Source: a virus. Taken from it: DNA of 44,598 bases. Location of the stretch: positions 1-44,598 of IMG/VR virus record IMGVR_UViG_3300025000_001092. The stretch is one strand, 5' to 3'. Below are positions 1 through 44,598 of the stretch, piece after piece. Under the pieces are notes generated by a model. That model had not been told where the DNA came from, made no database searches, and was given only the letters and a program-made list of their open reading frames with translations. A program made the position numbers and the translations under genes. The stretch's first letter is position 1; each line of letters starts with the position of its first letter.

Positions 1-1059
1 CATATGTTCTGTCATCTCAACGTCTCTAGCCCTAGTCTCCCTTTCGACTTCAATTTGAACGCCTGCGACAAAATGAGCACCTGCAGCGTAGAGTTGTTTG
101 GTTATTTGTGCAGCGCTTATAGTTTTTGCGGTCTCGATATCAGTTCGTATTGTGGCCTTAACCACTGACCCAGCTACTTCAGGGGTAATGCTAGTGTCAA
201 AGCTAGTGTCCAAATCGATTTGCATAAAAGGTCGCGTGTTCAGGTTTACAAACTCCCATTTACGTGATTCTAAGTCCGCTATGACTACTCCCTTGGGTTC
301 CATTTCCCCGAAGTCTACCCGCTCGATAGATCCGGAATATACGACCGGTGGTTGGCCTGGTAAAGTAGGAAGTTCTTGGTGCCTGTGTACGTGCGCTAAG
401 GCCACATAATCAAATTGAGGAAGCGCTACGTCGTGAAGCGCAAAGATAGGTTCCTGAGCCATCATCATTGACCGCTCACTGCCATTTATGGATCCCGATA
501 CCGTCCCGTGAAGAGTTAAGACCGCTGGAAGCTTAGGATCGAGTTGTTCGGCTAGGTAACGAATGATCTGCCCCGCTTTATCAGCCATGATCGTGTTCAG
601 TTCGTCTATCGGGATGTCCCGATATTCGTCTTGCTGAAGGAAGGTCGATTTGGAGAAAGTTGGCATTGTGACCACTTGGAGAATTCCTGACTTCGTTGGT
701 ATATGGAGGATTTCCGGCTTGTTGCTTGTATACGCAATTCCGAGAGATCCAATAAGTTCAACGGGCCCTATGCTTCCATCCCCGTTAAGGTCATGGTTTC
801 CGACAATCATAACGACTGGCATCGGAAAGCTTTTAAGCCAACTGATGAAATAGCTTAGTAATTGCGGGATTGGTTTGCGATCCTTGAAAGCGTCACCGGC
901 GAATATAACTGCATCAACTTTTTGTTCTACCGCTATTGTTTTGATATTAGCCATAGTGTCTAGCCAATCCCTCAGCCGGGAGTTCATTCCAGTCTCATCG
1001 TCTTTGCCATATTGGAGGCCAGAACCTAGATGTATGTCACCTAAATGCAGGATGCGCAT
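1..1059 (-). CDS. sbcD: SbcD-like metallophosphoesterase (DNA repair exonuclease subunit), 3' end outside window
   Basis: The frame is open from an ATG at 1059 to the left edge, so the C-terminus is missing. The translation starts MRILHLGDIHLGS and carries the calcineurin-like phosphoesterase motifs in order: GDIH, FAGDAF, GNHD, TLHG and LAHVH. These bind the two catalytic metals in SbcD/Mre11 nucleases. Cellular SbcD works with the SbcC ATPase on DNA ends and hairpins; phage versions usually lie in recombination/replication modules. The start overlaps the stop of the upstream gene as TAATG, implying translational coupling. A partner SbcC would be expected just beyond the left edge but cannot be seen. 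The family call is firm; the exact phage role is inference. Confidence 0.9.
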   Translation of the reverse strand, partial: MRILHLGDIHLGSGLQYGKDDETGMNSRLRDWLDTMANIKTIAVEQKVDAVIFAGDAFKDRKPIPQLLSYFISWLKSFPMPVVMIVGNHDLNGDGSIGPVELIGSLGIAYTSNKPEILHIPTKSGILQVVTMPTFSKSTFLQQDEYRDIPIDELNTIMADKAGQIIRYLAEQLDPKLPAVLTLHGTVSGSINGSERSMMMAQEPIFALHDVALPQFDYVALAHVHRHQELPTLPGQPPVVYSGSIERVDFGEMEPKGVVIADLESRKWEFVNLNTRPFMQIDLDTSFDTSITPEVAGSVVKATIRTDIETAKTISAAQITKQLYAAGAHFVAGVQIEVERETRARDVEMTEHM

Positions 1060-2105
1060 TATTTATCCTCCCTTTTCGATGCTATTTTCTGACACCCTAA
1101 GCAAAGGATTTTTTTGTACTTTTTCTTAGAGAAATTAGCGATTGCTTCAGCTGTAAACTTCTCTGTGGACTCAATCACTCTGCCGCAATCATCACCCTCG
1201 CAATTGATTATTAGTGTTTGCTCAGGCTCCTCCGTCGGTTCTGTTGGGGGAATGATTTCATCAAGCTCAGACTCCGTAGGGGTGTCAACCTTAACTTCTC
1301 GGAGTATTTCTTCTTGGATATCATGAGTCATGATCGGAGTAACGTTCTTCGGCTCCTGTTTCCCTCCAAAAAGTTGCTTGATAGCAGATTCAACTTGGGA
1401 GTTTGTCGCCGGGGAACGATATCCGACTACCGGGATAAAGACCTCTTCATTGAGTACCGCCTTGGTTGACCAGTCATCCTTGGTAACGATATGCATTTCA
1501 ATGGGCAGTTCGACTTTGAATACGCCTGTCGCTCTCTTGATAATCCGATTTTTGGCTACTGTAATTGCTTTCTTTATCCCCATCTCCCTAAGGTGGAGGA
1601 TCTTTTGGTAGATATCCATTTCAATCTTAGGATCGAGTGTAAGTGTGAATATTGGCCTACCATCTTGATAGGTAATCTCAACCTTGCTCTCCTGATAAAC
1701 CTCCCATTTTCTTATCCCTTTTGTCCAGACATTATGGCCCTTAGTATCTTTAGCCTTCAGCCTAAGCGCCTCGTGTAGCAGAGGGAAATTTAACGTTACG
1801 ACATCCGTTTCTTGCACTCGTTCGCCTGATGCGTTGTAGTAGACTCCCTCAACCATTGCACTAGCTACATCACGGGTGTTCTCAAGAACCTGAATGTCCG
1901 TGAAGGATACATTTGCAACCTGATTCATCTTGGCATAGCCGGGGGCCATAATCCCGTACTCTGCAGGTTTATCAACCGTAGGAAGTGATATCTGATATAG
2001 GTCCTTAGTGACGTTTATCATAGCCTCAACCCGTTCTAGTTGGCCGAAGGAATCACCGTTACGTTTGATATCTGGCGGTTGAAATGCCATCAGTTGTTTG
2101 GACAT
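1059..2105 (-). CDS. Phage protein with C-terminal zinc ribbon; possible ssDNA-annealing/recombination protein
   Basis: 348 aa. I do not recognise a firm family. The first 240 residues form a mixed alpha/beta-looking domain with a basic segment KAITVAKNRIIKRATG, which resembles the helix of phage single-strand annealing proteins (inference only). Residues about 245-300 are acidic and Pro/Glu-rich, like a linker. The last 50 residues carry paired cysteines (CEGDDCGR and CLGCQK), a treble-clef or zinc-ribbon-like pattern that I associate with C-termini of phage RecT/ERF-type proteins. It is coupled directly to the SbcD gene downstream (TAATG overlap), which supports a DNA recombination role. 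It could equally be an uncharacterised replication accessory protein. Confidence 0.55.
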   Translation of the reverse strand: MSKQLMAFQPPDIKRNGDSFGQLERVEAMINVTKDLYQISLPTVDKPAEYGIMAPGYAKMNQVANVSFTDIQVLENTRDVASAMVEGVYYNASGERVQETDVVTLNFPLLHEALRLKAKDTKGHNVWTKGIRKWEVYQESKVEITYQDGRPIFTLTLDPKIEMDIYQKILHLREMGIKKAITVAKNRIIKRATGVFKVELPIEMHIVTKDDWSTKAVLNEEVFIPVVGYRSPATNSQVESAIKQLFGGKQEPKNVTPIMTHDIQEEILREVKVDTPTESELDEIIPPTEPTEEPEQTLIINCEGDDCGRVIESTEKFTAEAIANFSKKKYKKILCLGCQKIASKREDK

Positions 2106-2432
2106 TTACGCCACTCCCTTCACAAGCTCCACAAGAGCCAAATTAATCCGTAACTCGGTCTGCAGGTTACTAAGAGTCAATTTTGAATGCTCCAAAAAAT
2201 CCTCTGCCTCCGCTACATTTTGCCTCTCAACCACCGTACATCCGTACATTTGTGCCGCTCTGATCTCAGCATTTTTACCATCGATAACCCCACTTGCGAT
2301 AAGTCTTCCTTCTTCAATACGAAGCTCATCCTTAGCGGCTACGAGATCACGTGCAGACATATATACTTGCTCGTTAGCGGCCGGTATAGATATCTTCAAG
2401 TCCTTTAAGTCGTCTATTAAATTTTTATGCAT
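2106..2432 (-). CDS. Small helical phage protein of the recombination module
   Basis: 108 aa. The ATG at 2432 is chosen over an upstream in-frame one because AGGAGGT lies 8 nt before it. The protein is almost all helix with heptad-like charge patterning and a central IDGKNAEIRAAQ segment. Short helical phage proteins with a similar IDGKNAE-type segment are common beside recombination genes, but their function is not established. It overlaps the upstream gene by 8 nt and ends immediately before the next gene, so it is part of one early operon. Function unknown. Confidence 0.7.
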   Translation of the reverse strand: MHKNLIDDLKDLKISIPAANEQVYMSARDLVAAKDELRIEEGRLIASGVIDGKNAEIRAAQMYGCTVVERQNVAEAEDFLEHSKLTLSNLQTELRINLALVELVKGVA

Positions 2433-2826
2433 TTGCCACGACCTCCTCATTCACGATATAATCAGATTGAATAATTTCCCCTACGTTGGACTCCGTTGGC
2501 GCGGAGTCTCTTTCTATTTGCCTGCAGTACGTGTTCCTATAGTGCATGTGCAGGCACGCAACACCTTCCCCGTTGTTTGAAATATCATAAAGTTCAACCC
2601 TCGACCCATCCTCCCTGCCTACATTAAATGGTGCTATTTCTACCGCCATGGCCGGAAATATATCGCTTAAAACAGTTAGTATTTCGGATAAATTCACATC
2701 ATCCTTCGAGGCTATACTGATGTGCTCATTCCCCCCGTTGTGGGAACTAAACCCAGTCGAGCTTACTAGAGGGTGATTGCCTAATTTTCGGATAGCTAGG
2801 ATTTGGTTATCCGTTAGTTTTTCCAC
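2425..2826 (-). CDS. Hypothetical early protein
   Basis: 133 aa, starting at a GTG preceded by GGGAGGT. The N-terminus (MEKLTDNQILAIRKLG) is a predicted helix; the middle is beta-rich with a GGNEHISIAS stretch. It has no catalytic motif, membrane segment or cysteine cluster that I recognise. It lies between two coupled early genes and is co-transcribed with them. Function unknown. Confidence 0.65.
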   Translation of the reverse strand: MEKLTDNQILAIRKLGNHPLVSSTGFSSHNGGNEHISIASKDDVNLSEILTVLSDIFPAMAVEIAPFNVGREDGSRVELYDISNNGEGVACLHMHYRNTYCRQIERDSAPTESNVGEIIQSDYIVNEEVVANA

Positions 2827-2827
2827 A

Positions 2828-3175
2828 CTACATACCTCCCCAATTCAAAGTGTCGAAACGATGGAATGTTGGTCCTGCATGTTCTTGGCCTACTTCCCTG
2901 CCATTCATGTAACTCACCGTCACGCCGGCATCGGTAATGTCAGCGAGGGTCCTGTGGTCGGTCTTGATATCCCGCATCGTCTGACCCGACATAATCAACG
3001 CCCAGTTCAGGTGATAACGTTCTATCCCCCGCTCGATGCGCTTAGTCTCCCGGGAGATGCGTTGTGCCTCGTGCTCGACTAGACAGGTCTTAACACGGTG
3101 GTTTATTGTCGGGATGGTGAGGAGTTTTTCGCGAATGGTTACTGCAAGTTTGGATTTACGGAGTTTGTTGAGCAT
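2828..3175 (-). CDS. Hypothetical basic early protein
   Basis: 115 aa from the ATG at 3175, which has AAGGAG about 9 nt upstream; a longer in-frame start lacks such a site and would cover a small zinc-ribbon gene in another frame. The first 60 residues are strongly basic and helical, with many Arg/Lys and repeated RISRETKRIERGIERY-like charge pairs, suggesting nucleic-acid contact (inference). It overlaps the preceding small gene by 20 nt, so coupling is likely. No family recognised. Confidence 0.65.
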   Translation of the reverse strand: MLNKLRKSKLAVTIREKLLTIPTINHRVKTCLVEHEAQRISRETKRIERGIERYHLNWALIMSGQTMRDIKTDHRTLADITDAGVTVSYMNGREVGQEHAGPTFHRFDTLNWGGM

Positions 3176-3287
3176 TGGATGTTTTCTCCTTCCATGTATG
3201 TTCACAGGTATTGCACATCCACTTTTGAAAGTAAGAGTTGAAAAATGATATACATCCACACTTTGGACACAACCTTAAGCTCATCAT
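3156..3287 (-). CDS. Mini zinc-ribbon protein (43 aa)
   Basis: This small gene starts at an ATG at 3287 with AGGAGG 8 nt upstream and ends at TAA at 3156. The 43-residue product has CPKCGC near the N-terminus and CNTCEHTW about 18 residues later, a two-knuckle zinc-ribbon pattern like those in transcription and DNA-repair accessory proteins. Its RBS overlaps the end of the upstream gene and its 3' end overlaps the next gene, as in a tightly packed early operon. The cysteine spacing plus an ideal Shine-Dalgarno argue that it is real. The target is unknown. Confidence 0.7.
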   Translation of the reverse strand: MMSLRLCPKCGCISFFNSYFQKWMCNTCEHTWKEKTSNAQQTP

Positions 3288-3299
3288 CCATTCATCCTC

Positions 3300-3458
3300 C
3301 TACTTAACCAACTTGCTCACAAACGATTTAATCTGACCTTCGGATTGCTTAGGAGTTAACACCTTACTCGACGTACTACCACCTCTAATTTTTTGAGCTT
3401 CCTGATATTTCAAGCGGCGGGCTTGATCTTTCCTCATGATTTTGAACCCGTCAAACAT
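3300..3458 (-). CDS. Small basic hypothetical protein
   Basis: 52 aa from the ATG at 3458 (GAGGGG upstream), beginning MFDGFKIMRKDQARRLKYQE. It is Lys/Arg/Gln-rich with no hydrophobic stretch, compatible with a small DNA- or RNA-binding peptide. It overlaps the 3' end of the Rha-type gene by 25 nt and its stop overlaps the RBS of the downstream zinc-ribbon gene. Function unknown. Confidence 0.55.
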   Translation of the reverse strand: MFDGFKIMRKDQARRLKYQEAQKIRGGSTSSKVLTPKQSEGQIKSFVSKLVK

Positions 3459-4171
3459 GAATTCAACCCCTCGTTTAACTTGTTCCTTACACAATCACTA
3501 AAGTACGTTTGCATGAAGTAGGCTGCCAGTATCTTCTTCCGTTCCCTGAAATCCGGTACTGCAACGACAAGTCCGACGTCAAACTGTTGCATCTTTCTCA
3601 TTGCCTCTGCTTGGAACGGAGTTAGGTATGGTCTTATTGACTCTCCTTTTTCAATATTGTGCAGCTCCCGAAACTTCTTTGACTTCATACCTAGAATGAT
3701 TTGATTGAACATATCCGCTTCATTGGAATAATGAAAGAACTTTGGCTCGGCGTGCATTGATTTGATAGCCTCAGTAAGTTCGGGATATTCAAGCCTTGCA
3801 ATATTGAGATTCTTGAGTTGTTTTTCCATTTCATTAAAACGATTGATATAAGCTATTTTAAAGACCATCGCTTTCTTTCCGTTGAAACCCATAGCTACGA
3901 CAGTGAATCCATCGCGAGTAAGGGAATACTCGGGCTGCTTCTTTCCTTGGCTGTCCTTATAGGTTGATGACTTAAAATTAAGTCGTGAAAATTCATTTGA
4001 CCTCTCCCCAGATTTGGGGAGACCTTCGATAATGGTTTTTATATCGCGCATAACGTGATCGTGGCGCTTGTCAAATACCTCAGCTAGTTTCCTGCTACTA
4101 ACCATCGCTAGCCCATCGTGTGGATTTACTCCTAGATCAATTTCTACCTGAACGGTGGTAAGTTTGTTCAT
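3434..4171 (-). CDS. Rha-family phage regulatory protein / antirepressor
   Basis: 245 aa. Residues about 15-110 match the Phage_pRha pattern: SRKLAEVFDKRHDHVMRDI, then YKDSQGKKQPEY, LTRDGFTVVAMGF and an AYINRFNEME helix. The rest resembles C-terminal domains of phage antirepressors (HYSNEADMFNQIILGM, SIRPYLT, ERKKILAAY). Rha-type proteins are DNA-binding regulators of phage development, and this is one of two antirepressor-like genes directly below the leftward early promoter. It overlaps its upstream neighbour by 4 nt. The family call is good; the repressor it counters is probably the 5747 XRE protein (inference). Confidence 0.85.
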   Translation of the reverse strand: MNKLTTVQVEIDLGVNPHDGLAMVSSRKLAEVFDKRHDHVMRDIKTIIEGLPKSGERSNEFSRLNFKSSTYKDSQGKKQPEYSLTRDGFTVVAMGFNGKKAMVFKIAYINRFNEMEKQLKNLNIARLEYPELTEAIKSMHAEPKFFHYSNEADMFNQIILGMKSKKFRELHNIEKGESIRPYLTPFQAEAMRKMQQFDVGLVVAVPDFRERKKILAAYFMQTYFSDCVRNKLNEGLNSCLTGSKS

Positions 4172-4446
4172 GCGCTCTTCTTCCCTACCTTCAATAACTC
4201 CTTAGCCCTTTCCCAAACTTCTGAGTTCGCTAACGTGTGCGTACCCCACTGTATTAGAAGGTCTACAGCTTCATCCTTGCGGCCTAAAATCACCAACTTA
4301 GATAGTAGCTCTGGAAGCTCCGACTTGATTTGTGCATGATACATAACGTTTTGGATAAAATTAGAAGGTTCATCGGGTTCTCTGTAGATCAAGGTGACAC
4401 CTGGGACTTTGGTTTCTAGGACGATTTCCTGCTTTTGTTTTTTCAT
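4168..4446 (-). CDS. Hypothetical protein between two antirepressors
   Basis: 92 aa, ATG at 4446 with GAGGAAG upstream. The N-terminus is basic (MKKQKQEIVLETK), then beta-like, then two amphipathic helices (ELLSKLVILGRKDEAVDLLIQWG), reminiscent of a small protein-interaction module. The stop overlaps the Rha gene start as ATGA, so the two are probably co-translated. No family recognised. Confidence 0.6.
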   Translation of the reverse strand: MKKQKQEIVLETKVPGVTLIYREPDEPSNFIQNVMYHAQIKSELPELLSKLVILGRKDEAVDLLIQWGTHTLANSEVWERAKELLKVGKKSA

Positions 4447-4482
4447 GGCATCTCTTCCTCAATTTTTTATTCTAGGGGTACA

Positions 4483-5277
4483 CTAAACGGATGTTTCAGA
4501 TTCACTCAAATATTGAGTTCCTCCGTATTTGATCGCCATCTCTTTGACGATGGCTACATAACCCTCGATTAACTTTTTATCCTCGGCGATTATGTCTAAG
4601 TGATTACAGCTCTCTCGCTTTGATTTACAGACTCCCTCATCAGCCATCCGTCTTCGTTTGTTTGTTAATCTGGTTTCCAGGCTAACTCCCATTCTGGTAT
4701 CGAGGAGTTTGTAACTTTCTTTTCTCAAGTCTCGGATATGCTCGTTACCGCCTAACACTTGTGCCGATTTTGCAATTAGCCGCCCTGCATCTTCGCGCCA
4801 ACTAACAGGGTTAAGCAGTACGACATCCCTAATGTTCTGCATTTCTTCTTTGGTTTCCGTGATTGCTGTTTCGAGTCTGGTTTGCTTTAACTCCATAGCG
4901 ATTAAGAGTTGAAGTTGCGGGCTGAGATTTTCGAGCGGCGTAGTCTGTTTCTTTACTGAGTAGTAATCATCAACTAGCATTTCGTACGCTTCCCACGCTT
5001 TATCTGTATTAAGGGATTTCGCATGGAGCCATGCTCCTTTTTCTGGCCAAAGATAGAGTTTGTTTACATTTGGCGGCAAATCAATTTGATTTTTTGCCTT
5101 GAATTCCTTTAGTGCAGCACCCTCAAGCAGGATGTAATGCTTTCCTTCGGTATACCGCTCTTTGTTGCGGTTGAAGTTATTGACTATAAGTTGAGAGTCG
5201 GCTTCATAGGATTCTGCCAACTGAGGTGTGGTTAAAATTCTTTCCCCTTGGTATTCGACTGGAATTAAATTACTCAT
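4483..5277 (-). CDS. ORF6N/ORF6C-domain antirepressor-like protein
   Basis: 264 aa with AAGGAGG before the ATG. Residues about 5-105 fit the ORF6N domain: QGERILTTPQLAESYE, NFNRNKERYTEGKHY, LYLWPEKGAWLHAKSL and TDKAWEAYEMLVD. After a helical linker, residues about 165-255 resemble ORF6C (NPVSWREDAGRLIAK, YKLLDTRMGVSLETRL). ORF6N proteins are phage DNA-binding regulators that often act as antirepressors. It is the second gene from the leftward promoter, so it should be made very early. An unusual pair of cysteines lies in the C-terminal part (VCKSKRESC). Confidence 0.85.
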   Translation of the reverse strand: MSNLIPVEYQGERILTTPQLAESYEADSQLIVNNFNRNKERYTEGKHYILLEGAALKEFKAKNQIDLPPNVNKLYLWPEKGAWLHAKSLNTDKAWEAYEMLVDDYYSVKKQTTPLENLSPQLQLLIAMELKQTRLETAITETKEEMQNIRDVVLLNPVSWREDAGRLIAKSAQVLGGNEHIRDLRKESYKLLDTRMGVSLETRLTNKRRRMADEGVCKSKRESCNHLDIIAEDKKLIEGYVAIVKEMAIKYGGTQYLSESETSV

Positions 5278-5324
5278 ACAGTCCTCCTTAGACTTCGATT
5301 TGATGTTAATTAGATTGTGATTGG

Positions 5325-5579
5325 TTAACCTAAACGGTGGATAGTGGCACTATCTTTAATTAAATTCGTTTGCTTCATTCTGAAGCATTCCACTTCAAAA
5401 AAAATACTCTCAATTGAAGTGTTGAATAATTCCGAGATCCTTCGGGCTAAACCGTAACTAGGATTCCTTGTTCCTGTCTCGATGTGCCCATAAAAGCTAC
5501 GAGAAACCCCTACTGATTCCGCCACTTGTTCCTGCGTCATTCCATTCTCTTCCCTTAATTTAATCAGCTCAGCTCTCAT
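5325..5579 (-). CDS. Cro-like XRE-family helix-turn-helix regulator
   Basis: 84 aa from the ATG at 5579, preceded by GGGGGGTG; the longer in-frame start has no such site. Residues 1-55 are an HTH_3 domain: MRAELIKLREENGMTQEQVAESVGVSRSFYGHIETG is its beginning in two parts, followed by RRISELFNTSIESIFF. It is the first gene of the leftward early operon and is divergent from the repressor at 5747, the classic cro position. It probably binds the GTAGCAT-type operators in the shared intergenic region (inference). Confidence 0.85.
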   Translation of the reverse strand: MRAELIKLREENGMTQEQVAESVGVSRSFYGHIETGTRNPSYGLARRISELFNTSIESIFFEVECFRMKQTNLIKDSATIHRLG

Positions 5580-5608
5580 TGATTTCACCCCCCTTTTTGC
5601 TTCATAGT

Positions 5609-5703
5609 GTAGCATTTATATTTATATTATAATGCTACAAATTGAAGCTGTCAATATCATTTACTACGATTTGTAGCATTTATTTTATTGCTACGCTTTG
5701 TAG
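5609..5703. promoter_or_regulatory. Immunity operators (GTAGCAT / TTTGTAGCAT dyads)
   Basis: The divergent region between the cro-like and repressor genes holds repeated half-sites: GTAGCAT at 5609-5615, ATGCTACAAA at 5632-5641, TTTGTAGCAT at 5670-5679 and TTGCTACGCTTTGTAG at about 5688-5703. The pairs 5609/5632 and 5632/5670 are inverted. Sites overlap the core of both predicted promoters, as expected for a repressor/Cro switch. Confidence 0.8.
5626..5654 (-). promoter_or_regulatory. Leftward early promoter (consensus sigma-A type)
   Basis: Read on the minus strand, TTGACA (5654-5649) is followed by a 17-nt spacer and TATAAT (5631-5626), a perfect consensus. The operator half-site ATGCTACAAA fills the spacer, so binding there would block RNA polymerase. 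It drives the cro-like gene and the early operon down to SbcD. Confidence 0.88.
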
Positions 5704-5717
5704 AGTAAAATTATAGT
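5688..5717 (+). promoter_or_regulatory. Probable repressor promoter
   Basis: TTGCTA (5688-5693), an 18-nt spacer and TATAGT (5712-5717) precede the repressor. The -35 overlaps the TTGCTACGCTTTGTAG operator, consistent with autoregulation. It is weaker than the opposing promoter. Confidence 0.5.
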
Positions 5718-5746
5718 AATAAGCAACTAGGAGGTGAAAATGCGCA

Positions 5747-6094
5747 TTGAATTTTCCAGAACGACTTATATCACTACGTCAAGATAAGGGTCTGACTCAG
5801 AATGATTTAGCCAATTTAGTTCAGATTTCTCGGTCTGCATTATCACTCTATGAGTTAGGGAAACGCGAACCCGACTTCTCTATATTATCAAAACTAGCAC
5901 AATTCTTCGGAGTAACTACCGACTACCTCCTTGGTCGCCCCAGCGACACTCCTGCACTAAATTCAATTCCTAGAAATTCTCATAACCCCGACTTGAGAGC
6001 CATAGCGCGCGCATCAGAAAAGCTAACATCGGAAGAGGCTGCCACGTATCGAAAAATTGGGGAATCTCTATTTCCGGAAAAGTTCAAAAAATAA
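5747..6094 (+). CDS. XRE-family phage repressor (CI-like)
   Basis: 115 aa, starting at TTG (5747) 11 nt after AGGAGGT. An ATG at 5740, nearer the RBS, opens only a 15-codon out-of-frame ORF. Residues 5-65 are an HTH_3 domain (LISLRQDKGLTQNDLANLV, SRSALSLYELGKREP, LAQFFGVTTDYLLGR). The C-terminal 45 residues are short and helical, with no S24 peptidase, so induction would not be by RecA-type self-cleavage. The ImmA-like gene follows at once, sharing a base (TAATG), which points to ImmR/ImmA-style induction by proteolysis (family knowledge; inferred here). Confidence 0.88.
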   Translation: MNFPERLISLRQDKGLTQNDLANLVQISRSALSLYELGKREPDFSILSKLAQFFGVTTDYLLGRPSDTPALNSIPRNSHNPDLRAIARASEKLTSEEAATYRKIGESLFPEKFKK

Positions 6095-7128
6095 TGGATA
6101 TACCTAGTAGCCCGAGAATACCAGAATGTCTTCGTATAGCGCGTAAATTTATTAAGGATGAAGGAATTTGTTGGTTACCTATTAACCCTCACGAAATAGC
6201 CACCAGAAATGGTTGGGAATTAGTCAAGGTTGGAAAGCTGGCTAAGGATTCTGGATCCACCCGAAGTGAAGTATTGAAATACATTAAGAGCAACGATGGT
6301 TCGGCTTTTAGTTGTGACGGAGATTGTAAGATCGTTTACAACGAATTAATTTGGTCAGATGATAGAATTCGCTGGACCATAATGCACGAAATTGGGCATA
6401 TCGTTTTAGGGCATTTCAGAGATTTTAATAAAACTCAAATAAGCCGTGGCGGATTAACATCCGACGAATACGACGTTCTCGAACGTGAAGCAGAAACCTT
6501 TACAGCCGAAGTCCTCTCCCCTATGGCCATTCTTAAAAAAGTAGGAGCCTTTTCTCAAGCGGAAATCATTAAAGTCGCGAAGTTATCCAATAAGGCCGCC
6601 GAATATAGGGAGAGGGATATTGCTTGGCACGGATTTAAGAAAATCTATTGTGAAGCCGATACCTTCCTTTGTTCCCACTTTTCCCTCTATCTATCGTTTG
6701 TATCCGTATGTAAAAGTGATAAAAAATTATTTATAAAGAGTATAATAACGCAAAACATCGGGAGGTCTAATATGGCTAACAAGGTTCTTTATGCAACGAC
6801 TGATGAAAATAACAAGTATGCAGTCTGCCCTAGATGTGGAAATTTAGAATTTTCACATACTGCAAACTTCTGTAAGATGTGCGGCCTGTATCTTTATAAT
6901 ATCTGTGGTGATATACCAGACCATTATCACGAAGCACCAGATGGAACACATACAACAACAATTAATCCAGGTGATGCTCGTTATTGTGAACACTGTGGGG
7001 AAGAAACATTATTAACAAGACTTGGGCTATTAATGGCATGGGAGGAAGTTCTAGCGGCTAGGAAAGAAATAGCAGCAGGATTGCAACCAACTATCATCAC
7101 TAAGTTAGAAGATGATATCCCGTTTTAG
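6094..7128 (+). CDS. ImmA/IrrE-type metallopeptidase, frame continuing into a zinc-ribbon protein
   Basis: The frame encodes 344 aa. Residues about 1-190 are a COG2856 ImmA/IrrE domain with the zinc motif HEIGHIVLGH near residue 100 and a downstream glutamate (EREAETFTAEVLSP). ImmA proteins cleave ImmR-type repressors to induce the element. Residues about 190-226 (FLCSHFSLYLSFVSVCKSDKKLF...) look like translated intergenic DNA, because an internal GGGAGGT and ATG start a second protein at 6772 in the same frame. The likely history is loss of the peptidase stop codon, giving a read-through fusion beside an independently initiated C-terminal product. The start overlaps the repressor stop. Confidence 0.8.
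   Translation: MDIPSSPRIPECLRIARKFIKDEGICWLPINPHEIATRNGWELVKVGKLAKDSGSTRSEVLKYIKSNDGSAFSCDGDCKIVYNELIWSDDRIRWTIMHEIGHIVLGHFRDFNKTQISRGGLTSDEYDVLEREAETFTAEVLSPMAILKKVGAFSQAEIIKVAKLSNKAAEYRERDIAWHGFKKIYCEADTFLCSHFSLYLSFVSVCKSDKKLFIKSIITQNIGRSNMANKVLYATTDENNKYAVCPRCGNLEFSHTANFCKMCGLYLYNICGDIPDHYHEAPDGTHTTTINPGDARYCEHCGEETLLTRLGLLMAWEEVLAARKEIAAGLQPTIITKLEDDIPF
6772..7128 (+). CDS. Internally initiated double zinc-ribbon protein
   Basis: 118 aa, in frame with the ImmA-like ORF but with its own GGGAGGT 5 nt before the ATG at 6772 and a TATAAT at 6741-6746 upstream (no good -35 seen). It has CPRCG, CKMCG and YCEHCG knuckles, then a helical C-terminus. Proteins with MANKVLYATTDENN... and such cysteine pairs look like small Bacillota zinc-ribbon proteins of unknown role. 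The preceding 36 codons have poor protein character, so I favour a separate gene over a designed fusion. Confidence 0.6.
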   Translation: MANKVLYATTDENNKYAVCPRCGNLEFSHTANFCKMCGLYLYNICGDIPDHYHEAPDGTHTTTINPGDARYCEHCGEETLLTRLGLLMAWEEVLAARKEIAAGLQPTIITKLEDDIPF

Positions 7129-7160
7129 GAACTATTAAAGCTTAAACAGGAGGTGAAACC

Positions 7161-8684
7161 ATGGAATCGGTCGCTATCTATATCCGTGTTTCAACTCGTA
7201 AACAAATGGATAATTACTCCCCGGGGGAACAGAAGCGAGTCCTAACAGAATATGCCGAAAGCCGCGGGTGGAAAATATATGATATTTACTCAGACCTGGG
7301 TGAAAGTGGTTCGGACTCCGACCGGGATGATCTCGACCGGCTCATGGTCGACGCTGGCAGAAAACTATTCAGTATGGTCCTTCTTTTCGAACAAGACCGC
7401 CTTAGCCGTCTAGAGCAACTTGATTGGGCCTACTTAGCAAACTCTTTAGCTAAACAAAATATAAGACTCGTTACTCCAACGAGCGAAATCAATCTGGATA
7501 ACGAAGAGGACCGATTCCTAGCAGACCTATTCAATCTTTTAGCCAATAGAGAATTAAAGAAAATAAAAAAGCGCACATCCATGGGTAGGGGTGCAGCAAG
7601 TCAAGATGGTGTTTACTTTGGATCTGTTCCTTTTGGCGTGACACTGAATCGCGTAACTAAGCTATGGAGCGTTGTGCCAAAACAGGTAGAAGTAACTCAA
7701 TTAGCGTTCGAGTGGTATGCAATCGATTTTGGGTTCAATGCCATTGCTAAGAGGCTGAACGATAACGGGTATCGATCACAGAAGGGTGCTAAGTTCAACT
7801 CATCGACAGTAAGCAGGATATTAACTAACCCTATTTGCCTAGGAGAATTCGAACAGACGGTCGTTGGTAAGACTTCGCGTCATACAGTTAAATGGGAGCA
7901 TGGTAATGGGCCATACATTTCAAAACAATCCTATAATCGTGTGCAGTCTATTATTGCAGAACGTGGAGAATATCAATATTTTTTAAAGGCGAAATACCTC
8001 TTAGTGGGTATTATAGTTTGCGAAGAATGCGGTAGAAAGCTACAATCTAAGCCCACACAATCAATACTAGCTAAAGGAAATAAGGTTATATATCATTACT
8101 ACGCTCACAGACAAGCAACCAAGAAAGAGTGCAGTGCCCATCACAAAATGAGCATTATTCACGGCAAAATACTTTCAACGCTTCAGGAAATAGCAGGGAA
8201 CCCCAAGAGAATAGAGTTACTCATCAAGGAGAATTCAAGACCAGTTAATACGGATGATATCAAGGAAAAACTAGAACGATGCCGAGATGAACGCGCTAAA
8301 CTAATTGATAAAAAGGGAAAGTTATTAGACTTTTATTTAGATGGAGTATGGGAAAAGGATGAACTGGACCAAAAAAAGAGGGATATAGAAATACAGATAG
8401 CTGCTATTTCAAGTAGAGAGTCCGAACTTGACCAACGCTTAACATCTTCATTAAGGACCGATGTAGATATTAAAAAGGTATCCGAGGCATTATTGATGCT
8501 TAAAGGTTTTAATGAGAACAAGGAGCTTACGGATGACCAAAAAATTACGTTAATACGAGACTTGATATCTGAGGTCAGAGTGAGTAAGTTAGGAGCGATA
8601 GAACTTTTTTTAAAGGTAAATGTTGGTAGTAATGCTTGTCCAATCATAAGCAGTGATCTTCATCTATGCTTAACTCTGGACTGA
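7161..8684 (+). CDS. int: Large serine recombinase (phage integrase)
   Basis: 507 aa with an excellent RBS (CAGGAGGTGAAACC). The N-terminal resolvase domain has the catalytic serine at residue 11 (YIRVSTRKQ) and the DRLSRLEQ segment. It is followed by the recombinase domain (GSVPFGVTLN, NDNGYRSQKGAKF, RILTNPICLGEF), a zinc ribbon from about residue 287 (CEECGRKL, then paired Cys/His about 40 residues later) and a coiled coil at about 365-430. This is the architecture of phage integrases such as those of phiC31/A118, which join attP and attB directionally. It follows the repressor and ImmA genes, a standard lysogeny cassette. All key residues seen are intact. Confidence 0.95.
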   Translation: MESVAIYIRVSTRKQMDNYSPGEQKRVLTEYAESRGWKIYDIYSDLGESGSDSDRDDLDRLMVDAGRKLFSMVLLFEQDRLSRLEQLDWAYLANSLAKQNIRLVTPTSEINLDNEEDRFLADLFNLLANRELKKIKKRTSMGRGAASQDGVYFGSVPFGVTLNRVTKLWSVVPKQVEVTQLAFEWYAIDFGFNAIAKRLNDNGYRSQKGAKFNSSTVSRILTNPICLGEFEQTVVGKTSRHTVKWEHGNGPYISKQSYNRVQSIIAERGEYQYFLKAKYLLVGIIVCEECGRKLQSKPTQSILAKGNKVIYHYYAHRQATKKECSAHHKMSIIHGKILSTLQEIAGNPKRIELLIKENSRPVNTDDIKEKLERCRDERAKLIDKKGKLLDFYLDGVWEKDELDQKKRDIEIQIAAISSRESELDQRLTSSLRTDVDIKKVSEALLMLKGFNENKELTDDQKITLIRDLISEVRVSKLGAIELFLKVNVGSNACPIISSDLHLCLTLD

Positions 8685-8691
8685 CAAGGAC

Positions 8692-8723
8692 AAGGATCCC
8701 AAACTATTGGGGATCCTTTTTAT
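8692..8723 (+). terminator. Rho-independent terminator after integrase
   Basis: AAGGATCCC (8692-8700), an 8-9-nt loop and GGGATCCTT (8710-8718) followed by a T tract lie 8 nt after the integrase stop. Confidence 0.85.
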
Positions 8724-8727
8724 TTGC

Positions 8728-8756
8728 CCATTTTTAACCAATTACGTGTTAAATGG
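8728..8756. other. Imperfect dyad next to integrase; possible attP region
   Basis: CCATTTTTAAC (8728-8738) faces GTTAAATGG (8748-8756) across CAATTACGT. It lies in the 155-bp gap between the integrase terminator and the next gene, a usual place for the attP of a large serine integrase. The dyad is short and interrupted, so this is only a candidate. Confidence 0.25.
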
Positions 8757-8839
8757 CGGACAGGCTACGTTATTTGTTCAACTCTATTCAAATATCATTT
8801 ATCAAACTGCACCACAAACACAACAAGGAGGTGACACAA

Positions 8840-9031
8840 TTGGAGATCAAAGCAAAACTCAGGAGAAGTGACAGAGACATCAAGGAGGCTGTTACACGCC
8901 TGCACCTGGAAGAGTGGGAGAGAATGTCCGATCTAGTCCGAGATGGATTCCGGAAGGAGCTAGTGGCCCGGGGGGTAATGGAGACGGTGGATGATATTGA
9001 GACGGCGATTGAGAGGAGGAGCGACGAGTGA
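8840..9031 (+). CDS. Small helical hypothetical protein
   Basis: 63 aa from a TTG at 8840, 7-8 nt after AAGGAGGTG; upstream in-frame ATG sites lack an RBS. It is highly charged and helical (LRRSDRDIKEAVTRLHLEEWERM), a size and composition compatible with a ribbon-helix-helix-like or coiled regulator, though no motif is decisive. It opens the plus-strand group leading to the FtsK-like gene. Confidence 0.55.
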   Translation: MEIKAKLRRSDRDIKEAVTRLHLEEWERMSDLVRDGFRKELVARGVMETVDDIETAIERRSDE

Positions 9032-9115
9032 CAACGATTGCACGGAAAGACTGGATCAACTACTGAGGGATATGAATGTTTTATCTTGGCATGTGTTCGA
9101 GAGGAGTTGATCTTG

Positions 9116-9652
9116 ATGGACATGGGTTTAATTAATCAAGACATCGCTTTATTCAAAAATAGCTTTCCATCTGCTCATTTTGACTGGAGAGAAATTACAT
9201 TCGTTACCCACGATGAGTGTTCCCGCGAGTACTTAAATCGACATAGTGGCTACGATCCTGAGGACAAATTTCCAACCTTCTATAGCTCCGCAACAAGTAC
9301 GGTAGTTCACGATAAAATTCTAGCACAGTTTGATTATGTACGTTTTCACGAAATGGGGCATGCAGTACATGGTAAACTGCTCAAATTTAGAAGATACTCC
9401 TTTTCGAAAGGTTATCAACAATCTTTAGTAAAGTATTGGGGTATACCAAATTATGTACGACCAAATCACAGGGAGAGGTTCGCAGATGTATTTGCCGAAA
9501 CTATGTTGCGATTGAAGCACGATTGCATTATGGATGAGTTCAACAATGAACTGATAGACGTGATTACTCGCACTGATATGAAGAAAGAACTTTATTCTAG
9601 ACCGAGAGTTAATGTTAACGGCAAGTCGCTTGTAATGGAGGTGGCAAGATAA
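9116..9652 (+). CDS. Putative HExxH zinc metallopeptidase-like protein
   Basis: 178 aa from the ATG at 9116 (GAGAGGAG upstream). A thermolysin-like zinc motif HEMGHAVHG occurs at about residues 78-86, and RFADVFAETM about 45 residues later could supply a third glutamate ligand. It has no signal peptide, so it should act in the cytoplasm. It is distinct from ImmA and has no HTH partner nearby. It overlaps the next gene as TAATG. The substrate is unknown; the peptidase fold is inferred from the motif spacing. Confidence 0.6.
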   Translation: MDMGLINQDIALFKNSFPSAHFDWREITFVTHDECSREYLNRHSGYDPEDKFPTFYSSATSTVVHDKILAQFDYVRFHEMGHAVHGKLLKFRRYSFSKGYQQSLVKYWGIPNYVRPNHRERFADVFAETMLRLKHDCIMDEFNNELIDVITRTDMKKELYSRPRVNVNGKSLVMEVAR

Positions 9653-9891
9653 TGGACATTACTAAAATCCAAAAGATAGTTCGCAAGTCAATCAAGGACT
9701 ACGCTATCACTGCAAAGTATGACGAGGAAATATTAATATCGTTTCTAAGCGTGGATATCTTCCGGGAGATCAATACGGATGAATCGCCAGCACCCTCCCC
9801 AGTTCCCAAAAATCCTCCTCGCCGCAATACCAGTCAGAGTGTACTTGGTCAAATTAGCATTGGTGAAGGAGTGAATACGAGTGATGGATAA
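9652..9891 (+). CDS. Hypothetical protein coupled to FtsK-like gene
   Basis: 79 aa, with GGAGGTGG before the ATG. A helical N-terminal half (MDITKIQKIVRKSIKDYAI) is followed by a Pro/Ser-rich stretch (SPAPSPVPKNPPRR) that looks like a disordered linker. Its end overlaps the FtsK-like start by 11 nt. Function unknown; the context suggests an accessory to the DNA translocase. Confidence 0.6.
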   Translation: MDITKIQKIVRKSIKDYAITAKYDEEILISFLSVDIFREINTDESPAPSPVPKNPPRRNTSQSVLGQISIGEGVNTSDG

Positions 9892-11278
9892 ATCCTCAGT
9901 GCGACCGGACATCATTGGCCTATTCTCATCTACTATTGTACAGATCGGACGATTCGCTCTCCGCAACATCCCTAGACACAGGGATTCACACCCGGGACGT
10001 ATCATGCTCAGCTGGAAACGTAACGACGTATGTACTGAGACCAAAGAGCGCGGTAAGGACTATGTGACAAAGGAATACCCGCGCCTCATAGAAAAAACTT
10101 GGAAAGGTCACAACCGAGTTTTTAAATACAGGATTCCAACAGGCCTGAACCATTCCAAACTCATCAAGTCTATTGACGATATTGAATTCGATCTTAAATC
10201 AGAGGTGCTATTTAAGTTACTGGAAAACGACCCAAGGGCTCATTTCTCCCTAACTGTCTTATCTGGTCATTTGCTGGACTTCATCGCCTACACGAACGAG
10301 GCTGAACACCTAAAACTAGACGGTCTATGGATTCCTATCGGTTGGTCAAGGCGCGGCTTAGAAATGCTAGATTTATCATCATCGAATTCCCCACACTTAA
10401 TGATCGGAGGAACAACTGGCGGAGGAAAATCCACGTTAGCCAGACTTATATTCGCCTGCCTCCATATGCGCTATAATCGGGACAATGTTAGGTTATGGCT
10501 GTGCGACTTGAAGCATGGTAACGACATTGCGGTGCTGGGAGAAGACCCTCTCTTAGTAGATAGAGTTGTAACTCAACCCGAAGAAATAGCGGGGATTATG
10601 GATGATTTATCTATAGTAATCGGTGAGAGGTACGAATTATTTAAGCGGCACAAATGCACCGATCTGAAAAGTTTTAACAAGCGCCATCCTCAAAAAAGAT
10701 TGCCCAGAATCATCTGCTTTGTGGATGAGTTAACTAAATTAGAAGGAAAGGAGTTTAATAAAGCCAGAGAAAAGATGACTAAGATGACGGGCGAGGCCAG
10801 AGGTGCAGGTGTGCATGTAATTCTGAGTTGCCATAGGCCGACGATAGATATTGTATCTGGGACCTTGAAAAACAATATTCCGTCTGTCGTTGCGTTCCGG
10901 TGTAATCCTGTCTCAGCACAGGTTCTTCTTGGAAAAGGAAATTGGGAAGGTACTATGGCCATTGATAAAGACGTTGAGGGTAGAGCGTTGCTTTCCTTCA
11001 AAGATCAAGTGCTGGTACAGGTGCCCTACATCAACGACGATGAAATTGAAACCATCATGGCAGCCTATCAAAAGCCACAAAAAGCACAAGTTGAAACCTT
11101 TGTTGAGGTTGTCAAGGTGACCAAAGAGCCAATTATACATGACGAGATAATAAAAAGTAGTGGGAATAGGCAGTTATGCGACCATGAGAACACGGGAACC
11201 CGCACACGGAGCGCTAAATTACGCTTGGTACAACCGCACTCTAAGAATACCGGCATACATAAGTCCGCGAAGGAGTGA
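9881..11278 (+). CDS. FtsK/SpoIIIE-family DNA translocase ATPase
   Basis: 465 aa from GTG at 9881 (AAGGAG 9 nt upstream; an ATG at 9884 is the alternative). The P-loop ATPase core has Walker A GGTTGGGKST at about residue 176, Walker B RIICFVDE at about 276, and a downstream HVILSCHRP segment. There are no N-terminal membrane helices, so it is a soluble motor. Phage and plasmid members of this family occur beside replication-relaxation proteins, as here, and are thought to act on element DNA. The last 60 residues are basic and overlap no other confident frame. Confidence 0.88.
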   Translation: MMDKSSVRPDIIGLFSSTIVQIGRFALRNIPRHRDSHPGRIMLSWKRNDVCTETKERGKDYVTKEYPRLIEKTWKGHNRVFKYRIPTGLNHSKLIKSIDDIEFDLKSEVLFKLLENDPRAHFSLTVLSGHLLDFIAYTNEAEHLKLDGLWIPIGWSRRGLEMLDLSSSNSPHLMIGGTTGGGKSTLARLIFACLHMRYNRDNVRLWLCDLKHGNDIAVLGEDPLLVDRVVTQPEEIAGIMDDLSIVIGERYELFKRHKCTDLKSFNKRHPQKRLPRIICFVDELTKLEGKEFNKAREKMTKMTGEARGAGVHVILSCHRPTIDIVSGTLKNNIPSVVAFRCNPVSAQVLLGKGNWEGTMAIDKDVEGRALLSFKDQVLVQVPYINDDEIETIMAAYQKPQKAQVETFVEVVKVTKEPIIHDEIIKSSGNRQLCDHENTGTRTRSAKLRLVQPHSKNTGIHKSAKE

Positions 11279-11285
11279 TGGAATA

Positions 11286-11954
11286 GTGAACGAGCAGCTT
11301 CAACGCTTCCGAGGGACGAACTGTATAGCGTATGGGCAAATAAGGGATGACCAAATCGTCAAACTTATTTATGCCGGCGCGGCGTTCACTCGCCCTCAAA
11401 TTGAAAAAATCATATTTACAAATCGAAAGTCATCCAGAAGACTGTCTCAATATGCATTGGCCCGTCTTTACAAGCAGGAGAGAATCAAAAAATGGGTGCG
11501 ATCTGCTCACTTACCGACAATTTATTATTCGAGGAAACCGCGTCAATTGGACCACGTACTACTCATTAACGAAGTTTATTGCGCCCTACTCTCCCAGAAA
11601 AAGTCCTGGTACGTTATCGAATGGAAGTGGAATTATTCGATCCTGAACGGCATGGTTGTTGCCGATGCAATGGCGAATATATTTACCGAACCAGATCGCA
11701 AAGGTCGCCGAGTTGTGTTCGTCGAGGTCGAGCGTAACCCCAGCAAACGATTCGATAAACCCCAGCAATACCAGAAGGTGTACGATACTAATTGGATTAA
11801 GGAAGAGTGGTCGGTTATTAAAGGTAATACCGCAATATTCCCCACTATCTTAATCGTAACTGACGATGAACTTGTCATTAAAAGTGAACTTAACTTTATT
11901 GTTGCAAGTATTGATGAAGTTGGAAAGGACGTTTATTCTCTTTTAAGGAGGTAA
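11286..11954 (+). CDS. Replication-relaxation family protein
   Basis: 222 aa from GTG at 11286, 10 nt after AGGAG; the longer in-frame version would overlap the FtsK gene by over 100 nt. An N-terminal winged-helix-like part (GAAFTRPQIEKIIF, RRLSQYALARLYKQERIKKW) precedes a nuclease/relaxase-like beta region (DAMANIF, VVFVEVERNPS, KRFDKPQQYQKVY). This fits the replication-relaxation family found on Bacillota plasmids and prophages, thought to bind DNA at replication origins. The pair with an upstream FtsK ATPase is a recurrent one. Confidence 0.8.
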   Translation: MNEQLQRFRGTNCIAYGQIRDDQIVKLIYAGAAFTRPQIEKIIFTNRKSSRRLSQYALARLYKQERIKKWVRSAHLPTIYYSRKPRQLDHVLLINEVYCALLSQKKSWYVIEWKWNYSILNGMVVADAMANIFTEPDRKGRRVVFVEVERNPSKRFDKPQQYQKVYDTNWIKEEWSVIKGNTAIFPTILIVTDDELVIKSELNFIVASIDEVGKDVYSLLRR

Positions 11955-11958
11955 CGCA

Positions 11959-12273
11959 ATGTTCTATGATGTAATTGCCAACCGATCAGAATTCCTAAAG
12001 CTCTCTGATCCGGAAGTTCACGACACTCTCTCAAGCATGTTCCCTGATCGTAATCTATATTGTCACTCCCAAGGCTGGCGCAGAAGCGAAGAGTATATCC
12101 TTAAGGCCAAAGGCGGTCGCGGTGACGTTCTAGTCGGTTGGGGGAACATAACTAAGGGGGGCGAGGAAAGTGAGCGTACTGGATCGCTACGTTGCATCAC
12201 ACTCGAAAGTATATTGGGACACCAATCCGAAAGTGGAACGAGAAATCAGGGACCGTCAGGAAATCGCAAGTGA
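11959..12273 (+). CDS. Hypothetical protein
   Basis: 104 aa with TAAGGAGGTAACGCA before the ATG. The first 65 residues look protein-like (LSDPEVHDTLSSMFP, SEEYILKAKGGRGDVLVGWG). The last 35 residues overlap the next gene in another frame and are low-complexity in character, so the natural protein may once have ended earlier. Not recognised. Confidence 0.55.
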   Translation: MFYDVIANRSEFLKLSDPEVHDTLSSMFPDRNLYCHSQGWRRSEEYILKAKGGRGDVLVGWGNITKGGEESERTGSLRCITLESILGHQSESGTRNQGPSGNRK

Positions 12274-12532
12274 TTATCACGCCGGCAACTCTCTTGCCCA
12301 CATCCTAGATGATCATACGTCAGAACCAAAATACCAGAAGATCAGAGGAGAACAAGAGTGGGCTGCAATGGTATTCACCAAGTCACCTGGTAGACCTCTA
12401 AGGTGCGAGCGACCTTGCGTTGATGACTCCATCCTCTGGCAAGATCCCTGCACCAAAGAAGCCATTGCGATCACATATCGGCACACAGTTTTTGAGCAAC
12501 AGATGCAGAGATATTGGGGGTTAAAGCAATGA
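12170..12532 (+). CDS. Hypothetical protein
   Basis: 120 aa from GTG with GAGGAAAG upstream. It contains a charged helical N-terminus (NPKVEREIRDRQEIASDY) and two Cys pairs (LRCERPC, DPC) too irregular for a confident zinc site. It overlaps the preceding gene by 104 nt and the next by 4 nt. Not recognised. Confidence 0.55.
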   Translation: MSVLDRYVASHSKVYWDTNPKVEREIRDRQEIASDYHAGNSLAHILDDHTSEPKYQKIRGEQEWAAMVFTKSPGRPLRCERPCVDDSILWQDPCTKEAIAITYRHTVFEQQMQRYWGLKQ

Positions 12533-12633
12533 TTGAATCGGGAATCGCAATGATTATCATAGGATCTCTAGGACTGGGCTATAAGCTTTCTACTAAGATA
12601 AAACTGACGTTTAACAAAAAGGCTAAAGGGTGA
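12529..12633 (+). CDS. Mini membrane protein (34 aa)
   Basis: Overlapping the previous stop as ATGA, this 34-residue product has one hydrophobic segment (IAMIIIGSLGLGY) followed by a Lys-rich tail (KLSTKIKLTFNKKAKG), so it would be N-out with a cytoplasmic basic tail. GGGGG lies upstream. It ends 5 nt before the next start. Likely translated by coupling; role unknown. Confidence 0.5.
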   Translation: MIESGIAMIIIGSLGLGYKLSTKIKLTFNKKAKG

Positions 12634-12638
12634 TATTT

Positions 12639-12866
12639 ATGGGTAAGGGTATTAGAATAGCCGGTAGTCTACTGAACGCAGTAACGTTAAATCCAATCCT
12701 GAAGCAGATGAAGAAGGAAACAAAACTACTGGAAAAGCAACACAACTCGCGATTGAACCAAGCTGCGTTGGATGTTTTGGCGGAGAGGTCAGCGGAAACA
12801 ATGCCAAGGGTTTGGGAAGTTCGTCAACCGTTTGATTCGATTATACATCAGCATAAATTGTGGTAA
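12639..12866 (+). CDS. Small hypothetical protein
   Basis: 75 aa from the ATG at 12639 (AAAGGGTGA upstream). An amphipathic N-terminus (GIRIAGSLLNAVTLNPIL) precedes a charged helix (MKKETKLLEKQHNSRLNQ). No cysteines or catalytic motif. It belongs to the run of small genes after the replication-relaxation gene. Function unknown. Confidence 0.5.
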   Translation: MGKGIRIAGSLLNAVTLNPILKQMKKETKLLEKQHNSRLNQAALDVLAERSAETMPRVWEVRQPFDSIIHQHKLW

Positions 12867-12889
12867 AATAACTCAAGCGAGGTGATAAC

Positions 12890-13117
12890 GTGACCAACAA
12901 CCCAACCCCCGACAACCTAGAACTCCTCTCTATTAAATGCCCGCACTGCTCAGAGATATCTCCCGTGAACCAATGGGCCACCATAGCTATTAAAACTACC
13001 TCCTGCTCTGCAAGTTTTAGTTTTATGGGTAAGCCTAAGGATTCCGAGAGTTTAGTGTGCCCGAAGTGCAGGAAGGATTGCGGCTACGATGAGATTATCG
13101 AAGCAATGAAGGCGTGA
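12890..13117 (+). CDS. Small zinc-ribbon protein
   Basis: 75 aa from GTG with GCGAGGTGATAAC upstream. Two knuckles, CPHC at about residue 17 and CPKCRKDC at about residue 57, flank a hydrophobic beta-like core, a zinc-ribbon layout. It is the last gene before a terminator. Such proteins are often nucleic-acid-binding; no target is visible. Confidence 0.65.
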   Translation: MTNNPTPDNLELLSIKCPHCSEISPVNQWATIAIKTTSCSASFSFMGKPKDSESLVCPKCRKDCGYDEIIEAMKA

Positions 13118-13125
13118 GATTATTG

Positions 13126-13157
13126 GTCCCCTGGCGAAAGTCGGGGACTGTTTTTTA
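13126..13157 (+). terminator. Rho-independent terminator
   Basis: GTCCCC (13126-13131) and GGGGAC (13143-13148) form a stem followed by TGTTTTTTAT. It closes the 8840-13117 operon. Confidence 0.85.
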
Positions 13158-13174
13158 TGTAAATAATTATGTAA

Positions 13175-13230
13175 ATCTTGAAAAGCAGTATTGACTTTCA
13201 TCTTGAAAAGCAGTATAATTATATCAAGAT
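13175..13230 (+). promoter_or_regulatory. Consensus promoter embedded in 17-bp direct repeats
   Basis: TTGACT (13191-13196), a 17-nt spacer and TATAAT (13214-13219) form a strong promoter for the gene at 13251. ATCTTGAAAAGCAGTAT occurs twice, at 13175-13191 and 13200-13216, 25 bp apart, the first touching the -35 and the second running into the -10. A partial inverted copy (ATCAAGAT, 13223-13230) follows. The layout suggests an operator array for a repressor; which one is unknown. Confidence 0.8.
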
Positions 13231-13250
13231 AAAGAAAGGGGTTGCGCACA

Positions 13251-13625
13251 ATGACGAAGATTAAAATGAGCAAACGCCAAATGATGGTTGAGGCCCACAA
13301 GATGGCACGTAAGATGGTCGGTGATTACTCCGCTCGGTTGGCATTGGCTCTTCGGACATTGTGGGCAGCAGCTAAGAAAGGAGTAAAAGCCGTGAAAACA
13401 CCATTAACTTCATTAAATGCAACGGTCGGAGCGCGTATTTCAGCAACTACTAAAGCTTTCAATGTATTGTACGAAGATGCTACTATCACTGAAGTTATCC
13501 AAGGAGTGAAAAACGGAAACGTAACTGTGAAGTTCGTAACTGATGCAGGAAGAAACCACAAACTGATAGCTCGTACTGTTGCGGAAAAGAACTTTCAAGG
13601 AGTATTTCAGGCATTTCTAGCTTAG
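13251..13625 (+). CDS. Hypothetical basic protein under an iterated-operator promoter
   Basis: 124 aa from the ATG at 13251 (AAAGGGG upstream). Residues 1-60 are very Lys/Arg-rich and helical (KMSKRQMMVEAHKMARKMVGDY); residues 75-124 look beta-rich (GNVTVKFVTDAGRNHKLI). It has its own strong promoter with direct-repeat operators, unlike its neighbours, and is followed by a hairpin leader for the next gene. I do not recognise the family. Confidence 0.6.
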   Translation: MTKIKMSKRQMMVEAHKMARKMVGDYSARLALALRTLWAAAKKGVKAVKTPLTSLNATVGARISATTKAFNVLYEDATITEVIQGVKNGNVTVKFVTDAGRNHKLIARTVAEKNFQGVFQAFLA

Positions 13626-13633
13626 GAATAAGG

Positions 13634-13655
13634 CCAGCCGGGGCCAATACCCGGC
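13634..13655 (+). promoter_or_regulatory. GC-rich leader hairpin (copy 1)
   Basis: GCCGGG (13637-13642), loop GCCAATA and CCCGGC (13650-13655) lie just after one stop codon and just before the RBS of the 13676 gene. The sequence GCCAGCCGGGGCCAATACC recurs before the 17678 gene. It lacks a T tract, so it is not a terminator. Confidence 0.6.
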
Positions 13656-13675
13656 ACACGAAAGGAGTTTTAAGA

Positions 13676-14011
13676 ATGAGATTCGAAAATTGGATGACCT
13701 GCGAAAAGTTAGTTGACGATGGGGATCACAGCATTGGTTATGTCGATGGAAAACCTGCTCAATGGGATGGAAAAAACGAATTACTTGAAGGTGAAGATTT
13801 CCGGCCGGCTCAAGAAGGAAATACATTCGGGGTTAATACTCAAAATGATTATGTCGTCGAAGATGGTGTTTGGCTAGGGAATACAGGGCATGGAGGAAAA
13901 CGCGAAGGATCGGGACGTAAACCTACTGGCCGCAAGCAGAGATCTATATGGCTCGATGATGAGGAATTTGTAAGGGTAAGGGATTTCGTTAAGAGCCTGA
14001 GAGATAAATAA
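13676..14011 (+). CDS. Phage protein with GGKREGSGRKP basic motif and RHH-like tail
   Basis: 111 aa with AAAGGAG before the ATG. Residues 1-70 are acidic (MRFENWMTCEKLVDDGDHS...). From about residue 72 comes HGGKREGSGRKPTGRKQ, a motif common in phage DNA-binding proteins, followed by a predicted strand-helix (SIWLDDEEFVRVRDFVKSL) like a ribbon-helix-helix half. A role as a small transcription or replication regulator is likely but unproven. The GC-rich hairpin upstream may control its translation. Confidence 0.6.
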   Translation: MRFENWMTCEKLVDDGDHSIGYVDGKPAQWDGKNELLEGEDFRPAQEGNTFGVNTQNDYVVEDGVWLGNTGHGGKREGSGRKPTGRKQRSIWLDDEEFVRVRDFVKSLRDK

Positions 14012-14028
14012 GGAGGAAAGCGAAATTA

Positions 14029-14823
14029 ATGATCTTAACCGAAATGGTCCTACGAGAATACGCCAGTCTTCGCGGCTGGCCTTCTCAGTCTGAGTGGAAT
14101 ACCTACGCCAAGGAAAAGGGCTACCTTGGCGTGCAGGGGATCTACTATCACACTCGAAAAAACTGGAACGACTACCGTGACCTTCTTGGGTTCCTGCCCC
14201 GCGCCCATCGCTTTTCTAAAGAGGAATGTTTGGATGCGATCCGAATGGCATCCAAGGAACTTGGGCAGTTCTTCACTCGAAAGCAGTATGAGGAATGGCA
14301 GAAGTTACATCCTACATTCCCGAATCATCAGGTTATTTCTGGACGTTGTGGAGGATGGAATATTGCCAAAGTGTCGGTCGGTCTACTCCCAAACGATTCA
14401 TGGGGAAAAGAATTCACTGAAGAAGAAATCATTGATTCCCTACGTAAATGCTCAAAATCGCTAGGACCTCTGTTTTCCGAAGAAGAATATATGGCATGGA
14501 GATCAAAAAATCCTGACACGCCAAGCATCGAAACTATTCGGAAGCGTCTCGGTGGACTACCGGAAGCAAAAAGAAAAATGGGATTGGAATCCTACGATGC
14601 CGGAGGACCTGAATTCCAATACTCCGAAGGTCGATGGAGGGAACCATTCCTTCGCTTCCTCCGTGATCAGCTTACGCATACAGCCTATGAGGGCTGGTTA
14701 CGAGAGAATGAAGGACCGGGTCTAAAGGCATTGACCGACCATGCCGGGGGGTATGAAAAATCACTATTGGAATGCCTACGACTCTTTATTGAAAAGGTAG
14801 AATCAGGAAGAAGGAAACGATGA
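14029..14823 (+). CDS. Protein made of homing-endonuclease-associated (HNH-repeat) DNA-binding repeats
   Basis: 264 aa with TAAGGAGGAAAG upstream. Three to four degenerate repeats of about 60 residues share the pattern 'F-T/S-x-EE-hydrophobic...A-xx-LG-x-x-F-T/S-x-x-x-Y-xx-W...P...I-xx-R-x-GGW-xx-AK-xxx-GL'. Clear units start near RFSKEECLDAIRMASKELG and EFTEEEIIDSLRKCSKSLG. This resembles the helical repeats that accompany HNH homing endonucleases, but no HNH or other nuclease motif is present. It may be a free-standing DNA-binding protein or a relic. It ends just before a bidirectional terminator. Confidence 0.7.
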   Translation: MILTEMVLREYASLRGWPSQSEWNTYAKEKGYLGVQGIYYHTRKNWNDYRDLLGFLPRAHRFSKEECLDAIRMASKELGQFFTRKQYEEWQKLHPTFPNHQVISGRCGGWNIAKVSVGLLPNDSWGKEFTEEEIIDSLRKCSKSLGPLFSEEEYMAWRSKNPDTPSIETIRKRLGGLPEAKRKMGLESYDAGGPEFQYSEGRWREPFLRFLRDQLTHTAYEGWLRENEGPGLKALTDHAGGYEKSLLECLRLFIEKVESGRRKR

Positions 14824-14847
14824 ACTAATAAAAATCACCGTTAACGC

Positions 14848-14882
14848 AAAAAGCCCCGAACCAATTAAGGCCCGGGGCTTTC
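14848..14882. terminator. Bidirectional terminator between convergent operons
   Basis: AAAGCCCCG and CGGGGCTTT pair with a roughly 14-nt loop between the plus-strand group ending at 14823 and the minus-strand holin. The T tract is better on the minus strand (GCTTTTTGCG), so it mainly ends lysis transcription. Confidence 0.75.
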
Positions 14883-14890
14883 GTCATGCC

Positions 14891-15091
14891 CTATTTAATA
14901 TTCTGTTCCGCTTTCACCCTGCCATAGATCGCCAACAACCCACCTATGCCGCCGCCCACTACGACAGCCAACTCCGCGATCTGGTCCTGCGTATCGGCGC
15001 TAATAATGATACCGCACGCACCGGCAATAGCAGAGCCTACCGCGATTAGTCCACCCCAGACTGTTTTACTCCTGTACCACTCTTTTGGCAT
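14891..15091 (-). CDS. Holin
   Basis: 66 aa. The N-terminus MPKEWYRSKTVWGG precedes two hydrophobic segments, GLIAVGSAIAGACGIII and AELAVVVGGGIGGLLAIY, with a short polar turn containing SADTQDQ and a charged C-terminus (GRVKAEQNIK). This is a typical class II phage holin that forms the membrane lesion releasing or activating the endolysin. It follows the amidase and is the last gene of the lysis module. Its own regulated promoter seems to lie upstream. Confidence 0.8.
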   Translation of the reverse strand: MPKEWYRSKTVWGGLIAVGSAIAGACGIIISADTQDQIAELAVVVGGGIGGLLAIYGRVKAEQNIK

Positions 15092-15119
15092 TTGATAAGC
15101 TCCTTTCGGTTTGGAATTA

Positions 15120-15157
15120 AGTATACCTGCGGTATACTAGTTTACCAACGGTATACT
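15120..15157 (-). promoter_or_regulatory. Holin promoter overlapped by tandem 19-bp operators
   Basis: Two abutting dyads, AGTATACCTGCGGTATACT (15120-15138, perfect 8-bp arms) and AGTTTACCAACGGTATACT (15139-15157, one mismatch), cover a minus-strand promoter TTGGTA (15148-15143), 17-nt spacer, TATACT (15125-15120). Binding of a dimeric regulator would block holin transcription. Confidence 0.7.
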
Positions 15158-15174
15158 AGATAGGCCCTTGAATT

Positions 15175-15197
15175 TTTGGCATATTATTTGGCATATT
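15175..15197. repeat. Short tandem repeat upstream of holin promoter
   Basis: TTTGGCATATT occurs at 15175-15185 and 15187-15197, period 12. The surrounding gap 15158-15300 has no convincing gene. The role is unknown; it could be a further regulator site. Confidence 0.5.
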
Positions 15198-15300
15198 TAG
15201 CATCGATTTTGACAGTCACTGCCCCCTATACTTTGCGGAACTTGAGTTGTGGCGTATCAAATATTTTTGCATTTTACCCATAAACCATCAAGTAGGGGCA

Positions 15301-16113
15301 TTACTCCAGATACTTGCCAACCACCGCGGCCGTATCGAACTTCGTCTCCCCCGACAGAAGCACTTCCCCCGCGTGCCCCGTAGTAGCCCCACCCACAACA
15401 ATCAAACTCTTCGCATCCATAGCATCCTTCGGAACCGATCGATCAGCACCCCGTACAAACACAGCACAGTTACCATTCTTAGCGGCAACGTCAGCCCCGG
15501 CCCAGTAGTCTTCCTTTGTATTCAGTAAAACAGCCACCTCTAATCCCATACCTATCCCCTCCTTCCGTTCTATATAAGGCACTCCTAAACCACGACTAAA
15601 ACCCCTGCATAACGCCGAAGCTACAATCTCATCCCAGCTATCCTTTCGCATCAGCGCCTCCTCTGCCGGATTAGAGATAAACCCAATCTCCACCAAAACC
15701 GCAGGATAACCCTTTGTCTCCCGGAGAACGTGCAGGTTAGAAAATTTAACTCCTCGATCCGTGAGGCCAGTGGCTGCCACCAACTCCTTTTGGATCTCCC
15801 TAGCGATCTTCTCGCCCATCCCACCAGCCCCCAGTGCTATCGTTTCGACCCCGTGGGCACTAGGATCGGCGAAGGAGTTGGCGTGGATCGAGAGGAAGGC
15901 GTTGGGTTTGTAATCGTTCGATCGGTCGGCAACATCGTCCAAGTCTCCGTCTTGGATGGCGAGTATATCCCAGTCGTTAGACTTTAGGTTTCTAACTACC
16001 TTCTCGCCAACTTCGCGGTTCTCCGTGGCCTCTTGATATCCTGTTGGCCCAATAGCTCCCGGATCATAGCCGATGTCCTTGGGACCGTGCCCGTAGTTTA
16101 TGACCGCTTTCAT
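15301..16113 (-). CDS. N-acetylmuramoyl-L-alanine amidase (endolysin)
   Basis: 270 aa with GGGAGGAGGAG before the ATG. Residues 1-180 are an Amidase_3 domain: zinc ligands in NYGHG and in the glutamate of QEATENRE, SIHANSF, and the catalytic EIGFISN region. Residues about 190-270 resemble a single cell-wall-binding type 2 unit (EVAVLLNTKEDYWAGADVAA, VFVRG, LIVVGGATTGHAGE). It cleaves the stem peptide from muramic acid during lysis. It has no signal peptide, so it depends on the holin. It lies between the XhlA-like gene and the holin gene. Confidence 0.92.
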   Translation of the reverse strand: MKAVINYGHGPKDIGYDPGAIGPTGYQEATENREVGEKVVRNLKSNDWDILAIQDGDLDDVADRSNDYKPNAFLSIHANSFADPSAHGVETIALGAGGMGEKIAREIQKELVAATGLTDRGVKFSNLHVLRETKGYPAVLVEIGFISNPAEEALMRKDSWDEIVASALCRGFSRGLGVPYIERKEGIGMGLEVAVLLNTKEDYWAGADVAAKNGNCAVFVRGADRSVPKDAMDAKSLIVVGGATTGHAGEVLLSGETKFDTAAVVGKYLE

Positions 16114-16129
16114 GTTTTACTCCTCCTCC

Positions 16130-16579
16130 CTACTTTCCGAATATACTTGCTAGTAATTCCGGATTTATACTTTGACCAATCGCCGCAAACGTAAGAATTA
16201 CCGCTATGGCCACGGAGCCCTTTATAATCCATTGACCACCTGTAGTTGACCAAAATGGTTCTACTTTTTCGTCTAACTCAGTCATGTGTACCTCGGTAAG
16301 CTTCACCCGCTGAGTTTCTAGCGCGTCGACACGCTTATCCATTGAGGCCATGGCCGATTGCTGGTCCTTCATGGCTGCCTGTTGGTCCTTCATTGTCTGG
16401 ACAGATGTCTCAAGAAGTTTTGAAGATGTTTCCTGCAGCACTGTGAAGCGCACGATTACCTCTTTCATGTCCGTAATGCTTTCCGAGTGCGCATTTAGTC
16501 GTTTGTTATCTACATCGAAACGCCTTATAAGCTCGCCGTGTTTTGCATCGCAAACCTTTTCGTCGACCGGGTCAGCCAT
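16130..16579 (-). CDS. XhlA/hemolysin-like holin accessory protein
   Basis: 149 aa. Residues about 20-100 are a coiled coil with near-repeats (TMKDQQAAMKDQQSAMASMDKRV in two halves). Residues about 118-138 form a single membrane segment (GSVAIAVILTFAAIGQSI). This is the topology of XhlA, which associates with the membrane and aids lysis with XhlB in PBSX-like phages. It is the first gene of the lysis operon, just downstream of a terminator, and no clear promoter is seen before it. Confidence 0.7.
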   Translation of the reverse strand: MADPVDEKVCDAKHGELIRRFDVDNKRLNAHSESITDMKEVIVRFTVLQETSSKLLETSVQTMKDQQAAMKDQQSAMASMDKRVDALETQRVKLTEVHMTELDEKVEPFWSTTGGQWIIKGSVAIAVILTFAAIGQSINPELLASIFGK

Positions 16580-16602
16580 ATAACCGCCTCCTTTCGTTGC
16601 TA

Positions 16603-16636
16603 CCCAATAAAAAATAACCCCGCGATGAGGGTTAAA
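16603..16636 (-). terminator. Terminator of the second regulator operon
   Basis: On the minus strand TAACCC (from 16634) pairs with GGGTTA (to 16613) and is followed by TTTTTTATT. It separates the 16668-17127 genes from the lysis genes. Confidence 0.75.
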
Positions 16637-16667
16637 AATAAACTCTTAATGCGAAAGACGCCAAAGA

Positions 16668-16895
16668 TTAAACTTCAGCGTCTTTTTGTTCACTCCATTT
16701 ATCAGGCGACAATCTAAAATCTACTAATTCTTTAGCTTCATTAATGGTTTGGACTAACTTAGTTCTTTTTGTTCCGAAATCAACACGATATCCGTTTTCT
16801 GTATCATATTGCAAAATTGAATATCCTTTATAAATTTCGATTACTTTTGGATTTATCTCAGAAAATTCTCTGAAACTTAATTTACATTCTTCCAT
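16668..16895 (-). CDS. Hypothetical protein cotranscribed with second XRE regulator
   Basis: 75 aa from the ATG at 16895 (GGAGGGG upstream). It has a beta-like centre (IYKGYSILQYDTENGYRVDFG) and a helical C-terminus, with one cysteine. The layout resembles small single-domain proteins of unknown function. It overlaps the XRE gene by 14 nt and precedes a terminator, so it is part of that regulator operon. It might be a partner or antagonist of the regulator (inference). Confidence 0.6.
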   Translation of the reverse strand: MEECKLSFREFSEINPKVIEIYKGYSILQYDTENGYRVDFGTKRTKLVQTINEAKELVDFRLSPDKWSEQKDAEV

Positions 16896-17127
16896 CTCTA
16901 ACCCCTCCATCCTCAGCGTCTTTTTTATGTTCCAGTAATTCACTAAGCTCTACGTCTAAGTAGTTGCAGAGCCTATCCAGTGTTTCCAAATCAACCCTTT
17001 TTACTCGGCCATGATACAACTCCGCAACAGTATTCCGAGCAAGCCCTGTTCCCTCTAGAACATCCGATATCTTCAAGCGTTTCCTGCCCATAACTTCACT
17101 CAATTTATTTATAATCAATGCTATCAC
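16882..17127 (-). CDS. Second XRE-family repressor
   Basis: 81 aa. HTH_3/HTH_26-like: MIALIINKLSEVMGRKRLKI, SDVLEGTGLARNTVAELYHG, LDRLCNYLDVELSELLEH. It is divergent from the 17278 gene across a promoter region with four AAGAAGTT-type sites, so it is probably an autoregulatory repressor of both directions. It differs from the 5747 repressor in sequence and its operators are unrelated, giving this genome two independent switches. Confidence 0.85.
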   Translation of the reverse strand: MIALIINKLSEVMGRKRLKISDVLEGTGLARNTVAELYHGRVKRVDLETLDRLCNYLDVELSELLEHKKDAEDGGVRDGRM

Positions 17128-17139
17128 TTCCTTGATTTA

Positions 17140-17250
17140 ATAATAGCAAAGTTAATAATAAACGTCAAGAAGTTAATTATTTTAGTTGACTTCTTGACTA
17201 ATTTCCTGTATATTATAGATAAGAAGTTGATCATAAACACCAAGAAGTTA
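17140..17250. promoter_or_regulatory. Divergent promoters with four AAGAAGTT operators
   Basis: Minus: TTGACG (17168-17163), 17 nt, TATTAT (17145-17140). Plus: TTGACT (17186-17191), 17 nt, TATATT (17209-17214). Sites: GTCAAGAAGTTAA at 17164-17176, inverted GTTGACTTCTTGAC at 17185-17198, AAGAAGTTGA at 17221-17230 and CAAGAAGTTA at 17241-17250. The first two overlap both -35 elements; the last two lie about two helical turns apart downstream of the plus start. Confidence 0.85.
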
Positions 17251-17277
17251 AGCATTAAAACAGAGGAGGAAACGAAG

Positions 17278-17628
17278 ATGACACGCAAAAGTTTCGAGGG
17301 GAATGATTTCGCGATACAGGTAATTTCGAAAGGTTCGTTCATAGACAACGCTGGAGGTGGACGCTCATTTCTAGTGGAAGCAACCATCATCCGACTGAAC
17401 CACGTTGCATTGAATGCCTGGATAATGTCGAATACGATGAACTGCCGCGAATGCTATGACACTAACGAAGAATGGGAAGCATATGAAGCTGAGATTGCGG
17501 AACGTCGCAAAGCCTGGACAGCGCAGATTGTCGAAGCGCTTGGAATCGATTCAACCAAAGGAAGCGTCAGTATCACGCAATCTCAATCAGAAGTATTTAC
17601 TGTTGTGCACATTAGGAAAATCTCTTAA
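17278..17628 (+). CDS. Hypothetical protein of the second switch
   Basis: 116 aa from the ATG at 17278 (AGAGGAGGAAACG upstream); the longer frame would begin inside the operators. It combines a beta-rich N-terminal half (SFLVEATIIRLNHVALNAWI) with an acidic helix (NEEWEAYEAEIAERRKAW). One CRECY pair is present. It is the first gene under the repressed plus promoter. Not recognised. Confidence 0.6.
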   Translation: MTRKSFEGNDFAIQVISKGSFIDNAGGGRSFLVEATIIRLNHVALNAWIMSNTMNCRECYDTNEEWEAYEAEIAERRKAWTAQIVEALGIDSTKGSVSITQSQSEVFTVVHIRKIS

Positions 17629-17639
17629 CAGATCCAAAG

Positions 17640-17660
17640 CCAGCCGGGGCCAATACCGGC
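17640..17660 (+). promoter_or_regulatory. GC-rich leader hairpin (copy 2)
   Basis: GCCGG (17643-17647), loop GGCCAATA and CCGGC (17656-17660), in the shared sequence GCCAGCCGGGGCCAATACC, sit between a stop codon and the RBS GAAGGAGGAG, exactly as in the copy before 13676. Confidence 0.6.
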
Positions 17661-17677
17661 GCGAAGGAGGAGATATT

Positions 17678-17959
17678 ATGTTTAAGCCAGTGAAATTGTT
17701 AGGTGAAGTTATGGCGCTCGCTTATCTCGTTAATACCAATACGGATTACTGCGTGATGATCCGCTATGCCGGACACGTTGACGAGTTAAAAATTCAAGTT
17801 TTTCCCAATAAGGAACACTGCGTAGAAGATGAACCAGTTTACGTTTCAGAATTTTACGTTGATGGTAAACACGGTTGCGACCCCGAGAAGGAGTTACTAG
17901 AACTTAAATCAGTCCTTGAGAGTTATCTTTATCCAAATATAGAAGGCACCCGTCCCTAG
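17678..17959 (+). CDS. Hypothetical protein behind leader hairpin
   Basis: 93 aa from the ATG at 17678 (AAGGAGGAG upstream); the frame is open further up but overlaps another gene. A hydrophobic beta-rich half (VKLLGEVMALAYLVNTNTDYCVMIRY) is followed by an acidic part (EHCVEDEPVYVSEFYVDG) and a helix. It has no membrane helix or known motif. Its product shows no visible similarity to that of 13676 despite the shared leader. Confidence 0.6.
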   Translation: MFKPVKLLGEVMALAYLVNTNTDYCVMIRYAGHVDELKIQVFPNKEHCVEDEPVYVSEFYVDGKHGCDPEKELLELKSVLESYLYPNIEGTRP

Positions 17960-17994
17960 CTTGCCGGCCTAGACGAGTGCTTATAGAAGACACC

Positions 17995-18045
17995 GGAGTG
18001 TCATGGGTATTATACCATGGCGCTCCAATTTAATTAAGAGGAGCG
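17995..18045 (+). promoter_or_regulatory. Possible RNA switch in the recombinase leader
   Basis: GGAGTGTCATGG (17995-18006) pairs with CCATGGCGCTCC (18015-18026) as a 12-bp RNA stem with two G-U pairs and an 8-nt loop. The 3' arm's CGCTCC (18021-18026) is also the exact complement of GGAGCG (18040-18045), the recombinase Shine-Dalgarno. The two pairings exclude each other. A short ORF from the ATG at 18003 overlaps the gene start. Confidence 0.5.
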
Positions 18046-18054
18046 AAAAGAGAA

Positions 18055-19062
18055 ATGTCTCAACAAATACTTAGCTCTACCGCCGAGATCCTACTCGAAC
18101 AGATAATGTGCACTGTTACCTTATCTTGCCCAAAAGAGGACAAACAGAAACTCCAACAAACTATAACCGGTATCCTGTCGCAATACGACATCAAGCCAGC
18201 GCTGATCCCGCATGGTCATCCGGACTTACAGCAGAAAATCAAGCTGTTCCTTGCTGGGAAACGTCTCGAAGGACTCGCTACTTCAACGCTCGAAAGTTAC
18301 ACTCTTGAACTCCGGATATTTACTGAACACATCCATAAGGCCACCAATGAGATCGCAACAGCTGATATTCGCATCTACTTAAGCGAGTTCGGACATCTCA
18401 AAACGTCCTCGATCTCTAAGAAATTGTCCGTCCTCAAGAGCATGTTTAGCTGGCTCGCGAATGAAAAAGTCATTACTTGTGATCCGACAAAGCAGATCAA
18501 GCCGCCGAAGAAGGAAAAGCGATCTCCAAAGGCACTTACAATAGAGGAACTTGAGATGATCCGGGAGGCCTGTGTCACACCCCGAGAACGAGCACTCATT
18601 GAGGTATACTATGCCACTGGTGCCCGATTGACTGAAGTACAACAGCTTAATCGCCAAGATATTGATTATCAAGCTATGTCCGTGCTGGTCATCGGGAAGG
18701 GAGATAAGGAGCGAACGGTTTACTTTAGCTTCAAAGCCATGTATCACTTGCAAAAATACCTAAAGAAGCGTTCCGACACCGTGGATGCACTGTTTGTAAC
18801 CGTGCGCAGGCCCTACCGACGGCTTTCGGCCAAGGGAATCCAACGCGAGGTTAAGATGATTCCTAAGCGATCTGAAGTGAAAAAGAATGTGCATCCGCAT
18901 GTATTTCGTCACACTTTTGCAACATTAATGTTGAATAACGGTGCCGACTTGGTCGCGGTCCAGGGATTACTCGGACACGTGGATCCGGCTACGACCCTGA
19001 TTTATTCGGTTCTGTCCGACGAAAAACGGAAGCAGTCTCACAAGCAATACCTGGTCCAATAA
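18055..19062 (+). CDS. Tyrosine recombinase (XerC/D-like integrase family)
   Basis: 335 aa. After an unusual 50-residue N-terminal extension come a SAM-like core-binding domain (about 60-145, LEGLATSTLESYTLELRIF) and the catalytic domain with R191 (GARLTEV), K215 (GKGDKER), H282 and R285 (HVFRHTF), H308 (GHVD) and Y317 (IYSVLS): a complete active set. It is a second recombinase besides the serine integrase. It could resolve multimers, move this cassette or invert DNA near the tail-fibre genes. It ends in a terminator. Confidence 0.9.
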   Translation: MSQQILSSTAEILLEQIMCTVTLSCPKEDKQKLQQTITGILSQYDIKPALIPHGHPDLQQKIKLFLAGKRLEGLATSTLESYTLELRIFTEHIHKATNEIATADIRIYLSEFGHLKTSSISKKLSVLKSMFSWLANEKVITCDPTKQIKPPKKEKRSPKALTIEELEMIREACVTPRERALIEVYYATGARLTEVQQLNRQDIDYQAMSVLVIGKGDKERTVYFSFKAMYHLQKYLKKRSDTVDALFVTVRRPYRRLSAKGIQREVKMIPKRSEVKKNVHPHVFRHTFATLMLNNGADLVAVQGLLGHVDPATTLIYSVLSDEKRKQSHKQYLVQ

Positions 19063-19088
19063 CGCCTTTCGGGGCGTTTCTTTTTTAT
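19061..19088 (+). terminator. Terminator overlapping recombinase stop
   Basis: AACGCC (19061-19066) and GGCGTT (19073-19078) are followed by a T-rich tract to 19090. Confidence 0.85.
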
Positions 19089-19166
19089 TTACAGGGTTTT
19101 CCTCATTTGTGTCGAAATTGGTAAGTTGTCCAGGCTAACCAAACTCAACATAAAGGAGGAGGTGAT

Positions 19167-19436
19167 ATTACGAGTTATCAAATCGATGGTGCCGTTGTCA
19201 AGGAGCAGGGTATTACTTTTGCTATCGTTGTGGTTAAGAGTCATGTAATCCAACATAGCAGTGAAGCTCAAGACGCTCAAAATGCTTATCGTCCTATTTT
19301 CCCCGGTATGCCAATCATCTTAATGGCCCAAGACTCACGAGGAACTCCGACTTACTACGGAAGGAAAGATATCGTTAATTTTCTTGCGAACGTCGATCCA
19401 AGGAGAATTCCATGGAAATCATACACTGTTAGTTGA
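19167..19436 (+). CDS. Hypothetical protein, probable ATT start
   Basis: 89 aa if it starts at ATT (19167), 4-7 nt after AAAGGAGGAGGTG; the first in-frame ATG/GTG (19230) has no RBS and would remove well-formed sequence (YQIDGAVVKEQGITFAIVVV). The GTG inside the RBS is in another frame and soon stops. The C-terminal half has FPGMPIILMAQD and a DIVNFLANVDPRRIPWKSY stretch. It resembles a small conserved Bacillota protein of unknown function. It converges with the minus-strand zinc-knuckle gene; the two 3' ends overlap by 8 nt. Confidence 0.6.
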   Translation: MTSYQIDGAVVKEQGITFAIVVVKSHVIQHSSEAQDAQNAYRPIFPGMPIILMAQDSRGTPTYYGRKDIVNFLANVDPRRIPWKSYTVS

Positions 19437-19596
19437 TCCCCTCATGTGCCAGTAACTGGTTTTCCAATGGCTTTTTTGCGGTCATAACGCAGCGGTTACA
19501 TTCAGCTTGAGGAATCTTGCTTGACGCACAATTTAAGTTCTCACAACGTTGGCAAGGTTCCTCTCCATTTTCAATTTTCAATCTGTCTTTGCTCAA
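19429..19596 (-). CDS. Mini zinc-knuckle protein (55 aa, TTG start)
   Basis: A TTG at 19596 lies 6 nt after AGGAGGTG. The 55-residue product carries four or more ordered cysteines (CQRC, NC, CNRC) in 25 residues, a compact zinc-binding pattern. It is the last gene of the late strand, beyond a long hairpin, and ends against the convergent 19167 gene. Role unknown. Confidence 0.65.
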   Translation of the reverse strand: MSKDRLKIENGEEPCQRCENLNCASSKIPQAECNRCVMTAKKPLENQLLAHEGIN

Positions 19597-19645
19597 CTTT
19601 TTCACCTCCTACACAATGAAATATTGCACTTTAAGCTTACAGTAT

Positions 19646-19680
19646 GCAAAGTACCTGGCCGTAATGACCAGGTACTTTGC
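19646..19680. other. Perfect 13-9-13 inverted repeat (terminator or recombinase site)
   Basis: GCAAAGTACCTGG (19646-19658), a 9-nt spacer and CCAGGTACTTTGC (19668-19680) form a perfect dyad after the last tail gene. There is no T tract after the stem on either strand, so it is an atypical terminator. Its arm and spacer lengths also match a tyrosine-recombinase core site of the lox type. Confidence 0.55.
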
Positions 19681-19704
19681 TGCGCATAATGCGTCAACTG
19701 TGAA

Positions 19705-19863
19705 CTAAGCTGTTGCTTGTCGAGTATCCATTAAGCCTTTTAGCTCGGTGTATTGCTCGATTGTAATACGACCACCTAAGAGATAGACATCTAGCTTATT
19801 TAACATCGAGTCATAATCATAGTTTCCACCTGTAATCACTTTTTTGCACAATGTATAAATCAT
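19705..19863 (-). CDS. XkdX-like small phage protein
   Basis: 52 aa from the ATG at 19863 (GGAGAGTG upstream): MIYTLCKKVITGGNYDYDSM..., with a VYLLGGRITIEQYTELKGLM helix. The size, GRITxEQYxEL motif and position after tail-fibre genes match XkdX-family proteins of PBSX-like phages, whose role is not established. Confidence 0.7.
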   Translation of the reverse strand: MIYTLCKKVITGGNYDYDSMLNKLDVYLLGGRITIEQYTELKGLMDTRQATA

Positions 19864-19887
19864 TAAAATCACTCTCCGATTTTTATT

Positions 19888-20130
19888 TTACTGACTCGTT
19901 AATTCTGACATAATAACGAGATATTCAGTGTTTAGTAAAGTCTGTGTCTGCATTTCTTCAAGCGTTGGTTGCGGTTCAGCCAGAACAGGTTCAGGTGTGA
20001 TAAAACTTCCGTCAGGCTGCATTATTTGACCAAACTCTCCAACTTGGGATTCAATCTCCCCATTAACAATAGATGGACCTTCTCTAGTCGATATAACTTT
20101 ATTCTCAATATCTAAAGTAATAAATCTCAT
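19888..20130 (-). CDS. XkdW-like / fibre-associated small protein
   Basis: 80 aa with GGGAGGTG before the ATG. It starts MRFITLDIENKVISTREG, is beta-rich, and has a Pro/Glu linker before a helical end (EEMQTQTLLNTEYLVIMSEL). Small proteins of this type sit between the fibre and XkdX in many Bacillota phages. No direct functional evidence. Confidence 0.55.
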   Translation of the reverse strand: MRFITLDIENKVISTREGPSIVNGEIESQVGEFGQIMQPDGSFITPEPVLAEPQPTLEEMQTQTLLNTEYLVIMSELTSQ

Positions 20131-20142
20131 AGTTTCACCTCC

Positions 20143-22158
20143 CTAGTTAAATTCGATCAATTGCCATTCATAAACTGGTGGATAAGTTGGATCTCCGCCT
20201 ACGATATTAATAGTTGTTGCATCAGCGATTGAATAGTTGTAACTTGCGAGGTAAGCATTGACTCCCGCCGGATCAGTGGTTCTTTTAGTCACAATTAATT
20301 CAGATTTCAATGGATTAACAGCAGAGATCGTAAAATTTTGACCACCATAATCCGTTGTTGCCACGCTAACGGCACCACGTTGTACGCTCTTTACGTTGTT
20401 GTACTCTATTACAACCCACTGGACCCTTGCATTCGATGCTGAACCTGCGTTTAATCTAACCTGTGTTGCGTTTGCTAATTGCCCCGTGACTAGGCTAGTA
20501 TTAGCAGCCGAGCTAGTGGCTAGGGTATTTATTCGCACTACCGATTTACTTGGGTCTACCGCCGATATGTTAATGAACGTTGTTGCGGCAGCACCCATTG
20601 TGGTGAAACCAGATTGGATGCTTTTTATGTTGCTTGCTGTTCCAGTAATGTATCCTCCGGCTACGGAAGTATTTCCTACTTTAACCCCAGCTACGATGTT
20701 CGATGCGTACAGATTATCGACTATCGTATTTCGATAAGATGAAAAGTATCTACCTTCTGGGATAGATATATTCAGAACTCCGTCCCAAGCTGGGCCTATT
20801 ACACTACTTTGCCAAACTCCACCACCTGCCTGTTCGGGCATCGTCCCTGTCAATTTAACCCCGTTAACATAGGCATAAAGCCCTGCCAAAATCTGACTAG
20901 CTACTGCATTTGCGTCCGAGGTATAAGTACCCGCCACCCCCCCAACTGTTGAGTTTTTAGCTATCACAGCCGCACTAAAATTAGTTAACGAAGCTGTTAT
21001 TGTTCCTCCTGGTCCGTATCCAATAGGCACCGTTGCTGTTCCACCTTGAGTGGTAATTGTAGTAGTGGGAGACGCATTACTCGGCATAGTACCCGGTATA
21101 ACACCAGCATTAGTTCCCAGCGTATAGCCCGTTAAAGTTTGGGCGGCTCCTGCTGTTCCATAATCACCTCCCTCACCCAGTAACTGAAAATTTCCTGTAC
21201 TGGCGTTATACCTAACTCCAACGATCCCGTTTAGTGGCATCTTACCCGCGATCAATGCGCTACCCTTACCATCAACAATCGCTTTAACACCCGTACCATT
21301 CCAATTTAGCGTGGACGCTCCCGTATTAGCTGCATGTACATCTAAATAGGCACTCACTCCGTCGACTAAAGCTGATAACGCAGGTGTACTGGCAAACACA
21401 TAAGCATTAGCCACGCCAGTTGTCGGACCAAATGCTGGTTGTCGCACATAATCTGCCTGATGTTCAGTAAGGGTTGTCTGTACTACGCCAGCCGCTGCCA
21501 CTCCAATTGCGGCTGCAGCATCAGCTTTGGCCTGTGCTCCGGCAGGCGTTTCTGCGCCTACGTCAGATGGAGTTAAAACAACCGCACCTGTTTTGGAGTT
21601 TACGCTTGATACTGGCACCGCGACATTAAGATTAGTAAGCCCCGATCCATCACCCACGAACTTAGATCCGGTGGTGTTCGTCTGGTTTAATTCTACCGTC
21701 AACCCGGCATCAGCAGTGTTATCGGTCCAGCTCGTAGTCGTATTATCGTTGATTTGAGCCAACCTGTAGAACGCGCTTCCTCCGGCCTTAGTACGCCCAA
21801 GAATACGGGCTACCGTGCCTGTGGGACCCGTTGGAATAGCTGAAACAGCGCCTTGTTGACCGTTAGGGTTGATGGTGTTTGACTCTGTTCCGTAACCCGT
21901 GTTTCCCTGCACAAGTAACGTTCCCGTAACTGGTTCGCCGTGCCAATAACCCGTAACAAATGCGACTACATACTTATAGGCGCCCGTAAGATTACCTAAG
22001 TTGGTATTAACTGCTGCTGTTGGAGCCGTTGGCGCAGTCAAGGGAGAAAGTAACTTCAACTGTCCGATATCCGCATTACCCATCAGACCCTCAACGAGTT
22101 GATTAACATCGCTTGCGTACTGACTGTCCACATTGTCCTGAATAGTATAAAGTGGCAA
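20143..22158 (-). CDS. Tail fibre / receptor-binding protein
   Basis: 671 aa from the TTG at 22158, 8 nt after AGGAGG (a GTG at 22167 would overlap the RBS). The N-terminus (MPLYTIQDNVDSQYASDVNQ) should attach to the baseplate. Low-complexity Gly/Thr/Ala-rich beta stretches, the fibre motif FVGDGSGLTNLN and repeated GVxLxGTMP segments follow. The last 160 residues hold two copies of a roughly 80-residue unit (xIKSIQSG...FxISAVxPxKS...QWVVIEYN and VKSVQRG...FTISAVNPLKS...WQLIEFN), probably the host-binding domains. It is the distal gene of the tail operon. Confidence 0.82.
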   Translation of the reverse strand: MPLYTIQDNVDSQYASDVNQLVEGLMGNADIGQLKLLSPLTAPTAPTAAVNTNLGNLTGAYKYVVAFVTGYWHGEPVTGTLLVQGNTGYGTESNTINPNGQQGAVSAIPTGPTGTVARILGRTKAGGSAFYRLAQINDNTTTSWTDNTADAGLTVELNQTNTTGSKFVGDGSGLTNLNVAVPVSSVNSKTGAVVLTPSDVGAETPAGAQAKADAAAAIGVAAAGVVQTTLTEHQADYVRQPAFGPTTGVANAYVFASTPALSALVDGVSAYLDVHAANTGASTLNWNGTGVKAIVDGKGSALIAGKMPLNGIVGVRYNASTGNFQLLGEGGDYGTAGAAQTLTGYTLGTNAGVIPGTMPSNASPTTTITTQGGTATVPIGYGPGGTITASLTNFSAAVIAKNSTVGGVAGTYTSDANAVASQILAGLYAYVNGVKLTGTMPEQAGGGVWQSSVIGPAWDGVLNISIPEGRYFSSYRNTIVDNLYASNIVAGVKVGNTSVAGGYITGTASNIKSIQSGFTTMGAAATTFINISAVDPSKSVVRINTLATSSAANTSLVTGQLANATQVRLNAGSASNARVQWVVIEYNNVKSVQRGAVSVATTDYGGQNFTISAVNPLKSELIVTKRTTDPAGVNAYLASYNYSIADATTINIVGGDPTYPPVYEWQLIEFN

Positions 22159-22170
22159 AATACACACCTC

Positions 22171-22686
22171 CTAACCTGCGTTAATTGTATCGCTCCAAAT
22201 AAATGTAGCAGCTTGGGTATTATCTACCGATACTGGTGTCTGGAAAACAACATGGTTTAATAACGCACCACCAGCACCAAGAAGGCCGGCCTCCGTATAC
22301 GTCCCGCTTAGTTGCCCTACTGCATAATTGGTCGTCAGTGTCGTTGTGTTAGCAACTGCCGACCTAGCACTGATAACCGATAATGTTCCTGTTGCTGGCG
22401 TAAATAGAGAAGCATCGCTAACAGCCGGGGTTCCAGTTCCAGTTCCAAGCTCGAATTGAGTAGGAGGGGAAACGGGATTCTGGCCAGTATTGTTAACTCC
22501 TGCTGTCCATGATGCAATAGCGTTTAGATATGCCTGACACGCCGTGTTATCTCCTAGCTCACGGCGTTCTTGGCTACCGTCTTGATTAGTTATGATTACT
22601 GCGACCTTAGCCTTAATGGATACATCTGACTTTATTTTGCTTTGCAAGTAAACCCTTCCCCCTAAAACCATGAATTTTGACCCCAT
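22171..22686 (-). CDS. Tail-fibre-associated beta-rich protein
   Basis: 171 aa (start at 22686, or 22671 at MVLGG). Beta- and Thr/Gly/Ala-rich with IITNQDGSQERRELG, PPTQFELGTGTGTP and ATFIWSDTINAG. Its position between the DUF2612 wedge protein and the fibre suggests an adaptor or short fibre. It overlaps the upstream gene by 25 nt. No catalytic motif. Confidence 0.6.
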   Translation of the reverse strand: MGSKFMVLGGRVYLQSKIKSDVSIKAKVAVIITNQDGSQERRELGDNTACQAYLNAIASWTAGVNNTGQNPVSPPTQFELGTGTGTPAVSDASLFTPATGTLSVISARSAVANTTTLTTNYAVGQLSGTYTEAGLLGAGGALLNHVVFQTPVSVDNTQAATFIWSDTINAG

Positions 22687-23408
22687 TTACGAGTTCCCCA
22701 TTTAGTCGGCTCGCTTGTTATTATTGGGACAACCGACTCGGAGATCGTCGCTCCATCAGACCGCCGTTTTGTAATCAACGTTGGCGGGGCATAACTTGTC
22801 GGTGGATACCAATGCCCTTGGCCCCACTTAGTTCCTGATCCCCAAAGCTGACCTGTACCAGGCACAACAAGGATATGACCAATGGAATCCGTTACCTTTG
22901 CTAAATCATCAAAGTAAAACTCTAGAATGATGTTGAGTAGTACTCCTTGAGGCTTTGGTATGATGTACCCATTGGCCGCTAAATCCTTTTGCATGGGAGT
23001 GAATAAGGAAATCCGTGCATTCATCGTCATGTCTTGATTATCTTCGACCTTTAGCCTAGCGTTCGGAAAAACAGAATTCCATAAATCGTGGATCTCAGGA
23101 AGTGTCCCATCCCATTGGTTTTGGATAATCTTAGCTTGGAGTACAAGCCTATAAGTATCATCCTCAAGTAATGGACTCGAACCATCTGCAGGCTGAAAGT
23201 TTACGGTCCTTTTGACTCCCACGATCTCCCCTATGATATCCTGTTGCGCTCCAATGGCTTGGTCGAGATCGAAGTGAGAGTTAAAATCGTTAGCGAGGGT
23301 AGTCGCATCGTCAAGAATACCCAACAGGGCTGACAACCACGCCATAAAATTCGGCTTGTTCTGATGTTGGGAGGTAATGAGGCTTAGATATCTTTGTATG
23401 TCTGCCAT
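22662..23408 (-). CDS. DUF2612 baseplate wedge protein
   Basis: 248 aa. The N-terminal 190 residues fit DUF2612 (ITSQHQNKPNFMAWLSALLG, GAQQDIIGEIVGVKR, DDTYRLVLQAKIIQNQWDG, PQGVLLNIILEFYF). This is the functional counterpart of P2 gpI, linking gene J product to fibres. An extra C-terminal part has two GTKWGQGHW/GTRKWGQNSWF motifs, which look like a repeated beta hairpin for fibre docking (inference). Confidence 0.85.
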   Translation of the reverse strand: MADIQRYLSLITSQHQNKPNFMAWLSALLGILDDATTLANDFNSHFDLDQAIGAQQDIIGEIVGVKRTVNFQPADGSSPLLEDDTYRLVLQAKIIQNQWDGTLPEIHDLWNSVFPNARLKVEDNQDMTMNARISLFTPMQKDLAANGYIIPKPQGVLLNIILEFYFDDLAKVTDSIGHILVVPGTGQLWGSGTKWGQGHWYPPTSYAPPTLITKRRSDGATISESVVPIITSEPTKWGTRKWGQNSWF

Positions 23409-23420
23409 GATTACCTCCTC

Positions 23421-24596
23421 CTACGAAACATTGACTGTGACGTATTCTGTATTTCCTCGTAATGCCTCGTTAAACACCGTGATAATATCTGTCGTTCCCT
23501 GAACCTCGCCATGCCTTGCCGCCGTGATCGAAGTAACGGTGAATACAGGAGCCGATAAATCCTGCACTGACAACGCTGGACCATAGAGGTTGTTCACAGG
23601 GATATCATTAACACCCATTTTCATGGCATTTAAAAAGGCGGCTATTGCCGTCTTAATGTTTGTCGTCATTTGAGTTTGGTATCCAGTAAGTTGGAGTACG
23701 TTAATTACCACGTCAACATCCACATAGGCCGACCTGTAAAACCCTATCGAATTAATGTCGCCAAATTGGTCCGTAATATCTACAACTGTTGTGCCATTAG
23801 CCTTGCACCCCGGGCCTTTCTTCTTGAAGATAACCCCTGCAATATCGGCATCTGATCCACCTTCAACCAAGGCAGTTATGCTGTGAGCTGGGAGTCCATT
23901 TTCATCCGTCGAGTCTGTGTCGTTTTCGTACACTTTAGACCTCGTAACACCTGATACCCCCGCAATGGCTCCCTTGGTCCCCTCAAGCACCGTTAAGCTA
24001 GGTTGAGCCGTACTAATAGCTTGCCGAGATTTAAGTTTAGAATCCGCTTCAACGGCAGTGCCCGGGATAGCAGCCAATGTATTCGCTACTGATGTCCATC
24101 CGTATGTTGGCGTAGCGATAATGTTTATATCCCCTGGATTCGCTGCTATGGGTCCTGAGTTTTGGCAAGTAACTGTCGCATTGACCGTTCCGCCAGATTC
24201 GATAGTGACGCTTGCCGGAAGGTTCCAATAGTAATTACTTACATCTTGTATAACCCCGTTTGTGACGACTGTACCCGGGGTCCCCACAAGGGTTTCGACG
24301 GCAGTCGAGTATGTTGCAGGACTCCGAGCTATGCCGTTAAGCTTAATTAGTCCGTCAAGGCCAGATCCGATTGCTGTCCCGGGGCCACGGCTATCGTAAG
24401 CGAATTGGATTGCTTGAAGCGTATCACTCATTTTCACCGCGAACGTGGAAATGTATTGATAGTCTTGCGAATCTGGTTCGAGGTAGATATCCTGACCAAA
24501 TATACTCCGAGCCTGTTCGATTAGGTCGTTAATGATGTCTTGGTAGGATGGAATATGAAGTCCGGTTTCATCGATATAAGGAGCGAAGTATGCCAC
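23421..24596 (-). CDS. Baseplate J-like protein (gp47 family)
   Basis: 391 aa with typical Baseplate_J features: a PSYQDIINDLIEQARSIFG start, LIKLNGIARSPATYS, TPGTVVTNGVIQ, and a large central beta domain with VTRSKVYENDTD. It forms the baseplate wedge frame that connects gp25 to the tail tip and moves on contraction. It directly follows the gp25 gene. Confidence 0.92.
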   Translation of the reverse strand: MAYFAPYIDETGLHIPSYQDIINDLIEQARSIFGQDIYLEPDSQDYQYISTFAVKMSDTLQAIQFAYDSRGPGTAIGSGLDGLIKLNGIARSPATYSTAVETLVGTPGTVVTNGVIQDVSNYYWNLPASVTIESGGTVNATVTCQNSGPIAANPGDINIIATPTYGWTSVANTLAAIPGTAVEADSKLKSRQAISTAQPSLTVLEGTKGAIAGVSGVTRSKVYENDTDSTDENGLPAHSITALVEGGSDADIAGVIFKKKGPGCKANGTTVVDITDQFGDINSIGFYRSAYVDVDVVINVLQLTGYQTQMTTNIKTAIAAFLNAMKMGVNDIPVNNLYGPALSVQDLSAPVFTVTSITAARHGEVQGTTDIITVFNEALRGNTEYVTVNVS

Positions 24597-24962
24597 TTAG
24601 AAGGTCACCCCCGATACTGTTACGGTCTGGCCAGCGTTAGTTAATACCGTGCAGTTACTCACTGTGTATCTTCGACTCTCGTATGAGCTTTGGAAATCCT
24701 GAATCTGAGACACACCCTGAGTGCTTAGGATCCGCTCCTTAATAAGTAAATCCGTAGCTGTTAAATGCTCAGGCGTACCGGATTGCCCTAAGATATTCTG
24801 AAATAGCGGAAGTCCGTTGTTCGTATCCTCCCACCATTCTCCTTGTAGGAGTAGGAGGTTTGTTTTGATAGCCTGAGCAACCGCATCTGCGCCAGCTAGG
24901 AAGTCCTGCATTCCTTTACCTAAGCTGTAATCCCCCATTGGGTCTAGTGCTCTGTATTTCAT
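24597..24962 (-). CDS. gpW/gp25-like baseplate wedge protein
   Basis: 121 aa. LGKGMQDFLAGADAVAQAIKTNLLLLQGEWWEDTNNGLP (in parts) has the gp25/DUF2634 signature, with the helix before the EWW...GLP loop, then IKERILSTQGVSQI. It triggers sheath polymerisation from the baseplate in T4-like models. It precedes gene J by 0-1 nt. Confidence 0.88.
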   Translation of the reverse strand: MKYRALDPMGDYSLGKGMQDFLAGADAVAQAIKTNLLLLQGEWWEDTNNGLPLFQNILGQSGTPEHLTATDLLIKERILSTQGVSQIQDFQSSYESRRYTVSNCTVLTNAGQTVTVSGVTF

Positions 24963-24973
24963 GGTCCACCCCC

Positions 24974-25567
24974 TTAGCTGGGTCCACTTGTAGTTCCTCC
25001 TCCGTCAGGAGCAACGTGTGTATGACTGCTGAAGTTCACGCCGTTGATCTTCACTACATTAGATACGATGTCTATTTCATCTGGTTTAATGTCAATTACC
25101 GATGTCCCTGTTTCAGACCTTAGTTGCGCTGAATTCGTGCTGTAGTTCGCTATCCTTCGCGGTTGGCTCCAAGTGCCCATGACCGCGAAACCATCAGATA
25201 GATCATGTCTCCGCTTCTCAGCTTGTACCTGTACCCCTCCTTGCGACCACCATGCATCAATGCATGAGTCGGAAAATATCACTAAACACTCGTCGCCCTG
25301 GCTAATAGGCATCGTAAGGACGAAACCACCCGCTCTGGGCAACACGACAGGAACGTCCAAGAGTAGGGGCAGATTAACCATACTAACAGTTCCAGTCCCA
25401 TCTACAATGCGCTCTTTTATTGCAGGCTGAACGGTTACTGTCTGCTCAATGGGATCGAAGTTCTGTACAATCCCGGGAATCGAAACCCTGAGATCTGTTC
25501 CCCATTTTTCGCCCATGCGCTGGTAGAATTCGTAGTCGCTTCCTATTCTCTCTGCGGCTGTTATCAT
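24974..25567 (-). CDS. Baseplate spike protein (Gp138-like N-terminal OB domain)
   Basis: 197 aa. The N-terminus fits Gp138/GpV OB folds (RVSIPGIVQNFDPIEQTVTVQP, PISQGDECLVIFSDSCIDAWW, RRHDLSDGFAVMG), followed by beta-prism repeats (VIDIKPDEIDIVSNVVKING). The tip SSHTHVAPDGG carries an HxH pair that binds iron at the apex of P2/phi92-type spikes. It pierces the envelope and caps the tube. Confidence 0.88.
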   Translation of the reverse strand: MITAAERIGSDYEFYQRMGEKWGTDLRVSIPGIVQNFDPIEQTVTVQPAIKERIVDGTGTVSMVNLPLLLDVPVVLPRAGGFVLTMPISQGDECLVIFSDSCIDAWWSQGGVQVQAEKRRHDLSDGFAVMGTWSQPRRIANYSTNSAQLRSETGTSVIDIKPDEIDIVSNVVKINGVNFSSHTHVAPDGGGTTSGPS

Positions 25568-25580
25568 GTCATCACCTCAC

Positions 25581-27047
25581 CTAGTGCGAAGCCTGCGCTC
25601 CATTTGCTATCATAGCTGGTAGTTTTCCTGCTTGCGTTACCGTTTCCGCTTCCGTGTACCAGTCATTGCCGCGAGTATCTCCGATAGTTGTAACTTGGAT
25701 TACCTTATAAATACCATCGGTATCCAACGCGTAAACCTGTTGCCCCTGCTCAAATTGTTGAGCGCGAACCAAGCTATTATCCACATGGATCAACGTGTTT
25801 ACTTTTATTCGAGGATTCAAGAGACATCTAATCGTTACCCCGTAGTCTGCCTGAGTTGGCACACCGATTAACCCCGAATCAGGGGATAAGTCAAGAATCT
25901 CTCCCCCTGGAATGTCGTCTGCCTTAACTAAGTTTATTTTACCGCCTTCGATATACGCTGTTGCGTTCTCGGACTGAGCTATTTGCCGGATGTAATCCCT
26001 TGTAAGCCCGAATACGACTTTCCCTCTCGTTAGCTGGGAGGTAGATAGTGAGTCGGATATACTACCGAGCTCTGAGGGAATTGTGGCCTTGCTGGCGCAA
26101 TTCTCGACTATGGCGCGGGAATTCTGTCCCCGAACCATGGAAAAATTCAAGGTACTGTATGACATCCATCTGTCGGAATCTGCCGCAACTAGGGTTAGCG
26201 TGTAGGTTGTACCATCTTCCTTATTCCTGATCGCCTGCACTACATCGCCATCAAAGATTAAGCCGTACTGACTACCCTCGTATCCTGCTTCAATTGTTAC
26301 CCTAAAGCCTTCTGTTATGATCGAGTTTTCCGTTTGCGGTGATAAGTTGTAAATCACAATTTCCGAGAACTGAGGTTCCAACTGCATGGACTTCACGCAG
26401 TTAAATGTACAACGGAGTTGCGATACGTCTAAGGCCTTTTCTCCGTCAAGGCTACTGACAATAACTCGATACCTGCGCCCATAGAGGATATCACTCGACA
26501 TCGTTGTACTGTTTGGGATTATGCCGTATTGAGTAGTAGGTGTCTCTATGTCAGCTTGTGCGTTTGCCTGCGTACTAGAGCCATTTATTGACCTACCCGT
26601 ATAGCTACCGATATCGTATTGCGTTAAATTATTAGCTTCTATGGTGCTGATAATAGAGGCGGCATATCTTTGATCGCTTGCATACCCATCAGCTTGCAGG
26701 TTATTAGCAACCGATATATAGTCTGTGTTCCCGATGATGTTGGCATAGCGCGAATTATTTGCAAGAAAGAATCCGTGATCCTCGAGGGAATCACCCCACG
26801 ACTGATAGCGTCTATAATATCCCCCGTCGTCTGTGGCGTAGGAACCCTGCACTATGGACATTCCTGGTGGTTTGGCCCCGGGCATTTTTATTCCGAAAAG
26901 GTTTTTATCGTAATTGGCGCAGTATGAACCACCCCAACCACTTTCCCAAATGGCTTGTGCTATGGTTATGGAGGGTAATACACCATAAAGAGCGTATCCC
27001 TGTTGAGCGCCTGAAACTAGGTTGGCTATGAAGTCGGCATTACTCAT
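25581..27047 (-). CDS. Glucosaminidase-baseplate hub fusion
   Basis: 488 aa from the ATG at 27047 (GGGGAGA upstream; ATGA overlap with the plug gene). Residues about 1-150 are a GH73 N-acetylglucosaminidase domain (PSITIAQAIWESGWGGS with the catalytic Glu, NLFGIKMPGA, YRRYQSWGDSLEDHGFFL, YASDQRYAASI). Residues about 190-485 are a hub domain of the gp27/late-control type (RYRVIVSSLDGEKALDVSQL, IVIYNLSPQTENSII, GLIFDGDVVQAIRNK, KVNTLIHVDNSLV). The virion would therefore carry its own cell-wall hydrolase at the tail tip for DNA entry. Confidence 0.88.
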   Translation of the reverse strand: MSNADFIANLVSGAQQGYALYGVLPSITIAQAIWESGWGGSYCANYDKNLFGIKMPGAKPPGMSIVQGSYATDDGGYYRRYQSWGDSLEDHGFFLANNSRYANIIGNTDYISVANNLQADGYASDQRYAASIISTIEANNLTQYDIGSYTGRSINGSSTQANAQADIETPTTQYGIIPNSTTMSSDILYGRRYRVIVSSLDGEKALDVSQLRCTFNCVKSMQLEPQFSEIVIYNLSPQTENSIITEGFRVTIEAGYEGSQYGLIFDGDVVQAIRNKEDGTTYTLTLVAADSDRWMSYSTLNFSMVRGQNSRAIVENCASKATIPSELGSISDSLSTSQLTRGKVVFGLTRDYIRQIAQSENATAYIEGGKINLVKADDIPGGEILDLSPDSGLIGVPTQADYGVTIRCLLNPRIKVNTLIHVDNSLVRAQQFEQGQQVYALDTDGIYKVIQVTTIGDTRGNDWYTEAETVTQAGKLPAMIANGAQASH

Positions 27048-27385
27048 ATGGTGTCTCCCCATGTCAGGATAAAATCAGTACCCAAGTTCGTCGAATCAGG
27101 ACTATCCATCATGCTATTTCCTGTATTAATAATCGTTGCACTCCCCAACCCAAGGTGACGATATTGCCCCAAGAGGTCACCCGCTGGGTATTTACCAGTG
27201 AGTAGAGGGATGGAGTCGAGTATCAGCGTGTTACTGGAGGCACCATAAACAGACATAACCCAGTAATTCGCGGCGCTGTTGAAGCGTACTCGAAGTTTTA
27301 GCTTTAGGTTTTTACCATCGACCGGAATAGTGATTTTGAAGGTTTGGTCGGGGGAGGGGGTTAGGGGGATTGTTTTAAAGGACAT
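27044..27385 (-). CDS. Baseplate plug protein
   Basis: 113 aa. MSFKTIPLTPSPDQTFKITI, KLKLRVRFNSAANYWVMSVY and LLTGKYPAGDLLGQYRHLGLG match the small beta-barrel baseplate plug described in minimal contractile tails (Pam3 type). It is translationally coupled to the hub gene. It is separated from the Dit-like gene by the inserted moron. Confidence 0.8.
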   Translation of the reverse strand: MSFKTIPLTPSPDQTFKITIPVDGKNLKLKLRVRFNSAANYWVMSVYGASSNTLILDSIPLLTGKYPAGDLLGQYRHLGLGSATIINTGNSMMDSPDSTNLGTDFILTWGDTI

Positions 27386-27412
27386 GGTTAGCAGCCTCCC
27401 GTGTAGGGTAAT

Positions 27413-28093
27413 TTATTTTCCAGTTAATTCGAGAAAAGAAGGCAAGAAAGATAATTCCTTTATGATTTGGCATTTTGCCTTGCAGGTTTGGTATATCTCT
27501 TTGTAGTGTGTCCCCTTGTTCACTTCAATTAAGATAATGTTTTCGATGGCCCTTTCGAGAAACCTAATGGTATCAATGTAGGATAGTGACAGGTTATTTC
27601 GTTGCCCTGCACCAATACCTAACGTGGAATTAACCAGTTTTGAATACGTCAAATATAACTTCCCTGCGTTCTTGCTCCCTTGAGATTCGGCAAGAGGTAT
27701 TAGTTTTGTGAGAATAACGTCTGTTTCGTCTCTGCGAACCTTTTTGCCAGTTAACCTTGATTGATGCCATTCTGCGGTTTGTCGTTCGTGAATGAATTGG
27801 CGCATCCGGTAGAATTCTTTTACTAAGGCTAACTTAAATAACCTTACCCTATCCCTGTTATCTAACATTGTTAATAGAAATGATGCTTGTGGCTCGTTAA
27901 GATTATATATCTTTTGCTTTTGCCCACTTTGCAAAGGTCTGTTCTCAAAACCGACCTTCCCTAACTGTTCGAATTCATCCATAAAGTCTCTTATCTTACG
28001 TTGAATAATTGCATGATCATATTCTGTTTCGATAGCAATAATCAAACTATCGGTAAACGCTTCGTTCCCCTTAATGACGACCAATTCATTCAT
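27413..28093 (-). CDS. Second Rha-family regulator within the tail operon
   Basis: 226 aa with GAGAGGATGAG upstream. Residues about 15-100 fit Phage_pRha: AIETEYDHAIIQRKIRDFMDEF, KIYNLNEPQASFLLTMLDN, FKLALVKEFYRMRQFI. The C-terminal part (IPLAESQGSKNAGKLYLTYSKLVN) is an antirepressor-associated domain seen in phage regulators. Two terminators lie upstream, so it must have its own expression signal or need antitermination. Its position among baseplate genes is abnormal for a regulator and marks an insertion. Confidence 0.82.
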   Translation of the reverse strand: MNELVVIKGNEAFTDSLIIAIETEYDHAIIQRKIRDFMDEFEQLGKVGFENRPLQSGQKQKIYNLNEPQASFLLTMLDNRDRVRLFKLALVKEFYRMRQFIHERQTAEWHQSRLTGKKVRRDETDVILTKLIPLAESQGSKNAGKLYLTYSKLVNSTLGIGAGQRNNLSLSYIDTIRFLERAIENIILIEVNKGTHYKEIYQTCKAKCQIIKELSFLPSFLELTGK

Positions 28094-28125
28094 GAAATCT
28101 CATCCTCTCTTTTTCTGGCATTAAA

Positions 28126-28160
28126 AAAAAGAGACCTAATTTAATTCAGGCCTCTTTCAT
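28126..28160 (-). terminator. Terminator 2 of the moron region
   Basis: On the minus strand AAAGAGGCCT and AGGTCTCTTT pair around GAATTAAATT with eight Ts. The stem is nearly symmetric, so it may also work on the plus strand. Confidence 0.75.
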
Positions 28161-28210
28161 AAGAGAGGTTAGAGGTGTGTCTCACGACATGACATAACCT
28201 CAAAATTGGC

Positions 28211-28238
28211 AAAAGAAAAAACACCCGAAGGTGTTATT
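28211..28238 (-). terminator. Terminator 1 of the moron region
   Basis: AACACC TTCG GGTGTT TTTTC on the minus strand overlaps the stop codon of the secreted-protein gene. The 50 bp between this and the next terminator hold a further GAGGTTA...TAACCTC inverted repeat of unknown role. Confidence 0.85.
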
Positions 28239-28953
28239 CGTGAGGCATTAGTTTGTCTTGCGGAATTAATGTACTTGTATCTATTTTAAAACTAATTTCC
28301 TTAATATTATTTAATCCAGTTTCAAATTGTAACTTAAAGTACCTATCATAAGCCGGTACAGCAAAAGCTATTTCCCCGCGTTTCATCTTGCCTTGCGCTA
28401 TTTCCCCGCTAATATCCCCGTTTGTAACACCTAGTGTCGTTGGTTGGTAGGAATAACTTCTTGTATCAGTAAGGAAAAAGCTTGATAAGTTGCCAAGGTG
28501 CGGAGTGGGGGAAAGGTTTAGTATCGAAAAGTCCGCAATGACATAATATTTGCCGTTTGATAAGGATATATCATCGAAGGATATTCTGTAGGCTTCGAGC
28601 GCGACACCTATGCTTTTGTTTATGACAATCATTTTCTTCTGGTCATATACCCCGTTTTCACTCGCCTCCGTCATTGTCCCTTTGGCGATTTCGTTATTAA
28701 TCCTATCTTCTAATTGATTTTCAGCGGGAGTTGGTTTCGGCTTACTTGGTACCGGATTTTCAACTTTAGCGTTTGACTGGGTACCTGTATCTTTTATTAC
28801 TGTTGGTTTTTGTTCGACTGGAGCAGGCGAAACTATCTCTTGCTTTTGAGTTGTAACCTTAGCTACACCTGACATTGCACTAACTTGATAAGCTCCAAAA
28901 GTGGCCCCACTAACGATACATACCGCTATAAGGGATTTCCATATTTTTTTCAT
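28234..28953 (-). CDS. Secreted/anchored protein (DUF4352-like), candidate lysogenic-conversion moron
   Basis: 239 aa. A Sec-type signal or anchor (MKKIWKSLIAVCIVSGATFGAY) with no lipobox cysteine is followed by a Pro/Lys/Thr-rich linker (PAPVEQKPTVIKD, PSKPKPTPAENQ). From about residue 110 comes an Ig-like beta domain resembling DUF4352 (VALEAYRISFDDIS, YYVIADFSILNLS, GEIAQGKMKRGEIAFAVP). It should sit outside the membrane. It has its own extended -10 promoter and a terminator, the definition of a moron. Superinfection exclusion or altered host surface is plausible but unproven. Confidence 0.75.
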   Translation of the reverse strand: MKKIWKSLIAVCIVSGATFGAYQVSAMSGVAKVTTQKQEIVSPAPVEQKPTVIKDTGTQSNAKVENPVPSKPKPTPAENQLEDRINNEIAKGTMTEASENGVYDQKKMIVINKSIGVALEAYRISFDDISLSNGKYYVIADFSILNLSPTPHLGNLSSFFLTDTRSYSYQPTTLGVTNGDISGEIAQGKMKRGEIAFAVPAYDRYFKLQFETGLNNIKEISFKIDTSTLIPQDKLMPHE

Positions 28954-29003
28954 AAAAAATAACCCTCCTCTTGAGTTGATATTATGAATAATACCTAAAA
29001 TGT

Positions 29004-29012
29004 ATTATAGCA
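29004..29012 (-). promoter_or_regulatory. Extended -10 promoter of the moron
   Basis: TGCTATAAT (29012-29004, minus strand) lies about 51 nt before the start at 28953, in the gap after the Dit-like gene. No good -35 is seen, which an extended -10 tolerates. Flanking AAAAAATAACCC and GGGTTATTTTTT repeats frame the gap. Confidence 0.65.
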
Positions 29013-29037
29013 TTAATTACCAAAAGGGGGTTATTTT

Positions 29038-29928
29038 TTATGCGCTTTGCTGCGGTGTGCCATCATCTGGGAATAATGCGCCTGTAATCTGTTTCCATAC
29101 ACTCGCATTTGGTGCCTGCGGCACAACCTCCCCCCGATTCGTGCTATCCGTCACCTGCGGCCTAGCACTCACCTTCACAGTTTTAACCGTCGCCACAAAT
29201 ACTTCCTTCAGGGTCACAGTCGCCTTTAACCCAAATTGGGTCGTGTAATCATCCGGCACAGCTATCGTCTCAATCAGCATGTTCTTAAACTGCCCAAACT
29301 TAGTCGTCATGACATCCATCGGAATCCTTTGACTCTGAAGTTGAGCAAGCACCTCAAAAGCTGTTTTTGATCGCGAGCCACCCTGTGAAAACTGCCCCTG
29401 AATAATGCTTTTCATGACATCAGACATACCGATCTGCATCGTCAACTCGACAGGGTTAACGAAAGCATGGTCACTAATCGCGGCCCCTGTTTCTACTGGA
29501 TGCTGGGTAATAGTTAATGACCTCGTATAGTTCGTCTGTAGAATGGCATCGAAGAAATAACCCGCGATGTTTGTTTTAACATAAACCTTATCCTGAACCG
29601 ATTGAGTGCTGGAAGGATTACCAGTCCCGTCAGACTTAGTCGTAAAGTCAGGGACATAAATCCAATCACTGTCTGTCCCGCCGGATAAATCCTCTTTTGT
29701 CCTGATGTAGCAATGGTAAGTACGACCTGCCTTTAACCCAACAATCTTATCTGAGTAATACTGTGTATTACTCGTGGAAACCCCGTAAGTATCCCAGACA
29801 GTTTCGCCATCTGAGTCATTACACATGATATCCGTGAAGTTCGTATCTGCTCCGTTGACGTACCACTGAATAAAGGCTGAATCCTGAGTTATCTTATAGT
29901 AAGAAAAACCACTAGGGGGTGTAGACAT
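29038..29928 (-). CDS. Dit-like tail/baseplate protein with N-terminal fibronectin type III domain
   Basis: 296 aa. Residues about 1-95 read as FN3 (PPSGFSYYKITQDSAFIQW, AGRTYHCYIRTKEDLSGG, WIYVPDFTT). Residues about 110-260 fit the Dit-like N-terminal barrel of contractile tails (YFFDAILQTNYTRSLTITQHP, DHAFVNPVELTMQIGMSDV, RSKTAFEVLAQLQSQRIPM). It connects the tube end to the baseplate. The FN3 placed before the barrel may bind host surface carbohydrate (inference). Confidence 0.8.
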   Translation of the reverse strand: MSTPPSGFSYYKITQDSAFIQWYVNGADTNFTDIMCNDSDGETVWDTYGVSTSNTQYYSDKIVGLKAGRTYHCYIRTKEDLSGGTDSDWIYVPDFTTKSDGTGNPSSTQSVQDKVYVKTNIAGYFFDAILQTNYTRSLTITQHPVETGAAISDHAFVNPVELTMQIGMSDVMKSIIQGQFSQGGSRSKTAFEVLAQLQSQRIPMDVMTTKFGQFKNMLIETIAVPDDYTTQFGLKATVTLKEVFVATVKTVKVSARPQVTDSTNRGEVVPQAPNASVWKQITGALFPDDGTPQQSA

Positions 29929-29929
29929 A

Positions 29930-32260
29930 TTATCGGATCACCCCCTGAAAGTGCCTAGTTAGGGCAGAGGTCGAAGTCCTAGTAACTGTTGTTGCTACCG
30001 ATTGTGGATCCTTTGCTCCATAGATATTGTAGGTTTGCTTCACGGCAACTTGGGACATATTGGACGTGTTAGATTGAGGGTAAAGATAGTTCATTGACCC
30101 ACCTGCGCCTACTAGGGGACTAGAACCACCGTAGCTCTTGGCGGTCTGGAATAAACCCTTAGAAATGTCTCCGAACTCTTTAGGGATGCTGTTCATGAAG
30201 GAGACAAAGCCCTTTTTAAGAGCAGACCAGTCAACCGTGGAGGCTTCGGTATTCGCTCCCGGAATACTGTCCTTGAATGAACTCCATACTGGGGTAGGAT
30301 CTGGCTTAGATTCGGAGTAATAATGCGAATTTTCCGTCGTCTGGTTATGGGTATTTTCCGTCAGGTAATGGTTTTGAGTAGTATTGTTCGATTGATCAGG
30401 CGTAACGGATTTCGGCCTAATACTGTCAAGGAGGTCCATGAGACCGATTTTTAACGTACCCCAGTCGATAGATGGCGCGCCTGTATCGGTTTCAGGAATA
30501 CTGTCTTTAAGAGGACTCCACATAGGGGCTTGAATAGGCTTAGGAGCTTGAATAGTTTGGTAATTATTCGTGGTCTGATGGTTCTGATTTGTCTCATAGG
30601 ATACCTGTCCTGCCTTGGGGGATTGGGAGTGATTATCCGACGAAGTGTCCTTGAGGAAAATCTTAGACCATAAATTACTGATCTCTGCGCCGATGCCGTT
30701 TGAGAAGTAATCCCGAATTCCTTTTAAGGAATTCTTATTATACTCATCAACCTTGCCCTCGCGTTCTTTGAGTCGCTTCTTGGCCTCGGTCTCTGCTGGA
30801 GACTCTTTCATAAGTCCTTTAGGCACGCCATCAATAAACATATCGAGGCCCTTTTTAATATTGCTAAAGTCACCGGTTGAAAGCCCCTTGATTCCACCCG
30901 CAACAATAGTTACTAGGCCAGCTATAGACCTCATAACATCCATGAATTTTTCAAAACCAGATATAAGACCTGTGGATAAGGCACCACCTAGACCGCCTTT
31001 TCCGAGAGCATTAATTAGTTCCCCAACAGCATCCATTAGGTCATGAACACTAGTAAAAGCATCGCCAAGCAATTGACCAAATTTATCAAAATCACCGTTG
31101 TCTTTTAATTTGTTATAAAGCTTAACTAGCCAGTTCCATGTATTCTCGATTCCGTGCCAAAGAATTTCGATTATATCCTTACTGTCGCCAATAAACTTCT
31201 TGAAAGTCTCGGATTGACCTACTTTTTCTAACCATTCGCCGAATTCCTTGAGGCTTTCAATGATACCGTCGAGTTTATTATTGAATTCTTCGGACCCAAG
31301 GTATTCCTCAACCTTTGCAGCAAATTCCTTGACGTCCTCAATGATACTCATCAGGCCATTCTTAAACTTACCTATAGAGCCGTCGTCTTCCAGACTCTTT
31401 TTGAACTTATCAACTGATCTCCATAGATCATTAAACACCGAACTCTTACCGCTTTTATCATCCTCAAATGCCCTGTAGTCATCTACTAATAACAAGAGAG
31501 TTGTCAAGCCAAGTATAAATGCTCCAAACGGATTGCTTGCCATTTTTATCAATGTAAGGGCAGTAAAGACCCCGGCGGCAGCCTTTAGCCCATCCCTGAT
31601 ATACCAAGCCGCTTCACCTAGTCTAACTGCCCAGCTCGCTACCTCGGCAATCTTCTTCGACCACTTTGGCATATTGTCTTGTATCTCGTCATTAATTTTC
31701 CTCAGCCAATCGCGGGAATCACCCAATGGTCCAGCGAGATACTTCGTGAGGTAGTACCCAACCCATTGTAAGGTATATGTTCCCTCAAGCTTTAGACGCT
31801 GGAACTCGAAGGTTATATCGCGAACGCCCTGCATCTGCTTGCTGTATTCCTCGGCTGGAACTCCCATGTCTCTGGCCTGACGGTTGAGTTCGAGGTATTT
31901 GTCCATTAGTTCGGGACTAAGGTAAAGGTCGTTAACGCTGACACCAAGCGCATCGATGGAGGCTTGGTATGCTTTTGCTGCGTCTTTCGACATCCACATT
32001 CTGCGTGCAAACATCTCGGTTTGGAGGTCAGACTGAGCTAAGCTAACGAGATACTTACCCAATGCGATATTTGCTGTTGCTACGAACGAGACGACTGCCG
32101 TGGAAGCCTTGGCAAAGTTTTTGACGCTAGAGCTAGCAAAGCTGTCGACTGATGACTCAATAACTCCCATGGCTTTCTTCGCTGAATTGACTGACGAATC
32201 ATTGACATGAAAACCTAGGCTAATAAGGTAACTTTTAATTGTATCTAACACTTTAATCAC
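29930..32260 (-). CDS. Tape measure protein
   Basis: 776 aa, following the chaperone/homing-endonuclease genes. A helical N-terminal region (KKAMGVIESSVDSFASSSVKNF), membrane-like segments (ASTAVVSFVATANIALG; FGAFILGLTTLLLLVDDYRAFE) and long helices (KVEEYLGSEEFNNKLDGI) are typical. Length fixes tail length; 776 residues imply a tail of roughly 110-120 nm at about 1.5 A per residue. The C-terminal 200 residues hold a duplicated unit around WSPLKDSIPETDTGAPSIDW and WSSFKDSIPGANTEASTVDW. Confidence 0.9.
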   Translation of the reverse strand: MIKVLDTIKSYLISLGFHVNDSSVNSAKKAMGVIESSVDSFASSSVKNFAKASTAVVSFVATANIALGKYLVSLAQSDLQTEMFARRMWMSKDAAKAYQASIDALGVSVNDLYLSPELMDKYLELNRQARDMGVPAEEYSKQMQGVRDITFEFQRLKLEGTYTLQWVGYYLTKYLAGPLGDSRDWLRKINDEIQDNMPKWSKKIAEVASWAVRLGEAAWYIRDGLKAAAGVFTALTLIKMASNPFGAFILGLTTLLLLVDDYRAFEDDKSGKSSVFNDLWRSVDKFKKSLEDDGSIGKFKNGLMSIIEDVKEFAAKVEEYLGSEEFNNKLDGIIESLKEFGEWLEKVGQSETFKKFIGDSKDIIEILWHGIENTWNWLVKLYNKLKDNGDFDKFGQLLGDAFTSVHDLMDAVGELINALGKGGLGGALSTGLISGFEKFMDVMRSIAGLVTIVAGGIKGLSTGDFSNIKKGLDMFIDGVPKGLMKESPAETEAKKRLKEREGKVDEYNKNSLKGIRDYFSNGIGAEISNLWSKIFLKDTSSDNHSQSPKAGQVSYETNQNHQTTNNYQTIQAPKPIQAPMWSPLKDSIPETDTGAPSIDWGTLKIGLMDLLDSIRPKSVTPDQSNNTTQNHYLTENTHNQTTENSHYYSESKPDPTPVWSSFKDSIPGANTEASTVDWSALKKGFVSFMNSIPKEFGDISKGLFQTAKSYGGSSPLVGAGGSMNYLYPQSNTSNMSQVAVKQTYNIYGAKDPQSVATTVTRTSTSALTRHFQGVIR

Positions 32261-32952
32261 CCACCCTGTGCCAAAGCTCTCTCAGTGGTCCACCCTTGTA
32301 CAATTCTTTTGTACAAGGTATCTTTCTTAACACCTATTTCCTTGGCCCATTCAGTTAGAGTTCTTACTTCTCCGTTATACTCTATTTTAGGATTATAATT
32401 ATTATAGTTTAATATTTTTTCAGGGGTCCAACCCTTGAAATATCTGGTTTTCAGAGTGCTGTAACTCACTCCCAACTTAATAGACCACTCTTTCAGGGAT
32501 AAACATTCCCCATTGAATTCAAGATAAATTCCTCTTGATCTTTGATTTATGGACCTTTCTGCTCCCCATCCATTTTTTAATCTTTTGCAGAAAGAGGACT
32601 TGCTTATATTTGTTTCCTTAGACCAATCTGATGCGCATTGAATTTTTCCATTATGTTCTATCATGACTGTATCTGATCTGTTTTTATTCTGTTCCTCATA
32701 GGTAGACCACTTGCAATTATCTTTTGAATACCCTTTATCGTTGTCAATTCTGTCTAAAGTTAATCCTGTTGGAGCAACTCCCATATCTTCAAGAAAATTT
32801 TCAAATGAATCCAACCACCGACTACATACAGTTATTCCTCTTCCGCCATATCTATCATAGGCAATATTTTTGGGGTAATAACATCTGCTTTTCATGCTGC
32901 GCCAAGAGTGATATGTTCTTGTATTAGTCATGCCATGAGTTATATTCGCCAT
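32257..32952 (-). CDS. HNH-type homing endonuclease-like protein with three NUMOD-like repeats
   Basis: 231 aa from the ATG at 32952. Residues about 5-80 carry the pattern HGMTNTRTYHSWRSMKSRCY, YDRYGGRGITVCSRWLDSF, LTLDRIDNDKGYSKDNCKW, seen in phage HNH/AP2-type homing proteins. Three tandem repeats of about 40 residues follow: (I/L)E-(H/F/Y)-NG...L-xx-W-(S/A)-xx...S/T-xx-x-(K/R)-R-xxxGW-xxE-(R/K)-(S/I/A), DNA-recognition helices. The gene is visibly richer in A/T than the capsid and tail genes. It sits between the tail chaperone and tape measure and overlaps the latter as ATGA. It is probably a self-inserting element carried by the late operon. Confidence 0.82.
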   Translation of the reverse strand: MANITHGMTNTRTYHSWRSMKSRCYYPKNIAYDRYGGRGITVCSRWLDSFENFLEDMGVAPTGLTLDRIDNDKGYSKDNCKWSTYEEQNKNRSDTVMIEHNGKIQCASDWSKETNISKSSFCKRLKNGWGAERSINQRSRGIYLEFNGECLSLKEWSIKLGVSYSTLKTRYFKGWTPEKILNYNNYNPKIEYNGEVRTLTEWAKEIGVKKDTLYKRIVQGWTTERALAQGG

Positions 32953-32997
32953 CACACTACCGCCTTAATAAATATTGGAATAGGAAAAACCCACTGA

Positions 32998-33644
32998 TTA
33001 TATTCGGTGGGTTTCTTCTTGCGCCTCATTAGCTCTCTGTTCATTCTCATGCCTCACTGCCATCATCTCATGTGCGTCCAAGAGATCGTCCAACGTATAT
33101 GTTCCATCCCAAGTCTCACATTGCTTCCACATCCCGCCCATAACCGGCCCCATAACGAATTCATCTACATTTTCGCAGTGAACGACTTCGTACTTAATAA
33201 TCCCCTTAGTATTCCAGCCAAGGGGCTTCCGGAGAAAAAACTTGTCATATTAAATACCAATACATGTGCCACTAATGCGAGAGTCGTTGCAGAATCCTCC
33301 GCTAACTCACTCACCCCAAAGTAGCCGTCTGGATTCATGACCCTCGTTGGTCCTGCTGGCAAATTCTCAAAGCACACCTGCAGGCATTTGTTGTATACGT
33401 AATCAAAGTCTTGCTCTGTCAGGGATGACAATCCTGAAACTATGCCAGCAATATCAATGTCGCCGAGATCGAACGCGCCATCCTCCTTGGCTTTCATCTT
33501 CTTCAGATCCAAGCCCTTAAGTAATGGAGCAATCAAACCTGTTACTTTGATCAACATAAAAGAACCGGTTCGAGCGTCAAACTTACGAATGACAAACTTC
33601 CGGCCCTTAATTTCGACTTCTTTACAATTTTCATAATTTTTCAC
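32998..33644 (-). CDS. Tail assembly chaperone, -1 frameshifted long form (GT)
   Basis: The short form (33165-33644, 159 aa) is followed in the -1 frame by an open, well-formed 78-codon extension ending at TAA at 32998. It joins after codon 137 at T TTT TTC (33240-33234), giving about 215 aa. The extension contains GWNTKGIIKYEVVHCEN and MWKQCETWDGTYTLDDLLDA with an acidic helical end (HENEQRANEAQEET). The TYTLxDLLDAHEMM pattern is like T-domain halves of tail chaperones in contractile phages. It coats the tape measure protein and recruits tube subunits. Confidence 0.82.
33165..33644 (-). CDS. Tail assembly chaperone, short form (G)
   Basis: 159 aa. KNYENCKEVEIKGRKFVIRKFDARTG (in two parts) and a beta-then-helical layout (LSSLTEQDFDYVYNKCLQVC, LVAHVLVFNM) match G-type tail chaperones. 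It lies immediately after the tube gene and ahead of the tape measure, the conserved position. Its 3' third overlaps the alternate frame used by the long form. Confidence 0.85.
   Translation of the reverse strand: MKNYENCKEVEIKGRKFVIRKFDARTGSFMLIKVTGLIAPLLKGLDLKKMKAKEDGAFDLGDIDIAGIVSGLSSLTEQDFDYVYNKCLQVCFENLPAGPTRVMNPDGYFGVSELAEDSATTLALVAHVLVFNMTSFFSGSPLAGILRGLLSTKSFTAKM
33234..33240 (-). other. Programmed -1 frameshift site T TTT TTC
   Basis: In the zero frame codons read AGT TTT TTC; slipping back one base still pairs TTT TTT and enters the open frame CTC CGG AAG. No clear downstream pseudoknot was worked out, though GC-rich GGAAGCCCCTTGGCTGG follows within 5 nt and could form a hairpin. 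Confidence 0.8.
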
Positions 33645-33656
33645 AGGAAATCCTCC

Positions 33657-34091
33657 TTAAAAGGTTCTCTGGATATCAGCTGCCATGAGCGTCCATGTCA
33701 AATTCTGACCTTGTGCTTGTCGTGGATTGCTTGGCAATTTAGTAAATGATACCCCTGTGCACGACTCCGTTTCGCCCGTTGCTAAGGTTGTAATAGTAAT
33801 AGATGTTGCTGCCCATTTCTCAGCCGTAGCGGCTTCGAGGTAATTATAAAGCTTAGTTAACCATTGATGAGCGGCAGACGTTTGCTGAAGGACTATGGCA
33901 ATAGTTCCGTTTCTACCATTTACCTTTGACACCATAACTGCTCCATCAGCAGCGGTTTCGTGAGTTGTCCGGTCAGTAGTCATCTCAGTTGTTATTGACC
34001 CAAGGCCCTCGCCTGTAATTGTTCTATTACCAAAATCATGATTACTAACAACCACCGATACATCATTTAGGCTATAGGTACTATAAGCCAT
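33657..34091 (-). CDS. Tail tube protein (DUF3277-like)
   Basis: 144 aa. YSLNDVSVVVSNHDFGNR, TTDRTTHETAADGAVMVSKVNGRNGTIAIVL (in parts) and GVSFTKLPSNPRQAQGQNLTW fit the tube protein of DUF3383/DUF3277-type contractile tails. It forms the inner tube inside the sheath. It is immediately downstream of the sheath gene. Confidence 0.88.
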   Translation of the reverse strand: MAYSTYSLNDVSVVVSNHDFGNRTITGEGLGSITTEMTTDRTTHETAADGAVMVSKVNGRNGTIAIVLQQTSAAHQWLTKLYNYLEAATAEKWAATSITITTLATGETESCTGVSFTKLPSNPRQAQGQNLTWTLMAADIQRTF

Positions 34092-34103
34092 TTAGGCACC
34101 TCC

Positions 34104-35567
34104 TTATCTGTTTACAGTAATTTGGATCGACACAAACTCGATGGCCCCAGCAAGTTTTATGCACACATAAATCGGAGGTGCAATACGGTTTGCTCGATCA
34201 CTTGCGCTTTGACTACTAATCGTTTCTGCCAAAATAATAAAGCCCAGCGAGAGCGCATCTCCCGTGTTCAGATTCAAGATTGAAGGAGCAGTCCAAACCC
34301 CGGGAGAAAGGAAACCTCTGTTTCTGGCAGCATTACACGGTCCGGCAATCGCAGACATTAGAAGTGTTACCCCACCCTCGTTTTGTGGCACCTTCGAAAC
34401 TCCGGTTAGCAAGTCCATAACCGCGATCTGGATATCGTTTTTGAGCATATCCAGGTTAATTATTTCATCAAAGCGCATCCCGTTAGCCATAACGCCTTGC
34501 TGGAAAACGTTATATGTGTTACCGCGATTGACGTAATAATTTCCGCCCTGAGCCCTTATTATGCCTATCTGTGTTTCTGTCAGAGCCTCTGGTATTACAC
34601 CAACCTCTTGCTTATACGCTAGGGTGTAGGCCGTATTGGCTAATCCGGTATTTGCTCCCATCGCATAGCCCATGATCGACACTGCGGCATCGGGAGAGGT
34701 TGAGTATTGTCCTAGTGAGCGCTTATAAGATGAAGCTTGGAGTTGAATCATAATACTTCCGGTTCCATCGGTATCCGTTGCGCCGTTATCTGCGCCGATC
34801 TTAAGTGCAGTAGCAACATCGTTTGATGCGCCATCAATAATCCTAACACTAGAACTAAGTCCAACTGATCCAGAGGTAATGATGTAAACTCCGCCTGTAA
34901 ACGCTACGGTTACTGCGGTATAAATGCCACCCAAGACTCGTATTTTAGTTTGCATAGCCGCAGCAATTCCCAATCCAGTATCTAATCCCGTTAAAGTCAA
35001 AGTGACGGCATGATATGTCGCATCGCCATCAACTGCTATTTGGAATGTTGTTGCTGTGCCCCCGCTGATATCGGTGCTCGGGGCAGTTGCGCTTGTTTCG
35101 TAGCCTGAGGTTAGTGCTGTTCCCGCCAAAACTTCAGCGTCGGCAGTTGTGTAGAAAAAGACTGAACTTGGTTCAACCGCCTCAATGTATGGCGCTATGG
35201 CTAAGATATCAGCCTTTACAGCCCCGCATAAATAACATGCGTACCAATCCGTATTCTTCACCCTACATGCTGTTACGGCTTCTAGTGCCGTCTCCTCTCC
35301 TGTTTTATCCCATCTTCCAATTGCGACCTTCGTAGGTTTAGGGTTTTGCGAAAAATACAGCGTTGCGGCTTTGTATTCAGCCTCTGACGAAGTAAAACCA
35401 TCGGCAACCATTCCGTCAGTTCCTGTGTATATCTTTACCCTGTCGGATGCCGAAATGTGAGTGCTTGAGCCAACGATAAGACCGAGATTAAACCCTGACC
35501 GGATTGTAGCTACTGGCGAAACGACGACTGAAATATTAACTATGTCACTAAGTGGTAGAGTCGACAT
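34104..35567 (-). CDS. Contractile tail sheath protein (DUF3383)
   Basis: 487 aa. PLSDIVNISVVVSPVATI at the start, LYFSQNPKPTKVAIGRWDKT, VIPEALTETQIGIIRAQGGN and MRFDEIINLDMLKNDIQIAVMDLL are DUF3383 features. It is the contractile outer layer, which defines the phage as a myovirus type. It overlaps the upstream neck gene by 20 nt and is followed by the tube gene. Confidence 0.92.
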   Translation of the reverse strand: MSTLPLSDIVNISVVVSPVATIRSGFNLGLIVGSSTHISASDRVKIYTGTDGMVADGFTSSEAEYKAATLYFSQNPKPTKVAIGRWDKTGEETALEAVTACRVKNTDWYACYLCGAVKADILAIAPYIEAVEPSSVFFYTTADAEVLAGTALTSGYETSATAPSTDISGGTATTFQIAVDGDATYHAVTLTLTGLDTGLGIAAAMQTKIRVLGGIYTAVTVAFTGGVYIITSGSVGLSSSVRIIDGASNDVATALKIGADNGATDTDGTGSIMIQLQASSYKRSLGQYSTSPDAAVSIMGYAMGANTGLANTAYTLAYKQEVGVIPEALTETQIGIIRAQGGNYYVNRGNTYNVFQQGVMANGMRFDEIINLDMLKNDIQIAVMDLLTGVSKVPQNEGGVTLLMSAIAGPCNAARNRGFLSPGVWTAPSILNLNTGDALSLGFIILAETISSQSASDRANRIAPPIYVCIKLAGAIEFVSIQITVNR

Positions 35568-36120
35568 CTATGGTCACTCCTTCCTCTGTTTTGATTTGAA
35601 TATTGACACCTTGGATAGTCGGGATAGTTCCTTGACGACGAACGGTTTCGAAGAACGTTGCTGAGAAGTCCGAGCGCTCCCACCATTGACCGTTGAATAA
35701 CTCTGGTAAGCGCGTGGGTACCGAAATGTCGATTACGAGTGCTAGGTTTGAGGTGGCAAGCGTATCCTTGGCTCCGAAGAGCCCGTTACGGATCTTCTCG
35801 ATGTTGTCGAAACTGCTCGGACCATAAAGCGTCCATGAGATTTGAAGGGGACGAGTATAAGCCGTTATCTCATTAACCTCGGAATCGCTGTTCGGCGTGT
35901 ACTCGGTGTCACGTTGCTTTGAATAAGAGTTATTCGTTGCCGTAATCCTGAGAAACGTTACATCCTCGGTTATCTTCCACCCGGGAGCGCCACCAGTAGG
36001 CCAAGCGAGGCGGACCTTACTGTTGTTTACTGGATCGACAGGATTAAGGCCAAGGAGTGTGCAGGTGAGATTGCGAAAGATATCTTCGAGTTGTCTGAGA
36101 GTGAGTATTGTGTCAGCCAT
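35548..36120 (-). CDS. Neck/tail terminator protein (gp12-like, LIC_12616 type)
   Basis: 190 aa. LRQLEDIFRNLTCTLLGL, VRLAWPTGGAPGWKITEDV and LQISWTLYGPSSFDNIEKIR match the phage neck terminator family that caps the tail tube and sheath at the head end. It is coupled to the sheath gene and follows the head-closure gene. Confidence 0.8.
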   Translation of the reverse strand: MADTILTLRQLEDIFRNLTCTLLGLNPVDPVNNSKVRLAWPTGGAPGWKITEDVTFLRITATNNSYSKQRDTEYTPNSDSEVNEITAYTRPLQISWTLYGPSSFDNIEKIRNGLFGAKDTLATSNLALVIDISVPTRLPELFNGQWWERSDFSATFFETVRRQGTIPTIQGVNIQIKTEEGVTIDVDSTT

Positions 36121-36483
36121 TTAAGTACCTCCCATCGAGGTTCCGTAGGCCTTGTAGTAGCCGAAGTCAGACCAGTCTTTAAGCTGTAGTAATCGATACC
36201 GTTCTCCGTGCCATTCGATTTCGTCAGATGTTCCTTTCCCCTGCAAATCATCGCGCGTTACATATAGTGGCTGAGTGGAGTGAAATACCATGAGTTGGGA
36301 CGTTCTGTCGCCTTCTGGAACTTGTATGAGGTCTTTAGCCCCCGCTGCAGTTACCACGCCTGACATAGTGATTGATGTCTCAGTTTCTACGAAGCGTCCT
36401 GCCACCCAATCGCCTGTTTTTCGGTAGACGGTGAAAGGTTGAGAGAATCTTGAACTTCCAATTACTCTTGCGACGTTTAGCAT
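36121..36483 (-). CDS. Head closure / head-tail joining protein
   Basis: 120 aa, mainly beta: QPFTVYRKTGDWVAGRFVE, VTAAGAKDLIQVPEGDRTSQ, EIEWHGERYRLLQLKDWSDFG. The size, fold pattern and position between the tail-completion and neck genes match head-closure proteins. It acts at the portal-tail interface. Confidence 0.7.
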   Translation of the reverse strand: MLNVARVIGSSRFSQPFTVYRKTGDWVAGRFVETETSITMSGVVTAAGAKDLIQVPEGDRTSQLMVFHSTQPLYVTRDDLQGKGTSDEIEWHGERYRLLQLKDWSDFGYYKAYGTSMGGT

Positions 36484-36487
36484 GTGA

Positions 36488-37063
36488 TCACTTCTCCCGA
36501 ATGACGTAGGTTACGGCTTTACGGAGTTGATTCGTATCCACCATAGGGAGAGTCATACCCTCTAACCCGGTAATATCCTCCAATTTACCCCCCTCGTCAA
36601 CGTACCTAACGGCATCCTTCGCAATGGATGAATTAGTTTTCCGCAGTTTCATTAAAACGGTATAAGGGGAGTTAGGAGCCCAATTATTCTTAGGTGACGT
36701 AAACCAATCTCGAACCGCGTTTTGTCCCTGCATTCCTGCTCTAATCAAGGACTTACCCATCTTGTCTTTATCTCCATCAAGGGCAGACTCTACGGCTTTC
36801 CTTAGTTCAACCGATATCATTTCCGCATTCCCAGGGTCCTCGATAGCAGGCTCTACGAAAGGTCTTGCAGGAATACCCTTCAGAGGCGAACCCTTGGTGT
36901 GAATGAAGGCGAGCTCAGCATTTGTGACCTTACCGCCTTCACGACTGGATTCCTCTTCGGGTATTCCGACTAGCACGTCGATCTTGGAGAGGTTTTTTAA
37001 GGACTCCATGATACCGCTTAGGCCATTGCCGGATGAACTAACGCCCACGCTTCCACCGATCAT
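36488..37063 (-). CDS. Tail-completion protein (HK97 gp10-like)
   Basis: 191 aa. [42 protein letters not shown] (in parts) and [20 protein letters not shown] form the recognisable pattern of Mu gpG/HK97 gp10-type tail-completion proteins. Its first four bases overlap the DUF4054 gene. It helps join the tail to the head. Confidence 0.78.
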
Positions 37064-37578
37064 CTGACCATCATCCCGCCTTTACCGACCATTCTGGCCA
37101 TCGTGGCGAACTGTTGTCCGTACGATGTAAGATTCCAAGCTGCCCAACTACCTAATGAGCTTGCGATAATGCTGTAGTCCGTGCTCACTGATACTCCGTC
37201 GACTGATTCCGAGGTAGTGAGTCCTTGCGCTCTTCCGGCGTCTATAACTTGTGCAGCTGTCGATCCCGGGCTTGCTATGCCTTGTAGATACAGCGTGGCA
37301 AAATGGGCTATAAAGAAGCCCATGCAGAGAGCCCAGTAACTTCGATAACGAATTTGTTTAACGCAGGCGTTAGCTAAGTCGATGTACATTTGCAAGATAA
37401 GAATCGGAACGAGATAATCGCCATCCGAATTGGGACCGTATTGAGGATACATAGCAATAAAATCATTCAAGGCAAAACTAGGATTGGTTCCAGATAAAAC
37501 GTTAGACGCGGTGGACACAATTTGTGCAACCTCCGCGTCTGTATTTTGTCCGTATGGGCTAATTGTTCCACCTAGCAT
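37060..37578 (-). CDS. DUF4054 head-tail connector
   Basis: 172 aa. [35 protein letters not shown] (in parts) and [13 protein letters not shown] with a C-terminal [19 protein letters not shown] segment are DUF4054 features. It is the adaptor under the portal in this capsid type. Confidence 0.85.
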
Positions 37579-37587
37579 AGACTACAC

Positions 37588-37950
37588 CTACTCTTTAGAT
37601 TTACTAGTTTTTGCAGCCTTAGTGTCGGTAGTTGCCACTCCCGGATCTATACCGCCACCATTGCCGTCAGTTTTCGCCATCAGGTCCCGTTTCTCTTCTA
37701 GTGCAAACACCTCAGCCTTAAGGGCAGCAAGTTTTTCCTGTTCTTTCAGCACTGCCTCGCTCTCTCCCGGAGAGGTGAATGCTTTTAGTGATCCGTCGGC
37801 AGTGGCCAATTTGAAGTAATCTGTTTTTTCTACCCAGTCAGGTAGCTCACAAAAGCCAATTTTTGTTTTAACTTTTATCAACTGGCCTTCACGGTCCTTT
37901 TCACCGCGGTCAAAAGCTAGTATCTTATCTGCTAATACTTTAATGGACAT
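37588..37950 (-). CDS. Hypothetical head-region protein
   Basis: 120 aa from the ATG at 37950, 10 nt after AGAGGAGG. A beta-like N-terminal half (VKTKIGFCELPDWVEKTDYF) precedes a coiled helix (EAVLKEQEKLAALKAEVFALEEK) and a disordered Lys/Thr tail. It lies between the major capsid and DUF4054 genes, where small head-fibre or connector accessory proteins are usual. Function not established. Confidence 0.6.
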   Translation of the reverse strand: MSIKVLADKILAFDRGEKDREGQLIKVKTKIGFCELPDWVEKTDYFKLATADGSLKAFTSPGESEAVLKEQEKLAALKAEVFALEEKRDLMAKTDGNGGGIDPGVATTDTKAAKTSKSKE

Positions 37951-37993
37951 GGTTGGCAATCCTCCTCTAAATCTTTAATCTCCTCAGGGTTGT

Positions 37994-39037
37994 TTAAATA
38001 CCGTCAGAATAGCCGGCGCATTGATAATAAAGGAATTTAACCTGCGAAAATTGCGAGGCAAAAATGGTCTCATAGGACCCAGACGTGGTGTTCGGCGCAG
38101 TCATTACGCGAGAGAGGGGAACGGTTAAGTCAACATTAACCTTACCTTCATCTTTAACGTAGGCAACCATTCTTTGAGTTCCGCCTACGCCCGCGCCAGT
38201 GCACCATCGGGACGGATAGATATCCAGTGGTCTACCTTGCTTTGTTGCAATGTTGTTTTTCAACAGGTAGCTCAAGATGCTTTCGGCACCCGCGATAGTT
38301 ACCGGAGTGTTCACAATATAAGAATAGTTAGGCCAGTCAATAAGAATACGATTAGCCATACCTGACAAGTCATACTCGGAAGCAATAACGGTGTCAGTAA
38401 GTAATTGGTTAATATCGTTCATGATCTCGGTTGGAGTTTTGTTAACCCAAAGGCGGGATACAGATGCACCAAGTGCAGCATTAGCAGCGGTGATAAGAGA
38501 ATTATTAATTAACCCTTGTTTTCCAGTCTTAGAGATCCCAACATAGACGTTGCGGTCGATCATCTTTGAGTGTTGGAGGCGAATACCGGTGTCAAGGATG
38601 GTTGATAAGCTTTTCCCAATTTGCTGGAGCTTCAACTCGTTAAAGAGCGGCACGCGCAAAATCTCGGAGAATGTATGCACCATGAATACATCCTTGGAAA
38701 TGTTGGCCTGTGAAACCGGGATGTTATTCGTCTCACTACCAATAATAGAATCCTCATCGGATCCGGAAGTGGCGTAGTCAACGAATACATTCGAGGTGAT
38801 TGATGTCCATCCGCCGCCTGGCTTCATATCGATGTCGCGCGGGGCTGTTATACTGGTTAGCGGTTCAAGTAAACGAGGGTCTTGCTTTTCAAGTTCTCCC
38901 GCAAGGAACACTAAGCCTGTACTGGTTCCGCTGTCCATACCAGGCCCGTAAATTGCCCCTGGTGCGTGTGGTAATACAGCCCCGCGTTGACCAGAAGACA
39001 TTATGGCATCCATTGCCTCTTTCATAGCTGTTTTCAT
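37994..39037 (-). CDS. Major capsid protein (DUF2184-type, HK97 fold)
   Basis: 347 aa. FLAGELEKQDPRLLEPLTSI, APRDIDMKPGGGW, HTFSEILRVPLFNEL, DRNVYVGISKTGKQGLIN and NRILIDWPNYSYIVNTPV are typical of DUF2184 capsids with the HK97 fold. It follows the protease/scaffold and cement genes, the expected order. About 415 copies would build a T=7 shell (general rule, not shown here). Confidence 0.9.
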   Translation of the reverse strand: MKTAMKEAMDAIMSSGQRGAVLPHAPGAIYGPGMDSGTSTGLVFLAGELEKQDPRLLEPLTSITAPRDIDMKPGGGWTSITSNVFVDYATSGSDEDSIIGSETNNIPVSQANISKDVFMVHTFSEILRVPLFNELKLQQIGKSLSTILDTGIRLQHSKMIDRNVYVGISKTGKQGLINNSLITAANAALGASVSRLWVNKTPTEIMNDINQLLTDTVIASEYDLSGMANRILIDWPNYSYIVNTPVTIAGAESILSYLLKNNIATKQGRPLDIYPSRWCTGAGVGGTQRMVAYVKDEGKVNVDLTVPLSRVMTAPNTTSGSYETIFASQFSQVKFLYYQCAGYSDGI

Positions 39038-39054
39038 AGTTTTGTATTTCCTCC

Positions 39055-39618
39055 TTACGCGTTTGCTTGAGTCAGTAATACGATTTCAGTGATACCGGAT
39101 GGGTCTTTCTTGCCACTGACCCACCGAGCGTTCACAACTTGAACAGCGGTTCCGGAGTCAGGGGTAGCAGTTGCCACAAAGTCTCCAACGGCTGCAACGC
39201 TACCAGCGACAGTTACGAGATACACAAGTCCGTTGGCTGTTGGTGTTCCCTCAGTACAGAATACGGTGGTTGTCCCTGTTTGCAGTACATCGCAAGGACT
39301 ATTAGGCTCGTACTGACCAGAACTTACGTTAGGGCCAAATCCATAGGTCATAGATTGTTTAACCTCTGATACTGCAATACCACCAAAATTAGCGTAGGTG
39401 GCAGCGGATACACCGACTCCTGATGCGCTAAATAACGAATAGGTGTTGTCAGTATTAGTAACTACAGCCTTCCCGAATGGAATAGCCACCATAGTCTCTG
39501 CGCCATTGCCATCAAGGATAGACTTGACCATACGGGCTGTAATTTTGTTGATTCCATTACGGGATACCTTGCCCGCATATCCAAGGCTCAGGTTTATTCC
39601 AATTGCTGCTCCTGGCAT
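39055..39618 (-). CDS. Capsid cement / structural protein
   Basis: 187 aa. GAAIGINLSLGYAGKVSRNG, ETMVAIPFGKAVVTN and GGIAVSEVKQSM with a beta-rich C-terminus match phage gp24-like cement proteins that lie just before the major capsid gene. It is likely to decorate or stabilise the capsid. Confidence 0.75.
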   Translation of the reverse strand: MPGAAIGINLSLGYAGKVSRNGINKITARMVKSILDGNGAETMVAIPFGKAVVTNTDNTYSLFSASGVGVSAATYANFGGIAVSEVKQSMTYGFGPNVSSGQYEPNSPCDVLQTGTTTVFCTEGTPTANGLVYLVTVAGSVAAVGDFVATATPDSGTAVQVVNARWVSGKKDPSGITEIVLLTQANA

Positions 39619-39621
39619 ATC

Positions 39622-40851
39622 TTAGTTACCACCTTTCATTTTTTCGCCCGCTGCAGACCATGCGTTACAAGCAACTTCAGCTTGCTCGGCAGTGGATTGC
39701 TTTTGGGTATTATTACTGTCCATAGCTGCTCTCTTATTCGCGGCCACGGTGCCTAAGATAGCCCCATAACCATTCGCCGCACGAACTGACCGAGCATCCT
39801 GAACACTGGACTTAAATTGCTTAGCCATTTCAAGCCTAGCCTTTTCATCAGGGATTGCCATGATGATGGGCTTCATATCTTGAACGAACTTCTTCAAAGC
39901 CGCGTCAGCTGCGCTTTTCTTCTCTGGATCTGGAACTGTATCATTGACTGGTTCTTCCTTCTTATCTTCCGGATCAGCGTCAGAGGCAGGTTTATCCATG
40001 TCCTTCTCTAACTCATCCATTACCGCGTCGGCGGTTTCCTTTTGTTGAGCCTCTTCACGTTTTTCTAGTTTTTCAATGCGGTCAAGTACCTTGTTCATCA
40101 TGTCAATAAGTTGAGATCCTTGCCCTGGGTCAGCATCTTTGGCCTCTTCTTTTGGTGGCTCCTTGGGTGGCTCAGCGTCCTTTGCAGACTCTTTCGTGTC
40201 TTCGTCATCTTTCATTGCGTCCATTGCCTTCACGATATCCTCTGGCTCTGCGTCAGCCACAAAGTGTTTAAGTCCGATAGCTGCCAGAAATTTTTGTGTG
40301 ATCTTCATCTTGTTACCTCCCGTTTTTGGTTTTGAATCCATGATCGCTACCTTAGGACCTGCTCTCCCACTCGGAACAACAGCAACATGGTTTCCGGTAA
40401 TTTCGCGCTGTTCATACTCACCTTCACCTATTTTGTGCCAACTGCAATTGTAGCCCGATGACACTTCGCGCTTGATATCGTTTTGGATCTCAGATATCAA
40501 GCCAGCATCCTTGACAAATAGGTCGGCAACTAAAAAATCGCCTTCTCGGCGAACATTCTGAACATGACCTCTTTCGATCATTGGGGCCGTATTCACATCA
40601 AGGAGTGATGTAGGATGCGTGTTGGTTACTGACTTTCCTTCAAAACTTGCTATTGTGGCGAGACTGAATAATTCTTCAGGTCTTCGATATACCTTAAATA
40701 CTTCGCCTGTTGGCTCGTTAAAAATAGATGGCAGTTCACGTCCGAGGTAGTCCATCGATCCTGTACGACCTATTGGGACGTTCTTGCAGATCAAAAAGGA
40801 TTCGGGGGTTAACTCCATGTTACTAGATATCTTATCGCCGTAATAATTCAT
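39622..40851 (-). CDS. DUF2213 prohead protease with C-terminal scaffold region
   Basis: 409 aa. Residues 1-180 are DUF2213 (VYRRPEELFSLATIASFEGK, VTNTHPTSLLD, GHVQNVRREGDFLVADLFV, REVSSGYNCSW). The His of NTHP and Ser of EVSSGY are candidate active-site residues (inference). Residues about 180-330 are Glu/Asp/Lys/Pro-rich and helical (PPKEPPKEEAKDADPGQ, LEKREEAQQKETADAV), a scaffold-like segment that would be removed on maturation. Such fusions drive procapsid assembly. Confidence 0.85.
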   Translation of the reverse strand: MNYYGDKISSNMELTPESFLICKNVPIGRTGSMDYLGRELPSIFNEPTGEVFKVYRRPEELFSLATIASFEGKSVTNTHPTSLLDVNTAPMIERGHVQNVRREGDFLVADLFVKDAGLISEIQNDIKREVSSGYNCSWHKIGEGEYEQREITGNHVAVVPSGRAGPKVAIMDSKPKTGGNKMKITQKFLAAIGLKHFVADAEPEDIVKAMDAMKDDEDTKESAKDAEPPKEPPKEEAKDADPGQGSQLIDMMNKVLDRIEKLEKREEAQQKETADAVMDELEKDMDKPASDADPEDKKEEPVNDTVPDPEKKSAADAALKKFVQDMKPIIMAIPDEKARLEMAKQFKSSVQDARSVRAANGYGAILGTVAANKRAAMDSNNTQKQSTAEQAEVACNAWSAAGEKMKGGN

Positions 40852-40875
40852 GATGTACCTCCTTTACGGCGTAAA

Positions 40876-41442
40876 CTACGAGTTATCTTCTTCAAACTCA
40901 ACGGAGTAGCTTATCGTTCCATCAGCCGGTACCACTTGACCGTTTAGGTTAATTGCTAACCCTTGAGCCACGCCTCGAAGAACTAAAGCTTTATCGTTGC
41001 GGGTTGCGAAGTCAAAGACCACAACTCCACCCGCTCCAGCTACCCCCATGTTCAGCTTCTTGGTCGCAAGCATTACGCCTGCGCCTAACGCTGTGGGATT
41101 GGCTGAATATTGAGCAACTGTAGCGGTTGCGGATCCGTCTGCGGAATCGAATTTAGCCGCAGTCGGGGCCGAAGAGGTTCCCTCTGTGTTGACCTCCGTA
41201 CGCTTTACAAGAGACACATCCATACTGCCTGCTGTGGTCGCTAGACCTGAAACGGTTACATTTTTAACGCGGACTGTTTTGGTTGCAGATCCATAAATTG
41301 TGACAACGTCTGTCGGTGTAGCTGCTGGGGTGACCGCTACCGCCGAAATGCCATAGGTTGCAGCCGTTCCTTCGGTTGTAACCTGCAGGGATTTGTTGGG
41401 GTCTACATTAACTCCAAAGATACTTACGGACAAATCTGGCAT
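40876..41442 (-). CDS. Beta-rich head-associated protein
   Basis: 188 aa, Ala/Thr/Val/Gly-rich with VTIYGSATKTVRVKNVTVSG, VVVFDFATRNDKALVLRGVA and TISYSVEFEED. All-beta character and position between minor head and protease genes suggest a capsid surface or fibre protein. It has an AAGGAGGG RBS and lies after an internal terminator. Family not recognised. Confidence 0.55.
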   Translation of the reverse strand: MPDLSVSIFGVNVDPNKSLQVTTEGTAATYGISAVAVTPAATPTDVVTIYGSATKTVRVKNVTVSGLATTAGSMDVSLVKRTEVNTEGTSSAPTAAKFDSADGSATATVAQYSANPTALGAGVMLATKKLNMGVAGAGGVVVFDFATRNDKALVLRGVAQGLAINLNGQVVPADGTISYSVEFEEDNS

Positions 41443-41540
41443 TTAATTCCCTCCTTAAAGTTTAGTGATGTGATGGGATAGAGTAATCAAGTGGGTGATC
41501 TCGATTGCTTCAGTGTTTTCACGTCCTTTCTTGAGAATGA

Positions 41541-41564
41541 GAAAAACACCTCTACTGAGGTGTT
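41541..41564 (-). terminator. Internal terminator inside the head operon
   Basis: On the minus strand AACACCTC AGTA GAGGTGTT is followed by TTTC (8-bp perfect stem, 4-nt loop). It is 30 nt after the minor head gene and about 100 nt before the next start, so part of late transcription should stop here. Confidence 0.8.
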
Positions 41565-41594
41565 TCATGCAAATTATTGGCTCTCGACTGCCTA

Positions 41595-42425
41595 TCACAT
41601 AATGCTTTCAAATTTATGCCTTGTCATAGTAGTTATGGTATTGTTCCGGTATACTTTGCAAGGAAAATTAACGTAGTCAAGATTAATCACAGGAGATGGG
41701 TAGCACCTGCAATTAGGCGCGTTCCCTGCGTGATATTTACCAAGAGTCGACTTAATCCCAATTAGTTCTTCAGGTGAAGGAGGGTCTCTCCAAAACACTA
41801 TCACACCGTCCATGTGCCTGTGAGAGTCTCGAACCCTGCCATCCTCGCTTGAACGCCAAATGTAGGCAGGTATTCCAATACTCTCCGCTCTCGCACGAGT
41901 TAATACGGTCGATGTTTTACTTGTTTCAGTACGAGCGATCAGCGCGGCCTTTTTACGAGTTACATCAGGAAACTTAGCGATTAAATCCTCAGCTATCGCA
42001 CTAGCTCTGCGCCCCTTCATGGATTCTTCGCCAATATACTTCGTCATTTGATCAGCAATATTCATCGGCATAGACTTAATGATTTCAGCATTGCGCTTAA
42101 ATTGAGCGTGTACCTCCATGCCGACAGGTCCCTGCATTTCTTTTCGTAGGGCCTCGTAGATTGCTCTGCCATTCGATGACTCGCGGGCAGCTTGTCGCCA
42201 TGTTTTATTGCCTGAGTTGAGCACGCCAGAGACTAGCTTACTGGCCAGATCATCAGCGAAATAGTGAAAGGTCATATTCGAGAGCCAGTTGTGAATCACG
42301 TTTGTTATATCAAATGGGTCTGTAAGTCCTTCGATTGCATCCTGCAGGGTAAGTATTTTATCTGTTAAGGAACGCTGAACATTTAGTTCTAGGCGACGCT
42401 TTGGGGACCATTCGTTGTTGTCCAT
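41595..42425 (-). CDS. Minor head protein (SPP1 gp7 / Mu gpF family)
   Basis: 276 aa. The C-terminal Phage_Mu_F signature is clear: ARTETSKTSTVLTRARAESIG, YIWRSSEDGRVRDSHRHMDG, FWRDPPSP and YHAGNAPNCRCYPSPVI. It usually associates with the portal and aids DNA entry or scaffolding. Its start overlaps the portal stop (TAATG). Confidence 0.88.
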   Translation of the reverse strand: MDNNEWSPKRRLELNVQRSLTDKILTLQDAIEGLTDPFDITNVIHNWLSNMTFHYFADDLASKLVSGVLNSGNKTWRQAARESSNGRAIYEALRKEMQGPVGMEVHAQFKRNAEIIKSMPMNIADQMTKYIGEESMKGRRASAIAEDLIAKFPDVTRKKAALIARTETSKTSTVLTRARAESIGIPAYIWRSSEDGRVRDSHRHMDGVIVFWRDPPSPEELIGIKSTLGKYHAGNAPNCRCYPSPVINLDYVNFPCKVYRNNTITTMTRHKFESIM

Positions 42426-43891
42426 TAGTCACCATCACTACCTGAATTTACCGGCGGTTCTGGACCATCCCCAAACCCAACATCACCCATCGCCTCATCC
42501 CCCATCCCGAACGAATCATCTGCCTTTTCGATATCTTCATCCGTGATCGAGGTAAACATGCTCGTGGTGTACGACAACTCATGTAACTCTATCAAGGACA
42601 TTTTCTGATTGATTATCCCGGCACTGAACGCGCTAACAACCGAATCGACTTTCTTCCCAACAATCTCTGCCACCTTATCCTCGGTAGGCGTTGCAAGAGG
42701 ATTAAACTTAATATCTAGATCGTCCGGAATGTACCCAAACTCTGACATAAACATAACAGGGAGCACCTTATTGATCGCAGGCTTAAGTTTCGTCTCTTGC
42801 TGCTGCCCCAACATGTCGCGATAGTTCTGCATGTCAGATTCACCCGTTGCGTTCATCCCGGCCGGAGACCGTCCAAACAACCTTGTGACCGGGATATCCG
42901 ATGCGCCCGACACATCCATCATTTGTGAGTCCGAAATATCAGAGAGGCCGGCGAAGGTGTACTGAATAGGGGTTATCTCTTCATCCTTACCGATAATCAT
43001 CATGCCGTTATTCGAGCGCATTTGATTTTGCGCAGATTTGACGTTATAGAAATTTGCCTGCACTTCAGGGTCTGTGGCAGCGATCATCTGATCCATTCCC
43101 TCTATCCTGTTCACCAAGAGGTTAGCCTGAAACACCAAAGAAGCTATATTCCAAGATGTGGAGTCGCGCTTGACTAGCTCTTCATAAACGTGCTCCATAA
43201 TTGAACTTCCCCAGTGAATCTCTGTTATTTCCTCGTAGAAGGGGAGCTTCTTGCCTATAAATCTGAGTACGCGAGAGTGATGGACCTTGGAGATAGACCT
43301 ATCCGACGCGTGGTCCCTGACCTCATAATATTTTGGTAATCCCATTTCAGGGTCACGGTGATCTGTGATTAATTCTAAGGATGGATAAATACCCGACCAG
43401 CGATCAACAACCATAAGGCCACAAAATGAGTCGGGCATGATATCTTCGTGGTTTAAAGGTGTATCGAGTTTATCTTCGTGACCGTCAATAACTATGATTG
43501 CGGCTGCGCCACCATAGAGGCGACCCCAATAGAGACCTTCGAGAATTTTCTCTTTAACCTTCGTGCGCTGTTCCAGCTTATGGATCCTGTCTGTTTCTTC
43601 GGGCTTAAGCTCCGCGGTGACCGCATACCAGTTTTTACACATATCCTCCGGGATAATGTTCACGATTTTATTACAGATCCACGAGTTACGGTAGAGAGAG
43701 TTCATGAGGGTATAGTTTCTGGTTAGGCGAGTTAGGGGATATGTTGCAGCTGAAATAATGTTATTGGACGCACTACCAAGGCGAGCGAGTTGGTTTTGGA
43801 AAGAGTCGAAGGCTGATCCGCGTTTTGGTTGAGTGTTTGGAGGTGTGGTTTCTTGCACTCGCCGTGTTCTGTTTTTGTTTCGCTTACTCAA
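42425..43891 (-). CDS. Portal protein (DUF1073 / Acb1-like N-terminal family)
   Basis: 488 aa. IISAATYPLTRLTRNYTLMNSLYRNSWICNKIVNIIPEDMCKNW (in parts), LEGLYWGRLYGGAAAIIVID, and PVTRLFGRSPAGMNATGESDMQNYRDM (in parts) match DUF1073 portals. The acidic Gly-rich C-terminus (DEAMGDVGFGDGPEPP) is usual. It forms the dodecameric DNA gate, with the terminase next upstream. Confidence 0.9.
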   Translation of the reverse strand: MSKRNKNRTRRVQETTPPNTQPKRGSAFDSFQNQLARLGSASNNIISAATYPLTRLTRNYTLMNSLYRNSWICNKIVNIIPEDMCKNWYAVTAELKPEETDRIHKLEQRTKVKEKILEGLYWGRLYGGAAAIIVIDGHEDKLDTPLNHEDIMPDSFCGLMVVDRWSGIYPSLELITDHRDPEMGLPKYYEVRDHASDRSISKVHHSRVLRFIGKKLPFYEEITEIHWGSSIMEHVYEELVKRDSTSWNIASLVFQANLLVNRIEGMDQMIAATDPEVQANFYNVKSAQNQMRSNNGMMIIGKDEEITPIQYTFAGLSDISDSQMMDVSGASDIPVTRLFGRSPAGMNATGESDMQNYRDMLGQQQETKLKPAINKVLPVMFMSEFGYIPDDLDIKFNPLATPTEDKVAEIVGKKVDSVVSAFSAGIINQKMSLIELHELSYTTSMFTSITDEDIEKADDSFGMGDEAMGDVGFGDGPEPPVNSGSDGD

Positions 43892-43904
43892 GTTATCACC
43901 TCCC

Positions 43905-44598
43905 CTATGCTTTAAAATATTTAACGATTGTTTTTGCCCAATATCTCAACGCGTCAAGGCAGTGGTCCGACTCCTTAACTGGTTCCTCTACTCCTCTTTC
44001 GGCAGACTTTACATTCCAAATATAAGCAGGGAATTCCTTGAGTAAGTTAGGGCATTTGCGTTTATTGACGAATAGTTTCAAGACATGCAGTAATGTCGAA
44101 ACCAACCTGATACCATTCAGGACTTCATTGTCCGCATTAATAAGATCATCCGCTTCGCGAGCCTTCAGTGAGCGTTTCCTTAGCTCTGCCTTAAAGCTGG
44201 CTGCACTCGGGTCAATAATAATACCTGAATATCTTTTGTCTCCAATGAATTTCTTCAGGTCATCTGCATATTCGGAATCCGTTTTCTGCTTGTTGTGCTT
44301 TTTTGAGTCATAGTAATATTCGTCCACTGCATAATATTTTGTCACACGCTCAATGGTCTGCTCGATGATCTCAAGGCAAGCGAAGGGATTAATGGTCCCG
44401 TAGTCGATTGTGTACCAGCGAATGTAATAAAGGTCGTAGTTTGGTCCATCTCTGTCATCCTCATACTGATTATCAATACAAAAACCTGAGTAGATAACGC
44501 CTTCCGCGTTTTTTCTCAGGCCTAGGATATCCCTTTGGTACCAGACTGATTTTTTGTCATAACTTATTAATGCCTTTCTTATCTTTTCATCCGAAAGG
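43905..44598 (-). CDS. terL: Large terminase subunit, C-terminal part (N-terminus beyond window)
   Basis: The frame is open from the right edge to 43905; the ATG at 44345 is internal. Upstream codons read VWYQRDILGLRKNAEGVIYSGF and YTIDYGTINPFACLEII, a large-terminase linker and start of the RNase H-like nuclease domain with its first catalytic Asp. Further on come GIIIDPSAASF with the second Asp and ESDHCLDALRYW with the last. The ATPase half is outside. It cuts concatemers and packages DNA into the prohead. Confidence 0.92.
   Translation of the reverse strand, partial: LSDEKIRKALISYDKKSVWYQRDILGLRKNAEGVIYSGFCIDNQYEDDRDGPNYDLYYIRWYTIDYGTINPFACLEIIEQTIERVTKYYAVDEYYYDSKKHNKQKTDSEYADDLKKFIGDKRYSGIIIDPSAASFKAELRKRSLKAREADDLINADNEVLNGIRLVSTLLHVLKLFVNKRKCPNLLKEFPAYIWNVKSAERGVEEPVKESDHCLDALRYWAKTIVKYFKA

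Follow-up and report, generated by a model that had tools for sequence, protein, structure and literature searches.

A repressor-linked Xer-like recombinase beside dif-like sites that frame a phage tail-fibre cassette: a probable system for fibre-tip exchange

The DNA analysed here, called the window in the following, is a stretch of 44,598 nt from a virus (IMG/VR record IMGVR_UViG_3300025000_001092). Its genes between the lysis and tail modules include an Xer-like tyrosine recombinase (TR) and a small XRE repressor, and our sequence comparison indicates that they probably supply the enzyme and its control for a system of tail-fibre cassette exchange, in which XRE would gate TR. The window record is one assembly and all the evidence is comparative. 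Comparison between phages establishes that the dif-like sites exist, how they are oriented and that they go together with TR, as well as the reassortment of fibre parts at the site within the fibre gene.

A preliminary description had placed an XRE gene, a partner gene, divergent promoters, two small ORFs and a complete TR between positions 16603 and 19088, and all of them are present where they were described. The XRE gene (16882-17127, minus strand) encodes an 81-aa protein, the small putative repressor of the unit, which matches HTH_26 (PF13443, E 9e-20). The partner ORF (16668-16898, minus strand) has no Pfam match. In the window and in L020 it is found to the left of XRE; in L021 (1142-1366) and L038 (11506) it lies downstream of TR on the opposite strand. 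The terminators that were said to bound the unit are also present as terminator-like hairpins, at its left end (16634-16615, minus strand) and 3' of TR (19061-19078, plus strand).

The divergent promoters and operator repeats occupy positions 17128-17277. One promoter, TTGACT-17-TATATT, is on the plus strand (17186-17214) and the other, TTGACG-17-TATTAT, points in the opposite direction (17168-17140, minus strand); across the region overall, promoter-like matches showed no excess over shuffled sequence. Four AAGAAGTT operator sites had been proposed here. Three are exact copies (17167, 17221 and 17242), and the fourth turned out to be an inverted near-copy with one mismatch at about 17187-17194. 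The same region contains a 54-nt direct repeat at 70%. The whole window holds 8 copies of AAGAAGTT against 2.1 expected, and none was found in the main immunity promoter region near 5616-5746, in agreement with the proposed separation of these operators from the main immunity. From its own divergent operators, XRE would probably repress the TR operon.

The search for relatives of TR yielded 44 viral loci and 61 genome loci. In phages and prophages across Bacillota, TR is positioned between the tail-fibre genes and the lysis genes. It is often oriented divergently from a small XRE gene whose product is homologous to that of the window, and the XRE-TR pairing is kept in many phages; in other phages a ribbon-helix-helix protein stands in place of XRE. 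Among the relatives in group A, the phage group of the window, the XRE-operator block (16911-17283, 71-89% conserved in relatives) and the TR block (17939-19165) are each conserved independently around variable cargo, which makes the unit more than a chance arrangement.

The variable slot is occupied by G1 (17278-17628, plus strand), which has no Pfam match and belongs to no known family. The stretch 17496-17669, which begins in G1, is 99% identical to L003, while the TR block is 78% identical. We did not rely on a weak PHROG match of G1 to a tail-fibre chaperone (E 0.001). The second cargo ORF, G2 (17678-17959, plus strand), is also without a Pfam match, and its 3' end is inside the conserved TR leader (17942-18050, plus strand). 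This leader consists of two hairpins and an RBS, has a folding z of -3.9 and is a candidate RNA element that may add control over TR production. Its hairpins are kept, yet compensatory changes were not found among 18 sequences, and since there was no Rfam match either, we rejected a known riboswitch. The leader was also rejected as a recombination site, because its arm spacing varies and it also precedes a divergent TR.

The leader of the window type is 79-85% identical before TR of only about 34% protein identity (L118, L121, L122, L116 and L117 compared). Both hairpins, followed by a T-run, persist in L116 and L117 although TR is absent there, and L116 has a reverse transcriptase (11865-12884, YxDD motif by eye) near the expected place of TR, with the same cargo and leader; it is perhaps part of a diversity-generating retroelement. 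Bacilli and Clostridia TR genes without XRE have a different structured leader about 30-230 bp upstream of TR (L064, L065, L108, L056-L059, L061, L075, L094, L097, L027, L072, L036 and L037). It resembles a three-way junction, in which a loop can pair with the RBS region and, by eye, loop and target co-vary. No Rfam match was found for those leaders of this kind that were searched. Several promoters of these XRE-less TR genes contain LexA-box-like sequences.

The TR gene (18055-19062, plus strand) is complete and shows a Pfam Phage_integrase match (7e-35) and SAM-like N-domains. The protein is XerD-like in sequence with the full catalytic R-K-H-R-H-Y set, and no variation occurs among 23 relatives at R191, R285, H308 and Y317 or at K218 and H282. 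Its best solved relative is XerD (2e-36), with a score far above that of IntI4. Membership in the Xer family would suit a phage integrase or a resolvase of phage-genome dimers, but such a role is hardly credible. The window encodes a large serine integrase beside the main repressor (7161-8684), and in most of the examined prophages with TR there is a canonical integrase as well. On one Shouchella chromosome TR is present twice, and about 40 kb separate each copy from another integrase. In the Terrisporobacter phage TPELB_ph1, TR (36% identity) is flanked by the last tail gene and the holin, and a separate integrase follows the endolysin. We therefore rejected TR as the phage integrase; moreover, two sites with unlike centres around a fibre tip, as described below, would not be expected of either an integrase or a resolvase. 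In L015 (10848-14304) a RIT-like element interrupts TR; its inverted ends measure 29 bp, and it carries three genes for tyrosine recombinases.

By comparing the regions beyond TR, we found a candidate TR site motif, present in related phages in one to three copies and always in the same orientation. In its matrix form the site has 28 bp, with 11-bp arms around a 6-bp centre (11-6-11), which is the layout of dif sites. The arms in chromosomal relatives are nearly perfect inverted repeats, for example ACTGCGCAGTA TAAGTC TACTACGTATT. In the window, the TR-side site (GCTGCGCATAA TGCGTC AACTGTGAACT; 19679-19706, plus strand) lies beyond TR and is separated from it by the S1 ORF (19170-19436, plus strand; phrog_23950, 1.4e-30). 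The second site (GTCGCACATAA TCTGCC TGATGTTCAGT; 21441-21468, plus strand) is inside the tail-fibre gene, where its minus strand codes for TEHQADYVR.

Both sites were scored with leave-one-out matrices built from other phages with the window excluded; the matrices were constructed after the loci had been inspected. The TR-side site scored 38.3, the top value in 44.6 kb, and the maximum of 100 random windows was 20.3. The fibre-internal site was likewise the top match in the window (31.7, random maximum 18.2); with the TR-side matrix it comes third there. The two sites are in direct orientation in the window and in most group A phages, and Geobacillus-type phages have both with the same geometry. 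No dif-like site was found on the XRE side of the unit in the window. We took a 15-bp inverted pair at 19724/22609 as chance. TPELB_ph1 (L134) has a near-palindromic 11-6-11 element, AATGCACAATT TGAATC TATTGTGCACC, at 8742-8769 between the last tail gene and TR; its matrix score is weak, though it is the best plus-strand match.

Across 14 phages the centre of the fibre site is 91% identical and the flanks are 33-49% identical. Because the site encodes a peptide that recurs, [TAG][EAI]H[QLK]A[DE], some of this conservation could be at the protein level. The centres are specific to their class: the agreement is 0.87 between fibre sites and 0.70 among the TR-side sites of different phages, and falls to 0.58 between the TR-side and fibre sites of the same phage. 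In the window the two centres differ at three of six positions, and they were never identical in any phage checked. Fibre relatives in records without TR are mostly without the fibre site; L136-138 and L142, also TR-less, retain both sites among fibre, chaperone and holin genes. Of 41 Bacilli and Clostridia loci scored with the TR-side-class matrix, 19 have a site above 99% of background upstream of TR, although about five of these 19 were in the matrix training, and in many Bacilli TR loci a confident TR-side site was not found.

The tail-fibre gene (20143-22167, minus strand) is divided by its site into a constant N-part (21469-22167, minus strand) and an exchangeable C-part (20143-21451, minus strand). 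Two small minus-strand ORFs, d2 (19705-19872) and d3 (19888-20130), end the fibre cassette. Homology between the window and its relatives stops within the fibre gene at about 21444-21452, and for both L003 and L020 it begins at 21452, the first centre base of the fibre site. The window shares 93% identity with L003 in the N-part, and the C-parts of the two are unrelated. The same holds for L015 and L020, with N-parts 89% identical, and the reverse is seen in L005 and L049, where a C-part 68% identical is joined to unrelated N-parts. In most phages the fibre ORF runs in frame through the site into diverse C-parts. Two prophages of one Shouchella chromosome are 95-98% identical around the locus and differ from a site inside the fibre gene up to a point about 230 bp ahead of TR. 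The high-identity block of L006 and L008 starts within a cassette, so not every breakpoint is at a site.

These positions bear on the claim that the unit is closed. The preliminary description suggested that it could be a resident mobile or regulatory island that decides when the recombinase is made; in a self-contained island, XRE would decide when the recombinase moves the island itself. In favour of this, the unit has terminators at both ends, its own promoter and an XRE-TR pair that is conserved while the flanks vary, and TR genes on chromosomes look like self-mobile cassettes. We nevertheless find this reading very unlikely, because the probable TR sites lie outside the unit (19679-19706 and 21441-21468) and frame the fibre cassette, TR and the integrase are separate enzymes, and the place beside the fibre genes, between these and the lysis genes, is fixed in very diverse phages. 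An island would also call for a site on the XRE side. What does fit the sequence is the proposed switch, a second repressor with its own operators over the recombinase, and the functional unit has to be extended beyond the proposed end to at least 21468. The island was to be doubted if related phages always carried these genes among core genes. This is partly the case, as TR adjoins core genes of the tail, apparently owing to a function connected with the fibre.

In the mechanism we favour, TR would act on the 28-bp dif-like sites which frame the C-terminal fibre cassette and would move the segment between the direct sites, that is, the fibre C-terminus with the accompanying small genes. In a cell that also contains another phage or prophage, the tip could thus give way to the tip of that partner. 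Recombination by tyrosine recombinases generally depends on matching centres, as established for Cre, Flp and Xer. Since the two centres of one phage differ, exchange between phages at both sites is likelier than excision, and the mismatch at three of six positions should make excision within a phage poor, as such a model requires. Each centre resembles its own class in other phages and not its partner, so a double exchange, site by like site, is likely the favoured reaction; it would swap the tip and never leave the phage without a fibre. Extra TR-side sites in some phages would bound additional gene cassettes. XRE, and perhaps also the structured leader, would limit the timing of TR production. 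We infer the cutting of the sites by TR, the double crossover, the repression of the TR operon by XRE and the resulting change of host range from these comparisons.

Variation of phage tail fibres by site-specific recombination is already known, and the direct, class-specific dif-like sites would be the new variation here. The closest precedent in function and gene order is the Rin shufflon of Bifidobacterium prophages, which uses 11-bp rix sites to invert among several spare tips (PMC6109161). Rin is also a phage Xer-like tyrosine recombinase that is not an integrase, lies beside variable receptor-binding C-parts and a constant N-part and uses short crossover sites (PMC6109161). TR differs in that its sites are direct, 11-6-11 and dif-like, its cassettes carry a single tip, its centres differ and it has its own regulator or leader. 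The shared order of recombinase, variable tips and constant part (PMC6109161), together with the partly palindromic sites, would fit an invertase that flips fibre segments, as Rin, Gin and Cin do. As in the Gin, Cin, Min and Rin systems, the recombinase is beside the junction of constant and variable fibre parts. However, the sites are direct and not inverted, no suitable inverted repeats besides the terminators and an inserted element were found around TR, and there was no spare fibre tip on the opposite strand in the cassettes checked. An invertase is therefore a very remote prospect, slightly more so than the island.

A stronger competitor to tip exchange is that TR moves integron-like accessory cassettes, that the match in the fibre gene is only a peptide motif and that tips are swapped by ordinary homologous recombination. 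Integrons likewise have a tyrosine recombinase beside direct sites bounding gene cassettes, and a direct cassette array beside the recombinase is found in phages with several sites, such as L038; the window has one cassette. In several phages two or three TR-side sites bound small unrelated ORFs, the fibre site is within a coding sequence, and chromosomal TR cassettes carry cargo, such as the MazE/VapC-like pair described below. On the other hand, the fibre site scores far above the random maximum (31.7 vs 18.2) and is third by the TR-side matrix, it is kept while the flanks on both sides vary, it is mostly missing from TR-less fibre relatives, and the window and L003 diverge at its first centre base. 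We consider this reading unlikely, though clearly less so than the other alternatives. The TR system also differs from integrons in its 28-bp dif-like sites instead of attC hairpins, in the best match to XerD instead of IntI and in a cassette that continues the reading frame of a structural gene; an IntI-type integrase with attC hairpins was not found. No spare fibre tips were found in the extra cassettes checked, which counts against tip exchange.

The dif/pdif modules of Acinetobacter plasmids are gene modules bounded by XerC/D-like sites and are attributed to the host XerCD (PMC7399989). The modules described here are bounded in a similar way, but they have a dedicated recombinase next to their sites, one of which falls within a coding gene. 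Diversity-generating retroelements also alter a host-binding tail protein, but they mutagenise by reverse transcription. In the open-access literature searched, no publication describing dif-like sites within fibre genes was found.

Modular exchange of fibre tips is usually ascribed to chance homologous or illegitimate recombination. If a dedicated enzyme and defined sites in the fibre gene are indeed involved, host-range exchange between temperate phages becomes directly testable, and there would be an explanation for why Bacillota phages have, puzzlingly, a second tyrosine recombinase where tail and lysis genes meet. More tentatively, and with slightly less than even confidence, we suggest a natural form of recombinase-mediated cassette exchange across Bacillota, in which two mutually incompatible classes of dif-like site around the receptor-binding tip and a dedicated, repressed Xer-like recombinase would maintain a shared pool of host-range modules, with TR-less phages joining in trans.

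Our reading would also connect this recombinase to the wider dif-like gene cassettes of Bacilli chromosomes. About 10 non-phage chromosomal TR genes, many of them broken, have a site 2-11 bp after the stop codon. A matrix made from phages alone first brought such site-bearing loci to light, and they are the best evidence that the TR family uses this dif-like site. Several chromosomal TR loci have more sites in the same orientation with cargo upstream, and the cargo of the L102 cassette is, by eye, a MazE/VapC-like pair. With their varied cargo and many broken TR genes, the Bacilli chromosomal cassettes of TR and dif-like site (L071, L077, L078, L079, L083, L086, L091, L096, L099, L100, L102 and L107) look like a mobile cassette family of their own.

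Follow-up and report, generated by a model that had tools for sequence, protein, structure and literature searches.

DUF6889 as a probable frameshift-only T domain of Phage_TAC_15 tail assembly chaperones, examined at a myophage locus with a predicted slip site and hairpin

Frameshifted tail chaperones are a long-known trick of tailed phages. In phage lambda, a -1 frameshift that occurs at low level close to where the chaperone gene ends yields gpGT, a minor product longer than gpG (PMC5009743). In Vandenendeviridae such as phage Adele, a conserved -1 frameshift (TAC-N and TAC-NC) was argued for computationally from 56 alleles, in a chaperone gene that immediately precedes the tape measure gene and carries a conserved poly-T motif, GTTTTT (PMC12846349). 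Klebsiella phage Mulock (QFG06717) and Burkholderia phage Magia both have a joined CDS annotated as a tape measure chaperone frameshift product; for Magia, the announcement of the phage also describes a programmed frameshift (PMC7883833).

The window that we analyzed, which is the whole 44,598-nucleotide stretch of the IMG/VR virus record IMGVR_UViG_3300025000_001092, contains on its minus strand a chaperone locus that, judging from sequence comparisons, is almost certainly a tail chaperone pair of the lambda G/GT type made by programmed -1 ribosomal frameshifting, and thus a pair of a known kind (Table 1). Mulock shows the same family pair as the window, with PF21822 in the zero frame (1.6e-34) and PF21829 in the -1 part (6.4e-20), around a T TTT TTG slip site, so that at least one genome already carries an annotated frameshift for the PF21822/PF21829 combination. 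The -1 part of Magia is also PF21829, but this phage lacks the run of six T. Gene order in both phages is the same as in the window, whereas their sequences are distant; the chaperone of Mulock-related Escherichia phages, for example, is about 28% identical to that of the window. The Vandenendeviridae system can be likened to this locus by its frameshift, its gene position and its poly-T motif (GTTTTT versus T TTT TTY here), and this family includes KPP10, whose Orf10 gave its name to the tube protein family found in the window. Lambda, in contrast, is a siphovirus whose slip site and sequences differ from those of the window, and functions are assigned here by analogy with it only. A G/GT pair arising from a -1 frameshift had already been proposed by a sequence-only reading of this DNA, and the family matches, the conserved -1 frame and the Mulock and Magia annotations support that proposal; the frames and sizes that it gave were right, while it left out that the locus is on the minus strand and overlooked the downstream hairpin.

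Table 1. Features of the tail module around the predicted frameshift, with window coordinates.
Feature	Coordinates	Strand	Evidence and remarks
Sheath (DUF3383)	35567-34104	-	
Tail tube protein (KPP10_Orf10)	33657..34091	-	PF11681, E 3.8e-41; presumed T-domain client
Zero-frame tail assembly chaperone (G-like), 159 aa	33165..33644	-	PF21822 Phage_TAC_15, E 3.9e-19; phrog_1688 tail assembly chaperone; GTG start at 33644 with AAGGAGG upstream, stop at 33165
Slippery heptamer T TTT TTC	33234..33240	-	Phase and place conserved among relatives
Putative stimulator hairpin CCCCTTGG-CTGGAATA-CTAAGGGG	33202..33225	-	-11.6 kcal/mol; predicted folding, covariation
-1-frame T-like extension, 78 codons + TAA	32998..33233	-	DUF6889: PF21829, E 6.5e-9; phrog_4364, E 6.4e-16
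HNH endonuclease ORF, 232 aa, not part of the chaperone	32257..32955	-	phrog_3377, E 6.6e-73
Tape measure protein, presumed chaperone client	29930..32260	-	Position, length, low-scoring tail/tape measure phrog matches, relatives with homologues at this position

The chaperone gene is placed between the tube and tape measure genes, as in G/GT systems, with the endonuclease ORF inserted. Its zero-frame product is a member of PF21822 (69.9 bits against a gathering cut-off of 22), as are 37 of 38 aligned relatives. A profile search with the chaperone against PDB sequences found no relative, and NCBIfam holds no model for either the chaperone or the extension. We then compared an AlphaFold (AF2) model of the zero-frame product (mean pLDDT 73.6) with known structures using VIA-align: the HK97 tail assembly chaperone (2ob9) appeared in the second row with a Z of 6.5 over 91 residues, a value that is not firm by itself since it lies below 8, and this resemblance fits the tail-chaperone reading as modest evidence. 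ORF19 of a PICI-like element of Vibrio cholerae (5ir0) scored above the HK97 chaperone, with a Z of 9.9, a model-based match suggesting that proteins resembling tail chaperones may also be encoded by a phage satellite; a literature search on this point returned nothing.

The sequence-only reading had placed T TTT TTC in the zero frame of the tail chaperone gene, and the codons across this site are indeed AGT TTT TTC, the right phase for a -1 slip. From there, as it had also noted, the -1 frame stays open up to a TAA (33000-32998) that precedes the homing endonuclease, for exactly 78 further codons past the heptamer. The predicted fusion has 215 residues, with VMNPDGYFGVSELAEDSATTLALVAHVLVFNMTSFFLR as its predicted junction peptide, and a computed mass of 24.27 kDa where roughly 24 kDa had been announced. 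Among the window ORFs of at least 120 codons, the chaperone ORF is the sole one that has both an in-phase slippery heptamer and a -1 extension reaching 20 codons or more; this, together with the constant frame relation in the relatives described below, speaks against a chance arrangement.

Relatives were mostly retrieved through their sheath protein and were therefore not selected for the presence of an extension. In all 74 loci where both parts are present (60 distinct alleles; the window and some repeated contigs are counted), the extension lies in the -1 frame relative to the chaperone, so that a loss of the open -1 frame in close relatives, which would have spoken against the proposal, did not appear. 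An in-phase T TTT TTN is found at the same place in 72 of these loci, giving the conserved slippery site and open -1 extension that characterize G/GT pairs. The other two, L042 and L073, lack a canonical heptamer, and slippage there would have to use a less strict site whose A-site codon is Phe TTT. We observed that these two, together with L141 and L086, keep a -1 extension without T TTT TTN and read C GTT TTT, G CTT TTT or C GGT TTT, where only the Phe TTT codon of the A site can re-pair in full. A T precedes the two Phe codons in every one of the 54 non-redundant loci that carry the heptamer, while the codon that this T ends varies (GGT, AGT, GAT, CCT, TCT or GTT); since it closes six different codon types, this T is not kept for the sake of the protein. 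A search of bacterial genomes that used the extension alignment alone as query recovered 66 loci, mostly from Firmicutes, and the same heptamer was present inside a chaperone-length ORF in 60 of these prophage loci; the nearest one, on a Desulfosporosinus contig, is 67% identical.

Downstream of the heptamer, the window can form a hairpin with an 8-bp stem and an 8-nt loop that begins 8 nt past the slip site. Averaged over the 54 loci, the RNA folding z-score is -1.15 in the segment that directly follows the heptamer; offsets from -150 to +195 were tested, and none of the others gave a mean outside the range of -0.3 to +0.7. In the window itself, the 71-nt region does not fold exceptionally (z -0.80), and a shorter segment gives a z of -2.1. 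The register of the stem shifts by about one base from one hairpin to another, which made a single ungapped alignment of all hairpins unusable for counting pairs, and two register groups were therefore counted apart. Stem pairs change on both sides across loci (for example from C-G to G-C), and pairing drops from 96% to about 60% when the stem is slid by one base; since the register groups were chosen after the stems had been seen, the shuffle-based z-score is the fairer test. Covarying hairpins occur at this site in many relatives, while some have no strong hairpin, and Rfam detected no family at threshold in the window. This hairpin also bears on the idea that the fusion comes from RNA polymerase slippage on the T run rather than from slippage of the ribosome. 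Every canonical site is indeed a run of T, but in 37 of the 54 loci this run has just six T, a short stretch for an RNA polymerase to slip on, and a covarying hairpin lies downstream at a spacing typical of ribosomal sites, making transcriptional slippage very improbable.

The extension itself looks like a protein-coding sequence. Compared with L003, the closest relative without the endonuclease, its dN/dS outside the overlap is about 0.12 (0.106/0.87), far below 1, and on this estimate it is under purifying selection. Within the overlap, the -1 frame is better kept than the zero frame in some distant pairs (window versus L031: pN 0.31 and 0.58, respectively). The window extension is a member of PF21829 (35.8 bits against a gathering cut-off of 23.9), and 45 of 46 aligned relatives are also above the cut-off. 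Pfam lists this family, DUF6889, as being of function unknown, and a literature search for DUF6889 found nothing. An AlphaFold model of the extension has a long helix at the C-terminus, predicted with high confidence, besides two short helices; a Foldseek search of the PDB with this model gave no usable match. The expected similarity to a T domain was found in this family membership, since DUF6889 is the annotated frameshift part in Mulock and Magia. It had also been predicted that ORF callers would miss such an extension, and this is borne out by five public records (MW202455, NC_020841, OP172633, ON470588 and PV092592) with no CDS over it.

A reading in which the extension forms a small gene of its own, translated from an internal start without any fusion, is even less probable than polymerase slippage. 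The open frame does have internal ATG codons, and Pfam models DUF6889 as a 40-residue family by itself. Conservation, however, begins at the slip site itself, upstream of any start, and R4, just past the slip, is invariant in 46 sequences. Moreover, just 2 of the 54 loci have a start codon with a Shine-Dalgarno-like motif early in the extension, the window's extension having none, and a separate gene would leave the conservation of the heptamer and of the hairpin without a reason. As for a sequencing error or a decayed gene that would have split one ORF into two, nothing beyond the frame change itself speaks for it, and it is refuted to near certainty by the recurrence of that frame change at the same place in every one of the 74 loci (60 alleles) and of the heptamer in the bacterial genomes (60/66).

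Under programmed ribosomal frameshifting, most ribosomes would stop at 33165 and release the 159-residue chaperone, whereas a minority, paused by the hairpin (33225-33202), would slip by -1 on T TTT TTC and read the DUF6889 extension to make the 215-residue fusion; we infer both that this slip occurs and that its rate is low. The lambda system suggests, by analogy, that the N-terminal part shared by both products would coat the tape measure protein, while tube subunits would be recruited by the rare extension.

The junction between the extension and the tape measure gene differs among relatives. The endonuclease is absent in L003 to L007. In L003 and L005, the extension terminates in ...RANEAGREEQ, immediately followed by the ATG of the tape measure gene, whose likely ribosome-binding site is GGGAGGGAGG. 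In the window, homology of the extension ends after ...RANEA, the actual terminus is QEETHRI, and the tape measure gene starts, with GTG, before the endonuclease ORF has ended. The endonuclease allele thus alters the last T residues and lacks the usual tape measure binding site. The altered region spans 32257-33012, and L002 and L010 (one IMG/VR contig) share this allele. A terminator-like hairpin (AAACCCAC-12 nt-GTGGGTTT then TT, 32983-33015) lies across the extension stop in the endonuclease allele. In L014, L016, L054, L072 and L074, the extension and the tape measure gene lie further apart; insertions like the endonuclease were considered there and rejected, the additional sequence being read as longer N-termini of the tape measure protein. 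The longer gap of L018 was likewise rejected as an endonuclease-like insertion, since the ORF found there (L018:5506-6072) looks like a second tube protein; it recalls the tube duplications reported in Vandenendeviridae. Elsewhere in the window, we observed a second homing-endonuclease-associated protein (HNH_repeat, PF18780; 14029-14823) and, in this one phage record, two unlike integrases, one being a serine recombinase and the other a tyrosine integrase (7161-8684 and 18055-19062).

Altogether, it is very likely that DUF6889 is a T domain of Phage_TAC_15 chaperones that is made only by frameshifting, not as a free-standing protein, across myophages of Firmicutes and Proteobacteria, that it is mostly reached through a poly-U slip site followed by a covarying hairpin, and that the HNH gene of the window, at the T/tape measure junction, changed the end of T. 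Added here to what was known are the role of DUF6889 as a T domain, the covarying stimulator hairpin and the allele with an HNH gene between T and tape measure. This would give a likely role to a family of function unknown and explain the stretch of about 110-195 bp without a CDS that separates chaperone and tape measure in the public phage records examined, and the large alignment that we supply could be used by annotation tools to recognize the frameshift.
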